Made by a program: the position numbers and the translations under genes. The notes under the pieces were generated by a model. The model did not search any database. It was given only the letters and a program-made list of their open reading frames with translations, and was not told the DNA's origin. A stretch of 64,000 nt of DNA from Oligoflexia bacterium (GTDB taxonomy: Bacteria > Bdellovibrionota > Bdellovibrionia > JABDDW01), in contig JAWXAT010000047.1 in assembly GCA_034439615.1 (NCBI GenBank), forward strand, positions 62,001 to 126,000. Direction: 5' to 3'. The stretch's first letter is position 1; every line of letters starts with the position of its first letter. Of the stretch, positions 1 to 64,000 are shown one piece after another.

Positions 1-206
1 GAAGCAAATGTTTCTTTGCCATGGGCAATTGCTTGAGCATCTTTATCAAAGCTTGTCACCGAGGCTCGTACAAATTTATTAAGTAAACTTTTGGTGTGGC
101 CACCACGGCCAAAGGTTCCTTCAAACAAATGTTTAGGAATACGCGTTTGCTCGATGAATGCATTGAGTACTTCTTTTTCTAACACGGGAACATGTTCATT
201 CGTCAT
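1..206 (-). CDS. rsmH: 16S rRNA m4C1402 methyltransferase RsmH (N-terminal part, cut by window edge)
   Basis: Only the first 68 or so codons lie in the window; the gene continues past base 1. The translation begins MTNEHVPVL and has the family's early HVPVL motif, followed by EGTFGRGGHT, which matches the S-adenosylmethionine-binding GxxGxGGHT loop of RsmH/MraW. RsmH methylates N4 of C1402 in 16S rRNA and is normally the second gene of the dcw cluster. The ATG overlaps the 3' end of mraZ by 11 bases, so the two are probably translationally coupled and cotranscribed. What follows to the left (ftsL, ftsI and so on) is expected from the usual dcw order but not seen. Confidence 0.93.
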   Translation of the reverse strand, partial: MTNEHVPVLEKEVLNAFIEQTRIPKHLFEGTFGRGGHTKSLLNKFVRASVTSFDKDAQAIAHGKETFA

Positions 207-681
207 GAGTATCAATCTCCGATACGGCAGCAAGTGTCTGACTAAAGTCTTGGGCTAGATTATCAAAAAGTCCTGACCAAGTCTCTTGTGACCATATCTC
301 AAATTTATTAGCAAATCCCACGAGCACTACTTCACTTTGAATTCCAGCATAACTTCGAAGCGTTGGCGGAATTAAAAGCCGAGATTGAGCATCAATATCA
401 ACCGGATGCCCACCTGAAAGATAAAATCTTTGGAAATTTTGAACTTCCACTTTGAGCTGTGGAAGCTTTGAAATTTTCTTTTCTAATTTGGTCCATTCAG
501 AAAATGGATACGCATCTAGACAGCGCTTACCTTGATATTGGCTATTGGTAATTATCATGCGAGAATCAGTAATAGTGCGTAGTACTTCACGAAAAGATGC
601 TGGAAGTATGAGTCTGAATTTTGGATCAACTTTAACTTCAAAGCGTCCACGAAATTGGGGGGGAACAACACTGCCGATCAT
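196..681 (-). CDS. mraZ: Transcriptional regulator MraZ
   Basis: A 161-residue MraZ/SpoVT-AbrB-fold protein, the DNA-binding autorepressor that heads the dcw cell-division and wall cluster. Two tandem MraZ repeats are visible: FRGRFEVKVDPKFRLILPASFRE near the N-terminus and DAQSRLLIPPTLRSYAG in the second half, each with the family's D-x-x-x-R-(L/I)-x-(L/I)-P core. An ATG at 741 would add 20 residues, but it has no ribosome site and sits almost on the operator. The ATG at 681 follows GAGGT with a 6-base gap and places FRGRF close to the N-terminus as in other MraZ proteins, so 681 was chosen. rsmH overlaps its 3' end. Three MraZ-box repeats lie just upstream, pointing to autoregulation. Confidence 0.92.
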   Translation of the reverse strand: MIGSVVPPQFRGRFEVKVDPKFRLILPASFREVLRTITDSRMIITNSQYQGKRCLDAYPFSEWTKLEKKISKLPQLKVEVQNFQRFYLSGGHPVDIDAQSRLLIPPTLRSYAGIQSEVVLVGFANKFEIWSQETWSGLFDNLAQDFSQTLAAVSEIDTHDE

Positions 682-756
682 CCATGACCTCAAAATTGGG
701 GAAAGCCCATCCTTGGGCTCCGATAGAGGCTTGATGGTCATAGTTCACACTAAAAA

Positions 757-780
757 CCACTTTGCCCCACTTATCTCCAC
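757..780 (-). promoter_or_regulatory. MraZ-box operator (three GTGG repeats, 10-bp period)
   Basis: On the minus strand three GTGG tetramers occur at exactly 10-base intervals (plus-strand CCAC at 757-760, 767-770 and 777-780). MraZ is known to bind tandem TGGG/GTGG-type repeats spaced about 10 bp apart upstream of mraZ. The array lies immediately downstream of a candidate -10 element, so bound MraZ would occlude transcription initiation. Confidence 0.8.
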
Positions 781-808
781 TTTATCGGGTTGATGCCTCT
801 AGCGTCAA
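781..808 (-). promoter_or_regulatory. Candidate sigma70-type promoter of mraZ-rsmH
   Basis: Read on the minus strand, TTGACG (plus 803-808) and GATAAA (plus 781-786) are separated by 16 bases. This gives 5/6 and 4/6 matches to the -35 and -10 consensus. The MraZ-box array starts directly after the -10 element. Confidence 0.6.
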
Positions 809-875
809 GACGGGATTTTTTAATTTTTTTTAATGCTTTCGCATGCTAGCCTGACGTCAGAAATCGGGGAGACAC

Positions 876-1892
876 ATGCTCGTTAGCTGTCCGCGATGCG
901 GATTTGAGCAACCAAAAGACAAGTTTTGCGCTAAATGCGGGATCGTTATGGACGGTTTTGTTGGGAAAAAACCACCCATCCTATCTCGCATCGCGTCATC
1001 AGTCACCTTTTACGGAATTATCATTGGTCTTATCATTGGGAGTTTCATTTTTTTCTACATTTCAGAAAGCAAAGTTACTGAACAAGAATTGGCTGTGCAA
1101 ACACCTGTCACAAACCCCGTTGTTGCGAATGAAGGAACTCCCACTCGCGAAGTTTCCCCTCTCACCGCTTCTAATTCTAATAATTTGAAAACTCCGCTTC
1201 AAAATGCGCGCACGAACTCTGCTCCCAAAGATTTACAAAGAGGGGCTGTACCAAGTGATCTTACTGCGGGGTCTTCTCAAAAAGTTCTAGATGCAACAGC
1301 GACAAATCCTGGAGCCCAAGAAGCAAATGTGAACATTGAATTTGCATTATCAAATGCCGATACCCTGGGCCGCTTTCAACAAGATGCGGAAGGAAACCTC
1401 GAGATTGGACGTCATTCGATGGCGGTTATTTCTCAATTTAAAACAAAACATGATTCAGTGATACGTGACGGTGGGTTTAAACATATCGCACACGAAACTA
1501 GAAATCTTATTTTAGCTCAACCCAGCCTAGTTTTTCGCGGCGGTAAAGAACCAAAATCAAATGAGGCAATTGGTTTTTTTGTTGAGGTAACACCCGTTCG
1601 TACTTCAGAACGTGGAACCGAATATAAAGTTTCTGTTAAAAGAAGCCTACCAGAAGTGACAGCCACTGAAGTGCGCGTCGTATCAACAAACTATGATGAA
1701 ACTGTCACATTGGCCCCACAAGCTGGGATCATCATCGCAGGTCTCTTACCACGAAAAACTATCATTGAAGGCGAAGAAGAATTGTATAAAGCAAATGTTC
1801 TCAAAGCCTTACTAGATCCTGCGTTCCAACGAGGTGATGCCGAATTTATCATTCTTATTTATCCACAATTCCAAAACACGCACACACCTTAA
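876..1892 (+). CDS. Zinc-ribbon, single-TM protein with secretin-like C-terminal segment
   Basis: Protein of 338 residues. Residues 5-22 carry two CxxC knuckles (CPRCG and CAKCG), a cytoplasmic zinc ribbon. One hydrophobic segment spans about 45-66, followed by a low-complexity Ser/Thr/Asn/Pro-rich linker to about 145. The last ~70 residues (ETVTLAPQAGIIIAGLLPR, then FQRGDAEFIILIYPQF) resemble the GG(L/I) and FQRGETELVI(L/I)(V/I)TP signature of type II/CpaC-like secretins. That resemblance is by eye and is inference. The ATG follows CGGGGAGA at good spacing. The gene is divergent from mraZ and has no evident operon partner. Function is not recognised. Topology would put the secretin-like part in the periplasm, tethered to the inner membrane. 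Confidence 0.75.
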   Translation: MLVSCPRCGFEQPKDKFCAKCGIVMDGFVGKKPPILSRIASSVTFYGIIIGLIIGSFIFFYISESKVTEQELAVQTPVTNPVVANEGTPTREVSPLTASNSNNLKTPLQNARTNSAPKDLQRGAVPSDLTAGSSQKVLDATATNPGAQEANVNIEFALSNADTLGRFQQDAEGNLEIGRHSMAVISQFKTKHDSVIRDGGFKHIAHETRNLILAQPSLVFRGGKEPKSNEAIGFFVEVTPVRTSERGTEYKVSVKRSLPEVTATEVRVVSTNYDETVTLAPQAGIIIAGLLPRKTIIEGEEELYKANVLKALLDPAFQRGDAEFIILIYPQFQNTHTP

Positions 1893-2045
1893 TTATTGAC
1901 CAGTTGAATCAAATTTCTTTGTAAGAAAACTTAATTATTTTTATCGAAATACTCTTGTACTTTTCACTCACCGTTCAATACAGTTTTCTCGGGAAAAGAA
2001 AAACCGTGCACTTAAGAATTTCAGCCGCACGATAATGGGGGAAAC

Positions 2046-2969
2046 ATGAATCGTTCACAAAGAAGTTTTGTTGCAATACTCTGCCTACTTGTTTCATTTT
2101 CATCAGTTAGTTGGGGTTGGGGAAGAACAGGTCATGAAGTAGTTGAAGTGGTAGCTGCCCAAATCATGCCAGCTTCACCACTTGCAAGACTCCTCAAAAG
2201 TAATCTTACAAATATTCAACAAATCTCTATGGTGCCCGATATCTACTGGAAGCACGGAACAACTCCTCCAAATAAATTAGAAGGTCAATCACACTTTTTT
2301 AATTTTGATTTTTATCACCCTCAAGGTGGAGCGCCTCAACTTAATATTTCTTACTACTTAGAAAAATTTGGTAGAGCCGCTATACTAGAACATGGCTCTG
2401 CTCCATGGCGAGTTGGCCAACTCACAGGCGTTTTAGTTCGAGCCATGAAACGTCCACAGGTGTCCCCAGATGAAGTTATTCAAATTGCCGCAACACTTGG
2501 CCACTACATTGGTGATCTCGGGAACCCCCTACACTGTACTCTAGATTACGATGGCGTCGCAGCCGGTGTTAAAGGCCTTCATTCTTATTTTGAAACCAAA
2601 ACTATCAATGAATATTTTACGGAAGCACAATTACGTGAACTTGTTACTCAAGCCTCTGTGCCGATGTTTAACTCAATGCCTGATGAAATTTCACCTGTTG
2701 AAATAGGCTTAGGCATGGCTATCGCCTCTTATGAAAGTGCTCAGCCACTATTAGCTATGGCTTCAAAACTTAAGTTAACCCCTGAGTTGTCACAGCGTTC
2801 AAAACCTTTGATCGTAAAGACACTGGCCACATCTGCTGCCACCTTAGCTAAAGTATGGCATGAGGCCTGGGTTTTAGCCGGTCAACCCGATTTCAATACA
2901 GCACACATCGAACGTGTTCAATTTCCTGAGTGGGTGCCTGTAAATTATTTGCGCGCTAACAAGCACTAA
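2046..2969 (+). CDS. Secreted S1/P1-type nuclease family protein
   Basis: Protein of 307 residues with a signal peptide ending near residue 23 (VSWG). Cleavage would expose WGRTGHEVV, matching the N-terminal Trp and His zinc ligands of the S1/P1 nuclease and phospholipase C superfamily. Further ligand motifs are visible: VPDIYW, the HFFNFD segment, and HYIGDLGNPLHC (the HxxxD/HxxGDxxxPLH signature). Such enzymes are tri-zinc nucleases cutting single-stranded DNA or RNA and removing 3' phosphates. The protein would act in the periplasm or outside the cell. The SD is GGGGG four bases before ATG. The gene stands alone ahead of a nucleotide-salvage trio, which would suit nutrient recovery from nucleic acids (inference). 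Confidence 0.85.
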   Translation: MNRSQRSFVAILCLLVSFSSVSWGWGRTGHEVVEVVAAQIMPASPLARLLKSNLTNIQQISMVPDIYWKHGTTPPNKLEGQSHFFNFDFYHPQGGAPQLNISYYLEKFGRAAILEHGSAPWRVGQLTGVLVRAMKRPQVSPDEVIQIAATLGHYIGDLGNPLHCTLDYDGVAAGVKGLHSYFETKTINEYFTEAQLRELVTQASVPMFNSMPDEISPVEIGLGMAIASYESAQPLLAMASKLKLTPELSQRSKPLIVKTLATSAATLAKVWHEAWVLAGQPDFNTAHIERVQFPEWVPVNYLRANKH

Positions 2970-2993
2970 TCGCAAAAACATTTAGCACATCAC

Positions 2994-3023
2994 TTGACCC
3001 AGTTTTGTATTTTGGTTTAGAAC
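2994..3023 (+). promoter_or_regulatory. Candidate promoter of the tdk-upp-hpt salvage operon
   Basis: TTGACC at 2994-2999 (5/6) and TAGAAC at 3018-3023 (4/6) are 18 bases apart, about 60 bases upstream of the chosen tdk start. Judged by eye only. Confidence 0.4.
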
Positions 3024-3083
3024 AGTTTTAACAACAGCAGTAGCTGACTTTTGCTTACTTGCTTTAATTATGGGGATACATTT

Positions 3084-3725
3084 GTGAGAGATATGCTTTC
3101 GCCAGGCCGGGGGGCTGGGTGGATAGAAGTAATAGTGGGCAGCATGTTTAGCGGTAAAACCGAAGAACTCATTCGTCGTTTGAAAAGAGCTCAAATTGCT
3201 AAACAACGAATGCAGGTTTTTAAACCTCGCATTGATAATCGCTATAGCGCTGATCACGTAGCCACTCATTCTGAACAAAGAACGAGTTCACAAGTAGTCG
3301 ATGACGCTCAAGGAATATTAAATCTTGTCGCCGACAACACGCGCGTAGTTGGAATCGATGAAGCCCAATTTTTTGACATGTCTATCATTGATGTCTGTCA
3401 GAAATTGGCAAATCGTGGAGTGCGGGTCATCATTGCTGGTCTCGATACAGACTGGAGAGGTGTTCCGTTTGATCCCGTGCCTCAGTTAATGGCTGTCGCT
3501 GAAACTGTCACTAAATGTAATGCCATCTGTATGGTTTGTGGAGGGCTTGCCTCTCGCACCCAGCGCATTAGCAGCTCAACGGCACGTGTAGTTGTAGGCG
3601 CCAGTGATTTGTATGAAGCGCGATGTCGCGGATGTTTTGATCCACATTTAAGCGAAGCTAAATCTACTGCTAAAGTTACACCTAAACGAAAACAAAAAAA
3701 TGTTGATCGTGAGATTGATGCTTGA
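3084..3725 (+). CDS. tdk: Thymidine kinase
   Basis: Type II thymidine kinase, about 213 residues, phosphorylating thymidine (and deoxyuridine) with ATP in pyrimidine salvage. It has the Walker A loop GSMFSGKT after the WIEVIVG strand and the DEAQFF Walker B/lasso motif. Two CxxC pairs (CMVC and CRGC) form the family's structural zinc site. YEARCRGC near the C-terminus matches the usual closing motif. The start is uncertain: a GTG at 3084 follows GGGGA with a 7-base gap and is preferred; ATG at 3093 and ATG at 3051 are alternatives. The stop TGA is overlapped by the TTG start of the next gene. Confidence 0.93.
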   Translation: MRDMLSPGRGAGWIEVIVGSMFSGKTEELIRRLKRAQIAKQRMQVFKPRIDNRYSADHVATHSEQRTSSQVVDDAQGILNLVADNTRVVGIDEAQFFDMSIIDVCQKLANRGVRVIIAGLDTDWRGVPFDPVPQLMAVAETVTKCNAICMVCGGLASRTQRISSSTARVVVGASDLYEARCRGCFDPHLSEAKSTAKVTPKRKQKNVDREIDA

Positions 3726-4504
3726 GGCGTGAAATCGAGCATCATTACGGCGCGAATGTTCATATTCTTCAAGACATATATTTGTCTTCACTGCTCGCTA
3801 GACTTTGTCATCCTCAAACCCATCAGCCAACAATTAATGAGTTGGTAAATTTTCTTTACACAAGCCTCATTAAAACTGTTTTAAACCATGAATTTCCATC
3901 AATGAAAATTTCTGCACCCACACGCATGACTCAAAAACATGCAAACCAGAATTTAGAAGCTACAGTTCTTGATAATACACAGCGTGTGGTTTGTGTTAAT
4001 CTTGCTCGAGCAGGAACATATCCAAGTCACATTTGTTACAATACACTTAACTATATTTTAAATCCTGACAACATCAGACAAGATCACGTCATCGCCGCCC
4101 GTACCACCGATGATAAAGATCGCGTAACAGGGACAACTTTAAGTGGGTCAAAAATTGGTGGTGATGTTAATAAGTCAGTAGTTTTGTTTCCTGATCCAAT
4201 GGGCGCTACGGGTGGAACCCTAGTATCAGCACTTGATTTTTACAAAAATAATGTTGTTGGTAAGGCCCAAAAATATATCGCCCTTCACTTAATTATTACT
4301 CCTGAATATATTAAACGCCTTCAAAATGCACATCCAGATCTTGTGATCTATGCCGTAAGACTTGATCGTGGTCTTTCAGCAAAAGAAGTACTCAATGAAA
4401 CACCTGGTAAACGTTGGGCAGAAGAAAAAGGCTTAGATCAAAATGATTACATTGTTCCAGGTGGTGGCGGGTTTGGTGAAATTTTAAACAACTCGTATGT
4501 ATGA
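3722..4504 (+). CDS. upp: Uracil phosphoribosyltransferase family protein
   Basis: A 260-residue PRTase of the uracil type, converting uracil and PRPP to UMP. The PRPP loop is LFPDPMGATGGTLVSAL, close to the DPMLATGGS of Upp. The C-terminal NDYIVPGGGGFGEI corresponds to the uracil-specific YIVPGLGDxGDR region but with Gly in place of several polar residues. NLARAGTYPS is the RAG segment. It is longer than typical Upp (about 210), with an N-terminal extension. The start is a TTG forming a TTGA overlap with the tdk stop; no in-frame ATG lies near it. The position between tdk and hpt supports a salvage role. Uracil as the exact base is inferred. Confidence 0.8.
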   Translation: MRREIEHHYGANVHILQDIYLSSLLARLCHPQTHQPTINELVNFLYTSLIKTVLNHEFPSMKISAPTRMTQKHANQNLEATVLDNTQRVVCVNLARAGTYPSHICYNTLNYILNPDNIRQDHVIAARTTDDKDRVTGTTLSGSKIGGDVNKSVVLFPDPMGATGGTLVSALDFYKNNVVGKAQKYIALHLIITPEYIKRLQNAHPDLVIYAVRLDRGLSAKEVLNETPGKRWAEEKGLDQNDYIVPGGGGFGEILNNSYV

Positions 4505-4510
4505 GTAAAT

Positions 4511-5029
4511 ATGTCAGATAAACTTAGAATCCTCAAAACTGAAACAGAAATTAAACAGCGCATTTCTGAAATGGGAACTACACTCACAAAAAAATTCAAA
4601 GGCCAAGAGCCACTTGCCATTTGTGTTTTGAGTAGTTCATTTATTTTTTTCTCTGATCTTATTAGAGCAATTGATGTTGATTTGAGTTGTGAATTTTTAG
4701 GAGTTTCTTCCTATAAAGATAAAAAAGTTTCATCTGGTGAAGTTGAAATTACTTTAGACTTGAGTGTCCCCCTTGAAGGTCGGGATGTGATACTTATTGA
4801 AGACATGGTAGACACGGGTCTTACAATGAATTTTTTAATTAAAACGTTAAAAGCCCGCAGGCCAAAATCAATTACAACTGTTGCATTACTTTTAAAACGT
4901 GATGCCCTAAAAACAGAATGCACCATAGATCATATTGGTTTTGAAGTGCCTAATGAATTCATTGTCGGTTACGGAATTGATTATGCTGGGCAGTTTAGAA
5001 ATCTACCTTATCTCGCAGTTCATGAGTGA
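4511..5029 (+). CDS. hpt: Hypoxanthine (guanine) phosphoribosyltransferase
   Basis: A 172-residue purine PRTase making IMP/GMP from hypoxanthine/guanine and PRPP. The PRPP-binding motif is VILIEDMVDTGLTM, with the acidic pair ED before VDTG as in HGPRT. The flexible-loop Ser-Tyr is in FLGVSSYKDK, and the closing FIVGYGIDYAGQFRNLPYLAV is the family's metal and purine-ring binding end. It lies 6 bases downstream of upp and is almost certainly cotranscribed in a base-salvage operon. Confidence 0.93.
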   Translation: MSDKLRILKTETEIKQRISEMGTTLTKKFKGQEPLAICVLSSSFIFFSDLIRAIDVDLSCEFLGVSSYKDKKVSSGEVEITLDLSVPLEGRDVILIEDMVDTGLTMNFLIKTLKARRPKSITTVALLLKRDALKTECTIDHIGFEVPNEFIVGYGIDYAGQFRNLPYLAVHE

Positions 5030-5061
5030 TTTTGATTCTTAATAATTCAAAGGAGATTTAC

Positions 5062-6477
5062 ATGAAGTATATTCTCGTCTTACTCGTTTTAGTTTTTTGT
5101 CTCCCCACACTTGCCAATCATGATCTCAGTGAAGCTCTAAAAATGTTTAATCAAGGCACGGTTCAAAAACAGGTTTTACTTGTAAAGTATAAAGATTCTA
5201 TTACCGTTAGGAATATCAATAAAACACTCGCGACAAATATTCCTTACCTCTCAGAAAATGTATTTATTCGTGGTGAAAAAGTTTATCAACAAGAACGACT
5301 TGCCCTCAGTTCACGACTAAAACTAACACATTTAGAAAATTATATTTATTTTCATTTAAAAAATATCCCAAGTGCTCAAGAAGCCAGAAATATTCTAAAA
5401 AACATTTATGCTCAGTCTATAGTTGAGTTTGCATATTTTGAACCAACTCTTGAAGTTGCAGTAATAAATGAATCACTAGGCCCAATAAGAAGTATTGAGT
5501 CAAACATCCCTACTCCTAATTTTGAAGCCGGACAGTTTTATTTAAAACCAGCTCCACTTGGTATTGATGCGTATTACGCATGGACACTTAAAGGCGGAAC
5601 AGGTACCGGCATCAAAGTTGTCGATGTTGAATTTGGTTGGACCCACAAACATGAAGAATTCAAAGCCCCTTTTTGGACAAATCAAATAAGCGGGTCTCAT
5701 GCAACTCACGGCACTGCTGTTTTAGGAGTACTTGCTGCTAAAAAGATTAACCAAACTGGAATCGTGGGAATTTCACACGATGTAGAATTCGGAACTGCTG
5801 GAATGAAATGGCAAGGAAGTTGGGACAAATGGTTTGTCAGTTTTGCCCGCGCTTTTGATCAAGCCACAGTCACAATGTCGCCAGGACATGTAATGGTTAT
5901 TGAACTTCAAGGCAATGGCCCAGATAGTAAATATGTTCCTATGGAATATTGGAAGCCAATGTTTGACACCATAAAACTAGCAACAGCTAAAGGAATTCAC
6001 GTCATAGAAGCTGCCGGAAACGGCGATGCCAATTTAGATGCACCAATTTATCAAAATATTTTTTCAATGAGCGTTCGTGATTCAGGCGCCATTATGGTTG
6101 GTGCTGGGGCACCCCCTACACCTGATCAACAACATCTTACGCGCATGTCATTTTCTAACTACGGTGCACGTATCGATGCCATGGGGTATGGTTGGGATGT
6201 AGTGACAACCGGCTACGGCGATCTCTTTGGCGGATCAAATTCAGCAAGACAATATACGAAAAAATTCTCAGGTACATCAAGTGCAACACCCATTGTAGCA
6301 GGGGCAGTTGCCTCATTGTCAGGCATGGCCAAAATGCAAAATGTGGTTATCACCCCTGAGCAAATGCGAACTGCACTAAGAAAAACAGGAACCCCTCAAT
6401 TAGGAAACACTCATCAACGCATCGGTAATCTGCCGAATATGAAAGAACTAGTTAAGTATTTTTCTCCAGCTAACTAA
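5062..6477 (+). CDS. Secreted subtilisin-like serine protease (S8)
   Basis: Protein of 471 residues starting at the ATG preceded by AAAGGAGA. An upstream in-frame start at 5026 adds residues without a signal peptide and was rejected. The signal peptide ends at about residue 19 (TLA). A propeptide-like region follows (about 20-160), then the S8 domain. Catalytic Asp is about 188 (VVDVEFGW), His about 216 (SHATHGTAV), oxyanion Asn about 320 (AAGNGDAN) and Ser about 406 (FSGTSSATP). The whole triad is intact, so an active secreted peptidase is expected. Substrate is unknown. It follows hpt closely but is functionally unrelated. Confidence 0.9.
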   Translation: MKYILVLLVLVFCLPTLANHDLSEALKMFNQGTVQKQVLLVKYKDSITVRNINKTLATNIPYLSENVFIRGEKVYQQERLALSSRLKLTHLENYIYFHLKNIPSAQEARNILKNIYAQSIVEFAYFEPTLEVAVINESLGPIRSIESNIPTPNFEAGQFYLKPAPLGIDAYYAWTLKGGTGTGIKVVDVEFGWTHKHEEFKAPFWTNQISGSHATHGTAVLGVLAAKKINQTGIVGISHDVEFGTAGMKWQGSWDKWFVSFARAFDQATVTMSPGHVMVIELQGNGPDSKYVPMEYWKPMFDTIKLATAKGIHVIEAAGNGDANLDAPIYQNIFSMSVRDSGAIMVGAGAPPTPDQQHLTRMSFSNYGARIDAMGYGWDVVTTGYGDLFGGSNSARQYTKKFSGTSSATPIVAGAVASLSGMAKMQNVVITPEQMRTALRKTGTPQLGNTHQRIGNLPNMKELVKYFSPAN

Positions 6478-6486
6478 TTCTTAAAT

Positions 6487-7296
6487 TTATTTTAAAATGT
6501 TTTGAAGTTCACTTCTGACAAGATCTTTAATATTTTCATATGACGGATTCGTGCTTGATGAATTTGCAATTAATGGATTCTGTAATGGATTCATATTTAA
6601 TGCCGATATTTTTGTTGGTATTTCAGGCGCATTAAATTTTGAGGCTGGTCGTTTTTTTAAAAGCTCCTCAACGAGTGCTGCGGGCAATGGCTTAAGGGTT
6701 CCCAGCTGTTCTGCAATTTTATGCTGCTGAGCTATATGCTCCACAAGTTCTAATCTCAAATATGTTTGAAGTACGTTTTGACCAACAGTAAATACTCCGT
6801 TTCCTGGAACAACACATCCATCGCTCTCAGCCAATGCGCGTGAAAATTCTAAATCAAACATTCCACCTGATTGTTCGCGAGATGGATCTAATGGAGATAA
6901 AAATGCAGTGGTAAGAATTTGTCGACCTAGACTCACGATCGCCTCTGGAACAGCGGGTGTACCGATTTGACGCCCGGCTAAGCCGTAACCACTTGCTGTC
7001 ACAGGGTGTGCATGAACCACACAGGTTACATCTGGGCGCACACGATAAATCGCAAAATGCCATGCGATTTCACCAAAAACCTTATGCTTACCTTCAAGCA
7101 CATTTCCTTGAGAATCTAAAATAAGTAAATCACTCTCAGTAACATCTGCTTTAGCAAAGCTTGTAGGTGTGGTTAAAAATCGACCATCCGCTAATTTGAA
7201 AGAAATATTTCCATCGTGGTTAGCAACAAGTTGACGTCGCTCTAGACGTTTGCAGGCGTCAACTATTTGAGATTTAATTTGACCCAGTTCAGACAT
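6487..7296 (-). CDS. Class II aldolase/adducin-family protein
   Basis: Protein of 269 residues; the first ~205 form a class II aldolase domain. It has the HDGNIS N-terminal loop, the catalytic-type Glu (GEIAWHF, E76) and the zinc pair HAHP (H95, H97). In FucA-type enzymes a third zinc His occurs in an NHG motif. Here the equivalent segment reads PGNGVFTVG, with Asn 166 at that place, so metal binding or chemistry may differ. The C-terminal ~60 residues are low complexity with a short amphipathic end. It could act as a sugar-phosphate aldolase, epimerase or dehydratase relative; substrate unknown. Convergent with the subtilase gene, with only 9 bases between stops. Confidence 0.8.
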   Translation of the reverse strand: MSELGQIKSQIVDACKRLERRQLVANHDGNISFKLADGRFLTTPTSFAKADVTESDLLILDSQGNVLEGKHKVFGEIAWHFAIYRVRPDVTCVVHAHPVTASGYGLAGRQIGTPAVPEAIVSLGRQILTTAFLSPLDPSREQSGGMFDLEFSRALAESDGCVVPGNGVFTVGQNVLQTYLRLELVEHIAQQHKIAEQLGTLKPLPAALVEELLKKRPASKFNAPEIPTKISALNMNPLQNPLIANSSSTNPSYENIKDLVRSELQNILK

Positions 7297-7367
7297 GACA
7301 ATTACTTACTGCGTCACAGCCTTAGAATCAAGCTGAAATAAATCTCCATTATGATAGGGTCTTATAC

Positions 7368-8096
7368 ATGTTCTACATCCAAATGCTTTTGTGTACTATT
7401 TGGTTTTTCTTTTGCTGTTTTATCACGCTGTTTGTAGCCATCATTCGCTGGCGCCATCCAAGCAATGGTTATTTTTGCTCAGTCTTGTTCACAAATGGCA
7501 CAAAACTAATCACTGGTTTACGAATTAAAATTCATAATAAAGAACGCCTGCGAGCGACACAACCATGCATTTATTTAGGTAATCATCAAAGTAATGTAGA
7601 CATACTTGTGCATGCTGATTGTTACCCGCCACGCACTATTGCAATCGGAAAAAAAGAATTACTCTGGATACCGTTATTTGGATTCCTCTTTTATCTTTGT
7701 AGAAATATTTTATTAGACAGAAAAGATCACTCCCGTGCAGTAGAAGGGCTTAATCAGGCCAAAGATTATTTAATGAATAAAAATATTTCTATTTATATGT
7801 TTCCAGAAGGTACTCGAAATAGGGGCGCAAAAAAATTACTACCCTTTAAAAAAGGGGCATTTCACATGGCCATATTAGCGGGTGTTCCAGTGCTTCCAGT
7901 AGTGGCATCTCATATTGATACCCTTGTTGATTTTAAAGCTAAAAAAATTCATCCGGGGACATTTAACGTGGAAGTTCTAGAACCCATACCTACAAAAGGT
8001 CTGACGATTGACGATATCGATACCTTAATGCAAACCACTTATGAGCGAATGCAAAGTGCCTATGAACGACTTAAAAGTGAGCGTTTTTCTAATTAA
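7368..8096 (+). CDS. plsC: 1-acyl-sn-glycerol-3-phosphate acyltransferase
   Basis: A 242-residue membrane acyltransferase that adds the second acyl chain to lysophosphatidic acid. Motif I is NHQSNVD (HX4D), motif III is MFPEGTRNRG, and LPVVAS corresponds to motif IV. Two N-terminal hydrophobic stretches (about 3-28) anchor it. No strong SD was seen before the ATG. Its last four bases overlap the 3' end of the convergent rnj gene. With fabI, pssA and the lipid-kinase-like gene it is part of the window's phospholipid-synthesis content. Confidence 0.92.
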   Translation: MFYIQMLLCTIWFFFCCFITLFVAIIRWRHPSNGYFCSVLFTNGTKLITGLRIKIHNKERLRATQPCIYLGNHQSNVDILVHADCYPPRTIAIGKKELLWIPLFGFLFYLCRNILLDRKDHSRAVEGLNQAKDYLMNKNISIYMFPEGTRNRGAKKLLPFKKGAFHMAILAGVPVLPVVASHIDTLVDFKAKKIHPGTFNVEVLEPIPTKGLTIDDIDTLMQTTYERMQSAYERLKSERFSN

Positions 8097-9778
8097 ATAG
8101 ACAAAAAGTTAACAATAACTAGAGGCTTTATATCAAAGGCTTTGCGTAAAATTTTTCGCGCAGCAGATGCTACGGCTTGTTCACGGGTGAATCCATCAGG
8201 GTTCTCTGGGTGCCAATTTACAAATGCATGCTCTGCTTCACGCATGATGACTTCTTTTAAACTTTCCATTTTTTTAGCGTTGCCAAGAAAACCTTTTAGA
8301 TTTACGTGAGGAGTTTTAACTAATTGAGTAGCACGATTTTCAACAAGGCAATCCACAGTGATAATTCCGGCTCTGGCCGCCGCTCGCCTATCTTTTAGAG
8401 ACGTATCGTCAAAATCTCCTGAGTTATCAAAAAATACCCAATGACGTCCAGTGGGAACGATTTCAGCTAATCGGGCTTCTGATCCGTCAAACTCCCAGAC
8501 TTGTCCGTTTTCAATTACGTAAGCTCTTTTTGTGGGATCCTTTTTTTTACGTGCTAGATACCCTGATTCATCTGCGGTCTTTGCATGAATCACAAGATGA
8601 CGATATTCACCGTGAACAGGGATAAAATACTGCGGAGAAACCAGTTTGAGCAGTTCTTCTTGCTCCTCTTTATACGCATGGCCACTGACGTGTACGTTTT
8701 TAAGTGACTCATAATGTACGATTGCGCCGAGTTTAAACATTTGATTTACAACCCAAGATATTGCTTTTTCATTTCCGGGAATATTTCTTGAGCTTAAGAT
8801 AATCACATCGTTTGGTTGAATCTTAAACCAACGATTTTCATTTTTTGAAAGTCTAAGTAAACTTGACCTTGCCTCGCCTTGACTCCCGGTACTTAAAATG
8901 AGTACTTCATTTCGATCATAATCATTGATCGCTTCTAATGGTCTTAAAAGCGAAAGCTTGACTGGTAAAAAACCTTCATCAATCGCAATTTGTACATAGC
9001 GCTCCATACTCCTACCCGATAGAAATACTTTACGCCCACATTCTGCTGCAATATCCATGAGCTGATGAATTCTGTGCACATTACTCGCAAAAAGTGCAAC
9101 GACAACGGCTTGAGGTGAATCTTTAATTAATTCAGTGAGATCATCGTTTATCGACGATTCACTGAGTGAATGACCGCATTTTTCACTATTAGTGCTATCA
9201 GATAAAAGTAAAAGTGGTTTTTCTTTTTTCAATTCTCCAAGTCTTTTTTTATCACTTGCAGGTCCATCATAGGGTTTTTCGTCAAATTTAAAATCGCCGC
9301 TGTGCACGACGAGTCCATGGGGGGTGCGAATTGCAAGAGCAAACGTTTCAAGAGTTGAATGTGTCACATGAATAAATTCAACGTTGAAGACGCCTAAATC
9401 ATAATTTTCTCCAGCCTTCACATTATAAGTGAGAAGCGATGGCAATACTTTATGCTCTGAACACTTATCTTGAATGAGTCGTGCTGCAAAACGACTGCAA
9501 TAGATAATCGGAACTTTTACTTTTTTAAGTAAAAATGGAATTGCACCAATATGGTCTTCATGGCCATGTGTTACAACGAGGCCTTTGATTTTTTTTTCAT
9601 TTGCAATGAGGTAACTAAAATCTGGCAAAACAAGATCAAGCCCTAGCCAAGAAAGATCAGGAAACAAGACTCCGCAATCAATGAGGATGATGTCGTCACC
9701 ACACTCCAAAACCATAAGATTAAGTCCAATTTCACCTAATCCACCAAGTGGAATTACGCGAAGTGGGGGTGTACTCAT
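8093..9778 (-). CDS. rnj: Ribonuclease J
   Basis: A 561-residue metallo-beta-lactamase/beta-CASP ribonuclease with 5'-exo and endonuclease activity in RNA decay and maturation. The N-terminus reads RVIPLGGLGEIGLN, typical of RNase J. The zinc motif is VVTHGHEDHIGAIP at about 70-80, with further ligands at THSTLETF and HSGDFKFD. The beta-CASP region carries SGRSM, and VHVSGHA follows. The C-terminal domain is present, so length is normal. The ATG overlaps the udk stop (ATGA), making rnj the last gene of the long minus-strand run. Confidence 0.95.
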   Translation of the reverse strand: MSTPPLRVIPLGGLGEIGLNLMVLECGDDIILIDCGVLFPDLSWLGLDLVLPDFSYLIANEKKIKGLVVTHGHEDHIGAIPFLLKKVKVPIIYCSRFAARLIQDKCSEHKVLPSLLTYNVKAGENYDLGVFNVEFIHVTHSTLETFALAIRTPHGLVVHSGDFKFDEKPYDGPASDKKRLGELKKEKPLLLLSDSTNSEKCGHSLSESSINDDLTELIKDSPQAVVVALFASNVHRIHQLMDIAAECGRKVFLSGRSMERYVQIAIDEGFLPVKLSLLRPLEAINDYDRNEVLILSTGSQGEARSSLLRLSKNENRWFKIQPNDVIILSSRNIPGNEKAISWVVNQMFKLGAIVHYESLKNVHVSGHAYKEEQEELLKLVSPQYFIPVHGEYRHLVIHAKTADESGYLARKKKDPTKRAYVIENGQVWEFDGSEARLAEIVPTGRHWVFFDNSGDFDDTSLKDRRAAARAGIITVDCLVENRATQLVKTPHVNLKGFLGNAKKMESLKEVIMREAEHAFVNWHPENPDGFTREQAVASAARKILRKAFDIKPLVIVNFLSI

Positions 9779-10386
9779 TTTTGAGCTCTAATGCGCATTA
9801 GGGTTTCATGAACAAATACGTCTACGGCTACATCGTGCTGTTCACCGACGATAAGATCTGCAAATTGTTGTGTGGGCTGAGTGTACTTGAGATGCATCGG
9901 TCTTACTGTTTTATAATATTGCTCGATTATGTCATCAAGGTGTCTGTTCCGTGAGGCAATGTCTCTGTGAAGTCTGCGTGTGAAGCGGATATCCGCTTCT
10001 ACCTTGATGTAAATTTTTAGATCAAGTTGTGATCTAATTTTTTCATCCCAAAGTGTAAGTATGCCTTCGACGATAACAACTTTACATGGCCCCACTCTCA
10101 TTTTTTTCTTACTCCGCCGAGATAGTGTGAAATCATATATAGGCATATTAATAGATTTTCCACGCTTAAGAAGAGCAAGATGTTTGCGAAATAAATCCCA
10201 ATCAAAAGCTAAGGGTGAATCAAAGTTCGCCTGATCACCTAAAAAGTTTTCGGAAGGTTGTTTATCTAAATAGTAATTATCCATTTGAACAAGTGAAACT
10301 TTTGGAGCTGGTAACCGCTGCATTATCTTTTCTGCAAAGGTTGTTTTTCCTGAACCGGATCCACCGGCAATTCCTATTAAATACAT
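9775..10386 (-). CDS. udk: Uridine kinase
   Basis: A 203-residue P-loop kinase phosphorylating uridine/cytidine. Walker A is GIAGGSGSGKTTFA at the extreme N-terminus. DNYYLD follows (the usual uridine-kinase DxxYxD). Further motifs are NFDSPLAFDWDL, IYDFTLSRR and VVIVEGILTLWDEKIR, then RRLHRDIASRNR in the LID region. All are canonical. It begins one base after the stop of the beta-barrel gene and overlaps rnj by 4 bases, so it is translated as part of the operon. It complements the tdk-upp-hpt salvage set elsewhere in the window. Confidence 0.95.
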   Translation of the reverse strand: MYLIGIAGGSGSGKTTFAEKIMQRLPAPKVSLVQMDNYYLDKQPSENFLGDQANFDSPLAFDWDLFRKHLALLKRGKSINMPIYDFTLSRRSKKKMRVGPCKVVIVEGILTLWDEKIRSQLDLKIYIKVEADIRFTRRLHRDIASRNRHLDDIIEQYYKTVRPMHLKYTQPTQQFADLIVGEQHDVAVDVFVHETLMRIRAQK

Positions 10387-10387
10387 A

Positions 10388-11632
10388 TTAATAATTCGCT
10401 ATGATTCCTAAGCCAAGAGTTCCGTTCTTATAACTAGCTGGTCTGTCTGGAGCATATACGCGTACACCATTAAGATTAGTTCGACCAGAATTCTGATTGT
10501 TATACACATCACTTGATAGAAGGTCTACCTTGACGTCTGCTGTCAGTTTAATTTGAGAATTTATCGAATAGCGAAGTGAAAATGCCGTAGCAATTCGCTC
10601 ATCGTCGCGCCTTACCGGTAATGAGTAACTTTTATAAAGATAACTCAACCGCGATAAGAGTAGAACCTGATCACCCATAACCCGTGCTAGCCCGATGTAT
10701 ATTTCTTGATCAAGAACGTAATCTGACCAATATGCATTGTTTACAATGTAGTTGTAACCCGCAATCATTTGGTCTCGTCGAGTTACCTGCTCAGTAAAAC
10801 GGAGATAAAATAGAGGTGACGCAAAACCGCTTCCGGAGGTTTGATATGATCTGAAATGAAATCCAACAGCACAATCAACACTGGAGCGTTCAGTAAGTCT
10901 GCCAAGAAAACCTGTTTCTGTAGTGCCGAAAAAATTATTGTTTTTTGGTTCTGCACTAATATTGTTGGGGTCTAATTCAAACGCACCAGTTGTATATTGG
11001 GTCATCCCCCCACTTGCTCTCATAAACCAAATTGTTTCAGGCAAAAATGCATTGTTATACTGAACCACTCCATCAATAGTATTATTAGATAAATATGAAG
11101 ATAAAGGGCCAGTTAAGTTTGGATTGTTAAAATTTTCCGCTGAATACCGCGTTTTTATTTCAACAGATTTTTTTGATTCACTTTTGATCAGCATATTAAA
11201 AGATGCGCCGTAATTTGTGCGGTTTATTCTTTTATAATCTTCATTGGCGGCCGGATCACTATGGCTTTTATAATTTCCGTCAACCCGACAAGAAACACCT
11301 CCATCTTCATTAATAACCATACTGCCCGCACCGTTATAGTCAAAGTGATCTTGTATCGAATAAGCTAGATACTTTTCATAAAATCCACCCGCAGAACCTT
11401 TAAAGTATATAGTTTTAGGTTTTGTTGTCCCATGAATCTCTGGTGATATATGCGATGCAAGATCTGTAATTGCACGGTTATGATCATAAAAGATATTGTA
11501 CATATATTTTGTCGCAGCATTCACCGATGCTTTAATTAAAGGTTTTTCTTCGTACTCAACGCTTGTGCGCTCAACACTTGCAAGTGATGTTGTTGAATAA
11601 ATTAAAATTAGTAAAATCAAATATATTTTCAT
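10388..11632 (-). CDS. Predicted outer-membrane beta-barrel protein of the envelope operon
   Basis: Protein of 414 residues with a signal peptide (about 1-18, SLA). The sequence is an alternating polar/aromatic pattern throughout, ending in LGLGIIANY with a terminal aromatic residue, as is usual for BAM-assembled barrels. No named family was recognised. An early helical stretch (about 25-70) precedes the barrel strands. The ATG overlaps the upstream stop by 4 bases. Its position downstream of two long TPR proteins recalls the barrels of Myxococcus Glt/Agl gliding loci, but this is inference from architecture only. Confidence 0.7.
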   Translation of the reverse strand: MKIYLILLILIYSTTSLASVERTSVEYEEKPLIKASVNAATKYMYNIFYDHNRAITDLASHISPEIHGTTKPKTIYFKGSAGGFYEKYLAYSIQDHFDYNGAGSMVINEDGGVSCRVDGNYKSHSDPAANEDYKRINRTNYGASFNMLIKSESKKSVEIKTRYSAENFNNPNLTGPLSSYLSNNTIDGVVQYNNAFLPETIWFMRASGGMTQYTTGAFELDPNNISAEPKNNNFFGTTETGFLGRLTERSSVDCAVGFHFRSYQTSGSGFASPLFYLRFTEQVTRRDQMIAGYNYIVNNAYWSDYVLDQEIYIGLARVMGDQVLLLSRLSYLYKSYSLPVRRDDERIATAFSLRYSINSQIKLTADVKVDLLSSDVYNNQNSGRTNLNGVRVYAPDRPASYKNGTLGLGIIANY

Positions 11633-12198
11633 CGATGGGGCTCTGAAGTTGCAGGAAATGGATCTTTCACCTGAATTTCATCTAATTGCCGTGATAACTC
11701 AGTAACATCGAGCTCACTACCCGCAAGAGGAATAACAAAGGGCCTTCCTTTGCGATCTGGAACTGAAATAAAACATTCATTGAGTGATGATTGGTAAGAA
11801 CGAATGCCACCTTGATATTTACTGATCTCCAAAAATTGTCGAGCCATAAGAATATCTGTTATGACAGCTGGGTTGCTAGACACATCATTGCAGATTTTTT
11901 GATAAAGTGCCGCGATACCTGTGATTTGCGAAAAACTAGTTTCAAAACATTTTAGTACTTCTTGGTTTTTAAGTCTTCTAGCATCACCCAATTCAACTTC
12001 AAAGCGCCTGACAATATCACTATCGGCTACTGCACGTAATCCGCACTCCTTTTTAAAGATAGCGATAACGTCTTTGACAATTTCTTTATCAGCTATATTA
12101 CGGAACTTGGCCCAAGCCATCTCGTGACTCATAAAAATAAATAATATAGTTAATAACGCTTTATTCAAACTTCTTAGCGTTGTGCAATAGCGGATCAT
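11629..12198 (-). CDS. Secreted protein of unknown function in the envelope operon
   Basis: Protein of 189 residues with a signal peptide ending at about residue 30 (AWA). The mature part is mostly helical with four cysteines (ECGL, KCFE, KICN, NECF), possibly two disulfides in the periplasm. No family is recognised. The ATG at 12198 follows AAGGA at 9 bases and overlaps the previous gene by 38 bases. A TTG at 12168 would give a shorter signal peptide and a smaller overlap, so the start is uncertain. It is tightly packed between the small secreted protein and the beta-barrel gene. Confidence 0.65.
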   Translation of the reverse strand: MIRYCTTLRSLNKALLTILFIFMSHEMAWAKFRNIADKEIVKDVIAIFKKECGLRAVADSDIVRRFEVELGDARRLKNQEVLKCFETSFSQITGIAALYQKICNDVSSNPAVITDILMARQFLEISKYQGGIRSYQSSLNECFISVPDRKGRPFVIPLAGSELDVTELSRQLDEIQVKDPFPATSEPHR

Positions 12199-12385
12199 TG
12201 ATGACTGTCCTTAGCTGCGCTTCCATGGGGTAAAATTGTGGCTCTGCCACATCTGCATTAATTTTTGCTTTTTTAATTAAAAATAATGATTTTGGAGTTT
12301 TCTCCAAAATTAATTTTCTCTTTGCCTTCTCAGCTCCAGAAACGGGTAGTGTAATTAACAATGATAAAACTAAAATATATTTCAA
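12161..12385 (-). CDS. Small secreted protein (74 aa) of the envelope operon
   Basis: The TTG start overlaps the stop of the TPR gene (TTGA) and is preceded by AAGGAG at 7 bases. The first ~17 residues are a signal peptide (MKYILVLSLLITLPVSGA). The mature part is short, basic and then Pro/acidic, with no recognised domain. Good SD, signal peptide and perfect operon spacing argue that it is real in spite of its size. It may be a small partner of the neighbouring TPR proteins (inference). Confidence 0.6.
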   Translation of the reverse strand: MKYILVLSLLITLPVSGAEKAKRKLILEKTPKSLFLIKKAKINADVAEPQFYPMEAQLRTVINDPLLHNAKKFE

Positions 12386-15300
12386 GGTGATGCTCCTTTT
12401 TCAGGCAAAACTATTTCGGCTGGTTCGCGATTATCTATCGGTATTGTTAATCCAAGCTCAAGCCAACGACTCCAGGTACCGAGTTCTTTTGCGCGACTGA
12501 GATATTCACGTGCTTTCAAACCATTGCGTTCCATGCTGTGATAATAAATGCCCACAAGATAACTAGCGTAAGGCACATCTTTAGTGAGTGGTTCAATTTG
12601 CACTAAACGTTTTTTCGCAATTTCTTGATTCTTAAAAAGGAGCGCCAAAGAAAACTGAGCCATCAAGATTTCATTTTTACCACGTTCATCTGTCGGTAAA
12701 TCTGAGATTAGTGCAAGAGCTTCATCTCTTTTTTTCTCTGCAAGGAGTGCATAAGCCATATATATACGAGCCGTAGGCGTGTTAACTTCTTGTCGCTTGA
12801 ATTCCTCAACAAGGCTTCGCGCTTTATCTAAGAGGTGTAGGCCTAAATCTAAATAGCCTTTTTGAATCTGTAGTGATTCATCGCCATCAGTATTTTTGAT
12901 TCCTTCGTTCAACGTGATTTGAGCTAGTTCAGGTCTAAATCCTGCTAATAGAAGCTTTACGACAAAAGAGTATGTTGGCGCATACAACGGATCTTGTTCG
13001 ATCGCTTGCTCTGCTAGTTGCAATGCTCTTTGACCTTGATTTCGTCTCGCAGCGAGATGTGCTAGCCCCATCTTCCAGGCTGCGTAGCTATCATTTTTTA
13101 AAGCTGCTTCTAGAATATTTTTAAGCTCATCAGCTTTATTACCGTGATACCCCCCCTCTAAAAGTGCAGCTGCACATGAGGGGTCATTTAACTTTTCAAC
13201 GCAGATTAATAGGGTTTCTTGAGCTTCTTTGCCGGCGCCAATTTGTGCCAGAGCATGAGCTTTGGCAGTGAAATAATATGTCGCAGGAGCTGTAGTCATT
13301 TCTTGTTCTGCAGTAGAAATTACTTCATTCCATTTTTTTTGTTCAAACGCAATTTTGACAACTGAAGATTCTGAAGGCCAACGCACTGTAATGACACTTG
13401 GACTTATGCCGCCAGTTGCCATCAGTGGCCAGAGACTTTCCGGGCGATTTAGCGATATTTGGTCTGGTGCCAGACGCTTAAGTTTGTCGAGTGCCAATTG
13501 CGTTGCAGGTCGTATAAATGAGTCATCGACGAGTTCAACGACTTTTTTATAAAATCCCACGGCCTTAATTTTTTGTTCAGCAGATTTAAATTTATCAGCT
13601 AAATTTTCATGAACAACGCCGGCATCATAAAGCGCCATTGAGATCCAATCCACGTCACCAGTTTTTTGAATAGCTCCGTACATTTGCATCAAAGCTTCGA
13701 TTTTTGATTCTATGCCCTTCACATTTTTTGCACTTAAGAGTTCATTTCGTAATGGAATTGTTTTTAGATAGAGACAACCATAAAGTGAATGCCTAGACCT
13801 TGCTGAAATTGATTTCTCGTAGCGCTTCACTATGAATTCAATAGCTGCGCAATCACGATCAGCGTTACCAGTAATTTTCGCCTGTTCAAAGCGTGATCGA
13901 ATAAAAAAATCTCGACCATACTTACCTTCACTGTAGCGCTTAAGAATGGCCAACGCTTGCTTTGAGTTTCCAGCTTTTTGATGAAATTCTGCTGCTTGAA
14001 ACCATAATTCATCATCATTCATGCGCTTAGCGTATTGAGAAAAATCATTTGCTGACTCTGCATACTGATGTAAGCCTGCACGCAATGTTGCCGCATTTAA
14101 GAGAGCCTGAGCAGTAAGTGACCCAGTAGGATACTTTTTACTATAAGCTTCAAATTTTTTCGCTGCTTTTTCAAATTGAATTATTGATTCATAATTTGCT
14201 GCCAACAAAAACTCAGCCTTAGAGACATACTGACTGCTTGGATACTGTTTTAAAAGTCGCTCAAACATTCTATTACTCGACCTAATTTGTGCTGCACGTT
14301 TATAAAGTAATCCTGAGCGAAAAAGTGCATGAGCAGCATCCGACGACTTAGGGTAATAAATTACAAATTGCTCATACGCCTCTGCCGCCTCAGAGGTTTT
14401 ACCGACATTCTCTAAACGCCAAGCAGATAAGAGTACCGGAGAATCAGCTCGCAAAAGCGGAGCTGATTCAAAAGATTCAGTATCCACACTGTGACTTAAA
14501 CCAAGAAGTCGATTTTGTGTTTCAACAACTTTTTCCCAATTATTCTCTAAATCATAAGTATGTGAAATAAGCCTAATAGCTTTTGTTGAAACCGACGATG
14601 GCTCTTTATCTCTCAACACGAGTTCTAGAGCCTGCCTAGTTTTATCAAATTGATTATGCGTGAAGAATATTTCTGCTGATCGGTACAAAATCTTTTGCCG
14701 ACGGGCACCTTTATTCACAATGTTGACATAATTTTCTACCGCTTGCAAAAATGCCTTTTCAGATTGAGTCGCAGCACTTGCTGGCATTAACAGACCATTG
14801 CTATTTCGCTGAGGAATAATGGGTTTTAACTCTTGCAGAGGAAACCCAACACGCTTAGATTCAGCTAAAACAAATCCATACGCTGCTTCATCTTTGAATT
14901 CGTCACTATTCTCATCCAGTGTAACTTCCATATAAGTCGTTGCTGCCTCTGAATAACGACCTGCAAAGTATTGAAGTTCTGCCATTTGAAAATGTGCCTG
15001 TGACCGCAATGGACTATATGGATAGCTATCAATGAATCGTCGATAAAACTCGATAGCTGCGCGATAATCAGCGGCAGATTTACTACGCCGAGCTTGCTCC
15101 GCATAAAACTCTGCACTTGCTAGAATATGCACTTCATAAAGATCCTGAGATTCAACATTTGTAGGAACATCTGACTTATAGCGCACCCAAAATGTAGAAG
15201 AAGGAGAAAGTCCGGTAATAAATCTATTTCGCACTTCTTGTCCGCGCCCTCGAAGTTCTTCAACATCAAAACTTTGAATTACATTATTCATGAATCGAGG

Positions 15301-16374
15301 ACCCACTTTAGCTAAGGGTCTTTGACTTACATAGTTTTGGTAAGTTTTACGGGAACCTTCTTCGTCTTGAATGCGTCGGTATGCTAACGCCAATCTTTCA
15401 GTGACTTGAGCATCTAAATCTTCATCAAGTTGAAGGTCAACATTTTTAGCTTTAAGAAATGCCAGATATTCAAAGGCTTCTTCATTCAATGTTCCAGCTT
15501 CAGGATCACCAGAGCCTAAACGATTATTTGATATATTGAGAAGATGTAGAAATGTATTTGAAGCTTCTTTTAATTTTCCTTGTACAAAATAAATTGCCCC
15601 CTCTTTATAGAAAGCTTTGAGTGTAAAATTATTTTTTGTTGAAGATAAAAATTTATACTGAGGAAGTGCTAGATCGAATTTTTGTGCATCAAAATAATAC
15701 TCAGCTAATCTCCAACGAACTTCAGGTGCTAATTCAGAAAACCCATGTAAGCGCAGCATACGGTCATAAATCTTTGCTGCCTTGTCATTTTTACCTTCGT
15801 CGTAGAGACAATAACCAAGAATATAATGAGCTCTATCACTCAACGGACTGCTAGGAAATCTTCTAAGCAATTCAGCTGAATAGTAAATAACCATTTTATA
15901 ATTAGGAGCTGGTAATTCGGGGGCTTTTTTTCTATGTCCCGCATTGAATTGATTCAGTTCATTTTCATAATGGCGCATTTTAAGAGTCATATCAAAATTA
16001 GCACGATCATAATTAAGCTGTGCTATACGCATCATGAGTGAGTCATCAAGACTATCGATTCCACGCTCTTTTACATAGGCTTCGATTTGAGTGAGAACAT
16101 CGTTATTACTCGCAGATAAAATTGATTCAATTTTTGTAATTCTATCGTCAAATCTCTCTTTTAGAACTTTCTGACGCCAAAACCTTAATTCATTCTGTGT
16201 TTCTTGTAGTGTATTCAAATAGTCAATTGATTCATCTGCATAGAGACCAACTACATCACGCCAAATCCCTTGATAAACCTCAGAACGGTTAACCTCCATT
16301 GCATACAATTTGTCATGCATGCCAAGGGCAGAAATAACCAAAACAATAATCAGGGTTAATTTATTCTTCTTCAA
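12382..16374 (-). CDS. Very long periplasmic TPR-repeat protein
   Basis: Protein of 1330 residues: signal peptide (1-25, LYA) followed by tetratricopeptide repeats along almost the whole length. Clear units include LLRRFPSSPLSDRAHYILGY, FIDSYPYSPLRSQAHFQMAE and FVIYYPKSSDAAHALFRSGL. These have the YP-x-S-x-x-x-x-A pattern of YfiO/BamD/CpoB-like TPRs; the final third has classical TPRs. It is a scaffold in the periplasm. The TTG start overlaps the upstream stop. Large TPR proteins of this kind (AgmU/GltD and AglT/GltE class) occur in myxobacterial gliding loci beside barrels and small secreted proteins. Assignment to that system is inference. Confidence 0.8.
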   Translation of the reverse strand: MKKNKLTLIIVLVISALGMHDKLYAMEVNRSEVYQGIWRDVVGLYADESIDYLNTLQETQNELRFWRQKVLKERFDDRITKIESILSASNNDVLTQIEAYVKERGIDSLDDSLMMRIAQLNYDRANFDMTLKMRHYENELNQFNAGHRKKAPELPAPNYKMVIYYSAELLRRFPSSPLSDRAHYILGYCLYDEGKNDKAAKIYDRMLRLHGFSELAPEVRWRLAEYYFDAQKFDLALPQYKFLSSTKNNFTLKAFYKEGAIYFVQGKLKEASNTFLHLLNISNNRLGSGDPEAGTLNEEAFEYLAFLKAKNVDLQLDEDLDAQVTERLALAYRRIQDEEGSRKTYQNYVSQRPLAKVGPRFMNNVIQSFDVEELRGRGQEVRNRFITGLSPSSTFWVRYKSDVPTNVESQDLYEVHILASAEFYAEQARRSKSAADYRAAIEFYRRFIDSYPYSPLRSQAHFQMAELQYFAGRYSEAATTYMEVTLDENSDEFKDEAAYGFVLAESKRVGFPLQELKPIIPQRNSNGLLMPASAATQSEKAFLQAVENYVNIVNKGARRQKILYRSAEIFFTHNQFDKTRQALELVLRDKEPSSVSTKAIRLISHTYDLENNWEKVVETQNRLLGLSHSVDTESFESAPLLRADSPVLLSAWRLENVGKTSEAAEAYEQFVIYYPKSSDAAHALFRSGLLYKRAAQIRSSNRMFERLLKQYPSSQYVSKAEFLLAANYESIIQFEKAAKKFEAYSKKYPTGSLTAQALLNAATLRAGLHQYAESANDFSQYAKRMNDDELWFQAAEFHQKAGNSKQALAILKRYSEGKYGRDFFIRSRFEQAKITGNADRDCAAIEFIVKRYEKSISARSRHSLYGCLYLKTIPLRNELLSAKNVKGIESKIEALMQMYGAIQKTGDVDWISMALYDAGVVHENLADKFKSAEQKIKAVGFYKKVVELVDDSFIRPATQLALDKLKRLAPDQISLNRPESLWPLMATGGISPSVITVRWPSESSVVKIAFEQKKWNEVISTAEQEMTTAPATYYFTAKAHALAQIGAGKEAQETLLICVEKLNDPSCAAALLEGGYHGNKADELKNILEAALKNDSYAAWKMGLAHLAARRNQGQRALQLAEQAIEQDPLYAPTYSFVVKLLLAGFRPELAQITLNEGIKNTDGDESLQIQKGYLDLGLHLLDKARSLVEEFKRQEVNTPTARIYMAYALLAEKKRDEALALISDLPTDERGKNEILMAQFSLALLFKNQEIAKKRLVQIEPLTKDVPYASYLVGIYYHSMERNGLKAREYLSRAKELGTWSRWLELGLTIPIDNREPAEIVLPEKGASP

Positions 16375-17702
16375 TTCAATCCCGGCTCTAGGAATTCATC
16401 AATGGCCCGTACTGATTGGCCATAATTATCAATAACTTCGTCAAGATTTCTCGCACCTTGTGCTCGACCAAGCCAAATTACTTCAAGGCGCCCCACTTCA
16501 GCTTTTAAACTTAAAGTATTCATATTTTGTTCTGCTTTTTTTAAAATCCGCGTGTAACGATTTGCAAAAAGAACCCAAGCATTATTTTGAAGTTTTTCTA
16601 ATTGTTTTGAATAACCATCATCATTTGCAATATAACTTTGTGCACGGGCCATCCGGCCCAATTCACGGGTTAATCCCATTTGCAAAAAGATATCCCTCTT
16701 AAAACCCTCTTTAACTTCAGGGCCAATCCATTCACCGATGAGATCAAGTTGTTTGTTAATAACTGGTGGAATATAGCGTATGTCGCTCCACTCTAAATTT
16801 TTGTCGCGAATCATTTGTAACGTTATTTGCACATTAAGATCTGATTTGTTCTGAACTAAGAAACGATCGTAATCATTTTTTAAATCTAAAAATTCATTTA
16901 CCGCACCCTCTGTTCGCTGCTCTACAAGAGCGAGATAAGCGCTCAGATAACGAGCGCGGTAGTAGACAGTTGGTGTAATTTTCAAATCAATTCCTGCACG
17001 ATTTTTTGTTTCATAATTCCCGGTGATTACATCTAAAAGAACATGTGCTGATTCAAAACGACGCATTTTAAAAAATACCCATGCTGTTTCATTTAGCGCT
17101 TCAGGATAAAAGTAAGACAATGAACTGATGGCTTGAAATTCTTTAATAGCCTCTTCAAATTTATTTTGCATGGTCAAGGCTCTAGCTCGACAAAGATAAA
17201 ACCGGTCTTCTAATTCAAACTTTTCATATTGCTTAAGATCATTTATTGAAAGTCGTTTAATAGCTTGGGTGGGTTCATTCTTAAGGAGGTCAGAGGTCGC
17301 AAGCAAAATCAGTGAAGGCCACCGCAAGTTTGATTTTTCAGGAACTTTTTTAAGGTAAGCTTCAGCAAGGTCGGTATCTTTTTTTTCTAAAAAATTTAGG
17401 CCACAAAGATAAGCAGCTTTTGATGTTAATAATGGTTCGTCAGATCTGATAAAGCGATCACACTCGTCACGAATTATTTCAACACTTCCAACAACAAATA
17501 GACTTTGCAAATAACCATCAATGCCTAGTTTTCCAAAGTGACGAGGTTTTTGCTTTTCAAGAACTAGGTAAGATCGGTATGCTTTAAAAAAATCACCATA
17601 GCCAAGGCTGATCTCAGCATCCTTAGATAAATCTTTAACCGTTGTCGCGTGAACAACAGCAAAAGATAGATAGACTAAAATAAATAAAATTCGAGCGGGC
17701 AC
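16371..17702 (-). CDS. Periplasmic TPR-like protein
   Basis: Protein of 443 residues starting at GTG with GGAGG seven bases upstream. Signal peptide 1-19 (VHA). Helical TPR-like repeats run from about 25 to 260, for example FYLCRARALTMQNKFEEAIKEF and LNETAWVFFKMRRFESAHVLL. A longer helical C-terminal region follows, rich in Arg/Glu. It overlaps the 1330-residue TPR gene by 4 bases, so the pair is likely made together. No specific family name is supported; it is comparable in place and size to a second TPR component of Glt-type loci. Confidence 0.75.
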   Translation of the reverse strand: MPARILFILVYLSFAVVHATTVKDLSKDAEISLGYGDFFKAYRSYLVLEKQKPRHFGKLGIDGYLQSLFVVGSVEIIRDECDRFIRSDEPLLTSKAAYLCGLNFLEKKDTDLAEAYLKKVPEKSNLRWPSLILLATSDLLKNEPTQAIKRLSINDLKQYEKFELEDRFYLCRARALTMQNKFEEAIKEFQAISSLSYFYPEALNETAWVFFKMRRFESAHVLLDVITGNYETKNRAGIDLKITPTVYYRARYLSAYLALVEQRTEGAVNEFLDLKNDYDRFLVQNKSDLNVQITLQMIRDKNLEWSDIRYIPPVINKQLDLIGEWIGPEVKEGFKRDIFLQMGLTRELGRMARAQSYIANDDGYSKQLEKLQNNAWVLFANRYTRILKKAEQNMNTLSLKAEVGRLEVIWLGRAQGARNLDEVIDNYGQSVRAIDEFLEPGLN

Positions 17703-17743
17703 TCAACCTCCATGTCGAGCTAAAACAACTACTTACCCTCTAT

Positions 17744-18367
17744 TTATCTTAAGTCTTTTGCTGGCTTGGTGCTATAGAATTTGACCTTAACATCGGGACG
17801 ATCTTTGAACTCTGTGAGTGCCCAACCTTTTTCATACCCGACTACCTGTATGTCGAGTTTTTGACCTTTATCGACTTTAAAAGATTTCTTACTTTGGACT
17901 GGGGTTTTGTAGTCGTTGATGTAACTAAAAACGCCGTTGTCATTACCTTGATAAATTATGTCGATAGTTAACTCATGAGCTCCCGGAGTAAGGGGGCCTT
18001 TGAATACTCCAGTCTCGCGACCAATGGGTTGTTTCCCCACGTTATCGTCTAGGTAATAGGTATAAATTCTTTCTGAATCGATAGAGTAGCTAAGCGAATA
18101 AATTTTGTAACGAGTACTCATTTCATTTACATGGGTGATGCTGACAATAGGAAAAGAAGACTCAATTGCTTCAGATTTAATAAGTTGTCTAAAAAGTTTC
18201 ATTTGAGTTTTTTTCTCAATTACTTTTTCTTTCAAATCATTGATATTTTCGGTCACCACCTCGGGGTCAGACTTCGATGTTTTGCGAGCAGCCTCTGAGA
18301 GTGGAGGAGGAGCTGCCAACGCAGATGACGCAATCAAAAATAAAAATGTAAAAACAAGACTCTTCAA
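17744..18367 (-). CDS. Secreted beta-sandwich-like protein, associated with TPR envelope genes
   Basis: Protein of 207 residues with a signal peptide (1-18, ALA), a short helical or coiled segment (about 40-65), then a beta-rich domain. That domain contains GPLTPGAHELTIDIIYQGN, GVFSYINDYK and VVGYEKGWALTEFKDRP. I recall the same GPL.PG.H pattern and (Y/F)SY...Y in myxobacterial periplasmic proteins misnamed dihydrolipoamide acetyltransferase, which neighbour TPR motility genes. That is memory, not a search. The TTG start overlaps the mltD stop (TTGA). It sits 41 bases before the first TPR gene. Confidence 0.65.
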   Translation of the reverse strand: MKSLVFTFLFLIASSALAAPPPLSEAARKTSKSDPEVVTENINDLKEKVIEKKTQMKLFRQLIKSEAIESSFPIVSITHVNEMSTRYKIYSLSYSIDSERIYTYYLDDNVGKQPIGRETGVFKGPLTPGAHELTIDIIYQGNDNGVFSYINDYKTPVQSKKSFKVDKGQKLDIQVVGYEKGWALTEFKDRPDVKVKFYSTKPAKDLR

Positions 18368-19893
18368 CGTTCATCTCCGGTGGGTAGTACCAACTTCTGA
18401 CCGGGTCTTAAAACACTGTTTCGAGACATATTGTTTGCTTTTAACAATTTTTGAATCGAGACACCCATGTCTTTACTAATACTAGAAAGCGTATCACCCG
18501 GTATAACTTTGTAAAGTCCCTGACTGACAGCGATCAGGGCTTTTTGTGGCTCTACATTCTTAAGTGCTGATAAAAACTTTTCGGTATGCCCCTTAGGGAT
18601 ACGGATTTTAAATCCATTTTCAGCGGGAATACGTCTAGCCCCTACAAGAACTGGACGTGTGAAGTATGGATTATACAAACGCGCCCTCTCTACACCATCG
18701 TCAGAATCTGTTTTGAATCCGTATGCCAACTCTGGAAATGTCAAAGGTCGAGGTATCTCGATTTCGTCGTAGACTAAAGGCGGGCTAATATCAACCTTGC
18801 CAAAATATTTGGCCGCATTTTTTTCAACAACAAGGGCCGCCAAAAAACAAGCGTAGAAATTCTCGCTGGCAAAGCCAAAACGCCGCCCCGTTGAATTCCA
18901 AACAATTTCATTTATATCGTCTGACTGTAATTTCTTGGCAATTCTAGATACCCCTTGTGGGCCATGATTGTAACCGGTCAGTGCGAAAGACCAATTTCCA
19001 AGCATTCGGTAATTACTTGCAAGCAGTTTTGCTGCCGCCCTTGTAGCGGTCAATGGATCATTACGCAAATCTCTAATGGGATCGATTTTAAGTTTAAATA
19101 ATTTTCCAGTAGATCTCATGAATTGCCAAATGCCACTAGCCCCAACTCGCGAATATGCATACAGGTTAAATGAACTCTCAACAAATGGAAGTCTTGTGAG
19201 TTCGATGGGAACATTTTCTTCACGAAATATTTTTTCCATCTCGCGGATGTAGCGTCCTGAAAAATAAATACCCAATAAGAAACGATCTTTTTGACCCAAT
19301 TGCATCCGAAGGCGATTGCGAGCAGAGGCTGCAGAGAATTTATTTTTCTCAGTTATAAATCTAAATTTTTTAAAAACAATCTGATCTTCTTCAGAAAGCT
19401 TACTTGGATTATCTTGAAGTTTTTGAATGCGTGTTAGTTGTTCACGTATTTTGTTTTTCTCATCTTTGATACGTTTCTTTTTTGCTCTTTCATCACCGTC
19501 AAGATCTGAAAAATCTAAAGTCTTATAAACGATATCCATGTATTTTGCGTCATGGAGAAGTGCCTGCTTAGTAGAATATTTTGAATAAATATCAATCCAG
19601 AACTCAACTCGTTGACGAAATCCGGGAGGAACATCAAAAATATTTGGTGTCCACCCTAGAACTCCTTCTTGTTTAGAATAATCTGGAGCCGCCCAATATA
19701 TTCCTGTTTTGTGCTGCTCCTCAAGAGCGATTTGTTTATTAATCTCGCCCGTTAATAATTGATTATCTTCACTTTGTTCTTCTTCAGCCGCAGTTGTGGC
19801 CACTGGAGCTTCAGAAAGTTCATGGGGTGATTGAGCCAACACAGAAGTTGTCAGACAACAAAGTAGTAAGACTGAGGTTAAATATTTTTTCAT
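18364..19893 (-). CDS. mltD: Membrane-bound lytic murein transglycosylase D-like
   Basis: Protein of 509 residues: signal peptide (1-20, VLA), a helical N-terminal region, then an SLT domain. The catalytic Glu is about 239 (LPFVESSFN), followed by ASGIWQFMRSTG and ALTGYNHGPQG, the goose-lysozyme-like signatures. A single LysM follows at about 462-505 (YKVIPGDTLSSISKDMGV). MltD cleaves peptidoglycan glycan strands, forming anhydromuropeptides. There is no lipobox, so it is probably soluble or held by LysM. Its ATG overlaps the dacB stop; the two peptidoglycan hydrolases head the envelope operon and may open the wall for a trans-envelope assembly (inference). Confidence 0.92.
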   Translation of the reverse strand: MKKYLTSVLLLCCLTTSVLAQSPHELSEAPVATTAAEEEQSEDNQLLTGEINKQIALEEQHKTGIYWAAPDYSKQEGVLGWTPNIFDVPPGFRQRVEFWIDIYSKYSTKQALLHDAKYMDIVYKTLDFSDLDGDERAKKKRIKDEKNKIREQLTRIQKLQDNPSKLSEEDQIVFKKFRFITEKNKFSAASARNRLRMQLGQKDRFLLGIYFSGRYIREMEKIFREENVPIELTRLPFVESSFNLYAYSRVGASGIWQFMRSTGKLFKLKIDPIRDLRNDPLTATRAAAKLLASNYRMLGNWSFALTGYNHGPQGVSRIAKKLQSDDINEIVWNSTGRRFGFASENFYACFLAALVVEKNAAKYFGKVDISPPLVYDEIEIPRPLTFPELAYGFKTDSDDGVERARLYNPYFTRPVLVGARRIPAENGFKIRIPKGHTEKFLSALKNVEPQKALIAVSQGLYKVIPGDTLSSISKDMGVSIQKLLKANNMSRNSVLRPGQKLVLPTGDER

Positions 19894-21290
19894 TTCACAA
19901 GACTCGCTGCCATATTATCAAAAGTGTTTCGCACATGAGATCCATCAGCTTTTCCATTATACATAAATGCAAATTGCAAAACTCCATTACTACTTCGCCC
20001 TGCGTAACCTGAGAGCGCCACAACTCCTGTGAGTAGACCTGTTTTTGCCCTCACCCACCTCTCAGCTTGACCCTTCATACGTCTCTCAAGTGTGCCATCG
20101 ACTCCTGCGCTGGGAAGACTTTGCACCAATTCAGGGTAAATTCTGAATTGCTGTTGAACCCAACTGAGCAGATCGATGAATTGCAAGGCGGTGAAAGAAT
20201 TTTTTCGAGAAAACCCTGAGACATTTGCTAAAACAAAATCAGTGCGTTTAAGATTAAGTTCAGTTGAAATAAAATTGCGTACTTGTTCAAGTCCATCTTC
20301 CATGCGACCTTGTTTTCCGGTTACTTGAGCTCCTAAACCTTTTGCGAGCATTTCAGCCACAAAATTATTTGAAAATTTATTCACATCAGAAACTAGTTTA
20401 CTTAACGGAAAACTTGGCTGATCAGTAATGAGTTCGGCCTTAGCTGAAAGCTTCCCTAAAACTACAGAACCTTCAACGTCTATTCCCCGTTCTTTTAAAA
20501 ATCTTTTGAGATTACTACCAGCATAAAGTGCAGGGTTAGAAATATTCTTATAAATTACTTTCTCAGCAGCACCTTGTGCGATACTTCCAGAAACAGTGAT
20601 GACGTCTTTACCACCACTGGTTGATCTTGAAGCCTCAACACTTGTTACGCCCTTACTTGTTTTAACTGTGTTTACAAGTGTGATGTAATCATTTTCAGGG
20701 TCAATTGTGACTTGCGCTTTTTCACCTTCTTTACGACCAGCGCGTATATAAATATTTGTACTATTCCAATTAAATGAAAGCGCACTCACCGGCGCATCGT
20801 AGGCTCGATCATTTCTCTGAGGCTCGCGACCTTCATCAAATTTATCGCTGTCAAAATAAGTGTCATCAACGACGATATTACCGGTTATCTTTTTAATTCC
20901 ACTACGTGTGAAATCGTTAACGAGCATCCACATTCTCTCTGAAACAAAAGCAGGATCCCCGCCCCCTTTGAGGATAAGATTTCCTTTTAAAATATTTCCA
21001 GTTTGCTCACCATCGACATGTAATTGAGTATGAAATTTATAATCGGCCTGCAAGATGTGAAGAACCGCTGAAGTGGTGAAAAGTTTTGTTATTGAAGCCG
21101 GTATGAAATGTTTATCGCCATTTATCTCAAATAAAATGTTTTTTTGCCCATCAGACACCGCGATACCGAGATCGGCTTTTTTCAAACCTGACTTATCGAC
21201 GATTTTATCAAGACGTTCTTTTAAATCACTCTTCCAATCAGCACTCACGACCTGAGTGAACATAACGCATAGCAAGATAATCCATTTCAT
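19890..21290 (-). CDS. dacB: D-alanyl-D-alanine carboxypeptidase/endopeptidase (PBP4 type)
   Basis: A 466-residue class C penicillin-binding protein with a signal peptide (1-17). The active-site SxxK is ASITKLF (S66, K69), SxN is KFSNNFVAEML and KTG is RAKTGLLTG. The large insertion between SxxK and SxN typical of PBP4 (about 90-300) is present. It removes terminal D-Ala and cuts D-Ala-meso-DAP cross-links. The ATG follows AAGGGAG. It is the first gene of the ten-gene minus-strand run and divergent from the Omp85-like gene. Confidence 0.93.
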   Translation of the reverse strand: MKWIILLCVMFTQVVSADWKSDLKERLDKIVDKSGLKKADLGIAVSDGQKNILFEINGDKHFIPASITKLFTTSAVLHILQADYKFHTQLHVDGEQTGNILKGNLILKGGGDPAFVSERMWMLVNDFTRSGIKKITGNIVVDDTYFDSDKFDEGREPQRNDRAYDAPVSALSFNWNSTNIYIRAGRKEGEKAQVTIDPENDYITLVNTVKTSKGVTSVEASRSTSGGKDVITVSGSIAQGAAEKVIYKNISNPALYAGSNLKRFLKERGIDVEGSVVLGKLSAKAELITDQPSFPLSKLVSDVNKFSNNFVAEMLAKGLGAQVTGKQGRMEDGLEQVRNFISTELNLKRTDFVLANVSGFSRKNSFTALQFIDLLSWVQQQFRIYPELVQSLPSAGVDGTLERRMKGQAERWVRAKTGLLTGVVALSGYAGRSSNGVLQFAFMYNGKADGSHVRNTFDNMAASLVK

Positions 21291-21381
21291 TTATTGCTCC
21301 CTTACCACCACTTAGTGAGATCTAGTAAGTAGAGCCTGAATCGTACTTGATTTCAATGCCGGTGTTGATCACGATAATCAT

Positions 21382-22503
21382 ATGAAAGTTTTCACACTCC
21401 CATATTTTGCAGGGTTATTTTTTAGTGTATTCATTGCGCTGCATTTACCTGCAATTTCATTTGCACAAAGTGACTCCACAGAAAGAGTTCTAGTTCTCCC
21501 ACTTGCAGGTTACAGCGATGAACAAGGCCTGGGAGTTGGCGCAAATGCTGCTTGGTTTAACATGCTGGGTTCTGGCTGGAGTTCATCGGCAGCACTTTTT
21601 GCATCAACACTCTATTCACAAACTCGTATTGACTACGATGTTTACAATCGAAATTTTTTTGATGTGGTTTATGCAAACGTTGGCGGCTTTTACAATCGAA
21701 GTACACGCTCTTTGTTTTATGGTCTCGGAAACAACTCCTCACTCTCAGATGCGTCTCAGTACGCCATCAACGACACTCAAATTTTTGGTCGCGTTGGTGT
21801 TAAAATATTTAGCGAAGTTGTCGCAGGCGTGGGCTATAGCCACAGATCCACCGGAATAGATCGTGGTGCGGATCCTAATTTACAACAATTTTTTGATCGC
21901 TGGTCTACGAATCCGAGTCTTTCTGGTTCAGTGACAACTGCGACTTCTGTTTTTGCAACTTATGATACACGCACCCCCAATTTGGCTCCACAAAGCGGAA
22001 GTTTTGTTTTTACATCCCTTGAACAACTTCAACCTCGGTCAGGTCAAGATCTTCATCAACAACGCTACACATTGCATGGGCAGCATTACCTTCCGATTAT
22101 GGACAAAGATTTTTTAATATTATTACGCGGTCGTTATGAAAAACAATGGGGCGAAAATATTCCATTTTACCTACAACCCAAGCTTGGTGGTAGTACTTCA
22201 ATTCGTGCATTAAAAAACAATCGATACATTGATAGTGGGAATATCTTATTTAATATTGAACCGCGCTATACACTTTGGTCGCCAGGCGGAGCCATCTTTG
22301 AAAGAATTGAAATCAGCTTTGGCATTGATGCTGGTCGAGTTTTTGATTACGAAAATATACCCCCTAGGCCATGGGATAGTTATCGTATCGGCTACGACAT
22401 TGGTCTAACTGGAATTCTCGCAGGTGGTATTCCTCTTCGTATAGATCTCGCTCCTGGAGCAGAAGGCACATTGTTTTACGTTCATTTATTTTATCCCTTT
22501 TAA
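21382..22503 (+). CDS. Omp85/BamA-type surface-antigen barrel protein (no POTRA)
   Basis: Protein of 373 residues: signal peptide 1-29 (SFA), then a 16-strand-like beta-barrel matching the bacterial surface antigen (D15) domain. Family hallmarks are the early LPLAGYSDEQGLGVGANAAW and the late GGSTSIRALKNNRYIDSGN, which corresponds to the conserved lid-loop (R-G-F/Y) region. It ends YVHLFYPF with a terminal Phe. POTRA domains are absent, so it is not BamA itself but a barrel-only relative. Alone on its strand, divergent from dacB and 33 bases upstream of the LspA-like gene. Confidence 0.82.
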   Translation: MKVFTLPYFAGLFFSVFIALHLPAISFAQSDSTERVLVLPLAGYSDEQGLGVGANAAWFNMLGSGWSSSAALFASTLYSQTRIDYDVYNRNFFDVVYANVGGFYNRSTRSLFYGLGNNSSLSDASQYAINDTQIFGRVGVKIFSEVVAGVGYSHRSTGIDRGADPNLQQFFDRWSTNPSLSGSVTTATSVFATYDTRTPNLAPQSGSFVFTSLEQLQPRSGQDLHQQRYTLHGQHYLPIMDKDFLILLRGRYEKQWGENIPFYLQPKLGGSTSIRALKNNRYIDSGNILFNIEPRYTLWSPGGAIFERIEISFGIDAGRVFDYENIPPRPWDSYRIGYDIGLTGILAGGIPLRIDLAPGAEGTLFYVHLFYPF

Positions 22504-22535
22504 TAAATTCATAAAATGCCGATTGTATTGTTGAA

Positions 22536-23444
22536 ATGAAAAAACGTGAATGGTTTTTAGTACTATTACCACTTCTTCTAACTTGGTCAGTCGATCGGGT
22601 AACGAAGATCTGGGCCTCTGGCCTTACTGGTGTAGATTTTCATGGTCCTCTTGGTTTCATGCTCCACCATAATCATGGAGCAATCTTAGGCCTCTTTAGT
22701 GACTTGCCCGGCATGCTCAGAATTGTGAGTCTCTCAACTGGCGGAGCATTTTTACTTTTTCTCTATGGCATTTTGCAATTTTTATTGCCGACAAAATCTA
22801 TGCTTTTACGCATCGGACTTTCATTTCTCACAGGCGGAATCATTGGTAACGTGACAGATAGAATCATTTGGGGATACGTCGTTGATTTTATTATCATCGG
22901 TAGCCCACAAAGATTTTCACCCAATTTTAATCTTGCCGACGCCCTTCAATGGGTTGGATACATTTGCATCGTCATCGCACTCATTGTTGAAGGAAAATCA
23001 CTCTGGCCCGTTGAAAATCTTCGCAAAAGCTACTGGATCAACACACGCTTTCAAATCAAATATTGCTTAATTCTCATGACATGTGGTTTAGGACTAACAT
23101 TGATTTTAGGAACCTACAGTTACACTTATCTTAGTGTAACGATCAGCGAACTTCGTGGCCCTAACCCCATCTTAGCTGCGCAGTTTTTAAAGCCCTTCGT
23201 CATGACATTTGGAATCGTGAGTTTTACATTTGCATTTGTTCTTTTTGCAGTGGGATTAATTTTGTCACACAGAGCCGCAGGGCCAATGTATGCATTTCAA
23301 AGATTCTTAAATGATCATATCGAAGGTAAAAATCCAAAACTTAAACTTAGAATCGGTGATGAATTTATTGAACTTGAAGAACTCGCAAAACGACTTACCG
23401 AATCTAAACCTAATCCAAAACCTTCACGGTCAAAAAGCGGTTAA
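22536..23444 (+). CDS. Signal peptidase II (LspA)-like protein fused to a TM-HAMP module
   Basis: Protein of 302 residues. Residues 1-155 have an LspA fold: VDRVTK (D20), HNHGAILGLFSD, GGIIGNVTDR (N105, catalytic D108), WGYVVDFI (D117) and FNLADALQ (catalytic D135). All catalytic residues are kept, so lipoprotein signal cleavage at the inner membrane is plausible. Normal LspA stops there. This one adds two TM segments (about 175-200 and 222-243) and a HAMP-like segment at 244-290 (SHRAAGPMYAF, then RIGDEFIELEE). The last bears strong resemblance to the HAMP of the protein at 41000. A bona fide lspA elsewhere is possible. The 3' end overlaps the convergent exonuclease gene by 35 bases. Confidence 0.82.
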   Translation: MKKREWFLVLLPLLLTWSVDRVTKIWASGLTGVDFHGPLGFMLHHNHGAILGLFSDLPGMLRIVSLSTGGAFLLFLYGILQFLLPTKSMLLRIGLSFLTGGIIGNVTDRIIWGYVVDFIIIGSPQRFSPNFNLADALQWVGYICIVIALIVEGKSLWPVENLRKSYWINTRFQIKYCLILMTCGLGLTLILGTYSYTYLSVTISELRGPNPILAAQFLKPFVMTFGIVSFTFAFVLFAVGLILSHRAAGPMYAFQRFLNDHIEGKNPKLKLRIGDEFIELEELAKRLTESKPNPKPSRSKSG

Positions 23445-24240
23445 GATAAAATCGCTTCTCAGTATTCTCGCGATGACAATGCCCGACAACGTAATCACCA
23501 TCACGTGCACGCACAAGGCCTTGAGGTGTTATGCGTCTTGGCTCACCAGGTTGGGTGCCACCTTGATACGTAATTTCTAAAACCCATTGTTTTTCAGAGC
23601 CTTCAACTAAAGGCCGAGTTAACTCTTGGGCTAAAAGATCATTCATCGAAAAACGTGACCATTCAAAAGAACCACCTTGAGCTTTTGCTATAAATTCGAG
23701 CGTAGAATCTCCACCTAATTTTTCCATGCACTGAAGACAAACCTCTAAACAGGCACGACTATCTTCAAGTGCACGATGGGCTTGCCCCATCTTCACACCC
23801 AAAAGTGCAACAAGAGTTGCCAATCGATGATTCTGTGATTTTGGAAATGCCTTAAGTGCCAAGAGACAACTATCGAGCACGATATTATTTGGTAATGGAA
23901 TTTTTAATTTTTCATATTCAAGAGCGAGAAATCCTAAATCAAACGCAGCATGATGGGCCATTAATACAGAACCTTTTATAAACGCATCAAATTGCAAAAG
24001 AACATCTGGCATCAATGGAGCATTAGCCACCATTTCATTTGTGATATGATGAATACGAATAACAGCTTCACCCATCTGGCGATGGGGCTTCACGAGTGAT
24101 TGAAAAGTATCAATCACTTTTCCATTTTGCCACTTCATGGCAGCAATCTCAACAACCTCAGCTACCAGCGGATACTTGCCCGAGGTCTCAGTGTCAAAAC
24201 TTATGTACGTGTAATCACGCCAAGGGCGAGTTTGATCCAT
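23410..24240 (-). CDS. DnaQ-like DEDDh 3'-5' exonuclease
   Basis: Protein of 276 residues with an N-terminal (about 12-180) exonuclease domain of the DNA polymerase III epsilon type. Exo I is YISFDTETSG, Exo II is LMAHHAAFDLGFL and Exo III is QAHRALEDSRA. The metal-binding D, E, D, D and catalytic His are all visible. The C-terminal ~90 residues hold a beta-rich domain of unknown role (YQGGTQPGEPRRITPQG) that resembles a small WYL-like or transcription-coupled add-on; this is uncertain. Likely roles are proofreading or nucleic-acid trimming. It follows the lipoprotein gene at 25406 by 2 bases. Confidence 0.87.
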   Translation of the reverse strand: MDQTRPWRDYTYISFDTETSGKYPLVAEVVEIAAMKWQNGKVIDTFQSLVKPHRQMGEAVIRIHHITNEMVANAPLMPDVLLQFDAFIKGSVLMAHHAAFDLGFLALEYEKLKIPLPNNIVLDSCLLALKAFPKSQNHRLATLVALLGVKMGQAHRALEDSRACLEVCLQCMEKLGGDSTLEFIAKAQGGSFEWSRFSMNDLLAQELTRPLVEGSEKQWVLEITYQGGTQPGEPRRITPQGLVRARDGDYVVGHCHRENTEKRFYLNRFLTVKVLD

Positions 24241-24242
24241 TA

Positions 24243-25406
24243 TTAATTTTCAAGACCGAAAATAAAAACTTCAGCTTTGCCTTTGTAAGATTGAATTTTT
24301 TTGATCAATGCATCTTTTGTTGGGATAAAATTAACCTTTGAACTTAGCTCCCAAATCTTACCACCCATGTATGGTGCTTTTTCACTATCACGGCCGGCTC
24401 GCTCTTTAGCAAGACCTGCATTAAGTGTGGCGTCATTGATTTCATCAACGTAATTAAAATTCTCTAAACCTAATTTTACTTTCGTAAAACCAAGAACAGA
24501 TAAACACTCTGCCGTTGGTAATTCATCAATTGCAGATGTTACGTTTGCACCCGGGTAATCCCCAAGTACAACCACATTTCTTTTTACTCCTGACGATGAA
24601 TTCTCTCTATCTAAATCTGAGTGCTCAACTGCTGTACCCGTTTGTGTATGAGCCCAGATGCGCTCATAAACCTTACGAAGCATAAATCCTGATTCACTAC
24701 CTACAGTTTTAAGCATTGCGAGATCACGCCATGCGCCTTCAGCAGTGTGCCTTAAGTCAATATACTCTTGTGTTTCAGGAGTAAAAAAGGGAGTCGTTGT
24801 AGTCACAATATGTGTGGCATATAAAACTTGTTTATTACGTGTTCTCATAAAAAAATCAACAGCACGCACTTGATCAACGTTTACGATAACCAAATCATCT
24901 GCTGCACTATAGGCGATTATTTGTTTTACATTTTCAGCAATAGCTTGATCCCGGGTGTTAGCTTTAAAGTCACGTAAGTTCTGCGGACCAAAATCTGCAT
25001 GTGTTGATTTTTTATTATTCGCACCATTTATGTTTTGAAGATTAGGAAACTCGGCACTAAAATATGAGCGATTGCCTGAAGTTAAAATATTATTAACTAC
25101 TTTAATATTTGGCTGCCATTCAAAAGGAACCTGCGTCTTTTTCATTACTTTTACTGGATTCGTTGATGTGTATTTTTCTTGCCATTGACTCCATGATACT
25201 TTGCACAGCTCTTCTGCACTTAATGGAGCTTCTTTAGAGTCACTACCATTTTGAGTTACCACCTCAGATTTAGCATTGGCGTCTTCTTGCTTAAGCGTAA
25301 GATCAGGCTTTTTGGCACCTTTAATTAAGGGCGGAAATCTATCTTGACGAGTACAGGCAATAAACAACACCGGAATAAGAATTACAGCAGACAACTTCAA
25401 AAACAC
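24243..25406 (-). CDS. Lipoprotein of unknown function
   Basis: A GTG at 25406 with GGAGG five bases upstream gives MFLKLSAVILIPVLFIACT, a proper lipoprotein signal with lipobox LFIAC. A longer reading from 25418 would place the SD inside the gene and was rejected. The mature 370 residues have no family I recognise. A low-complexity Lys/Glu/Ser linker is followed by an alpha/beta-looking body (VVNVDQVRAVDFFMRTRN, VVVLGDYPG, AEVFIFGLEN). The C-terminal ~30 residues look like a von Willebrand or GGDEF-unrelated beta strand. It reads into the exonuclease gene with a 2-base gap. Confidence 0.65.
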   Translation of the reverse strand: MFLKLSAVILIPVLFIACTRQDRFPPLIKGAKKPDLTLKQEDANAKSEVVTQNGSDSKEAPLSAEELCKVSWSQWQEKYTSTNPVKVMKKTQVPFEWQPNIKVVNNILTSGNRSYFSAEFPNLQNINGANNKKSTHADFGPQNLRDFKANTRDQAIAENVKQIIAYSAADDLVIVNVDQVRAVDFFMRTRNKQVLYATHIVTTTTPFFTPETQEYIDLRHTAEGAWRDLAMLKTVGSESGFMLRKVYERIWAHTQTGTAVEHSDLDRENSSSGVKRNVVVLGDYPGANVTSAIDELPTAECLSVLGFTKVKLGLENFNYVDEINDATLNAGLAKERAGRDSEKAPYMGGKIWELSSKVNFIPTKDALIKKIQSYKGKAEVFIFGLEN

Positions 25407-25433
25407 GTGAGCCTCCAATATAATTAACGTTTC

Positions 25434-25492
25434 ATGTGCTTTAGTGCACGTTCTATTCCCGCCTTTAAAGCTTTTTGATGTGCGTTAGTGCA
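25434..25492. repeat. Two 15-bp direct repeats in the fabI/lipoprotein divergent promoter region
   Basis: ATGTGCTTTAGTGCA (25434-25448) and ATGTGCGTTAGTGCA (25478-25492) differ at one base and lie 44 bp apart, about four helical turns. Each is also a partial palindrome (GTGC ... GCAC/GCA). They sit between divergent genes, so they may be a regulator's binding sites. Confidence 0.55.
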
Positions 25493-25565
25493 AATTACGG
25501 TGTAAGAATAGCTTGAAGTGGTGCCGGAAAATGTCATTATCTACTAATCTAAAGGAGTCAGAAAC

Positions 25566-26366
25566 GTGCTTCTCAAAGGAAAAAAGGCTCTCATTTTGGG
25601 CGTGGCCAACGAACGATCATTAGCTTGGGCCGCGGCTCAACAATTTAAAGCCCAAGGTGCTGAGTTAGCTTTTACTTATCCCAATGATGCAATTAAAAAG
25701 CGAGTTCTACCATTAGCCGATGAAATCGGATCAAAACTTACTTTTCAATGTGACGTTGGTTCTGATGAATCAATTAAAAATCTTTTTAGTGAATTAAAAA
25801 AATCGTGGCCTCAGTTTGACATTCTCGTTCATTCGGTTGCGTATGCAAACAAAGAAGATCTCGATGGGCGATTCACGACGACCACTCGCGAAGGGTTTCG
25901 CATGGCTTTAGATATTTCAGCATACTCACTTATTGCTGTAACTAAAGAGGCCATGCCCCTGATGAATGCCGGCGGTTCGATCATAACCATGACTTACTTA
26001 GGCGCTACAAAAGTTGTGCAAAATTATAATGTAATGGGTGTGGCAAAAGCAGCACTTGAAGCAAGTGTTCGATACCTTGCTTGGGATTTAGGTCCACAAA
26101 ATGTTCGTGTAAATGCAATTTCGGCTGGCCCGGTAAAAACACTTGCCGCTGCCGGCATTCGCGGCTTTAGATCACTACTTGACTCAGTTGGCACTATGAG
26201 TGCCATGAAAAGAAATATTTCTGCTGATGAAGTTGGTAAAGCCAGTCTTTATTTAGCCAGTGATTTATCAAGTGGCGTTACAGGTGAAATTCATTTTGTG
26301 GATTGTGGATATAATACGGGAGCATTAAGTATTCCAGCAACACCTCAAGCCCCTGCTAATTCTTAG
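25566..26366 (+). CDS. fabI: Enoyl-[acyl-carrier-protein] reductase (NADH)
   Basis: A 266-residue SDR enzyme catalysing the last step of each fatty-acid elongation cycle. The N-terminal nucleotide loop is LGVANERSLAWA, as in FabI rather than general SDRs. The catalytic Tyr-x6-Lys is YNVMGVAK (Y154, K161), and VNAISAGPVKTLAAAGI is the substrate-binding flap. It is the triclosan/isoniazid-class target family. The GTG start follows AAAGGAG with 8 bases between. The upstream region has a pair of 15-bp direct repeats. The stop is TAG. Confidence 0.95.
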   Translation: MLLKGKKALILGVANERSLAWAAAQQFKAQGAELAFTYPNDAIKKRVLPLADEIGSKLTFQCDVGSDESIKNLFSELKKSWPQFDILVHSVAYANKEDLDGRFTTTTREGFRMALDISAYSLIAVTKEAMPLMNAGGSIITMTYLGATKVVQNYNVMGVAKAALEASVRYLAWDLGPQNVRVNAISAGPVKTLAAAGIRGFRSLLDSVGTMSAMKRNISADEVGKASLYLASDLSSGVTGEIHFVDCGYNTGALSIPATPQAPANS

Positions 26367-26580
26367 TCGATAAAATTCAAAAGAATGAGCCGCAATTCTT
26401 GATACGTCAGTCAATCAGATCCAGATGATTAGCCAAAGCCCAATCAATCTTGCCCATGGTGGAATGGTTGAGTGTATAAGCAACGCATTAGTTAAACAAA
26501 TTCACTCTTTACTTGTTACAAATGACAAAAAAAGCGATTCCTGACGCACTGCTAACGAAAAAGGTACCCGGTACCGAAAT

Positions 26581-27051
26581 TTAGGCAGCTCTTTTAACTT
26601 TTGTTTTCTTATGAGTTTGTTTTTGGATTTCTTGACGTAAAATCGGTGCAAATTCGCCAATCAATCGTGCGGCTGGATGCTTTGAGTGATCGCCAAAAAT
26701 TTCTGTGGTGAGTAACACCATATTGAGCCAAAATCGTGGATCTTTAATCGCGTCTTCTTCATATTGATTATAATTTTCAAACCAACCTGAAACCCATTGA
26801 GCCACCATGTGCTCGGTTTGAGTTTTGATTTCTTTGATCACTTTTCCTAATTGAGCCATTAAATAAATCGGAAGATAAATTCCAAATACAAAAGTACCAG
26901 CACCCACAGCGGTCAGAGTTAAAACACTCTGCTCATGGGTTTTAAAATATTCAATCAAAGCAACAATGCCAAACATGATAAAAAAAACGTTCACAGCAAA
27001 AAACCCCTGCAAAGCTCGTTTGTACATTAAATATTTTTTAATAATTTGCAT
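26581..27051 (-). CDS. Small two-TM membrane protein
   Basis: Protein of 156 residues starting at the ATG preceded by GGGAG; an ATG-less extension to 27108 was rejected. Two hydrophobic segments (about 16-37 and 47-70) are followed by a cytoplasmic helical tail with many charged residues, ending KKTKVKRAA. No family recognised. The region 26367-26580 downstream of fabI separates the convergent stops; it contains one weak 6-bp hairpin and nothing else I can support. Confidence 0.6.
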   Translation of the reverse strand: MQIIKKYLMYKRALQGFFAVNVFFIMFGIVALIEYFKTHEQSVLTLTAVGAGTFVFGIYLPIYLMAQLGKVIKEIKTQTEHMVAQWVSGWFENYNQYEEDAIKDPRFWLNMVLLTTEIFGDHSKHPAARLIGEFAPILRQEIQKQTHKKTKVKRAA

Positions 27052-27166
27052 TCTGCTCTCCCAAAAATATTCGCGCCAGTATGAAAACTGACAAGCATAT
27101 ATCGACACAATATATTCGGAATTAAGAGAGAATAACTTCAGGAACTAGACCTAGGTCTTAAGACTT

Positions 27167-29023
27167 TTAAAAATAATAGTTCAGACCCAGAGAGGTTTCA
27201 TTTGCTTCACGTTGATCCCATAATACTTTACGACCAAGAAACCTCGCCTCCCAATCTTTTGAAAACTGAAATCCCATACCCGCTTGAATATCCGTCATCG
27301 CAAGCGCAACTGGTATGCTCGTCGGGCGGTAAGTACCGCGCATGAGAAATTTTAATTTATTGGTTGGAGTTGCAACAAAACCCAATTGGACGCCCGGGCC
27401 AAGAGTGTAGCCTCGAGACAAATCAGGATGGGATTGCAACTGCCCCAGCGCTAAAGCAAAAACTAAAATCTTTTTTGTACCAAGATAAAATGCAGGTCCT
27501 ACACCACCAGTTGTGCCAAAAACGAGGCAACCATTACAATCAAATGACCGAGTAAAACCAAAACTAGCTAAGTACGATAGTCTCTTATTAAGAGGATGCC
27601 ATGGATTTAATGCAGTCACATTCAAAATGGCTAATTCTTCAAGATATACATTTTTTGCTTGAGAATACCGCAACCTAGTATTCATAGTTTCTAAATCTGT
27701 AAAAGGTGAATAACCATCATCAGAATTTAAAAGATCATGAAGACTAAACCTTACTGAAAATTCTTGAATGCTCTCACCATTTCTCCAGGTCTGCGCAAAA
27801 CCTGAGCGCAAAGTATCGTGCGCCAAATCAGGTCTTGAAGGCATTTCAAATTTTTGCTCAGGTGGCAGCACAGGTAATTGACTTCGCTTTACTAATAATC
27901 GACGAGAGAGGTCGGCGTCTGATCCCGCGAGTTGCCCTTGATTTTTAATTTGTAACATAGAGAAATATAAATTTAATGCTTCGGCCACCAGGGGTGATTC
28001 AATACTTTCTGGAGATTTCTTTAAATCCAATACATCAAAATAAAGATCATGTTCAGCACTACTCATTAGATCCCATTTGATTTTTTGTTGCCCCGACATC
28101 GACATACGGTAATCAACGCTTTCCAAAGCATCGGGTTGCTCTAAAACCACGCGCAATGTATCTATGGGTATCACATATGCAGGAAATCGATTTGTAAGGT
28201 TCCACTCTTGTTTTGCAACTTCCAATAAAGATAAAAGTTGATAAGAACAATTATCATCAAAAAAATAATAATCTACTGAAGCGGTACCTAACTCCCAAAG
28301 ATGATCAATGATGGTATCAACTTCTGATTGTGAAAATTTTAATGTGTATTCAAATAAATCTCTTTGGTCTGCATTATTATATTCCTTAACTTTCACGTAA
28401 TAAGGGATGACTGAATACCGCCCATCATACATACCCACGAGCCCTTTGAAGGCTTCTAATACAATGTACTAACCATTTGTTTGTGCAGCGAAATTAACAG
28501 CATGGTTAAAGAGTGGTAAATCTTTTGTTTCACGACGATTGATTCTTAAAAAAGTATGCCCATACATTGAAGCAGGCGCGCCATTGAAATACGTCGTAAA
28601 TACTAAAGATACTGAATCACCCTTGATTGTATGACGCCAGTTTTCATATTTTGGACATGATGGATGTAAAAAAGTACGCCCCAATTGCTTTTCAAGAAAT
28701 CGCATACGAAGCGGATACCAACACTGAGCTGGATACTGATCGGTTCCAAAAGTAATGATCTGACTGGTTTCAAAGGCCTTGACAGCTGCTAGAATTTCGG
28801 CGTGAGGATCAGTTTTACCTAGAGGTGAAAAGAAATATTTAGAACTATCAATTTCACTTTTATAGCCGCCAAAGAGCCGAGGCTTATAATGCATAAGCCT
28901 TAGCCAATAGCGTGATAAACTTAATTCTTCAATAGTGGGCGCTGCCTCAACCCGAATTACACTTGTTAAAACAAAAAGCCAAACAAGAAAAAACGCGAGT
29001 CGTCTTAAATTATCCCGCAACAA
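27167..29023 (-). pseudogene. DUF4105 (Lnb N-terminal-domain) periplasmic protein gene interrupted by one in-frame TAG
   Basis: One continuous frame of 619 codons broken by a single TAG at 28469-28471. The upstream half (184 residues) has a signal peptide (about 1-27) and ends ASMYGHTFLR then VNFAAQTNG. The downstream half resumes in the same frame with YIVLEAFKGLVGMYDG, then SVIPYYVKVKEYNN, DYYFFDDNCSYQLLSLLEV and a C-terminal beta-barrel-like region ending LNYYF. In intact DUF4105 proteins these are contiguous (GHTFLR ... AVNYAA ... KGL.GG ... PYY.KV.EY ... ENCSY). No other lesion was seen, so the loss is recent, or the codon is read through, or it is a sequence error. The start is an uncertain TTG overlapping the DUF3015 stop by 14 bases. 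Confidence 0.8.
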
Positions 29024-29507
29024 TGTTTTGACAAGATTGCTTTAAAACGGGATCCCTGCGCAATTCACGTTTGGTTTCGTTGAGAAGTATAACAGGAGTT
29101 ACTTCTTGATTAGAAATTGACTGATAGGTTTTTCGAGCCATAGAGCGAAATGATGAATAAGCCGTCTGAGGACAACCAACAACATATGCTAAACCATCTA
29201 AATATTCACCTTGGCCTTTTGCAACCTGAATAATAAGCTCTTCAAAATTTGAATCAACATATTCCAATTGTTCAGTACCGTTCATTCCAAATCCATCAAT
29301 GAACAAGTTCCCATCATGCTTACATCCTGATGTGCCGTATGAGATTGATGCGCCACCTGAACTAACCCTGTTCGTACTATTTTCAAACGTTTGACTGGTG
29401 ATGCCTTTTTTGCCACCGAAAATCTTACTACCTAAACCACAACGATTACCACCAGCAAAACTCTCAAGACTTACTAACAATATTAAAATCAAAAATAAGT
29501 ATTTCAT
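29010..29507 (-). CDS. DUF3015 family secreted protein (copy 1)
   Basis: Protein of 165 residues starting at the ATG preceded by GGGGGG at 6 bases (a longer frame to 29552 was rejected). Signal peptide 1-18 (SFA). The mature protein starts GGNRCGLGSKIFGG and has the GTSGCK and AKGQGEYLDGLAYVVGC motifs of DUF3015. Four or five Cys suggest disulfides in the periplasm. Function of the family is unknown. It lies one base after the stop of the paralogous gene and overlaps the DUF4105 start by 14 bases. Confidence 0.85.
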   Translation of the reverse strand: MKYLFLILILLVSLESFAGGNRCGLGSKIFGGKKGITSQTFENSTNRVSSGGASISYGTSGCKHDGNLFIDGFGMNGTEQLEYVDSNFEELIIQVAKGQGEYLDGLAYVVGCPQTAYSSFRSMARKTYQSISNQEVTPVILLNETKRELRRDPVLKQSCQNIVAG

Positions 29508-29508
29508 T

Positions 29509-30018
29509 TTATACCCCCCTACAGTTAGCCGAGAGCACAGGATCTGTGCCAATTTTTGCTTTGGTTCTTTGAATCAAATCAATAGGGCTAACATGTTGTT
29601 GTGGAACAATTTCTTGAAAACTTTTTTGTGATACTTCGCCAAAGTGGGCTCGTACATAACTTGAACAACCCAGTGAGTAAGAAAAACCAGCTAATACTTC
29701 ACCTTGGCCTTTTGCCATATCTGAAACAATTTCTTCTAGATTTACGCTAGCGAAATGAAGCTGCTGCTCAGATACATTATTAACTATTCCACTATTACTA
29801 CATCCAGAGGTACCTGTGGTTATTGAGAATGCATCCATACTCAAAGCGTTAGTACTTTCTTCACAAATTTGACTTGATACAGAATTACCCTTCCAAAGCA
29901 TACTCCCCACACCACATCGATCATTACCCGAATCACCAAAGATAGCACTTGCGGATGCTGAAGCACCCCCAAGACCTAAAGCAAATATTAATACTAAACT
30001 CGTAAACAGTGTTTTCAC
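29509..30018 (-). CDS. DUF3015 family secreted protein (copy 2)
   Basis: Protein of 169 residues from a GTG preceded by GGGGG with 5 bases between; the upstream ATG at 30033 places the SD inside the gene and was rejected. The signal peptide ends at about residue 25 (ASA). Core motifs RCGVGSMLW, TTGTSGCSNSG, AKGQGEVLAGFSYSLGC and DPVLSANC mirror copy 1, so the two are a tandem duplication. It leads the three-gene minus-strand run DUF3015-DUF3015-DUF4105. Confidence 0.85.
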   Translation of the reverse strand: MKTLFTSLVLIFALGLGGASASASAIFGDSGNDRCGVGSMLWKGNSVSSQICEESTNALSMDAFSITTGTSGCSNSGIVNNVSEQQLHFASVNLEEIVSDMAKGQGEVLAGFSYSLGCSSYVRAHFGEVSQKSFQEIVPQQHVSPIDLIQRTKAKIGTDPVLSANCRGV

Positions 30019-30038
30019 AGTTGCCCCCACCATAAGTT

Positions 30039-30044
30039 ATTATA
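30039..30044 (-). promoter_or_regulatory. Candidate -10 element upstream of the DUF3015 pair
   Basis: A perfect TATAAT on the minus strand 20 bases upstream of the chosen GTG, with no convincing -35 box at 16-18 bases. The proposed transcription start would lie just before the G-rich ribosome site. Confidence 0.3.
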
Positions 30045-30217
30045 ATTTACCTTAAAAAGTGTAGACGCCCCGTTCTCACTCAGGCAATAGAAAAATCCAG
30101 ATTTTCAATGGTTACCCCAAGGAAACCCATAAGAAATCACTCGAAATAACCCAAATCTCCCTTGCCAAGCCTGTGCACTGCGCTTATTCTCGCGACAATT
30201 AATCCGGGGGGAATAAT

Positions 30218-31837
30218 ATGCAAAAGGGAATACTTTCAAAAATACTATTCGTAGCAATCACAATCATCTCAATACAGGCTTCATCAGGCCAACTTTCAAG
30301 TGCTGAAAAAATAAGTGATCTCAATCAACTCGTCGCAATAATTAAATCTGGTTACGGACCACTCCAATACAAAGATCAGGTGTTGGGCATTAACATCGAT
30401 AGACTTGCTAGAAAATACCAGGCCAGAATCCCCCTCACGCAAAGTAATGTCGATTTTTATTATCTTTTAGTGCAATTTGTTGCTGAGTTTAAAGACTCTC
30501 ACTTCAGCGCTTCACTACCAACAACTCAAGTGGCAACACTTCCAATCACCACTGATTTAGTTGACGGAAAAGTACTCGTTGATCAAGTAAACCGAATGGT
30601 TCTTAATCACACAGAGTTTCCCTTTGAACGCGGCGATGAAATAATCGCCGTTAATGGCCTTCCAGTTTCAAGATTATTAGATGTGCTTCAAACTTATTCA
30701 AGCGCTGGTTATGCAGCTACTGCTCGTAGGCGAGCCGCTATGATGATCCCCTATAGGCCAGGTTCAAATGTGCCTGTACCCACCGGAGAAATTCGACTTT
30801 CATTATTAAAAGAAAATGAATTTATCCCCACAGAAGTACTTCTTAAATGGAATGTTACTGGCGAAGCTGTAGATGAGACAGCCCTTAATATTAATCGTTT
30901 TTTAAAAGTTTCACCTTCAAGAAGAGATTTTAATAATATCTCAAGCCAAGACATGTGGACTGAGTTTAAAGATTTTCACGCCGAACGAAGCTTTAGATGC
31001 TCAGGCAACACGCGAGCTGCAATACCAAGTAATGCAACAATCATTATGAAGTCACCGTTTGTGGCTTATTACTATCCAACTCTCAAAGGTAATGTGGGAT
31101 ATTTACGAATTCCACATTACTCACCTATGGGCCCTATGGGTGAACCAGAGTTTGGTCTACGGTTTGCCCAATATGAATTTGCAATTTCGGCTTTAGAAAA
31201 AAACACCATCGGCCTTGTCATCGATCAAGATCATAATTGCGGAGGTAGGGTTAGCTTCTTGCATCAACTTGTAAGTCTGTTTATGTCTACGACCTTTAAG
31301 CCCATGCAGTTTCAACTCTTGGCAAATAAACAAGAGTACTTGTCATTCAAAAGTTGGACTCAAGAGATTAATCAAAATACTTTAGAGTATCAGGGTGTTT
31401 TAAATACTTTTGAACTTATTAAAACCAGCTGGCTATCAGGGAGTTTTATGACTCCGTTGACTTCACTTGATGGCTCAACTCAAAATGCACCAAATCATAT
31501 TCGATATACAAAACCCATTGTTGTTCTTATTGATGAAATGTCAGGTTCGGGTGGAGATGCGTTTCCCGCCATGCTTCAAGGTTTTGGGCGCGCAGTACTC
31601 TTAGGCACAAGAACCATGGGTGCCGGTGGACACGTGATGGTACAATCACCACTTAATTTTTCACAAGTTAACTTGCGCATGACAAAATCTTTGTTTTTCA
31701 GGCCAGATGGAGTTGCGGTGGAAAATAATGGTGCTGTTCCGAATATCCCTTACACCATTACAAGATCTGATTTTGTGAATGAATATAAAGGGTATCAAGA
31801 ATTCTATACAGGTAAGCTCTTAGACCTTATCCGCTAA
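30218..31837 (+). CDS. Secreted S41-family (C-terminal processing) peptidase
   Basis: Protein of 539 residues with a signal peptide (about 1-23). An S41 N-terminal helical region is followed by a PDZ-like segment (FERGDEIIAVNGLPV, about 135-150). The tail-specific protease core has GNVGYLRIPHYSP, LVIDQDHNCGG and the nucleophile region DEMSGSGGDAFPAML (Ser about 446). The catalytic Lys follows about 25 residues later in most S41 enzymes. Here the corresponding segment is LLGTRTMGAGG, without Lys, so the exact catalytic set is uncertain. The SD is GGGGGG six bases before ATG. Monocistronic in appearance. Confidence 0.82.
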   Translation: MQKGILSKILFVAITIISIQASSGQLSSAEKISDLNQLVAIIKSGYGPLQYKDQVLGINIDRLARKYQARIPLTQSNVDFYYLLVQFVAEFKDSHFSASLPTTQVATLPITTDLVDGKVLVDQVNRMVLNHTEFPFERGDEIIAVNGLPVSRLLDVLQTYSSAGYAATARRRAAMMIPYRPGSNVPVPTGEIRLSLLKENEFIPTEVLLKWNVTGEAVDETALNINRFLKVSPSRRDFNNISSQDMWTEFKDFHAERSFRCSGNTRAAIPSNATIIMKSPFVAYYYPTLKGNVGYLRIPHYSPMGPMGEPEFGLRFAQYEFAISALEKNTIGLVIDQDHNCGGRVSFLHQLVSLFMSTTFKPMQFQLLANKQEYLSFKSWTQEINQNTLEYQGVLNTFELIKTSWLSGSFMTPLTSLDGSTQNAPNHIRYTKPIVVLIDEMSGSGGDAFPAMLQGFGRAVLLGTRTMGAGGHVMVQSPLNFSQVNLRMTKSLFFRPDGVAVENNGAVPNIPYTITRSDFVNEYKGYQEFYTGKLLDLIR

Positions 31838-31862
31838 GATTGCGTACCTAAGCCCACTTGCA

Positions 31863-31881
31863 ATCCCTCAATCTGAGGGAT
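31863..31881 (+). other. Perfect 8-bp hairpin just before the lipoxygenase-like gene
   Basis: ATCCCTCA and TGAGGGAT are exact inverted complements around a 3-base loop. The 3' arm ends 11 bases before the ATG at 31893 and contains GAGGG. It has no T run, so it may be a weak terminator of the S41 gene or a translational control element. Confidence 0.55.
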
Positions 31882-31892
31882 ATCATTTCTGC

Positions 31893-33446
31893 ATGTTTTC
31901 AAAAGCTCCGTCGCTTAAAGAATTCTTAAATCTGGTAAGAGGTTCATACGAGCTAGCGGCGCGTCATGCCTTTAAAGAACCAGAGATGATTTTAGATCAG
32001 CCTATTTTGCAAAGAATGCAGCAAATGTTTCCTGAGAAAATGCGATTTACAAAATCGCCAATAGCTAAAAATACAGTAGATTTTAAAAGACCCTGGCCAC
32101 AACCGTCATTGATGCATCCTGATCGTGACGCTCCCACGGTGTTAACCTTTCCTGATGATGAATCCACTGAATTTGCAGCTAAAATCTTATATCGATATGC
32201 AAAACAGATTTGCGTTGATTGGATCGATGCAGCACAAGACACTCTTGCCAATCCAAAATTAGATGTTGTCTCCAATGAAGATTTTTCTTCATATTTCAAA
32301 AACACGGTTTATGCGAATTTCTTAAATCCAGTTCTCGATAAAAAAGATGTTGAGATTTTTGGTTCGATAATGACTCCAGATAAAGAATATTTAAAAGTTG
32401 ATTTTTCTCCCATTGAATTTCTTCAAAACCTTGAAGGTCAGTATTCTACTCCAACGATTTCATTGTATTCAAAAAATAAGTCGGAAATTCAATGTGAAGC
32501 GATTTTTATAAATGGACTCTTAGTAAAACCTGAAAATAAAAACGCATGGCAATTGGCAAAATATTTTGTTTTGCAAAATGGATCGATCTCATTAACGATT
32601 TTAGCCCACCCACGAGTGCATTTCCCAATGGATACCATCAATGCTGTCACTAAAGCTCTGTTGCCCGAGGGGCATTTGATTTATGAAATTCTCAAGCCAC
32701 ATATGTGGTTAACACTTCCCCTCAATAGACGAGTTCAGTGGTCAGAGCATTCTATAGTGAGCAACCGGCAAGATCTTTGTTACACACCGTTTCCATCAAC
32801 TGGTGTCAGCAATTATTTTTTTAAATCAATAAGCTTTTGTGGAATTAAGGGAAACTCATCTTATCCAGAATATGTTTATCCGTATAAATTTAATAAAACA
32901 GACACAGCTTTTAATCAAAGACTCAAAGCCTATTATGATGTGATTTATGATTTCACTGTAAAAGTTTGTAAAAACATACCACAAGACTCAAATATAAAAT
33001 TATGGGCCAGTCATATTTCGCAATTGATCAAGGGCTTTCCAAATGAAGATTTGATTTTCAAAAAAGACAATCTGGCGCGTGCATTGGCTTTTTATATTTT
33101 TGACGTATCGGTTATGCATGCAGCAGAACATTTTAGTTTCAGTAGCATCCCAGTACGTAAAGCCTCTATGAGACTTCGCGTTCCACCACCAGCAAATCTT
33201 GAAATAGCGGCAATTGATTTGAAAAAATTAGCTACCCCAATTGATATTTTCAGACAACTCATGGCACACCGAATGTTCTTTAAACCTAATAATCTAACGC
33301 TCCTTAAAGATACGAGCTATGATTTACCACCTGCACTACAGATGTACGTAAAAGAGTTTAAAGACTCACTTAGACGTGTAGACGATCATATTCGTTCTGA
33401 GCACTTCATACCTTTGAAAGAAATTTCAGCCAGTATTCAGTATTAA
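31893..33446 (+). CDS. Lipoxygenase-like protein
   Basis: Protein of 517 residues with no signal peptide and no PLAT domain. The arrangement of histidines matches the lipoxygenase iron site. HPRVH (H239, H243) is followed by IN..TK and HLIYEILKPH (about 261-270, compare HPxxxLLxPH). After 166 residues comes VMHAAEHF (H409, H413), equivalent to the canonical HAAVNF helix with His in the Asn place as in mammalian 15-LOX. GIKGNSSYP is another family-like stretch. Differences: the first pair is Hx3H rather than Hx4H, and the C-terminus is ASIQY rather than ending in Ile. A polyunsaturated-fatty-acid dioxygenase is plausible; activity is not certain. Confidence 0.7.
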   Translation: MFSKAPSLKEFLNLVRGSYELAARHAFKEPEMILDQPILQRMQQMFPEKMRFTKSPIAKNTVDFKRPWPQPSLMHPDRDAPTVLTFPDDESTEFAAKILYRYAKQICVDWIDAAQDTLANPKLDVVSNEDFSSYFKNTVYANFLNPVLDKKDVEIFGSIMTPDKEYLKVDFSPIEFLQNLEGQYSTPTISLYSKNKSEIQCEAIFINGLLVKPENKNAWQLAKYFVLQNGSISLTILAHPRVHFPMDTINAVTKALLPEGHLIYEILKPHMWLTLPLNRRVQWSEHSIVSNRQDLCYTPFPSTGVSNYFFKSISFCGIKGNSSYPEYVYPYKFNKTDTAFNQRLKAYYDVIYDFTVKVCKNIPQDSNIKLWASHISQLIKGFPNEDLIFKKDNLARALAFYIFDVSVMHAAEHFSFSSIPVRKASMRLRVPPPANLEIAAIDLKKLATPIDIFRQLMAHRMFFKPNNLTLLKDTSYDLPPALQMYVKEFKDSLRRVDDHIRSEHFIPLKEISASIQY

Positions 33447-33511
33447 TAAGTAACATTGTGCGACTTAAACAATCTTTTTGACATTCGCAGATTTAAATCC
33501 ATATTTCAGTT

Positions 33512-35938
33512 ATGGCAACGGCGAACTCAAAATCTAACAGTAAACAAAAGTCTTCAGGGGGCAGAAAAATTGCACCCTCAATGATTAGTAGTACTTCGCG
33601 CAGAGCTACCTTAGAGGTCCTTCCAGAAAAGCTACCACTTATCCCAGTCAATCAAGCAGTGATCTTTCCTGGCATGATTGTGCCAATGGTCTTGAGTCAA
33701 GATCGTCATAAAAACATGATTAGCTTTCTCTTAGATCACAAAGAAAAAGTTACTGACGCTCCGCTTATCGGCGTTATCGCTTTAAAAAATACGATTGATT
33801 CTCAAGATGATAAAGAGCTGATGAAATTTGGGGTCGTAGGAAACATTCTGAAAAAAATAAATTTACCTGATGGCAGCCTCTCAATTCTGGTAAATTGCAT
33901 CAAGCGGTTTGAACTTAAAAGTATATTACAGGCCAAACCCCAAATGATTGGCCTCGTTGAATACTTAGATGACGTTTATTCCAAAGACATTGAAACAGAG
34001 GCATTAGCTCGAACTGTTGTTAATCAATTCAAACTAATCAGTCAAGACAACCCACTTATTACCGAAGAGATGCGTTTAGCCATGGTCAATGTTGATGGCC
34101 CTGGAAGATTAAGTGATCTGCTCGCAAGTATTCTCATTCGTGATAATGAAACATATGCAGATTTTTTGGGGCAGCTTGATGTGAAAAAACGTCTTGAAAA
34201 ACTCCTCAATCTTTTGAAAAAAGAGATTGATGTTCATAATTTTCAAACAAAAATTTATAATGAAATAAATCAAAACGTTGGCAAAGCTCAGCGCGATTAT
34301 TTTCTCAATGAACAAATTAAACTTATTCAAAAAGAACTTGGCCAAAGTGTTGATGAAAAAACAGCAGCTACGACTAAGTTTAAAGAGCGTGTAGCAAAAC
34401 TTCAATTTTCAGAAGAAGCGCAAAAACGCTTCAACGATGAAATGGAGAAACTTGACACTCTTGCAGAGAATAGCCCGGAGTTTGGCGTCACCTATAATTA
34501 TCTCGATTGGATGACTTCTTTACCTTGGGGAATATCTGCCACTGAAAACTACGATCTTAAATATGCAAAAAAAATACTTCATCATGATCATTATGGCCTC
34601 GACGATATCAAAGAACGCATCTTAGAGTTCATTGCTGTTAAAAAATTAAAGAAAAATTCTAAAGGGAGCATCATTTGTTTCGTTGGCCCTCCCGGAGTCG
34701 GTAAAACTTCACTTGGTAAGAGCATCGCTCAAGCTCTCAAGCGTCCGTTTTTTAGATTCAGTGTTGGTGGAATGCACGATGAAGCTGAGATCAAAGGTCA
34801 CAGAAGAACATACGTAGGGGCAATGCCTGGTAAAATAATTCAAGGCCTCAAACGCACAGGCGTTATTAACCCCGTATTCATGATTGATGAAGTCGATAAA
34901 CTTGGAAATGATTATCGAGGTGATCCGTCAAGTGCACTTCTTGAAGTTTTAGATCCAGAACAAAACGTTGAATTCAGCGATCACTACTTAGATTTAAGCT
35001 TTGATGTGGGCAATGTGCTTTTTATTTGCACGGCCAATCAAACAGATACAATTCCACAACCTTTACTTGATCGGATGGAAGTCATTCAGCTCGCTGGCTA
35101 TATTCAAGAAGAAAAAATCGCCATTGCAAAAAAACATATTATCCCAAAACAATTAGAAAAAAACGGCCTTACACAAAAGCAATTGAGCTTTAACTCAGAC
35201 GCGATCAAAGAAATTATTCAAGGTTATGCTCGTGAAGCCGGTGTTCGCGGCCTTGAAAAGTGGATTGAGCGTATCAGCCGAAAACACGCTTATAATATTG
35301 CCATGGGAAAATCACGTAATCGTGTGATTAAACCAAGGGATCTAGAAACACTCATTGGCCCTCCCTATTTTACTGATTCAACACAACCACGTATGCGCCC
35401 AGGTATGTCCATAGGGCTTGCATGGACACCACTGGGTGGAGAAGCTTTGACAATTGAAAGTGTTGGAGTGAAGAGTAATGACATGAGTTTAAAACTTACC
35501 GGTCAACTTGGAAGCGTGATGACTGAAAGTGCAAATCTCTCATGGACGTACGTGAAAAAAGCCTTAAGTGGAAACAAATTTGCTAAAAAATATATCGATG
35601 AAAATAGCATTCATTTACATGTGCCTGCAGGGGCAGTCCCAAAAGATGGCCCCAGTGCAGGGATCACCTTAGCCACAAGTCTCTATACACTTGTGACAAA
35701 TCAAAAAATACGTAAAGGCCTTGCGATGACTGGTGAACTCACACTAACAGGTGCGGTGTTACCCGTTGGGGGAATTCGCGAAAAAATCATCGCTGCAAAA
35801 CGAAATGATTATAAAGAAATCATCTTACCCCGCTCTAATAAAAGAGATCTTAAAGAAATTCCCTCCAGCATTAAAAAGGGGCTTAAGTTTCATCTCGTGG
35901 GCGATATGAGCCAGGTACTTAAAATTGCGCTGAATTAA
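33512..35938 (+). CDS. lon: ATP-dependent protease Lon
   Basis: An 808-residue LonA. The N-terminal LAN domain starts at about 38 (LPLIPVNQAVIFPGM). A helical region is followed by the AAA+ module with Walker A GPPGVGKTS and Walker B VFMIDEVDKLG, then sensor motifs (LFICTANQTDTIP). The protease domain has catalytic Ser 715 (KDGPSAG) and Lys 758 (GGIREK), spaced 43 residues as in E. coli. All catalytic parts are present. It has an N-terminal Ser/Lys-rich extension of about 35 residues. No strong SD. Degrades misfolded and regulatory proteins in the cytoplasm. Confidence 0.97.
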   Translation: MATANSKSNSKQKSSGGRKIAPSMISSTSRRATLEVLPEKLPLIPVNQAVIFPGMIVPMVLSQDRHKNMISFLLDHKEKVTDAPLIGVIALKNTIDSQDDKELMKFGVVGNILKKINLPDGSLSILVNCIKRFELKSILQAKPQMIGLVEYLDDVYSKDIETEALARTVVNQFKLISQDNPLITEEMRLAMVNVDGPGRLSDLLASILIRDNETYADFLGQLDVKKRLEKLLNLLKKEIDVHNFQTKIYNEINQNVGKAQRDYFLNEQIKLIQKELGQSVDEKTAATTKFKERVAKLQFSEEAQKRFNDEMEKLDTLAENSPEFGVTYNYLDWMTSLPWGISATENYDLKYAKKILHHDHYGLDDIKERILEFIAVKKLKKNSKGSIICFVGPPGVGKTSLGKSIAQALKRPFFRFSVGGMHDEAEIKGHRRTYVGAMPGKIIQGLKRTGVINPVFMIDEVDKLGNDYRGDPSSALLEVLDPEQNVEFSDHYLDLSFDVGNVLFICTANQTDTIPQPLLDRMEVIQLAGYIQEEKIAIAKKHIIPKQLEKNGLTQKQLSFNSDAIKEIIQGYAREAGVRGLEKWIERISRKHAYNIAMGKSRNRVIKPRDLETLIGPPYFTDSTQPRMRPGMSIGLAWTPLGGEALTIESVGVKSNDMSLKLTGQLGSVMTESANLSWTYVKKALSGNKFAKKYIDENSIHLHVPAGAVPKDGPSAGITLATSLYTLVTNQKIRKGLAMTGELTLTGAVLPVGGIREKIIAAKRNDYKEIILPRSNKRDLKEIPSSIKKGLKFHLVGDMSQVLKIALN

Positions 35939-36018
35939 AATACCCCGCCATACGTCTAGGTTCATCTGTTCATGACAAAACTGAAAAAAGCCGATAATAA
36001 TGACTGAGGAGCTAATTC

Positions 36019-37818
36019 TTGAAACAGTCCATCTCTTTTCAATTGCTGAGCTTTCTGACACTCATGGTGGTTGTTTTTCCAACAACTTGTTGGTCAGAGA
36101 CCAAACCCCAACCTTCAGTAAATGAAAATCCAGTAAGTGTTCAAGTTCATCTAGAACCAACAAAAGTTATGGCTGGTGGCGAAGCCCAAGTGACTGTTGA
36201 AATGACCGTTGCCCCCGGGCACCATGCTTATAAAGACATGCTCAAACTTAAGTGGGCAAATGATGAAGGAATCACAATAGGTGACTTTACTGTGAATCCA
36301 ACTCATATGTTTATTGATCCCGTTACTAAAAAATCACGGGAGGGAATGGAAAACCAAGCCAATATTCGAACCACGATTAAATTTCCTAAATCGTTAGGAA
36401 TCGGTAAACGTGAAGGTGCTATCAAAGTTACTTATCAAGCCTGTAGCGCAAAATATTGTCTTTTTCCAAAAACTGTAACACTTCCTTTTTCATATGAAGT
36501 TGTCGATTCAAAAATTACTGCAACTCAAGATACTGGCCTTGTACAAGATGGTTTTCAAAAAGCTCTAGCACGTGGAAAATTTTGGGTTTATGTTTTTGTT
36601 TTCATTGGCGGATTTTTAACTAGCCTCACGCCGTGTATATTTCCGATGATCCCCATTACGATTTCAATTATTGGTGCACGTGCTGCACAAAATAAAAAAT
36701 CAAGAGCCTTTAGTTTAAGTGTCGCCTACGTTTTAGGCATTGGTTTCACCTACTCAGCACTTGGAGTAGTAGCTGCAACCACAGGAGCCCTTTTTGGAAG
36801 TTTATTAAGTAATATTTGGGTTGTTAGTTTTATAGCTCTTGTTTTTATAGCCATGGGTTTAAGCATGCTCGGTTTTTTTGAACTACAAGTACCCGCCATA
36901 TTAAGAAATAAATTTGGTAATGCACAAACCGGTACCGGTTTGCCAGGGGCATTTGCCGCGGGGCTTTTTGCAGGAATAGTTGCATCACCGTGTATAGGAC
37001 CCGTACTTGTGAGCATCTTAACTTATGTAGCACAAACAGCAGACGTCACATTTGGATTTACACTGCTATTCACTTTTGCCATGGGAATGGGGATTCTTTT
37101 TATTGTACTGGGCACATTTTCAGGGCTCCTTACAAAAATTCCAAAAGCCGGCGGTTGGATGGAATCTACTAAATTCATTTTTGGTCTTACGTTTATCATC
37201 ATGGCTTTTTATTATTTAGCTCCCATAATTCCATCAAAATTTCTCTACACCCTAGCAGGCAGCTTCTTACTCTTAGGCACAAGTTACTACGGAGCTTTTG
37301 CTCCAGCATCTCAAGTTCGTGCCCTACAAATTAAAAAGGGAATCCTACTTGCCATCTATTTTTTTGGGCTTTGTCTTGTAGCTATTGGAGTTTTGCCTTC
37401 AAATTTCATAACAACTTCAGTAACTGATTCAATACAAACGCAAAAAAAAACAGGATTAGTATGGCAAAATTATGATGAGAAATTATTTCACCAAGCTAAA
37501 AATGAAAATCAGCCAATCATTTTAGATTTCACAGCTGATTGGTGCGTAGCCTGTCATGAATTAGAAGCTCTGACTTATACAGATGCAACGGTTATTAAAG
37601 AGGGGGAAGTTTTCAAAAGATTTAAAATTGATGCCACACATTCAGACCAACCTATTGTCGAAGAGTTAAAGAAAAAATACAAAGTGGTAGGTTTGCCAAC
37701 GATAATTTTTATTAATACTCAAGGTCAGGTTTTAAATGATATTACTGTAACGGGCTTTGTAAATGCGCGAGAGTTCTTAGTGCGAATGGCAAAAACTATT
37801 AATTCAACTTCTAAATAA
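36019..37818 (+). CDS. dsbD: Thiol:disulfide interchange protein DsbD
   Basis: A 599-residue three-domain protein that carries electrons from cytoplasmic thioredoxin to periplasmic substrates. The signal peptide (1-25) precedes the n-domain, whose Cys pair is ACSAKYC (C142, C147). The eight-TM domain has TPCIFPM (C206) and SPCIGPV (C324). The thioredoxin-like c-domain has DWCVACHE at about 510. All three redox pairs are intact. The start is TTG with GAGGAG seven bases upstream. It ends one base before the convergent coiled-coil gene. Confidence 0.95.
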   Translation: MKQSISFQLLSFLTLMVVVFPTTCWSETKPQPSVNENPVSVQVHLEPTKVMAGGEAQVTVEMTVAPGHHAYKDMLKLKWANDEGITIGDFTVNPTHMFIDPVTKKSREGMENQANIRTTIKFPKSLGIGKREGAIKVTYQACSAKYCLFPKTVTLPFSYEVVDSKITATQDTGLVQDGFQKALARGKFWVYVFVFIGGFLTSLTPCIFPMIPITISIIGARAAQNKKSRAFSLSVAYVLGIGFTYSALGVVAATTGALFGSLLSNIWVVSFIALVFIAMGLSMLGFFELQVPAILRNKFGNAQTGTGLPGAFAAGLFAGIVASPCIGPVLVSILTYVAQTADVTFGFTLLFTFAMGMGILFIVLGTFSGLLTKIPKAGGWMESTKFIFGLTFIIMAFYYLAPIIPSKFLYTLAGSFLLLGTSYYGAFAPASQVRALQIKKGILLAIYFFGLCLVAIGVLPSNFITTSVTDSIQTQKKTGLVWQNYDEKLFHQAKNENQPIILDFTADWCVACHELEALTYTDATVIKEGEVFKRFKIDATHSDQPIVEELKKKYKVVGLPTIIFINTQGQVLNDITVTGFVNAREFLVRMAKTINSTSK

Positions 37819-38295
37819 TTAAAGTCTTTTTAATTTTTCAATATGCCGACGAGCATCATCAATCATTTCTTGTTGTTTATTTAATTGCAGACTTTGATTC
37901 TCTATAACTCGCTGTGCCTGTGTGAGCCGAAGTTCAAACGACTGCACAATCTGATTATGGCGTTCTAAAAAAGATTCTATTTTTGATTCACTTATCTGCT
38001 TTTCTTTAAGTCTACCTGATACAAAAGCCAGTCGATCTTGAACTTCATGTACAATTTGTTTAAGGCGCTCATCAATCTGACCGACCTTTTGTGCTGTTTT
38101 ATCCATACGAAGATTAACAGATTTTACCCATTCTTCATTTTGGTATTTTGTTTTATTAAGTGTTTCCATCACTTCTTCATTTGTGGGGCCACCAGAGTAA
38201 GTACTTTCAAATAAAGGCAGTGGCTCTAGAATTTTACTAGACTCAAAAGGGGTTACTGCTTCGCCAAAAATGCCTGGATTCATCTGCCTACTCAT
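37819..38295 (-). CDS. Coiled-coil protein of unknown function
   Basis: A 158-residue soluble protein. The first ~45 residues look unstructured, with Pro, Ser and Phe (LEPLPLFESTYSGG). From about residue 50 to the end it is an uninterrupted heptad-type helix rich in Glu/Gln/Arg (VGQIDERLKQIVHEVQDRL). No signal peptide or TM. No family recognised. Convergent with dsbD; its 5' side faces the gene at 38394. Confidence 0.6.
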   Translation of the reverse strand: MSRQMNPGIFGEAVTPFESSKILEPLPLFESTYSGGPTNEEVMETLNKTKYQNEEWVKSVNLRMDKTAQKVGQIDERLKQIVHEVQDRLAFVSGRLKEKQISESKIESFLERHNQIVQSFELRLTQAQRVIENQSLQLNKQQEMIDDARRHIEKLKRL

Positions 38296-38393
38296 GTGGA
38301 TAACTAGATCATCTCAAAGACTGATCGGCAAGAGTCAAAATCATGAAATGAGTACTGGACAATGCCCCCCGGTAGTTTCTATTGTCATTAGAT

Positions 38394-39344
38394 ATGGTCA
38401 AAACCGCTGCGGATTTAGTGTCTTTCATATTGGGCTCACTTAAAGACGAAGAAGCTGGACGCGTCGGGCTATATCATTACCTCAAAAATTTCAGTCAACC
38501 ACAAGATCCAGTAACACCAGATCTACTTAATCAGTTTTTTGCCGACTGCCTTCAACTTCCCCACTGGCAAGAAAAAAAGACAGAACTTTACACAGACATA
38601 CATGATCTCCTTCAAAGATTTTTCTCTCAAGTCGGTGCCTCTTTCATGCTCGATCAACTCTGGAATTTACCGCGTCTACAATTACTCATGGTCACGCAAA
38701 TTGAAAATCTCTACATCACTGTCAGAAATTATGAGCAAAGTTTTTTAAAAGAAGGTGAAAACTTACGGCTCATACCTGAGGGTGATAATCGCATCGTAGC
38801 AATTAGAAAAAATGCGCAAAGCAATGTTGCAGTTAGAACTTATAATAATTTAGTACGCATTCAAGGAAGCTCAATTTTACCCTTAGGCCCTGATCAAGAA
38901 TTACACTACGATGCTGGGCTTGAATTACTCCCGCAACATATTCAAAAGCTCAAGCCCGCACCTCATAGCCAAGTTCGCTTTTTAGTTCACCCAAGTGGTG
39001 TGGAGGCACAATTTATTTCGGGCTTCGCCTTCAGACAAAGCCAAGTGATTAAGATTACGGCAATCAGCCAAGAACCAAGGATTTTTTACCCTCTTAAAAG
39101 ATTAGAAAGATTTTACGTCCACCGGCCAAGTGATCCGTATTACATGGAACTCATCACCACCCTTGATCGTGCCATTCACGCTGTACGCACCCACACTCAA
39201 GGCACTGAAACCTTTGTCCGCCAAGCGTTTGAAGGTGGACAGATCGCCTTTGATCAGATATTCCCTGACGATAAAGCGCTCTACATGCGACTTAAAGAAT
39301 TGGCAAAACTCATGTCTGGTCACGCTGGGCAAGTGAGCCTGTAG
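38394..39344 (+). CDS. Conserved-looking cytoplasmic protein of unknown function
   Basis: Protein of 316 residues from the ATG at 38394 (a TTG at 38382 adds four residues; neither has a clear SD). N-terminal half helical (LKDEEAGRVGLYHYLKNF, FMLDQLWNLPRLQLLMV); C-terminal half mixed, with several beta strands (EGDNRIVAIRKNA, HSQVRFLVHPSGVEAQFISG). No signal, TM or known motif. It lies 25 bases upstream of rluB and may be cotranscribed with it. Confidence 0.6.
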   Translation: MVKTAADLVSFILGSLKDEEAGRVGLYHYLKNFSQPQDPVTPDLLNQFFADCLQLPHWQEKKTELYTDIHDLLQRFFSQVGASFMLDQLWNLPRLQLLMVTQIENLYITVRNYEQSFLKEGENLRLIPEGDNRIVAIRKNAQSNVAVRTYNNLVRIQGSSILPLGPDQELHYDAGLELLPQHIQKLKPAPHSQVRFLVHPSGVEAQFISGFAFRQSQVIKITAISQEPRIFYPLKRLERFYVHRPSDPYYMELITTLDRAIHAVRTHTQGTETFVRQAFEGGQIAFDQIFPDDKALYMRLKELAKLMSGHAGQVSL

Positions 39345-39369
39345 TTAGTAGTTAAAGGATAGTATTTTC

Positions 39370-40095
39370 ATGAGCAGTCAGAATCTCGTTAGACTTCAAA
39401 AATATATTTCAGAATGCGGAATCGCCAGTCGCCGAAAAGCAGAAGAAATGATTTCCCAAGGCGAAGTAACTGTTAACGGGAAAATCATCCGTGAAATGGG
39501 CTTTAAAGTAATTCCCGGAAAAGACGCTGTTAAAGTTAATGGTAAACTTTTACGAACACCCACACATCCAACATACATCGCGCTCTATAAACCAGCCGGT
39601 GTGGTCACAACATTGAATGACCCCGAAGGTCGCCCCACAATTAAAGATCTTTTGATCGGTGTTAAAGATCGCGTGTTTCCAGTAGGTCGACTTGATTTTG
39701 ATAGCGAAGGTCTTCTCATCGTCACTAACGATGGTGAATATGCACAAGCCGTTTCACATCCAAAAAAGAAAATTCGCAAAGTTTACAAAGTGAAGGTCAA
39801 AGGAAAGCCCCAAGAAAAACACATTGAACGACTAAAAATGGGCGTCACACTTGCAGAAGGTAAAGCCAAAGCCTCACATATTGAACGCATCAGATCTGGT
39901 GATCAGTATGACTGGTACAAAGTAGTTCTTGTTGAAGGAAAAAACAGACAAGTACGACGCATGTTTGAAAAAATTGGCTTTGACGTATTAAAACTTCAAC
40001 GTGTTGCAATTGGAAGATTAACCCTTGGAAGTCTTGATCGTGGACAATTTCGCATGCTCACCAAAGAACAGGCGGAACTAGCTCTTAAAGATTAA
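39370..40095 (+). CDS. rluB: Ribosomal large-subunit pseudouridine synthase B family
   Basis: A 241-residue RsuA/RluB-family enzyme isomerising uridine in rRNA. N-terminal S4 RNA-binding domain (RLQKYISECGIASRRKAEEM, about 8-65), then the synthase domain. That domain has YIALYKPAGVVTT, catalytic Asp in GRLDFDSEGLLIVTNDG, HPKKKIRKVYKV and GKNRQVRRMFEKIG near the end. RluB (23S U2605 type) fits better than RsuA by motif order, but the target site is inferred. The stop overlaps the convergent lipoprotein gene by 4 bases. Confidence 0.92.
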   Translation: MSSQNLVRLQKYISECGIASRRKAEEMISQGEVTVNGKIIREMGFKVIPGKDAVKVNGKLLRTPTHPTYIALYKPAGVVTTLNDPEGRPTIKDLLIGVKDRVFPVGRLDFDSEGLLIVTNDGEYAQAVSHPKKKIRKVYKVKVKGKPQEKHIERLKMGVTLAEGKAKASHIERIRSGDQYDWYKVVLVEGKNRQVRRMFEKIGFDVLKLQRVAIGRLTLGSLDRGQFRMLTKEQAELALKD

Positions 40096-40934
40096 GGCCC
40101 TGTGCCACTTTTTTGTAACTGATCAAATTCTGATGGGTCAGTTGTTGGCCAACCGTTTCCACCTTTATTCACATCGACAGCTTCTGGAGGCGTTGCTTTT
40201 GGATTAGCACCGGTGCCTACACCCGTTGGTTTCTCGTCATCCGCTTTGTAAGGCCATCCTGCATAGGGTGTGGGATTTAGCTTTGCTTCTTCTTTTTGTT
40301 TTGCTTCAGCCTCTTTCATTTCACGATAGAGTTTACTGTACTCGGGATACTCTTGGCGAAACTCAACCCAGCGACTAGCGATATCGCCCTCAAAAATCTT
40401 ACGCTCATCTTTAATACTTTCTTCAAAATCTTGGCGTTCATCGCGCAAATCACTGTTAAATCTTTCACGCTCAGTGCTTTGATCACTTATAAAATCACTA
40501 CGACGCTCACCCTTAGGTTTATGGCTGAAGAAATCATCGCGCGCTTCTTTTTGTTTTTCTTGAAATTCTTTTCTCTTCTTAGCTTTTTGCTTTTGAAAGT
40601 CTGCACGTTGTCGCTGATGTTTTTTATCCATGGCTTCACGAGCTTTTCTAATCTCGTCGCTAAAGCGCGAGCGTAAATCTTCTGGCGCCATCTTTTGTTG
40701 CTTCCACCGCTTAAGAGTCGCTGCGATACGATCATTTGATTTTTTTACTTCTTCGGGAATATCTTTACGCAATTCATCTAGATTTTCTTTGTCACTTTTA
40801 ATACTGACTTCATTTTCGATTTCTTCAGAAGTTGCCGCTTTTTCAGGACCAGAGGTTGAACAACCCAAGCTCAATAAGCAGGTCGCTACGACAAAGGCCA
40901 AGATGAGGAAAAATTTTCCCGTCCAGATTTTCAT
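40092..40934 (-). CDS. Highly charged coiled-coil lipoprotein
   Basis: Protein of 280 residues with a lipoprotein signal (lipobox LSLGC, Cys about 25). The mature part is extremely rich in Lys, Arg, Glu, Asp and Gln across about 40-215 (QRADFQKQKAKKRKEFQEKQ), predicted as a long single helix or coiled coil. The tail is Pro/Gly-rich (KPTGVGTGANPKATPPEA). No recognised family. It would project from the membrane into the periplasm or to the surface. Convergent with rluB. Confidence 0.7.
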   Translation of the reverse strand: MKIWTGKFFLILAFVVATCLLSLGCSTSGPEKAATSEEIENEVSIKSDKENLDELRKDIPEEVKKSNDRIAATLKRWKQQKMAPEDLRSRFSDEIRKAREAMDKKHQRQRADFQKQKAKKRKEFQEKQKEARDDFFSHKPKGERRSDFISDQSTERERFNSDLRDERQDFEESIKDERKIFEGDIASRWVEFRQEYPEYSKLYREMKEAEAKQKEEAKLNPTPYAGWPYKADDEKPTGVGTGANPKATPPEAVDVNKGGNGWPTTDPSEFDQLQKSGTGP

Positions 40935-40999
40935 ACTTTAAGTCTAACCCACACACAACAAGGTGCAAGAAAATTAGATCACAGGCAAAATAGAAGTAT

Positions 41000-41635
41000 A
41001 TGATACGCAATTTTCCAAGGCATTCTCACTCAAGAAAGCTCAAGCGCTGGCGTACCCAGATGGTTATCGTGCGCCGCTTTCAATACCGTTATGCGGTTTT
41101 TCTCGCATCATTCGGCGCAGCACTGGCTATTATCATTGGTGGGCTTACTCTTTATTTATTGAATCATAATTACGACTTATTTATGAAGGCCGAACTTCTC
41201 ACCGCCCCTCAACTTGTGGATAACTTAGGCCGTGAGTTAAAACTCGCAAACGAAATCTTAGTGACAGCCCTCATTGGATTTATTTTAGTTATGGGCGGCA
41301 TTGGCGTTAGATTTTCTCATCGCATTGTGGTTCCGATTTATCTCATTCAAGAAAAAATGCGCGAGATCTGTCGTGGGAATTTCTTTAGCGCTAAAGTAAG
41401 CATTCGAAAAAATGATGAGTTTCAAGAATTTGCTGAGACTTATAATTACTTAGTAGAATCAATGCGCACCCAATTAAAATCAGACTTACTGCGATTAGAA
41501 AAATTAAAACCTGATGAGCATAATAGAGACGCCGTACATACTTGGGAATGTTTGGTTCGTGAAAAAGAAGCCCAACTTAACGGCCAGGACTCCGCCGCAC
41601 CTGATCCAACTGCCTCTTCACGTCACGCGTCTTAA
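41000..41635 (+). CDS. HAMP-domain membrane protein without output domain
   Basis: Protein of 211 residues. A basic N-terminus is followed by TM1 (about 30-54), a short periplasmic loop, TM2 (about 85-108), and a HAMP domain (about 110-160: SHRIVVPIYLIQEKM, IRKNDEFQEFAETYN). The rest is a short helical, hydrophilic tail with no kinase, cyclase or methyl-accepting region. The HAMP matches that of the LspA-like fusion at 22536 closely (SHR..xP(M/I)Y, R..DEF.E). It could be a signalling adaptor. The last 59 bases are antisense to the smpB 3' end. Confidence 0.75.
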   Translation: MIRNFPRHSHSRKLKRWRTQMVIVRRFQYRYAVFLASFGAALAIIIGGLTLYLLNHNYDLFMKAELLTAPQLVDNLGRELKLANEILVTALIGFILVMGGIGVRFSHRIVVPIYLIQEKMREICRGNFFSAKVSIRKNDEFQEFAETYNYLVESMRTQLKSDLLRLEKLKPDEHNRDAVHTWECLVREKEAQLNGQDSAAPDPTASSRHAS

Positions 41636-42032
41636 TATCAGCACGCTTATCGTGGTCTTTTTTACCTTTTACTAATGCAATTTCAACTTTAGCTTTACCC
41701 TCTTTGAAGTACACTTTTAAAGGCACCATGGTGTAACCACGCTCTTTCATCTGAGCGATAATTTTATCAATCTCATTACGATTCAAGAGAAGTTTTCGAT
41801 CTCGTTCAATTTCATGATTGTTGTAGCTTGAAGCTGTGTATTTACTGATATGACATTTCGTAAGCCATAGTTCTGTTTTTTTAAACACCACGTATGAGTC
41901 TTTAAGTTGCACCTGTGAATTACGAAGACTCTTAACTTCACTCCCCGTAAGCGCCATTCCAGCCTCGTATTTTTCAATGACATGGTAGTCATGAAAGGCT
42001 TTTTTGTTGTTGGCTACGATCTTAATGCTCAT
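41577..42032 (-). CDS. smpB: SsrA-binding protein SmpB
   Basis: A 151-residue tmRNA-binding protein for trans-translation. It has NKKAFHDYHVIEKYEAGMALTG at the start, EVKSLRNSQVQLKDSYV, HISKYTASSYNNHEIERDRKLL, then RGYTMVPLKVYFKEGKAKVEIAL and the basic tail KGKKDHDKR...RQLDQ. All are canonical and at normal length. No ssrA gene was found in the window. The 3' end overlaps the HAMP gene on the other strand by 59 bases. Confidence 0.96.
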   Translation of the reverse strand: MSIKIVANNKKAFHDYHVIEKYEAGMALTGSEVKSLRNSQVQLKDSYVVFKKTELWLTKCHISKYTASSYNNHEIERDRKLLLNRNEIDKIIAQMKERGYTMVPLKVYFKEGKAKVEIALVKGKKDHDKRADIKTRDVKRQLDQVRRSPGR

Positions 42033-42198
42033 AGGCCTAGGTTATGCCAGAAATACCAGGGAAATGCCACGTGTTCAGTCGGGCTGTCAGATATTTCAGC
42101 CCGCTGGGGCTCCATTACTCACAATAATCACATGGCGAATTGAATTCTTCATGTCAAAATGCTACAGCATTTGCACAATCAAGAACACGGGAGATAAA

Positions 42199-42588
42199 AT
42201 GAAACACCCTAATGCAGCACTTTTAGAAAAACTCTATGCCGATTATTCAAAAGGCGATATGCAAGCAGTACTTAATGCATGTGCCGAAAAAATGACTTTT
42301 CAAGTACCGGGCAAAAGTAAATTAGCCGGTAAATTCACAAAAGTTAATTTTGTTTCAGGTTTTATCGAGCCATTGAAGGAACTTTCAGGCGGAACTCTTA
42401 AAACTGAAGTACATGACATTTTGGCAGGTGATCAACACGTGGTAGTATTAGTGAGCCAACATGTGACCCGTAAAAACGAAACAGTACAATTACGATCTGC
42501 TCATGTTTGGCGCTTTGAAAACGCAAAGCCTGTAGCTTGGTACGAATATCCTCGTGATTTGTATCAGTTTGACACAACTTGGAGTTAA
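42199..42588 (+). CDS. SnoaL/NTF2-like small protein
   Basis: A 129-residue protein beginning at the ATG preceded by GGGAGA (a frame extending to 42004 overlaps smpB and was rejected). The NTF2-like cone fold is suggested by the N-terminal helices (LLEKLYADYSKGDMQAVLNACAE), the F-x-V-P-G turn, and the alternating strands VVVLVSQHVTR and VQLRSAHVWRFENAKPVAWYEYP. Members are hydratases, isomerases or binding proteins. No active-site assignment is possible. Convergent with DUF502, 7 bases apart. Confidence 0.75.
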   Translation: MKHPNAALLEKLYADYSKGDMQAVLNACAEKMTFQVPGKSKLAGKFTKVNFVSGFIEPLKELSGGTLKTEVHDILAGDQHVVVLVSQHVTRKNETVQLRSAHVWRFENAKPVAWYEYPRDLYQFDTTWS

Positions 42589-42595
42589 GACAGAA

Positions 42596-43183
42596 TTACT
42601 TCGCCAAACCTAAAGAAACGATCGTCTTAAACGCCTCATCAACTGAATAATCTGTAGCAATTGCTTTTGAAGCAGGAACATAAACGTAAAAACCAGAAGT
42701 AGGATTTGGTGTTGTGGGGATATAAACACTAATGAGTTTCTCAGGCATTAATTTTTGAACTGGCTCAGGCACATTCTCTGAGGTGACAAAACCTAATGAC
42801 CAAACAGTTGGGCTCGGATAATTAATTAAAACGACTCGACCAAAATTTTTATTTTGATCACCTAGTAAAGTTTCAAAAACCTGTTTAGTACTTGAGTAAA
42901 GTCCACCTATTACAGGCAATCGGCCGATTAGATCACCAGTGCCTTGAATGATGTATTTTCCAATAACATTTTTACCGATAAATCCTGCGAGTAAAATAAC
43001 AAGTACTGCGATGATGACACCTAAACCAGGGATATGCCCTGGCAGCCAACGTGCAGTTTGAAGGGCATCATCTGTACCCTCAATAACAGCTTTTACAATT
43101 ATGACACTGATGAGTAACGGGCCTAAGACCAAAAGGCCTGTGAAAAAATAGGTTTTAAAAATATTTTTAATGCTATTGATCAT
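42596..43183 (-). CDS. DUF502 family membrane protein
   Basis: Protein of 195 residues. Two TM segments (about 10-32 and 50-70) are followed by the family's conserved TGDLIGRLPVIGGLYSSTKQVFETLL and a beta-rich domain (GRVVLINYPSPTVWSLGFVT, VYIPTTPNPTSGFYVYVP). This matches DUF502, a widely conserved inner-membrane family of unknown role, at the usual length. It faces the FadL-like gene, 33 bases downstream of that gene's stop on the same strand. Confidence 0.88.
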   Translation of the reverse strand: MINSIKNIFKTYFFTGLLVLGPLLISVIIVKAVIEGTDDALQTARWLPGHIPGLGVIIAVLVILLAGFIGKNVIGKYIIQGTGDLIGRLPVIGGLYSSTKQVFETLLGDQNKNFGRVVLINYPSPTVWSLGFVTSENVPEPVQKLMPEKLISVYIPTTPNPTSGFYVYVPASKAIATDYSVDEAFKTIVSLGLAK

Positions 43184-43216
43184 AGAAATTTTATCTCACT
43201 TCAAAAATAATTTTTT

Positions 43217-44524
43217 TTAAAACTCAGCGGTTGCAGTGAGCGCATAACCGTAAATCATGCCACCGATTTTATATCCGGGCGCTCCAATAAAAGTACTCAC
43301 CGTTTTTCGCACATCTTTAGGTACTAAGTAATGGGCAAAGCCACACAAATCTAATTGTAAGGGGTTATCTAAAAAACCAACGTCAAATGATTTTCCAGCA
43401 CCCAAGAAGCCCTGGTGTTTATCAGTATCAAGAGCATTGTTCTCGCCACTTTGATCTGGTACCGGCGTTGGCAAAAAAGCATATCCCAATCTTAAATCAA
43501 AATTTTCAAATCGGTGCTCATAACCAGAATGTAAAGTGATAATGTCATTATACTTCATAGGTGGTAACACCTGACGAAAGCTTCCAGTGAAGGTTGTGAA
43601 TTGTAGAACCATAGCCGTACCTTCATAGCCTCCCCACTTTTCCCAATTTGCAGAGAAAGAAATACTATCGCTCTCATCTTTACGACTCACAGCTAAAATA
43701 AATGTTTCAGGGTCATAATAAAGAGTGTTTTTTCCCGTCATAATTAAATCTGCTGGAGCTAGCAAACTAATAGTGTTTGTGAAATCAACTTTGCTACGGG
43801 ATTCTTGCTTAGCTAGATAACTTAAACCAAACTTCCATGGATTCTCTTTTGGATTTTCACCGGGAATAAAAATCATACCAGCTGTTGGAGCTAAACCAGG
43901 CGTGATTTCCATTTTAATACGTGCTGAAGAATTTCCACCTGCTATGAGTCGTGTTCGCGCTGATGTCCCCTGAACCAAATAGGCGTTCACACCCACACCA
44001 AGGGCAAACCGATCTGAAAATTTTGTGGCCAGTGAAAATCCAGAGGTTAATCTTTGGCTGTCAGACAAATACATCACGTATTGAGGTAAATAAGCATCTT
44101 GAGTATCAACGAGCATAAGATTTTGTACAGGTGCAGATAATGTGGCACCCAGATGAAATGGACGCTCAGACTTAGATAACGGAGATTGCAAACCCAAAGT
44201 GAGTGAAAACACATCGGGTACGTTTGTACTTACGTCACTCACTTGATTTGAAGCGCCACCAAGATCTGTTCGATCAACGAGAACTTGTTTAATCGGTTCA
44301 AAACGATGTACGGCACCTTGAAGACCCATTGAAAAAAGTGGCTTGGTTTGGAATGCCATCAACGCCGGATTATACGCTTGAGAGAATGCATCCGTTGGTA
44401 GGGATGCAGTAGAATTTCCAAGTGCTATGTTTCGAGCACCATAACCGTATTGATTCCAAAGACTGGCATTGGCTTGAGAAGTAAAACTTAAAAAAATTAA
44501 CAATGCTGCAAATTGATTCATCAA
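43217..44524 (-). CDS. FadL/OmpP1-like outer-membrane transport protein
   Basis: Protein of 435 residues with a signal peptide (1-20, NA-S). The mature N-terminus SLWNQYGYGARNIALGNSTA and the following NPALMAF are typical of the FadL/TodX/OmpP1 hatch region (G..GA..G..A.A..DA......NPA). A barrel of about 14 strands follows, ending in the aromatic-terminated TATAEF. The likely substrate is a hydrophobic molecule such as fatty acid. It sits 9 bases downstream of rsmA with GGGG before the ATG and is the last gene of the pal-cpoB-tsaD-rsmA run. Confidence 0.83.
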   Translation of the reverse strand: MMNQFAALLIFLSFTSQANASLWNQYGYGARNIALGNSTASLPTDAFSQAYNPALMAFQTKPLFSMGLQGAVHRFEPIKQVLVDRTDLGGASNQVSDVSTNVPDVFSLTLGLQSPLSKSERPFHLGATLSAPVQNLMLVDTQDAYLPQYVMYLSDSQRLTSGFSLATKFSDRFALGVGVNAYLVQGTSARTRLIAGGNSSARIKMEITPGLAPTAGMIFIPGENPKENPWKFGLSYLAKQESRSKVDFTNTISLLAPADLIMTGKNTLYYDPETFILAVSRKDESDSISFSANWEKWGGYEGTAMVLQFTTFTGSFRQVLPPMKYNDIITLHSGYEHRFENFDLRLGYAFLPTPVPDQSGENNALDTDKHQGFLGAGKSFDVGFLDNPLQLDLCGFAHYLVPKDVRKTVSTFIGAPGYKIGGMIYGYALTATAEF

Positions 44525-44533
44525 AACCCCTTC

Positions 44534-45343
44534 TTACTCGCTTAAAGCCTTAAACAAATCGGTAAATCGCGCAATATCTAATTCTTGTGCACGCGTGTCA
44601 GTACTCAGCCCCATCGAATCATAAACAGCCTTAATTTTTTCTTTTGGATACCAAGAAGACAAATTCGTACTGAGTTTTTTACGCCTTTGCGCAAAACACG
44701 CTTTAATAAATTTTAGAAATTTCTCACGATCAAAACTAGGTTGTTTCCAAGTAAATCTTAAAACGCGACTACCCACATTGGGCACAGGAAAAAAATCTTG
44801 AGGCCCCGCATCAATAACTTTTGTTATGTTCCAAGCAGTTTGTGCCATTACCGAGAGCATTCCATAATCATCAGCGTGAAAATCTGCTGCAATACGCTCA
44901 GCTACTTCTTTTTGAAACATGAGAATCATATCTTGAAAAACCATTTCATTAAGGCTGCTTAATTCAACAACCAATGAAGCCGCAACAGAATAGGGAAGAT
45001 TACTCACAATCACAGAAGGTTTTAAAAGCTCAAGAGTTTGCCAGTCAATTTTGAGAGCATCTTTGTGGATAATTTCTAATTCAGGAAATTTTGCATGCCA
45101 ATACTTAACCATTCCTGCGTCGAGTTCAACCAACGTTGTTTTCCATGGGCCCGGTAAAAGTTCATCAGTTAAAGCCCCCATGCCTGGGCCAAGTTCAAGC
45201 ACAGATTGCGGATTACAACTTTTCACTTCATCAATAAGTGCTGTGCAAATTTTAGGATTTAGTAAAAAATTTTGACCAAGTTTTTTTAGTGGCTGTATTC
45301 CAGCCTGAGCAAGTCTTTTATCAAGTTCTTGTTTTGTATGCAT
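44534..45343 (-). CDS. rsmA: 16S rRNA dimethyladenosine transferase (KsgA)
   Basis: A 269-residue enzyme dimethylating A1518/A1519 in helix 45. It has KKLGQNFLLNP, the SAM motif VLELGPGMGALTDELL, the acidic VELDAGM, the catalytic SNLPYSVAASL (NLPY) and FFPVPNVGSRVLRF. All diagnostic. The ATG shares a base with the tsaD stop (TGATG), so it is translationally coupled. Confidence 0.96.
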   Translation of the reverse strand: MHTKQELDKRLAQAGIQPLKKLGQNFLLNPKICTALIDEVKSCNPQSVLELGPGMGALTDELLPGPWKTTLVELDAGMVKYWHAKFPELEIIHKDALKIDWQTLELLKPSVIVSNLPYSVAASLVVELSSLNEMVFQDMILMFQKEVAERIAADFHADDYGMLSVMAQTAWNITKVIDAGPQDFFPVPNVGSRVLRFTWKQPSFDREKFLKFIKACFAQRRKKLSTNLSSWYPKEKIKAVYDSMGLSTDTRAQELDIARFTDLFKALSE

Positions 45344-46422
45344 CAGACCAACTCCGAAACTTTCATAAATGCCTCAGGGCTTAAACTCAAATCACTGCGC
45401 TCTCCATTTTGCAAACGCCTAAGCCCTACAATACCGATCATCGCTGCATTATCTGTGCAATATTTTAAAGGTGGAATTAATAAATCAACACCCGCCTGTT
45501 TTGCCCATTCAAAAGCTTGGTTTCTTAATCGCGAATTAGCACTCACGCCGCCAGTGACCACTGCACGTTTGGACTTTGTTTTTTCAACAGCTCTCTTTAG
45601 TTTTGATAATAAAACTTCAACAATCGCCTCTTGGTAACTGGCACAGAGATCTGCCTTTATTGATTTTGATAACCCATCGGCATTGAGTACATTTTGTTCT
45701 TTTACTATTTTTTCAATCATTACTGCACCTGCAGTTTTTAAACCCGAAAAACTAAAACTCAATTCTTTGTTTTTCATCAAAGGCCGAGGAAATTCAAAAG
45801 CTTTGTTATTACCCTCTTTTGCCAAATGATCCACTCTATGCCCTGCCGGATACCCCAAGCCCAATATTTTTCCAAATTTATCAAAGGCTTCACCCGCAGC
45901 ATCGTCAAGTGTTCTGCCAAGTAAGGTGTATTTACCAAGATTTTTCACATGATGTAAACTCGTATGCCCACCACTCACACAAAGACCCACAAATGGATAA
46001 TCAAAATTTTCAGAAGGAGCATAGTCTTCATTTTTTAATAACGGCGCATGTAGATGCCCCTCTAAATGGTTCACTCCAATTAATGGAAGATCATGAAGAT
46101 AAGCGAGACTTTTTGCCGTTGTTACGCCAATAAGCAGTGAACCAATAAGCCCAGGCTTTGAAGTGACAGCGATACCGTCGATATCAGACCAACTAGTTTT
46201 TGTTTCTGTTAACACCTGATCAAGCAGTGGCAAAATTCTTAATGTGTGATTACGACAGGCAAGCTCAGGAATAACACCACCATAGGGTGCATGCACATCA
46301 TCTTGATTTTGACTTTTCATACTAACAACAAACTCATCGGCATTTACCAATGCCACAGACGTGTCATCACAACTGGTTTCGATGGCCAGAATGAGTTTAA
46401 ATTGTTTATCAAGCTTTGTCAT
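45343..46422 (-). CDS. tsaD: tRNA N6-adenosine threonylcarbamoyltransferase TsaD
   Basis: A 359-residue ASKHA-fold enzyme completing t6A37 in ANN-decoding tRNAs. It has LAIETSCDDTSVALV at the N-terminus, the metal HxxxH in NHLEGHLHAP, CVSGGHTSLHHV, DDAAGEAFDKFGKILGL, VVTGGVSANSRLR and TDNAAMIG. Length normal. It overlaps the cpoB stop (ATGA) and is followed by rsmA, pairing two RNA-modification genes behind an envelope lipoprotein set. Confidence 0.97.
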   Translation of the reverse strand: MTKLDKQFKLILAIETSCDDTSVALVNADEFVVSMKSQNQDDVHAPYGGVIPELACRNHTLRILPLLDQVLTETKTSWSDIDGIAVTSKPGLIGSLLIGVTTAKSLAYLHDLPLIGVNHLEGHLHAPLLKNEDYAPSENFDYPFVGLCVSGGHTSLHHVKNLGKYTLLGRTLDDAAGEAFDKFGKILGLGYPAGHRVDHLAKEGNNKAFEFPRPLMKNKELSFSFSGLKTAGAVMIEKIVKEQNVLNADGLSKSIKADLCASYQEAIVEVLLSKLKRAVEKTKSKRAVVTGGVSANSRLRNQAFEWAKQAGVDLLIPPLKYCTDNAAMIGIVGLRRLQNGERSDLSLSPEAFMKVSELV

Positions 46423-47093
46423 TTCAACTGCAGAAGCCTGTATTTTGCTTTTTTGGCTGATGGGGTTCCTGGATACATATCTATGGTCTCTTTATAAAAT
46501 TCTTTAGCATCTTTTTTAAGACCCATTTCTGAAAAGCAAACACCAATTTTATAGGTTGCCTCAGATGCTTTGGGGCCTTTTGGAAATTTCTCACGATACG
46601 CTTGATATTTCACAATAGATCTTTTGAATTCTTTCGCAGCTAAAAGCGCATCGGCTTCTGAAAAAATATCGATTTCAGATTTTTTAACATCTTTTACAAC
46701 TGGTTGAGAACTTGGCACAGAGCCTGAGGCCGCCCCCGCATTAATTGCGGCAATTAACCGTTGTTCTGTGGCATCTAAATGCTGTTCTAGTAATTTCATT
46801 TTTTCATTTTGAGCATCAATTGTTTTTTTAAGATTATCGATTTCATGTTTATGTGATTGCTGAGATGTTTGTTGATTGTGATCTAAAGTATCTACTCGCC
46901 CTGCTACAACACGAAGATCATTTTGCAAATCACTGTATCGCATTTCATGATCAGCTTTAGATCTTTGAATATTTGCTACTGAGTCTTTAAGCTGCTTTTC
47001 TTCTTCTTGTTTTTTGACATCTTTACGGGTCATCATCATGTCGCAACCTGTAAGCCCAATACCTATTAGTACAAATAGTGCGATTTTTTTCAC
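46419..47093 (-). CDS. cpoB: CpoB/YbgF-like TPR lipoprotein
   Basis: Protein of 224 residues with lipobox LTGC (Cys about 17). A coiled coil spans about 25-110, then a C-terminal TPR block: FSEADALLAAKEFKRSIVKYQAYREKFPKG, then YKIGVCFSEMGLKKDAKEFY, ending YPGTPSAKKAKYRLLQLK. The order coiled coil then TPR matches CpoB, which couples Tol-Pal constriction to peptidoglycan synthesis. Unlike E. coli CpoB it appears lipid-anchored. GTG start overlapping the upstream stop (GTGA). Confidence 0.85.
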   Translation of the reverse strand: MKKIALFVLIGIGLTGCDMMMTRKDVKKQEEEKQLKDSVANIQRSKADHEMRYSDLQNDLRVVAGRVDTLDHNQQTSQQSHKHEIDNLKKTIDAQNEKMKLLEQHLDATEQRLIAAINAGAASGSVPSSQPVVKDVKKSEIDIFSEADALLAAKEFKRSIVKYQAYREKFPKGPKASEATYKIGVCFSEMGLKKDAKEFYKETIDMYPGTPSAKKAKYRLLQLK

Positions 47094-47404
47094 AGAGCTT
47101 CGTCTCCTGATTTTTGACGCTGAATATGGGCAGCATTTTCAGCCTTTTCAGCATAAAGGCGTGCCTGGATAAACTCATCTACAGCTTCATTATATGACTG
47201 ATCTTGATAGGCCTGAACACCACGACGGTATGATTCTTCAGCCTTATGATAATAACCGGGGGCGTAACGAGCAGATTCTCCTTCTCGCGCAGCCATAAAT
47301 GCTTCACGCGCGAGAACATATTCCATGCTGGGTCTTTTATGAGCACATCCCACAAGCATGAATAGCAAAATAAATGGGAGGAGCTTATTTGCCCGAAACG
47401 ACAA
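47090..47404 (-). CDS. Small DUF4398-like lipoprotein between pal and cpoB
   Basis: A 104-residue lipoprotein. The TTG at 47404 follows AAGGG at 6-7 bases and gives MSFRANKLLPFILLFMLVGCA, with lipobox LVGC. An ATG at 47446 would bury that site within pal and spoil the signal peptide. The mature part contains MEYVLAREAFMAAREGESARYAPGYYHKAEE then YRRGVQAYQDQSYNEAVDEF, helical and TPR-like, as in DUF4398. Its place in the pal-cpoB run suggests work with Tol-Pal (inference). Confidence 0.78.
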   Translation of the reverse strand: MSFRANKLLPFILLFMLVGCAHKRPSMEYVLAREAFMAAREGESARYAPGYYHKAEESYRRGVQAYQDQSYNEAVDEFIQARLYAEKAENAAHIQRQKSGDEAL

Positions 47405-47897
47405 AGTTTGCCCTTCGGTTTTTGCGATCTGCACCATCGTTTTCACCGTGGTCTAAAGGCTTTTCTTTTCCGTAGCTAATTGTAGCTAATCTTGAATCAG
47501 GAATACCGAGATTTTGCATATATGACTTCACGGTTTTTGCACGACGTTCACCTAATGCTAGATTGTACTCGATGGATCCATGACGATCACAGTGACCTTC
47601 GATCTGAACGGTTGTGTTTTCGTGAGATTTCATCCATTCAGCATTTTTTTGTGCAAGGCTTCGGCCTTCTTCTGAAAGACTCGATTTATCGTAATCAAAA
47701 GTTATTGTGTAAAGACCAGAGATGTTGCCGCTGTCACTTCCTGAGGCATCAAAGGTCATGTCTTTACTTTGAATATTTGTATCTTGAGCACCAGCTGCAT
47801 TTGGGTCTGGTACTACTTCTTCAGGCAATTTCTCTTTACCTTTACAGCCAAACACCATCATAGATGCTACACATAGTATCAGTATTCTTTTGGTCAT
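47385..47897 (-). CDS. pal: Peptidoglycan-associated lipoprotein Pal
   Basis: A 170-residue OmpA-family lipoprotein with lipobox VFGC, an Asn/Ser linker and the OmpA_C domain: ITFDYDKSSLSEEGRSLAQKN, VQIEGHCDRHGSIEYNLALG, ERRAKTVKSYMQNLGI and DRKNRRANFVV. Conserved Asp and Arg that bind meso-DAP are present. AAGGAG precedes the ATG. Pal tethers the outer membrane to the wall and is part of Tol-Pal. tolB is not next to it; a beta-propeller fusion protein is divergent instead. Confidence 0.95.
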   Translation of the reverse strand: MTKRILILCVASMMVFGCKGKEKLPEEVVPDPNAAGAQDTNIQSKDMTFDASGSDSGNISGLYTITFDYDKSSLSEEGRSLAQKNAEWMKSHENTTVQIEGHCDRHGSIEYNLALGERRAKTVKSYMQNLGIPDSRLATISYGKEKPLDHGENDGADRKNRRANFVVSGK

Positions 47898-47951
47898 ATT
47901 TTAAATCTCCTTAGTGAAGGCTCGTACTTAAATAAGTTCAATTGATTACTA

Positions 47952-47979
47952 ATCCTACCTCTGACAGCTGCGAAGTCAA
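47952..47979 (-). promoter_or_regulatory. Candidate promoter of the pal operon
   Basis: On the minus strand TTGACT (plus 47974-47979, 5/6) and TAGGAT (plus 47952-47957, 4/6) are 16 bases apart, about 55 bases upstream of the pal ATG. Confidence 0.45.
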
Positions 47980-48025
47980 TTATTTGTGATTGTTCAATGT
48001 CACTGATTATGCTTTTGTTACCCCT

Positions 48026-50920
48026 ATGCTCAATATAAAAACCAAACATTTACTCTGCGCATCAATATTTTTCATTTCTCTCGCGGCGGGTGCTCAGTCT
48101 TCGTTACCCATTGACCCCCATCGACGATGGCGTATACTTGAGACCGAGCATTTTGAGATCATTTACGATGAGAATAATAAAAAAGTAGCTGAAGACTTCG
48201 CAGCTGAAGCAGAAAGAGCCGAAACTCTTCTACAACCGATTTTAAAAACCCCAATGCCAAGTAAAGTTCCATTAGTGGTAGCCGATGTCACTGATGATTC
48301 TAATGGTTCAGCCACTGGTATTCCAAGGCCCACCATCATTATTTATCCAGTAATGCCGTCAGTAACAGACCCAACTGGAGAATATTTCAGTTGGAATCGT
48401 GAAGTCGTAACTCATGAATACACTCATATTCTAAATTTTGAACCAACATCAGGTGTAATGGGAGTTTTACGTTTTATTTACGGCAGCATCATCAAACCCG
48501 GAATGTTTTTACCCCGCTGGTACACTGAAGGCCTAGCTGTTGAAATGGAAAGCCGTTTCACACCTGTTGGCAGAGGGCGAAGTCATTACTACACAGCCTT
48601 TGTGCGCTCTCAAGTAGAAGAAAAAACCTGGGGTCGAGAAAATATTTCTCGCATCAATTCAACAAGCATTCCAGCTTGGCCGCGAGGGCAAAGACCTTAT
48701 TCTTACGGTTACTTTCTCATGCATGAGTTAGGTGAACTCGCTAACAACTCGGGCTCAAAAGATAGTATCTACAGTGTTCTAAATCATCGTTATGGTCGAC
48801 GCTTTCCGTGGTTTCTCAATGCCCCAGTAGAAGAATATTTTGGAATGGACTACTCAAGTCTTCTCTCAAAAACATATGACTCTTTAGAAGCCAAAGCACA
48901 AACACAACTGCAAACACTTCAAAATGGTAAAGCCCAAAACGGACAACTACTTCCACAAGATGGTTACTTTAATTTTGGAGCTCAGATTTCTCCTGATAAA
49001 TTAAAAATGGCCGCCATCGTTTCCCAGGTCAATGATGACCCGAGTATTCGCATCTGGACTCGAGGCTCAACCAAAGAACCCTTTACACTTAAACAAGACA
49101 TTCCTAAGCCCCTTACGAATAATAAAAATATTCATCAGCTCAGCTGGCGCAGTGATTCAGTACACTTAATTTATGATCACAGTGATACTTGGGAGCACTT
49201 TAATCAGTACAGTGACCTCTACGAAATCAATTATCAAACTGAAGACGAAAAACGCCTCACCTACGGTAAGCGTGCTCGCGAAGCTACTGTGCTTAACGAT
49301 GGAACACTTGTTTACGTCTCAGTGAGTTCAACCAACACAAAACTCATGCATGCGCAAAAAGACGGCGAGAACCCACAAGATCTTTATTCACCCCCTTTTG
49401 GTCACCGCGTTTCATCACCCAGACCCTATCAAGACGGAGTTATTTATTCTCATCGAGACGACAAGGGCCGTGAGTGGATCGAGGCTGTTTCATTGACCAC
49501 AAAAAAAATTCGCAAACTCACAAGCGTTGAAAAAACCGGTCAAATGCATGTGACACCCATTGCTGACCCACAAGTGCCTAAAGGATTTTATTTTGCGGGA
49601 AGTGACACTGGCGTCATGAACATATACCGCGGTGATGAAAGTAAATGGAAAGCAATCACCAATGTTACAACTTATATTACCGCGCCAACTATAGACGTAG
49701 AAAATCAACAAGTGATCTACTCACGCCTCACTGCTGAGGGCTTTAAACTTGAAGCTGGAAGTCTAATCGGAAATTCAAATCCAGCAGCTATTGGCCCGCT
49801 TCAGAAATATCCAGATGCCGATGAAAACCACGCTGCACCTGCAAAAATTATCGACGATGATAAATACAATGGCTTAAGTTATTTATTTCCGCAGTATTGG
49901 ATTCCCTTTGTGTACTTCGTACCTGGCGGGGCGATTTTTGACATTTCAACATCAGGTTCTGACCCATTAAATCATCATCAATACTCAATTGGTGCGGGCT
50001 ATGACACCCGCCCCGGTCAAGGCCGACAAGAATTTATTTATTCTAATTCAAGTCTTGGCTTTTTCATCGACACAGGTTTTGCAAATGACCATGTTTACCT
50101 TGCAGGTGCCAATACTACTCAGCATGTAATGTCAGGAAGTTTGTCGACTCGACATTTTCTCTTACCCAATTCAAATAAATGGATGATCGGCCCAAGCGTT
50201 ACATACAAACAAACTAATTATTATAATCTTTTATTTACAGAATTTGGCCCTGGAATTGATTTGTATTACAACAATATCTCAGCTGCAAAAGATTATCAGA
50301 TCAGCCCTGAATCGGGTGAAAAATTCTCCATCGGTTATGATTACTATTTGCCCGGTTGGGGAAACACTGCTTATCCGAATGTACACGGAACTGGATCATT
50401 ATTTTTAGCAGGTGGTTTTTTGCCCGAGCATCATGTCGTGTTTTTAAAAGCTGCAGCTTGGATTTCCCCTGAGCATAATACGATTCTCGTAGGGCATCAA
50501 CAAGCTGGAGGGGAATACGCAGGAACTCTTTTTAGTTCTCCGTATATGGTTCGCGGTTACCCCGTCGGAGAATTCATCGGTTCGACTATTTATACTGGAA
50601 CTTTTGAATATCGATTTCCACTTTCATATCAGTACACAGGCTCTGATACGTTTCCATTATTTATTAATAAATGGCATGGAGCCCTTCTCGCCGACGCAGC
50701 AACTCTTCATGGCGGATATTACGATGATAACTTCACCCCCGGTAGACTCATGGCCACAAAACTAGGAACGTTTTATATGGGCAGCGGCGCTGAAGTACGA
50801 GCAGACACCACACTTTTTTATGGCGTTCCTGTGACCTTTCGCTTTGGTGTTTATTATGGTCACACCGAAAAAGCCTTTGGTGGAGTAAGTTATTTTATCG
50901 GACTAGGTTCTGTTCAGTAA
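48026..50920 (+). CDS. Gluzincin metallopeptidase / TolB-like propeller / outer-membrane barrel fusion
   Basis: About 964 residues from the ATG at 48026 (a TTG at 47990 would add 12 and disturb the signal peptide). The signal peptide ends at about residue 23 (AGA). A peptidase-MA-like domain comes first: HEYTH at about 130-134 (HEXXH) with the third-ligand motif WYTEGLAVEME about 35 residues later. Residues about 300-600 form beta-propeller blades of TolB/DPP-IV type (AQISPDKLKMAAI, HQLSWRSDSVHLIYDHS). From about 640 to the end is a beta-barrel (GGAIFDISTSGSDPL ... FGGVSYFIGLG). The protease and sensor would face the periplasm on an outer-membrane anchor. Divergent from pal. Confidence 0.83.
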   Translation: MLNIKTKHLLCASIFFISLAAGAQSSLPIDPHRRWRILETEHFEIIYDENNKKVAEDFAAEAERAETLLQPILKTPMPSKVPLVVADVTDDSNGSATGIPRPTIIIYPVMPSVTDPTGEYFSWNREVVTHEYTHILNFEPTSGVMGVLRFIYGSIIKPGMFLPRWYTEGLAVEMESRFTPVGRGRSHYYTAFVRSQVEEKTWGRENISRINSTSIPAWPRGQRPYSYGYFLMHELGELANNSGSKDSIYSVLNHRYGRRFPWFLNAPVEEYFGMDYSSLLSKTYDSLEAKAQTQLQTLQNGKAQNGQLLPQDGYFNFGAQISPDKLKMAAIVSQVNDDPSIRIWTRGSTKEPFTLKQDIPKPLTNNKNIHQLSWRSDSVHLIYDHSDTWEHFNQYSDLYEINYQTEDEKRLTYGKRAREATVLNDGTLVYVSVSSTNTKLMHAQKDGENPQDLYSPPFGHRVSSPRPYQDGVIYSHRDDKGREWIEAVSLTTKKIRKLTSVEKTGQMHVTPIADPQVPKGFYFAGSDTGVMNIYRGDESKWKAITNVTTYITAPTIDVENQQVIYSRLTAEGFKLEAGSLIGNSNPAAIGPLQKYPDADENHAAPAKIIDDDKYNGLSYLFPQYWIPFVYFVPGGAIFDISTSGSDPLNHHQYSIGAGYDTRPGQGRQEFIYSNSSLGFFIDTGFANDHVYLAGANTTQHVMSGSLSTRHFLLPNSNKWMIGPSVTYKQTNYYNLLFTEFGPGIDLYYNNISAAKDYQISPESGEKFSIGYDYYLPGWGNTAYPNVHGTGSLFLAGGFLPEHHVVFLKAAAWISPEHNTILVGHQQAGGEYAGTLFSSPYMVRGYPVGEFIGSTIYTGTFEYRFPLSYQYTGSDTFPLFINKWHGALLADAATLHGGYYDDNFTPGRLMATKLGTFYMGSGAEVRADTTLFYGVPVTFRFGVYYGHTEKAFGGVSYFIGLGSVQ

Positions 50921-50978
50921 GCCGGATATTTATCTCCTAAATTCCTTAAAACATATTTGATGGGTATTTCTTCTTTGC

Positions 50979-51000
50979 ATTGAACACATGCATGTTCAAT
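50979..51000. promoter_or_regulatory. Palindromic operator candidate upstream of ssb
   Basis: ATTGAACA and TGTTCAAT form exact 8-bp arms around CATGCA, 36 bases before the ssb start. The form GAAC-N8-GTTC recalls dyad operators such as LexA-type sites in several phyla, but no specific regulator can be named. Confidence 0.5.
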
Positions 51001-51035
51001 CAAGGCTCAATTGTGAGTCAAAAAAGGAGAAAATC

Positions 51036-51383
51036 ATGAACGGACTTAATAAAGTAATTATAGTTGGAACCCTGGGTGCTGACCCCGGAAATTTCACAAG
51101 CCGTGACGGCAAACCCTACACTGCGTTGTCTCTTGCAACAAATCGTTATTGGAAAACAAAAGAAGGTGTTACTGAACGACGAACAGACTGGCACCGCGTT
51201 TCTGTTTGGGGAAAAAAGGCACTCCTCTGCCAGGAGTATCTTAAAAAAGGCGCTTCAGTTTGTGTTGAGGGTTTTCTTTCAAGTTATGAGGTGGAAGAAG
51301 AAGGTAAAAAACGCTGGCAAACAGGAATCTCTGCCGATGAAGTTCACTTTTTAAGCAAAAAAACCGCAGAAACGGCGCATTAA
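51036..51383 (+). CDS. ssb: Single-stranded DNA-binding protein, short form without acidic tail
   Basis: A 115-residue SSB. The start is the ATG preceded by AAAAAGGAGAAA (an ATG at 50988 reads through the operator region and was rejected). OB fold: MNGLNKVIIVGTLGADPGNF, SLATNRYW, TDWHRVSVWGKKA and GASVCVEGFLSSYEVE. It stops right after the OB fold (KKTAETAH), with no Gly/Gln linker and no DDDIPF-type tip that recruits repair and replication proteins in full-length SSB. It may be a second, specialised SSB; another with a tail is expected elsewhere. Confidence 0.88.
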   Translation: MNGLNKVIIVGTLGADPGNFTSRDGKPYTALSLATNRYWKTKEGVTERRTDWHRVSVWGKKALLCQEYLKKGASVCVEGFLSSYEVEEEGKKRWQTGISADEVHFLSKKTAETAH

Positions 51384-51391
51384 TTATTTTT

Positions 51392-51418
51392 CACCGGTGC
51401 CATGGATGGCACTTGGTG
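51392..51418 (+). terminator. Stem-loop after ssb, possible terminator
   Basis: CACC ... GGTG outside and GTGCCA-TGGA-TGGCAC inside make a strong hairpin 9 bases after the ssb stop. Only a short T-rich stretch follows, so intrinsic termination is likely but not certain. Confidence 0.5.
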
Positions 51419-51520
51419 ATTTGTCTTCAAAAACCCCCTCAAAAGACAGTATTGACATTCAACGGATAATTTGGAGAGAATGATACCACATGTCATGTTG
51501 CGTGAACAAAGTGGGGGTTT

Positions 51521-52015
51521 ATGAAAAATTTAGAATGGATTCAAAATCTTGTAGAATCTGAACAACGGATGGAAGAAACGGGCATCATCGATTTGTCCTC
51601 TATTCCTGATGAAACCCGCGATCTTCAAGCAAAGACAAATGAATTTCTAAAACAAATAAAAGAAGCCTTCATTGAATATTCAACCGCATTTAACAACATG
51701 AAAAACTCAACCATCGGTGGTGTAAAAATCTATGGAATTTCAAACACGGTTGCTGACTTTATGTTGTTTAGAAACGGCTACAAACTTCTCTTTTCAGCAA
51801 TAGAAGCCGGACGCATTGCAATGACATTACAAGCACAATCTACACAGTTTATTCCCATTCCAGGTCATGCCCAAACACCCGCTAATGATGAATATCTCGA
51901 GGCAAAATATGGCCCCTTTGGAGAACTCACTTGGGCCTATCGTGGCACACATGTGAACCCAGAGTATCTTGTTCGTTACTATCTCTCTCGGTTTGTTCGC
52001 GAAAGTGCGAAGTAA
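51521..52015 (+). CDS. Small cytoplasmic protein of unknown function
   Basis: A 164-residue protein with GGGGG three bases before ATG. Helical N-terminus (LEWIQNLVESEQRMEETG, LQAKTNEFLKQIKEAFIEY), then a more globular part (IGGVKIYGISNTVADFMLFRNGYKLLF) and a tail with YGPFGELTWAYRG. No signal, TM or motif recognised. Flanked by ssb and a small membrane protein, each with its own intergenic gap of about 130 bases. Confidence 0.6.
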   Translation: MKNLEWIQNLVESEQRMEETGIIDLSSIPDETRDLQAKTNEFLKQIKEAFIEYSTAFNNMKNSTIGGVKIYGISNTVADFMLFRNGYKLLFSAIEAGRIAMTLQAQSTQFIPIPGHAQTPANDEYLEAKYGPFGELTWAYRGTHVNPEYLVRYYLSRFVRESAK

Positions 52016-52144
52016 AACCGAAAGAATTCTGTCTAATTTTTAGACACTAAAATTCTCAAAAAATTTTAATTATTTATGCAAGAGTCCTAAGGTCTGACCC
52101 ACCTTTTGCCGAGAAGAAGTTATCAAGAAGACTTCAAGGTGAAA

Positions 52145-52645
52145 GTGCGCAAGATGAGTAAAGCCAGACAAAAATTTACAAAGATCTTGCTGATGGCCGT
52201 GAGTGCTTTAGGCATAAGCTCTACCGCACTTTTAATCACTGATCCTCCTCCACCAGAAATACAAAATGCTGATATTTTTTCTACAAATGGCTCAACACTT
52301 CGAACAATTGCCAGTGTAGACACCACACCTGAATATGAAACTTTATTTGATTTTACATGTGGTGATAATACTAAAGAACTAGAGACATTCAGCCCAAGGT
52401 TTCGGCTCAAAGGTGAAAATTGTGCTGTTGAAGATAGTCAACCGATCACTACACAAATTCGCAATAAAACAAATGGATATGTGGCCACTGTGTTTCACCG
52501 AGCGCCACTGAATTTTACAACTGACTATATTAATCTCAAAGAAGGCAAAAACGAGATTGATGTACGTTTTGAAACCAACAAAGGCACTGTAGAAAAAAGT
52601 CTCACAGTCACCCGTCTACCCGCTTCTGCTAAAAAACATAACTAA
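52145..52645 (+). CDS. Small secreted or membrane-anchored protein of unknown function
   Basis: About 166 residues from a GTG preceded by AAGG at 5 bases; an ATG at 52154 and a TTG at 52106 are alternatives. Basic N-terminus then a hydrophobic stretch (ILLMAVSALGISSTALLI) that may be a signal or an anchor. The rest is a beta-rich domain with two Cys (FTCGDNT, GENCAVED). The strands INLKEGKNEIDVRFET and VEKSLTVTRL suggest an Ig-like fold of the kind seen in bacterial surface proteins. Convergent overlap of 17 bases with the next gene. Confidence 0.6.
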   Translation: MRKMSKARQKFTKILLMAVSALGISSTALLITDPPPPEIQNADIFSTNGSTLRTIASVDTTPEYETLFDFTCGDNTKELETFSPRFRLKGENCAVEDSQPITTQIRNKTNGYVATVFHRAPLNFTTDYINLKEGKNEIDVRFETNKGTVEKSLTVTRLPASAKKHN

Positions 52646-53465
52646 AACCAACTAGACTCAAAGATTCTCGATTTTGATCAATGATATCTCTCTTTTCAGT
52701 TACGCGCACAGTTTGTGAGACATTCACAGACATCCTAGGTGTTAAAGTTTTACCAAGTAACAATCGCAAAGCCCGATCATAAATTCGAAAACCGATTTCA
52801 CCTATAAGCGATGAAGTGAGGGGTCGATAAGTGTGCACGTCAATTTCTCGTGGAGATGTGGGTGTAAGTGATGCGGGGTCCATGTTTATTCCGATGATCA
52901 CAGGCGAGATAGGATTTGTAACCGTTGCTGTAAAGAAATTTCCCACAAAACTATATTGCATATCTAAACGAGTTGTTTCAGTAACAGCTACTTTAAAATT
53001 ACTGATAGCTTGCTTCACTTCATAGACATGCCTAAATTGAGGTTCAGTTTTAAGAATATTTTCAGTATGAAATTCAACTAAACGTTTGACCATGTACTGT
53101 GCGAAGTCTCTTCGCTGCTGATCTTTTTGTGTCGTCGTAAGCCCTGTTGGCGTTTGATAATACCCCTGTTTATTGATGAGGTAATAATTTTCTTCTTGTT
53201 CAGTTCGTCCAAATTCATCGCGATATCGAGACTGAAACTCTTCAGTTAAAGTATCGTTAAAGATTTTTCGGTGCAAAGTTGGACCTCGAAGAGAGATTGG
53301 TTTTTCCATGAGATACATTTCTTGGGGGTCGAGTGGCACTTCTTCGGCCACGTTGTCGGTATAACCAGGTAGTGCCCCAAAAGAATTCATGTCAGCTTTT
53401 GCCATTTGGTTAAAGCCTAGACCCATGATAATTAGAATGCTCGCAAGCACTTGATACTTCTTCAC
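52629..53465 (-). CDS. Secreted, probably outer-membrane protein of unknown function
   Basis: A 278-residue protein with signal peptide (1-24, KADM). The N-terminal half is polar and helical (FNDTLTEEFQSRYRDEFGRTEQEE, then VKRLVEFHTENIL). The C-terminal half alternates strands and ends ESLSLVGFSYVF, with the aromatic terminus usual for barrels. No family recognised. The 216-base gap to the next plus-strand gene (53466-53682) holds no feature I can support beyond that gene's SD. Confidence 0.62.
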   Translation of the reverse strand: MKKYQVLASILIIMGLGFNQMAKADMNSFGALPGYTDNVAEEVPLDPQEMYLMEKPISLRGPTLHRKIFNDTLTEEFQSRYRDEFGRTEQEENYYLINKQGYYQTPTGLTTTQKDQQRRDFAQYMVKRLVEFHTENILKTEPQFRHVYEVKQAISNFKVAVTETTRLDMQYSFVGNFFTATVTNPISPVIIGINMDPASLTPTSPREIDVHTYRPLTSSLIGEIGFRIYDRALRLLLGKTLTPRMSVNVSQTVRVTEKRDIIDQNRESLSLVGFSYVF

Positions 53466-53682
53466 ATAGAGAGATTATTGCAATCCATAGACTATCCCTA
53501 GATCCAGCATATTGCAGGTCGCGGTATTCAAATTTCACAACTCAAGCAAATGCCCATTGAATTAGTGTAAGTTTCGTGTTTTCAATAACTTAAGATGATT
53601 ATCGTGTATACATATCCGCTGACGTTTTAGGGCGCTGGGGAGGCACTGAAATGCATAAAACTCATAATCAAGGGGGCAAACC

Positions 53683-54363
53683 ATGTCAGGCCAAGACGCA
53701 TCGACACTATTTAGGTTTAGAGCTCTACAGACAATGGAACTAAAGCTACGCACTGATCTGCATTTAACACGAAAGATCTGGCATATCAGCGGTATTGTCA
53801 TGATGGCCATATTCATGTCTCAACTCTCAGCTCGTGACGGGCTTTTTTATCTCTCTATCGCAGGTCTAGTTATTATTCCCTTTGATATTCTCAGACTCAA
53901 ACGCCCCGACCTGAATCATCGCATAGTTAGTTTCTTTAAAATAATCATCCGTATTGAAGAAGTGGGAACCATCACGGGAACTTCATTTTTAATAGTCGGA
54001 ACATTTTTAGTTCTACTGTTGTTTCCTAAACCAGTCGCCGTACTTTCAATGCTTCTTTTGGCTTTTGGAGACCCCGCTTCAAGCACTTTTGGTGTGTTAT
54101 TTGGAAAAGACAAAATCTGGGGTAGAAAAAGCCTGCAAGGTTCTCTTGCTTGCTTCACCGTTTGCACACTAGTTTGCGCCACCTATTTTATTAGTAATAA
54201 CATTATGGTTGAACGGGTGATTTTAGTAAGTATTTTAGGGGGCTTAATCGGAGCCTTGAGTGAACTCATTCAATTTAAAAAAATTGATGACAATCTCACC
54301 TTCCCACTTTTCGCAGGTTTAGGCCTCTGGAGCCTTTTTGCCGTCTTTGGTGGCTTTCAATAA
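53683..54363 (+). CDS. CTP-dependent dolichol/diacylglycerol kinase-like membrane protein
   Basis: A 226-residue integral membrane protein with about six TM segments. It has LTRKIWHISG near the start, GDPASSTFGVLFGKDKIWGRKSLQGSLACF in the middle and ALSELIQFKKIDDNLTFPLFAG near the end. These fit the SEC59/DGK1/VTE5 type of CdsA-like lipid kinases, which use CTP to phosphorylate a polyprenol, phytol or diacylglycerol. Substrate not determinable. GGGGGC precedes the ATG. Just upstream of selA. Confidence 0.82.
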   Translation: MSGQDASTLFRFRALQTMELKLRTDLHLTRKIWHISGIVMMAIFMSQLSARDGLFYLSIAGLVIIPFDILRLKRPDLNHRIVSFFKIIIRIEEVGTITGTSFLIVGTFLVLLLFPKPVAVLSMLLLAFGDPASSTFGVLFGKDKIWGRKSLQGSLACFTVCTLVCATYFISNNIMVERVILVSILGGLIGALSELIQFKKIDDNLTFPLFAGLGLWSLFAVFGGFQ

Positions 54364-54412
54364 TAAAGTAAAAAACTTGAGTTATGGTTAAGAAAAGCAT
54401 AGCTAATGAGGC

Positions 54413-55711
54413 ATGAATAATCCCCCATCAGTTACTGAAATTATAAAACTCTTGCGTAAAGAAGCGCCTACTGAATTGCCTAATGCTCTCTTAGCTCAAG
54501 AGGCTAGAAAAATTCAAAAAAACAAACTTAAACTAGGCCCCCTTGTATTTAATAATCTACCAACATCCCGACGATCAGTGATTAACGGTACAGGTATTTT
54601 ACTTCACACAAATCTAGGCCGAGCACCTTTAGGTCAAGCAGTCATTGATCGAATTAATAATGTATTAGCCGGTTACACCAACCTTGAAATGGATTTACAA
54701 ACCGGCGAGCGCGGAGGCAGAACAGCTTATCTTGACGTTTTATTTGAATGCCTCAATCAGAAATATAAACCAGTTTGGGTGAATAATAATGCCGCCGCAG
54801 TGCTACTTTGTTTAAGTACACTCAAAAAAACTACAGGTCTCACACGTATGATTATTTCTCGAGGAGAACTTGTAGAAATTGGTGGCGGATTTAGAGTTCC
54901 TGAAATTATGAAAGAAGCTGGCTTTGACCTTATCGAAGTTGGCACCACCAATAAAACAAGACTTGAAGATTATAAAAATGCATTAAGTGAAGCACCAGGT
55001 GTAATTTGCTGCGTTCATCCGAGCAATTTTGTGATGCAGGGGTTTGTTGAATCTGTAGAGCCAAAAAACCTAATACCGCTATGTTCAGAATTTAAAGTTC
55101 CACTGCTTTACGATGCCGGCACACTCGATGCCGATGAAATTCGAAAATTACCTGATGGCTTTGATTTTGTAAGTATCAGCACAGATAAAACATTGGGTGG
55201 CCCCCAAGGTGGGCTTATCATGGCAAAACCAGATGTTTATAAATCACTCTTAAAAAATCCGCTGTACCGAGCTCTCAGATTAGACAAACTTTCACTTACA
55301 GCCCTAGAAGTTACGTTTGAAGCCCATGCTGATAAAACAGATCGTTTAGTGCTTCCTATTTCTCAAATGCTAAATACTAATTTAAAAACACTTCAAGAAC
55401 GCGTACGTGAAATGATGAAACTTCCGCTTCAAAATTTCAAATTAGTTGAAGCCTTTTGCCAATCAAGTTGGGGTGGTGGTGCACTGCCTGGACAAACGTG
55501 GGAGTCAGTAGGCATTTCAATAATTCCAATTAAAAAAGCCAATGACCAGCATCAGAAAATTACCACATACTTACGTCAAAATAACCCTTCGGTTTTAGCT
55601 TCTATTGTAAATGGCGAGGTCACGATTAACTTGACCACAGTCTTAAGTCACCAATTAGAAGCCGTAAAAAAGGCCATACGTAATCTTGACATTAAACTAT
55701 TTATGGTCTGA
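54413..55711 (+). CDS. selA: L-seryl-tRNA(Sec) selenium transferase
   Basis: A 432-residue PLP enzyme converting Ser-tRNA(Sec) to Sec-tRNA(Sec) with selenophosphate. It has INGTGILLHTNLGRAPL, GYTNLEMDLQTGERGGR, VNNNAAAVLL, ISRGELVEIGGGFRVPE, GTTNKTRLEDY, CVHPSNF and the PLP Lys in STDKTLGGPQGGL (K259). All are diagnostic SelA residues. It implies selenocysteine use, but selB, selC, selD and any selenoprotein are not in the window. It is followed by pssA and asd on the same strand. Confidence 0.95.
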   Translation: MNNPPSVTEIIKLLRKEAPTELPNALLAQEARKIQKNKLKLGPLVFNNLPTSRRSVINGTGILLHTNLGRAPLGQAVIDRINNVLAGYTNLEMDLQTGERGGRTAYLDVLFECLNQKYKPVWVNNNAAAVLLCLSTLKKTTGLTRMIISRGELVEIGGGFRVPEIMKEAGFDLIEVGTTNKTRLEDYKNALSEAPGVICCVHPSNFVMQGFVESVEPKNLIPLCSEFKVPLLYDAGTLDADEIRKLPDGFDFVSISTDKTLGGPQGGLIMAKPDVYKSLLKNPLYRALRLDKLSLTALEVTFEAHADKTDRLVLPISQMLNTNLKTLQERVREMMKLPLQNFKLVEAFCQSSWGGGALPGQTWESVGISIIPIKKANDQHQKITTYLRQNNPSVLASIVNGEVTINLTTVLSHQLEAVKKAIRNLDIKLFMV

Positions 55712-55751
55712 ATTGCTGATAGTATAATATTAAGTAAATAGGAGAATCGAT

Positions 55752-56594
55752 TTGGTTACACCCAAGATTAAAAGACTAAAAATGCTGCAACGTCGAAATG
55801 GAGACGTCTCTGAACGTCGAGGTATGCACATCTATATTCTTCCAAACCTATTCACAACCGGAAACATGTTCTGCGGTTTTCTCTCAATGATTAAATCACT
55901 TGAAGGTGATTTTTTATTAGCCGCATATTTTATTGTCGCAGCTGCAGTTTTTGACGCTCTTGATGGGCGTGTCGCAAGATTTACCCAAGCTACAAGTAAA
56001 TTTGGAATGGAATATGATTCTCTTTCCGATCTTATCAGTTTTGGCGTGGCTCCTGCATTTTTGATGTATCTCTGGGCACTAAGACCCTTTGAAAGAATTG
56101 GTTATCTCGCAGCATTCATGTACATGGCTTGCACAGCACTTAGACTTGCACGCTTTAATGTTCAAGCCGCTAGTGTCGAGAAAAAATTCTTCCAAGGACT
56201 CCCAAGCCCGATGGCTGGTGGAATCGTCGCCACATCAGTGACGGCTGCATATGCAACGGGCTTTGATCCACTTGGAAATATTTATGCACTTTCGATGACA
56301 GCACTTTTAGGTTTTGTAATGGTCAGTAACTTTAGGTATCGCAGCTTTAAAGAATTAGATTTTAGACACAGAAAACCTTTCTTCGGTTTGATAATTGGAC
56401 TTTGCATACTGATTTTTATTGCGATCAAGCCTGAAGTTCATTTATTTATTGCCTTTATTAGTTATGCCGTTTTAGGCGCAGTACTGGGTGTTTTATCTCC
56501 CGCCAGACGCAAGATTTCTCAAGTCATTGTAGCCGAAAGTGCTCGCCGTCACGGACTCAGTCAAGAGGCACTCGAAGATGGTCCTAAAGAATAA
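55752..56594 (+). CDS. pssA: CDP-diacylglycerol-serine O-phosphatidyltransferase
   Basis: A 280-residue membrane protein of the CDP-alcohol phosphotransferase family, making phosphatidylserine, precursor of phosphatidylethanolamine. NLFTTGNMFCGFLS opens the domain. The catalytic motif DALDGRVARFTQATSKFGMEYDSLSD fits D-G-x2-A-R-x8-G-x3-D-x3-D. About seven TM segments follow. The start is TTG with TAGGAG upstream. The 3' end overlaps asd by 17 bases. A polar N-terminal extension of about 25 residues precedes the domain. Confidence 0.92.
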   Translation: MVTPKIKRLKMLQRRNGDVSERRGMHIYILPNLFTTGNMFCGFLSMIKSLEGDFLLAAYFIVAAAVFDALDGRVARFTQATSKFGMEYDSLSDLISFGVAPAFLMYLWALRPFERIGYLAAFMYMACTALRLARFNVQAASVEKKFFQGLPSPMAGGIVATSVTAAYATGFDPLGNIYALSMTALLGFVMVSNFRYRSFKELDFRHRKPFFGLIIGLCILIFIAIKPEVHLFIAFISYAVLGAVLGVLSPARRKISQVIVAESARRHGLSQEALEDGPKE

Positions 56595-57606
56595 AATCAA
56601 TGTTGCTGTCGTCGGCGCCACTGGTATCGTCGGAAAAGAATTCATTCAGATACTTCAAGAGCGAAAATTTCCAGTTGGAGAACTCAAACTTTTTGCTTCA
56701 GGTAATAGCGCTGGTGACACCATCGACTTTGCTGGCAAAGCTCATACTATTTATGAACTCAGCATTGGCTGCTTTAAAGGCAGTGATGTAGCTTTTTTCT
56801 CAGCTGGAGCAAATATCTCTGAAGAATGGGCACCCATCGCCGTAAAAGAGGGCGCATTTGTTGTTGATAACTCATCAGCATTTCGCATGCATAAAAACAC
56901 AGCCCTGGTAGTGCCAGAAGTGAACAGCGATAAAATTCCGCCACTCTCACAGCCTGCAATCATTGCAAACCCGAATTGCTCAACTATTCAATTGGTCGTG
57001 ACCTTAAAGCCACTATCAGACGCTTACGGTTTAAAAAGTGTGACTGTTGCAACATATCAATCAGTGAGTGGTGCAGGAAAAGCCGGAATCGAAGAGCTCT
57101 CAAAACAAACAGCAAAACTATTAAATGGTGACAGTGCGAGTAAACCTGAAGTTTTCGCACACAACATTGCTTTTAATAATCTTCCTCATATCGATAAATT
57201 TGATGAATCAGGTTTCACCCTTGAAGAAAAAAAGATTATGGATGAAACACGTAAAATCATGAATCTTCCAGATCTTGATATTTCAGCAACAGCTGTTCGC
57301 ACACCCACATTTAATGGCCACAGTGAGGCTGTGTGGTGTGAGATTGAAAAAGTTGTAAGTCGTGATGAAATCGTAAAACTTTTAAGCGCAGCTGTTGGTG
57401 TAAAGGTTCTAGATGACCCTTCAAAAAATATTTACCCACAAAACTGCGATGCCTCCGGAAAAGACGAAGTATTTGTGGGTCGCATACGTTGTGATCTCAA
57501 AAACCCAAAGCGTTGGTTAATGTGGATCGTATCTGACAACGTGCGCAAAGGTGCGGCACTTAACGGTATTCAAATCGCTGAAAAACTATTTGAACTGAAA
57601 CCCTAG
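56578..57606 (+). CDS. asd: Aspartate-semialdehyde dehydrogenase
   Basis: A 342-residue NADP-dependent enzyme making aspartate-semialdehyde for DAP, lysine, threonine and methionine. It has the Rossmann VAVVGATGIVGKEFIQ, SAGANISEEW, the catalytic Cys in ANPNCSTIQLV, SGAGKAGIEEL, and the His in RTPTFNGHSEAV. The ATG at 56578 lies nine bases after GAGG and overlaps pssA; a GTG at 56539 was rejected as deeper inside pssA. DAP from this pathway feeds the peptidoglycan genes of the window. Confidence 0.95.
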   Translation: MVLKNKINVAVVGATGIVGKEFIQILQERKFPVGELKLFASGNSAGDTIDFAGKAHTIYELSIGCFKGSDVAFFSAGANISEEWAPIAVKEGAFVVDNSSAFRMHKNTALVVPEVNSDKIPPLSQPAIIANPNCSTIQLVVTLKPLSDAYGLKSVTVATYQSVSGAGKAGIEELSKQTAKLLNGDSASKPEVFAHNIAFNNLPHIDKFDESGFTLEEKKIMDETRKIMNLPDLDISATAVRTPTFNGHSEAVWCEIEKVVSRDEIVKLLSAAVGVKVLDDPSKNIYPQNCDASGKDEVFVGRIRCDLKNPKRWLMWIVSDNVRKGAALNGIQIAEKLFELKP

Positions 57607-57654
57607 ACAGTACAAATCCTTGATATTTAAGCTCCCCCATGAAAGCATTTGGAC

Positions 57655-58971
57655 ATGCGCTTTCAACAATGGGTTGTTGTATTTATTTTAAGTTTTTGGT
57701 CTCAACTCACATTTGCGACTATGACCATTACCACCAGCGGCGCATCAGGCACCGGTGATATCACAGGTACAACTGGAACTACTTTTTGGTACAGTAATAT
57801 CAATGCCGCAGGAACTCTTGATGCCTTTACCGGTGGCGCAAATTGTTCACCTACAAGAAACCCTAACTGTAAAAATCCAACTGATCGAATCACTATTTCA
57901 GTTACTAGTACTGTAACTTCTAGTGGTGGTAAAATTTATTTAGGTTACAATGCTACTGCCCCGGCAGTTGGAACAGCCATAGCAGGACTCACCACAATCG
58001 CAGCTTCACAAAGCTATACAGCTAGTACTGCGGTGAGCTTCACACCTACAGTTAGCGACATTTGCTCAAATACCGGAGCTGTAGTCGATAACAATTGTGT
58101 GAGTGCGGCATATCCTAAGACAGTTATTTTTTATGCTGTAGCTGATGCAAATAATAGTGGCAGTATTGAAGCAGGTGAAGATTTTGCAACAATTACGATG
58201 AAAGTAAAATCGTCAATCACACAAGAATTCTCATCGGCAACAACTCCAACAGGGCTTTATCAATTTGTATCTTTTCCGGGTGACAAAAAAGTACATTTCA
58301 AAAATATCGTTGCAGTCGTAACGTTTCCCAATATTGAAAACGGAATAAAAAATGTGCGCTTTTACTACACCACAGGGCCAAATTGCGATATGTCTACAGT
58401 TGCATCTGTAGATGCCTTTGCAAGGGTTGGCCTTACTTCCACCAACTTAGAAACCACAGTTGATGTTACAACAGCAGCACTTGGAACTTATTTTCTAAAA
58501 CCCCTTGAGAACGACATTACATATTATTTTAAAGTAGCCCTTAGAGATTACGCCGGAAATATCGGTTATCTTACTCCTGTTGGTGAAAACTCATGTGGTC
58601 ATTCAGCAAAGCCAAGTGAAGTCGTAGGGCTTCTCTCTGAAAAAATGAATTGTTTTATTGCAACTGCGGCCTTTGGCTCACCCATGGCACCTCAAGTTGA
58701 AATTTTAAGAAATTTTCGCGGTGCTTATTTGATGAAATCAAAAACAGGTCGAACCCTTGTTAGATGGTATTATAAAAATTCTCCAGCATGGGCACGAGCA
58801 ATTGAAAAACGCCCCAATGTAAAAGCCTTTGTTCGCGTAGCGCTCACACCACTTGTTGGATTTAGTTATTTATCACTTAAATTTGGCGCTGCTAACGCAT
58901 CGATGTTTGCAGTTACACTCCTTTTACTTCCCTTTTTAATTTATCGACTCAAAAAGGCGGGTCAAAGGTGA
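57655..58971 (+). CDS. Secreted surface protein with CFI-box C-terminal anchor
   Basis: About 438 residues from the ATG at 57655 (TTG at 57649 adds two). Signal peptide 1-20 (TFA). A Ser/Thr/Gly-rich beta region has NCSPTRNPNCKNPTD and a dockerin/EF-hand-like calcium loop (DANNSGSIEAGED, about 174-186). A fibronectin-like part (IKNVRFYYTTGP, YYFKVALRDYAGNIGYL) precedes the C-terminal CFI-box (CFIATAAFGSPMAPQVEILR), a helical segment, a TM stretch and KK/R residues. The CFI-box is a known C-terminal motif of exported proteins, probably a sorting signal. It is paralogous to the protein at 61183. The next gene's GTG overlaps its stop. Confidence 0.8.
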   Translation: MRFQQWVVVFILSFWSQLTFATMTITTSGASGTGDITGTTGTTFWYSNINAAGTLDAFTGGANCSPTRNPNCKNPTDRITISVTSTVTSSGGKIYLGYNATAPAVGTAIAGLTTIAASQSYTASTAVSFTPTVSDICSNTGAVVDNNCVSAAYPKTVIFYAVADANNSGSIEAGEDFATITMKVKSSITQEFSSATTPTGLYQFVSFPGDKKVHFKNIVAVVTFPNIENGIKNVRFYYTTGPNCDMSTVASVDAFARVGLTSTNLETTVDVTTAALGTYFLKPLENDITYYFKVALRDYAGNIGYLTPVGENSCGHSAKPSEVVGLLSEKMNCFIATAAFGSPMAPQVEILRNFRGAYLMKSKTGRTLVRWYYKNSPAWARAIEKRPNVKAFVRVALTPLVGFSYLSLKFGAANASMFAVTLLLLPFLIYRLKKAGQR

Positions 58972-59912
58972 AAATACTTTTCGTAACTACTTTTATCTTC
59001 TCCACTTTATTTTTCTGTGTTTCAGCAAGCGCACAAGATGAAGACTCAAACACTAAAGTAGATGTGAATCGCGATTTAGCACTTCCACCCACTGGCAGAT
59101 CTGCAAGTGATGATCTTGTTGATTTATCAAAAATCAATCGAGACAATGATGAAATCTCATCTAAAGACGCTCAGAAAAGAAAAACCCCAGCAGAGAATGA
59201 AAGTACATTACGCCTTGTACCCTTTGGCGCAAGCGATGACGAAGAACTCAAACTTGAGCAAAAACTTAAAAAGGGAGTTCATCTTTATAAAACAAAACCC
59301 AGCCCACTTACTCGTAGTGCCGGCATTAGGGTTGGCCCTTACACTCCCACAAATCTCTCAGGCGATACTGCAGGTGTAACCTTTCAAAATGTTTACCCAA
59401 CAGCTACTCCATTTTTAATCGGTCTTGATTATGAATTTTTACTTTTTCAAAAAATCGGTAAAATTGGAATTCGCCCAGCACTTGCATTTATCACAGCCTC
59501 CGGACAAGGCCGCTTTAAAAACGCCCCAACACTTCAGGCTGAAGAAATCGTAAGTCTTTATGCATTCCCAGCAAGTATTTCAGGAGTTTATCATCTTCAG
59601 TTTTGGGATAACCAACCTTTGGTTCCCTTTGGTGAAGCAGGGGGAGATTACATAGGATTTATGGAATACCGACCTGATAAAGAAAAATTTGCAGACGCCA
59701 CACGCTATGGTGGTGCACCGGCTTGGCATTGGGCTGCGGGCTTACAACTTCAATTAGATTTCCTCAATCGTGAAGGACTCTGGCAATTAGACTCAGAATA
59801 CGGTATTAACCACATCTACTTAGTAGGAGCTGTGCGACAGATCATTGGTCTGGATAGCACATTTAATTTTTCAGCTCTTGTCTATGAAGGTGGCTTTTTA
59901 TTTGAATTTTGA
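58968..59912 (+). CDS. Outer-membrane beta-barrel protein with acidic N-terminal linker
   Basis: A 314-residue protein starting at GTG in a GTGA overlap. Signal peptide 1-22 (ASA). Residues about 23-105 are charged and unstructured (DQDE/K-rich). From about 110 a small barrel: AGIRVGPYTPTNL, FLIGLDYEFLLFQKIGKIGIRPAL, WHWAAGLQLQLDF, ending YEGGFLFEF with terminal Phe. No family recognised. Probably cotranscribed with the CFI-box protein and truA. Confidence 0.72.
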   Translation: MKILFVTTFIFSTLFFCVSASAQDEDSNTKVDVNRDLALPPTGRSASDDLVDLSKINRDNDEISSKDAQKRKTPAENESTLRLVPFGASDDEELKLEQKLKKGVHLYKTKPSPLTRSAGIRVGPYTPTNLSGDTAGVTFQNVYPTATPFLIGLDYEFLLFQKIGKIGIRPALAFITASGQGRFKNAPTLQAEEIVSLYAFPASISGVYHLQFWDNQPLVPFGEAGGDYIGFMEYRPDKEKFADATRYGGAPAWHWAAGLQLQLDFLNREGLWQLDSEYGINHIYLVGAVRQIIGLDSTFNFSALVYEGGFLFEF

Positions 59913-60699
59913 AGAATTAAAACTCCGCGCTCCTTTTGGTAAAGTCAAACTCACCATTGAATACGACGGAACAAACTATTTCGGCTGGCAACGTCAAGCG
60001 CCCGAGATTCCATCTATTCAAGGCTTTATGGAAAATGCCGTTGAAAAACTTTATGGGCAAAAAATTACTATCTTCGGAGCCGGCCGTACCGACGCAGGTG
60101 TGCACGCACTAAATCAAATCGCTCATTTTATTCCTACACGTGACCCTCATTCATATAATTTTGTGCATGCTTTTCAATCACTTCTACCCACTGACATTGT
60201 TGTGAAAAAAGCGGAATCTGTTCCCGTTAACTTTCACGCACAAACATCAGCAGTTGATAAAACATATATTTATAAAATCTGGAACGAACCAATTCCCAGC
60301 GCTATCAGATCTAAGCGCTCACTCTTTATTCGAAAACCACTGGACATCGCAAAATTAAATAAAGCCGCACAATATTTTGTGGGCACACATGACTTTGCAG
60401 CACTTAGAACCTTAGGAAGTGCGGCAAAAACAACTGTGCGTACTGTAAACTGGGTGAAGTTCACAAAAAACGAAGACTTTGTTGAATTTCAAATCAATGG
60501 AAATGGATTTTTAAAACAAATGGTGCGAAATATCGTTGGCACTCTTTTACAAATAGAACTTAACGACAGACATCCCGACAGCATCCCTGAACTTATCGCA
60601 ACCCGCAATCGCCAATTCGCCGGCCCAACTGTTGAACCCCAGGGTCTTTATCTTAAAGAAGTGACGTACCCCATAGAACTCAAAGGCACGTCACTTTAA
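59902..60699 (+). CDS. truA: tRNA pseudouridine(38-40) synthase TruA
   Basis: About 265 residues. It has KLTIEYDGTNYFGWQRQ, catalytic Asp in GAGRTDAGVHALNQIAHF, SAVDKTYIYKIWN, VGTHDFAALRT and INGNGFLKQMVRNIVGTLL, all typical TruA. The start is uncertain: TTG at 59902 follows AAGGTGG at 8 bases and is preferred; ATG at 59884 and 59845 are longer options inside the upstream barrel gene. Isomerises U38-40 in the anticodon arm. Confidence 0.93.
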   Translation: MNFEELKLRAPFGKVKLTIEYDGTNYFGWQRQAPEIPSIQGFMENAVEKLYGQKITIFGAGRTDAGVHALNQIAHFIPTRDPHSYNFVHAFQSLLPTDIVVKKAESVPVNFHAQTSAVDKTYIYKIWNEPIPSAIRSKRSLFIRKPLDIAKLNKAAQYFVGTHDFAALRTLGSAAKTTVRTVNWVKFTKNEDFVEFQINGNGFLKQMVRNIVGTLLQIELNDRHPDSIPELIATRNRQFAGPTVEPQGLYLKEVTYPIELKGTSL

Positions 60700-60807
60700 C
60701 TTCAGTAATTCTGGTGCAGCTGATCCGAAAAGAAAAACCTCAAACGAAACCCAGCGTTGATATTATGTAACTTGCTTTTGTATCAGCTTTAATGACAATC
60801 TCTCTGT

Positions 60808-61158
60808 ATGGAAAAAGAAATTAAAGACCCTGAAGTTAAAACACCTCCCGATGAATTTTCTAAAACGGCAGCCGCCGCAAAACTTAGCGGGACCTATAAC
60901 GAAACGGCGGGTTTCTTCAAACGAAAATTTGGCAATCTAACTGATGATACCCAACTTAAAGAAGACGGTCGCAATCAGCAACTACTAGGTAAGATTCATC
61001 ACTTTGTTGGAACTATCAGAAGTGTTCGAGAAGCGGCTGTTGGAAAACTTAATACCACTCGCATCGACTCTCAAGCCATCTGCCGTAAACATGGCGGGAA
61101 GTTTCTGGATCTCGCATCAGAGTTTGTAAATGATATAAAAAAATTATTGTTAAAATAG
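60808..61158 (+). CDS. CsbD-like stress protein with C-terminal helical extension
   Basis: A 116-residue soluble protein. Residues about 28-70 match the CsbD/YjbJ pattern: GTYNETAGFFKRKFGNLTDD, with W/F-G-x-LTDD, then GRNQQLLGKIHHFVG. CsbD proteins are small, hydrophilic and induced under general stress in other bacteria. Here an N-terminal ~25-residue acidic/Pro part and a C-terminal helix (LDLASEFVNDIKKLLLK) are added. No clear SD; gap of about 108 bases after truA, no confident promoter. Confidence 0.72.
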   Translation: MEKEIKDPEVKTPPDEFSKTAAAAKLSGTYNETAGFFKRKFGNLTDDTQLKEDGRNQQLLGKIHHFVGTIRSVREAAVGKLNTTRIDSQAICRKHGGKFLDLASEFVNDIKKLLLK

Positions 61159-61182
61159 TTTCGTCACAAACTCGGAGGATTT

Positions 61183-62148
61183 ATGAAAAATATTTTCTTA
61201 GGTGCTTTGGTATGTTTTGTTGCGACTCAAGCTCAAGCTTTTGATTTCAACGTCATCGGGTTTTCAAAAATTCAAAAAACCACTCAAGGCAATGTGTATC
61301 ACTACAGTAACATCAGCTCAAAAACTGAAGTCATCAACGGCAAGTCTGTTTTTGGCTCGGCAAACGGCGATGAATGTGCACAAGCGCATAATCCTAACTG
61401 TCGCGCACCCATCAACATGATACGTCTTACAGCGACTAATCTTTTGCCGTTCGTTCGATGGCCGCACATAATAGTCGCCCCCACTCAAGTGGTGTACGGT
61501 TCATCCATTAGTCAATTTGGATCAATGTCTTTTGACTCTCAATGGGGAAATCAAGTTAGTTTCAAAAAACCATTCACGGCAATTTGTGCAACTGCTGCTC
61601 AAAATGGAGTAGCCATAAATAGTTCATGTGAACCCCTTAAACGTGGCGATATGGTGAAATTTACAGTGAGCATCATTGACGATCGGAATAACGACGGAAT
61701 CTACGATTTTAATGACGCAATCAAAAGCTTCCCGATTGTTATTAACTCCACCATTGTGGCCCAATCCTGCCCCTGTGATGGATCAGGCCTCTATTACTAC
61801 GAGCTGAAAGCTCAGAACAAAGCCATTATGCTTAATAAAATACAAACCCAATCTGGCTTTCCTGGGCTTACCCAAGTTGGTATCAAAACTGTTCGCTTTT
61901 ATTATGTAAAAGGCCCTGAAGAGTTCGACGCCGAACTCTTTGAAAGCATTAATATGAAATCTTCATACTTTGATATTCCAGTTGATCAAACCACTGGAAA
62001 TTTAAGTACTTACGTTATTAATAAGGGGATTGAAAAAGGAGTTCGTTATTATTTCAGAGTGGCCCTGGTGGATAATTCAGGAAACATTGGATATCTCGCC
62101 GACACCCAAGATGCTAATCCCACTCACACCGCCTATATTTCTCCTTAA
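61183..62148 (+). CDS. Secreted protein paralogous to the CFI-box protein but lacking the anchor
   Basis: A 321-residue protein with GGAGG before ATG and a signal peptide (1-19, AQA). It shares with the product at 57655 the ECAQAHNPNCRAP element, a calcium-type loop (DRNNDGIYDFND), VGIKTVRFYYVKGP, and VRYYFRVALVDNSGNIGYL. It ends shortly after that last element, with no CFI-box or TM. So it should be released into the periplasm or outside. Function unknown. Confidence 0.75.
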   Translation: MKNIFLGALVCFVATQAQAFDFNVIGFSKIQKTTQGNVYHYSNISSKTEVINGKSVFGSANGDECAQAHNPNCRAPINMIRLTATNLLPFVRWPHIIVAPTQVVYGSSISQFGSMSFDSQWGNQVSFKKPFTAICATAAQNGVAINSSCEPLKRGDMVKFTVSIIDDRNNDGIYDFNDAIKSFPIVINSTIVAQSCPCDGSGLYYYELKAQNKAIMLNKIQTQSGFPGLTQVGIKTVRFYYVKGPEEFDAELFESINMKSSYFDIPVDQTTGNLSTYVINKGIEKGVRYYFRVALVDNSGNIGYLADTQDANPTHTAYISP

Positions 62149-62176
62149 TAATAATCTGGGCTTTGTGTACCGAGCC

Positions 62177-62205
62177 TTGACAAGCCGGCGCAACCCCTGT
62201 AGAAA
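62177..62205 (+). promoter_or_regulatory. Promoter of rplM-rpsI
   Basis: A perfect TTGACA (62177-62182) and TAGAAA (62200-62205, 4/6) are 17 bases apart, about 35 bases ahead of the rplM ATG. This is the best sigma70-like promoter seen in the window. Confidence 0.65.
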
Positions 62206-62241
62206 TCGCCTTTACACCAACACTAATTTTTTGAGGATTTC

Positions 62242-62700
62242 ATGAAAACCTACAACGCAAAACCAGGCGAAATTGAACAGCAGTGGCATATCATTGACGC
62301 CTCTGGCAAAATTTTGGGCCGTCTCTCAACTGAGATTGCAAATATTCTGCGCGGCAAACACCGCCCCACATTTACACCCCACGTTGATACCGGCGACTTT
62401 GTTGTTGTTATCAATGCTGAAAAAATCGAAATGACTGGCAATAAATGGAAGACAAAAAATTACTACCGTCACTCTGAGTGGTTCGGTGGTTTGAAAACCA
62501 TGTCTGCTGAACAAATGAGAGATCATCAACCTGAGTTCATCATTCGTGAAGCCGTAAAGGGAATGCTTCCTAAAAATAAACTTGCGCGTAACATGATCAC
62601 TAAATTAAAAGTTTACGCAGGTCCTGAGCATCCACATAAAGCTCAAAAGCCAGAAGCCTTAACACCTTCAGAGCCAGGACTCATAGGGAGAATAAATTAA
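62242..62700 (+). CDS. rplM: 50S ribosomal protein L13
   Basis: A 152-residue L13: [26 protein letters not shown], then [49 protein letters not shown] and [17 protein letters not shown]. All canonical. GAGGA precedes the ATG. It is cotranscribed with rpsI one base downstream, the usual L13-S9 pair. A short C-terminal extension ends LIGRIN. Confidence 0.98.
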
Positions 62701-62701
62701 G

Positions 62702-63100
62702 ATGGCATCAAAAGAACAAATTTTCTACGCAACCGGCCGACGCAAAACAAGCACAGCACGTGTATTCTTAAAGCCCGGCAAAGGTGAAATCACAGTAAAC
62801 GCACAACCTTTTGAAAAGTACCTACAACGCAAAACTGGTCAAATGATTATGCAACAGCCATTAGATCTCACTGCCAACACTGGCAAGTTTGATATTAATG
62901 TAACTGTAGCCGGTGGTGGTGAAGCCAGCCAAGCTGGAGCCATTCGTCACGGTATTGCCCGCGCACTTCTCGCATTTAATATTGAGTTGCGCCCTGTTTT
63001 GAAAAAAGCGGGATTCTTAACACGCGATCCACGTATGAAAGAGCGTAAAAAATACGGTCAACGTGGTGCTCGTGCGCGCTATCAATACAGCAAGCGCTAA
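62702..63100 (+). CDS. rpsI: 30S ribosomal protein S9
   Basis: A 132-residue S9: [22 protein letters not shown], then [17 protein letters not shown] and the basic tail [27 protein letters not shown], which enters the decoding site. Its ATG follows the rplM stop with one base between, and is followed by an intrinsic terminator. Confidence 0.98.
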
Positions 63101-63120
63101 GATTAAATTCGAATACAACA

Positions 63121-63140
63121 GCTTCGCCAGAGCGCGAAGC
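63121..63140 (+). other. 7-bp hairpin downstream of rpsI
   Basis: GCTTCGC and GCGAAGC pair exactly around a 6-base loop. No T run follows, so it is not itself a classical terminator, but it precedes one. Confidence 0.5.
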
Positions 63141-63150
63141 GATTTACCAA

Positions 63151-63178
63151 AGAGCCGGCACAATTTGTCGGCTCTTTT
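63151..63178 (+). terminator. Intrinsic terminator of rplM-rpsI
   Basis: AGAGCCG pairs with CGGCTCT around an 11-base loop whose ACA/TGT can also pair, followed by TTTT. It lies between two convergent genes. Confidence 0.75.
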
Positions 63179-63195
63179 CATTTTATGTTAAGAAA

Positions 63196-64000
63196 TTATT
63201 CTTCAAGAATATAGTTGAGAGGATCAATGGGCTGTCCATTTACTCGCACTTCGTAATGAACGTGAGGGCCGGTTGATCTACCTGTATTTCCGACCGCACC
63301 AATCACATCGCCGTGACGAAGTTTTTGTCCGTAGGCCACATTGATTTGTGAATTATGGCCATAGCGTGTTTCAACACCATAACCATGATCAATGATAATA
63401 AGTTTTCCATAACCAGCGTCATAACCTGCAAAAGTAACGATACCGTCGGCTGTTGTATGCACAGGTGTTCCAGGGGCCGCAGCGATATCAAGACCTTCAT
63501 GCATCATGGGTTTATCAGTGTGTGGAGAAAGTCGGTAACCGAAACGAGATGTGTACCAACCTTGTGTTGGTTTAGATGAAGGAGTCGCAGCAAGAAGTGC
63601 TGAGCGATCTTGTAAAAGCTCCCATAATTCTAAAACACCTTGTTCTCGTAAAGCACTTTGCTTGGTCACTTGATCAATACGAATACTGAGTTTTGTGTAA
63701 TCGTGATCTTCTTCTCGAGCTAATTCACCGTTAGATAAATCTTGAAGTGATTTAGGCTTAAATACTGGCTCATCAACCAATTGCGATGCGGGTGTACGTT
63801 CAGCATCATTTTCACCAAGCTCTTCAGCCTCTGCACGTGAACGAGACAGAGGACCCATGGCTAAATTTAACCCACGATCAGGATCATTAACCGCTGTGAT
63901 TAACTTTAGTTTTGTTGAGAAAGTTTTAATGCGATCTAGAGCATTCTCAAGACTATTGAGTTTTCCTTCAACGACTTGAAATTGAGAACGGAGCTCAGAA
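63196..64000 (-). CDS. M23-family peptidoglycan endopeptidase (5' end outside window)
   Basis: The open frame runs to base 64000 without a start or stop, so the N-terminal part is missing. Visible: a coiled-coil stretch at the right edge (SELRSQFQVVEGKLNSLENA), then TKLKLITAVNDPDRG and LAMGPL. After a charged linker comes the LytM/M23 domain: GWYTSRFGYRLSPHTDKPMMHEGLDIAA (H..D), and GRSTGPHVHYEVRVNG with HxH. Zinc ligands are present, so it should be active on peptide cross-links, as NlpD/MepM-type proteins are. An internal ATG at 63858 is not the start. Convergent with rpsI. Confidence 0.9.
   Translation of the reverse strand, partial: SELRSQFQVVEGKLNSLENALDRIKTFSTKLKLITAVNDPDRGLNLAMGPLSRSRAEAEELGENDAERTPASQLVDEPVFKPKSLQDLSNGELAREEDHDYTKLSIRIDQVTKQSALREQGVLELWELLQDRSALLAATPSSKPTQGWYTSRFGYRLSPHTDKPMMHEGLDIAAAPGTPVHTTADGIVTFAGYDAGYGKLIIIDHGYGVETRYGHNSQINVAYGQKLRHGDVIGAVGNTGRSTGPHVHYEVRVNGQPIDPLNYILEE

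Follow-up and report, generated by a model that had tools for sequence, protein, structure and literature searches.

A gene of an Oligoflexia bacterium (class Bdellovibrionia) encodes a signal peptidase II (LspA) that continues into two further transmembrane (TM) helices and a HAMP-like segment. This fused protein is a second, monophyletic LspA that exists beside the housekeeping copy. Because the fused gene is both linked to and co-distributed with lipoprotein signals of an atypical lipobox type, it seems somewhat probable that the fused enzyme is dedicated to such lipoproteins. The gene is located on a stretch of 64,000 nucleotides that was analysed as a whole (the window); the positions of the relevant features are compiled in Table 1.

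The open reading frame (22536-23444, plus strand) is a single frame of 302 amino acids with an ATG start and a TAA stop. Residues 14-150 matched Peptidase_A8 (Pfam PF01252; E 2.9e-22, 79.8 bits, cut-off 25), as did 22 of 22 relatives of the fused protein. The cut-off of the lspA equivalog model TIGR00077 (73.95) was not reached (48.2 bits), and by these scores the protein would be classed as a member of the LspA family and not as a standard lspA equivalog. An AlphaFold2 model showed the LspA fold (Foldseek matches to 5dir, 6ryp and 6ryo with E 6e-7 to 5e-6), followed by a helix from residue 170 to 207, a helix from 211 to 262, a connector and a helix from 278 to 289. The nearest solved structures to the LspA domain were those of LspA (6ryo, 9emz, 5dir). 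The original prediction of an intact LspA with two further TM helices and a HAMP-like segment is confirmed, the HAMP-like part through the profile comparison described below. A frameshift or assembly join at about residue 160, which had been named as a finding that would overturn it, is excluded, since 59 of 60 relatives were full length and free of stops; the fusion is real. A literature search yielded no paper describing an LspA fused to a two-TM HAMP-like module, in agreement with the claim that no LspA of this form had been described.

Table 1. Positions of the fused gene, its neighbours and standalone HAMP-like genes (window coordinates unless a locus is given)
Feature	Position	Strand	Remarks
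SLT-LysM lytic transglycosylase (MltD-like)	18364..19893	-	family in 54/79 loci
PBP4/DacB-type D-Ala-D-Ala carboxypeptidase (Peptidase_S13)	19890..21290	-	divergent; family in 68/79 loci
Omp85-family outer membrane protein	21382..22503	+	33 bp upstream of fused gene, same strand
LspA (Peptidase_A8) domain, residues 1-158	22536..23009	+	four TM helices; D20, N46, N105, D108, D117, N132, D135 kept
Two extra TM helices, residues 159-243	23010..23264	+	RKxYWINxxFQ motif at start, also in standalone two-TM HAMP-like proteins
HAMP-like segment, residues 244-290	23265..23405	+	SHRxxGP helix running on from TM6, connector, RxGDEFxxLE helix
3'-5' exonuclease	23410..24240	-	convergent, overlaps 3' end of fused gene; family in 61/79 loci
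Standalone two-TM HAMP-like paralogue of the C-terminal module	41000..41635	+	matches HAMP-bearing kinases, e.g. WalK (3e-7)
Operon-end standalone HAMP-like gene	L174:5193-5654		own genome (G000, contig C61)
Operon-end standalone HAMP-like gene	L172:3292-3831
Operon-end standalone HAMP-like gene	L173:2184-2642

Judging from its active-site residues, the fused LspA is catalytically intact. N105, D108 and D135, which had been predicted to be kept, were found at the positions named and were invariant in 22 relatives, and the same was true for D20, K24, N46, D117, N132 and A134. In a set of 129 fused sequences, not all of them from different genomes, every sequence had D108 and D135, and 128 had D117. 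We take D117 and D135, whose positions were assigned through alignment, to be the catalytic aspartate pair of the structural literature. All positions common to ordinary LspA proteins were kept in the aligned fused proteins, divergent members included. The two types differed beside the active site, where fused proteins showed GAML instead of GAAF and, after D135, QW instead of IV. Residues M/I50, L51, Q138 and W139 were consistently unlike those of ordinary LspA and would suit a pocket accepting a larger residue at position -1.

The C-terminal module adds about 140 residues to LspA, and the second added TM helix runs into a cytoplasmic helix. Neither the Pfam HAMP model (PF00672; no match at E up to 1 in the fused protein and its relatives) nor the NCBIfam HAMP model (fused protein) detected it. 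Its homology to HAMP is deduced from profile-profile comparison through the standalone two-TM paralogues: against the HAMP domains of the same genome the fused tails alone gave a probability of 15% in exact register (E 0.0017), the tails together with the paralogues 92.5% (hhalign, E 4.8e-7, 51 columns in register) and the LspA part, which served as control, 0.1%. The original prediction had named failure of an HMM search to find HAMP as evidence against itself. Taken literally this is what the Pfam search returned, but the profile-profile comparison overturned it, and the predicted HAMP-like segment stands despite the silence of PF00672. Based on these sequence comparisons we regard the module as HAMP-like with confidence and as a functional HAMP provisionally. 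A monomer model of the module had a pLDDT of 90 with the helices in place; its top Foldseek match was a model of the HAMP-bearing WalK at a non-significant E of 2.6, and the C-terminal profile, compared with PDB sequences, gave only chance-looking matches. There is no sensor domain, the two long helices of the AlphaFold2 model being joined by a periplasmic turn of a few residues. An output domain after the module was likewise absent in all fused proteins except that of locus L215 (L215:4424-5878), where an AhpC/TSA domain follows the HAMP-like part; it is the sole output-like domain found, and a gene with an LQNC signal lies immediately upstream. With no sensor to be seen in the HAMP-like part, a function of the tail in dimerisation or in coupling the enzyme to partners is no less likely than gating; gating of lipoprotein processing is a possible, putative role.

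The module also exists on its own. The similarity to the protein encoded at 41000, already seen in the original prediction, held up (27% identity, E 4e-5, residues 165-291 of the fused protein), and several standalone modules were present per genome, many of them without an output domain and none with an input domain. In three of three genomes of the family to which the host belongs, a standalone gene closes the (ileS-)lspA-lgt-lgt operon (Table 1), the lspA-lgt-lgt operon of the host itself being interrupted by a contig end; no such operon-end gene was seen at any of the 20 other class loci that were read. The operon-end copies tie the module to lipoprotein maturation independently of the fusion. 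In genome G035 a standalone HAMP-like gene lies directly 3' of the fused gene. Two lgt genes (about 33% identical) were located near lspA in several families, at loci L172, L173, L174, L204, L207 and L209, and the second lgt might serve the atypical lipoproteins.

The full-length fused protein was found in 99 of 107 Bdellovibrionia genomes, each at least 90% complete, including Bdellovibrio bacteriovorus. In the contig search an alignment was used as query, as a single protein gave no matches; records with a full-length fusion included B. bacteriovorus strain kdesi and many genomes of Bdellovibrionales. Divergent full-length fusions were detected outside the class but within the phylum, in families f12 and f14. 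The original prediction had called for a search for a second lspA, and an ordinary LspA, usually in the order ileS-lspA-lgt, was indeed present besides the fusion, in 107 of 107 class genomes. In the genome of the host it is split across contig ends, with the 5' part following ileS on contig C5 and the 3' part preceding two lgt genes on C61. Fused and ordinary LspA formed separate clades in a phylogenetic tree (support 100/100). As all 107 genomes possess the housekeeping enzyme, lipoprotein processing in general does not have to rely on the fused one. A third, tail-less LspA occurs in genomes G033, G045 and G049 and in others of the class (for example at L195, where it is not beside ileS). 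The genera without a full-length fusion (g29, g61, g67 and g68) are related and have reduced genomes; some genomes of g61, g67 and g68 gave a weak second LspA-like match, the best E being about 1e-18 to 1e-31 in several. One record titled as a Streptomyces griseus MAG (L074) holds a clear Bdellovibrionota locus and is probably mislabelled.

At 79 class loci the fused gene is typically flanked by a dacB-mltD pair running divergently on one side and an exonuclease gene running convergently on the other (Table 1). Often located upstream are a gene for a solute-binding protein (29/79 loci) and/or a response regulator-GGDEF gene (23/79). Their place is occupied in the window by the Omp85-family gene, which was seen at that spot only in the window and one close relative. 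A model of a gated operon derived from the solute-binding protein and response regulator-GGDEF neighbours was abandoned, since such genes occur at only about half of the class loci. None of the fused loci read showed any sign of a biosynthetic cluster.

The ordinary lipobox has a small residue (G, A or S) at position -1. A different signal is enriched in genomes that harbour the fusion. Using the DNA pattern hydrophobic-[FY]QNC, with the reversed pattern as control, 14 matches against 1 were found in the genome of the host and 1331 against 151 in the 99 fused-positive genomes of the class (4.1 versus 0.47 per Mb, about ninefold). Ten genomes of the four fusion-less genera gave 20 against 17. 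The difference from the fused-positive genomes had a p of 1.4e-6, and of 7e-4 when only small fused-positive genomes were compared, both values being optimistic owing to shared ancestry. Read in frame, 11 of 14 matches were lipoprotein-like in the host genome and 8 of 11, 9 of 13 and 2 of 3 in other fused-positive genomes, compared with 0 of 13 in five fusion-negative ones. The matches in fused-positive genomes were mostly N-terminal signals, mainly of long proteins, with a typical linker sequence behind them. Among the families represented were cytochrome c, DUF1592, astacin, PKD/Ig and RCC1. The host genome holds both lipobox types. At one of its loci (L396:7392-11807, contig C34) three genes in a row have atypical lipoboxes (FYQNC, VFQNC and GYMNC), and in the two long products a DxSxS motif was recognised by eye, with no Pfam match. 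Among the known surface adhesins of B. bacteriovorus are MIDAS proteins that carry a lipobox (PMC11003981); as the text of that paper contains no lipobox letters, the idea that these adhesins are [FY]QNC lipoproteins is a lead only. The class candidates are not adjacent to the fused gene and would be substrates in trans. Two exceptions to the co-distribution are the near-complete, fragmented, fused-negative genomes G227 and G212, which hold the [FY]QNC motif; a contig end interrupts the fused locus in G227, as in G230, and the neighbouring dacB was not found in G212.

Outside the class the association is found in cis. At 12 of 20 loci a lipoprotein-like gene with an atypical box, defined here as [FY][QNT][NHQ]C, was located within about 5 kb of the fused gene. 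These linked candidate substrates carry N, H or Q at -1 and lack the canonical small residue. In f12 the fused gene is often the last of a cluster encoding DUF1549-like, small lipoprotein-like, Tat-signal and CxxCH proteins, and the signals of both lipoprotein-like proteins end with [FY][NT][HQN]C. Boxed neighbours unrelated by family to these cluster genes were present at four loci: an LQNC gene 15 bp upstream of the fused gene (L215), a YQNC (TYQNC) gene overlapping its end (L216), a YQNC (TYQNC) gene at a distance of 119 bp (L221) and a nearby SYQQC gene (L222). The h1 genes with an atypical lipobox adjoin the fusion as well. The fusions at L221 and L222, although from f12, are of the class type and lie near boxes of the class type (YQNC, YQQC). 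In genome G106 the three such signals present within 400 kb were all at the fused locus, some twenty other signals carrying S, A or G, and its fusion-less congener G102 had no atypical signal in 400 kb. No atypical lipobox was detected near the fused gene at five f12 loci of one clade and at L220 and L227. Neighbours of the fused genes of one f12 clade (L212:6043-7467, L226:1614-4709 and L231:5566-8706) have N-terminal helices that end with FQNF or LFLNAS and lack the cysteine. As the pattern [FY][NT][HQ]C was barely above control genome-wide across the phylum, the in-cis evidence alone counts for f12.

According to the reading that we favour, the fused enzyme would cut [FY]QNC-type signals, which ordinary LspA would process poorly. 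The dedicated substrates would mostly carry [FY]-Q-N-C in the class and [FY]-[NT]-[HQN]-C in part of f12, and the HAMP-like module would most likely dimerise the enzyme or link it with partners, and might also adjust its activity. We infer this specificity from association: ordinary LspA might also process atypical signals, and the fusion-less genera with their reduced genomes may have lost the enzyme and the substrates in separate events. The intact active site and HAMP-like tail could, in line with the original prediction, belong to a redundant second LspA of ordinary specificity whose tail would gate lipoprotein maturation as a whole or set its level, and the response regulator-GGDEF and solute-binding protein genes upstream, the latter mostly with an ordinary-looking lipobox, would fit this idea. 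We consider it unlikely, given that a housekeeping LspA is always present, that no sensor domain is visible and that the link to the atypical lipobox is strong. The signal-gated LspA-HAMP of the original prediction is upheld in its architecture, while the evidence points rather to a separate substrate class.

It is conceivable, if less than an even chance, that the module is purely structural, serving dimerisation or partner docking in lipoprotein biogenesis without any signalling. This reading is about the tail alone and does not conflict with a dedicated peptidase. The standalone copy at the end of the ileS-lspA-lgt-lgt operon and the many copies without input or output domain speak for it. 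HAMP domains usually convey conformational change, however; the fused sequences strictly conserve the residues that characterise HAMP, and the homologue at L215 does have a domain after the module. Finally, the lipobox link might be a phylogenetic coincidence, FQNC being a habit of the lineage that ordinary LspA tolerates and the fused protein having other substrates or a role in resistance. Extra lspA copies in producers of LspA inhibitors (PMC8689077) and the lack of in-cis linkage in the class are consistent with this. It is nevertheless improbable in view of the repeated in-cis linkage outside the class, the matching of motif subtypes and the lack of any sign of a biosynthetic cluster at the loci read. 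Extending the dedicated-peptidase reading, one may tentatively envisage two independently controlled parallel maturation routes in Bdellovibrionota, one universal and one with a HAMP-coupled signal peptidase II for [FY]xNC envelope or surface lipoproteins.

The fused protein shares the fold, the four-TM core and the active-site residues with known LspA proteins (PF01252; 5dir, 6ryo, 6ryp), but has the additional module, falls into a separate clade and probably recognises a different lipobox. The module resembles HAMP (PF00672) in the TM helix that runs into an amphipathic helix with a GP motif, the connector, the DEF motif and the second helix; it differs in escaping the Pfam model and in its lack of a sensor and, except at L215, of an output domain. 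LapD is a c-di-GMP receptor that controls a separate protease. In inside-out HAMP signalling of the LapD type (PMC3032553) a HAMP domain likewise links, in principle, the cytoplasm to periplasmic proteolysis. Here, by contrast, the peptidase itself bears the module, and no nucleotide-binding domain was seen in the fused protein. More than one LspA per genome is also known from antibiotic producers, namely Myxococcus xanthus (LspA1-4) and Streptomyces hagronensis, where extra copies have been suggested to confer resistance (PMC8689077). None of the copies described there has a HAMP-like tail, and the fusion, unlike them, is nearly class-wide. The second LspA together with the [FY]QNC class of lipoproteins suggests a separate lipoprotein pathway.

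In most diderm bacteria LspA forms a bottleneck that consists of a single enzyme, and it serves as a drug target. If the proposed role is true, lipoproteins in the class would be sorted in a new way, by a second, class-wide LspA that has a signal code of its own. Lipobox predictors would then overlook a group of proteins in these predatory bacteria, which in the genome of the host would include the DxSxS proteins, an astacin-like protease and PKD/Ig and RCC1 repeat proteins. The two enzymes with their substrates would also provide natural pairs for studying how LspA reads the lipobox.
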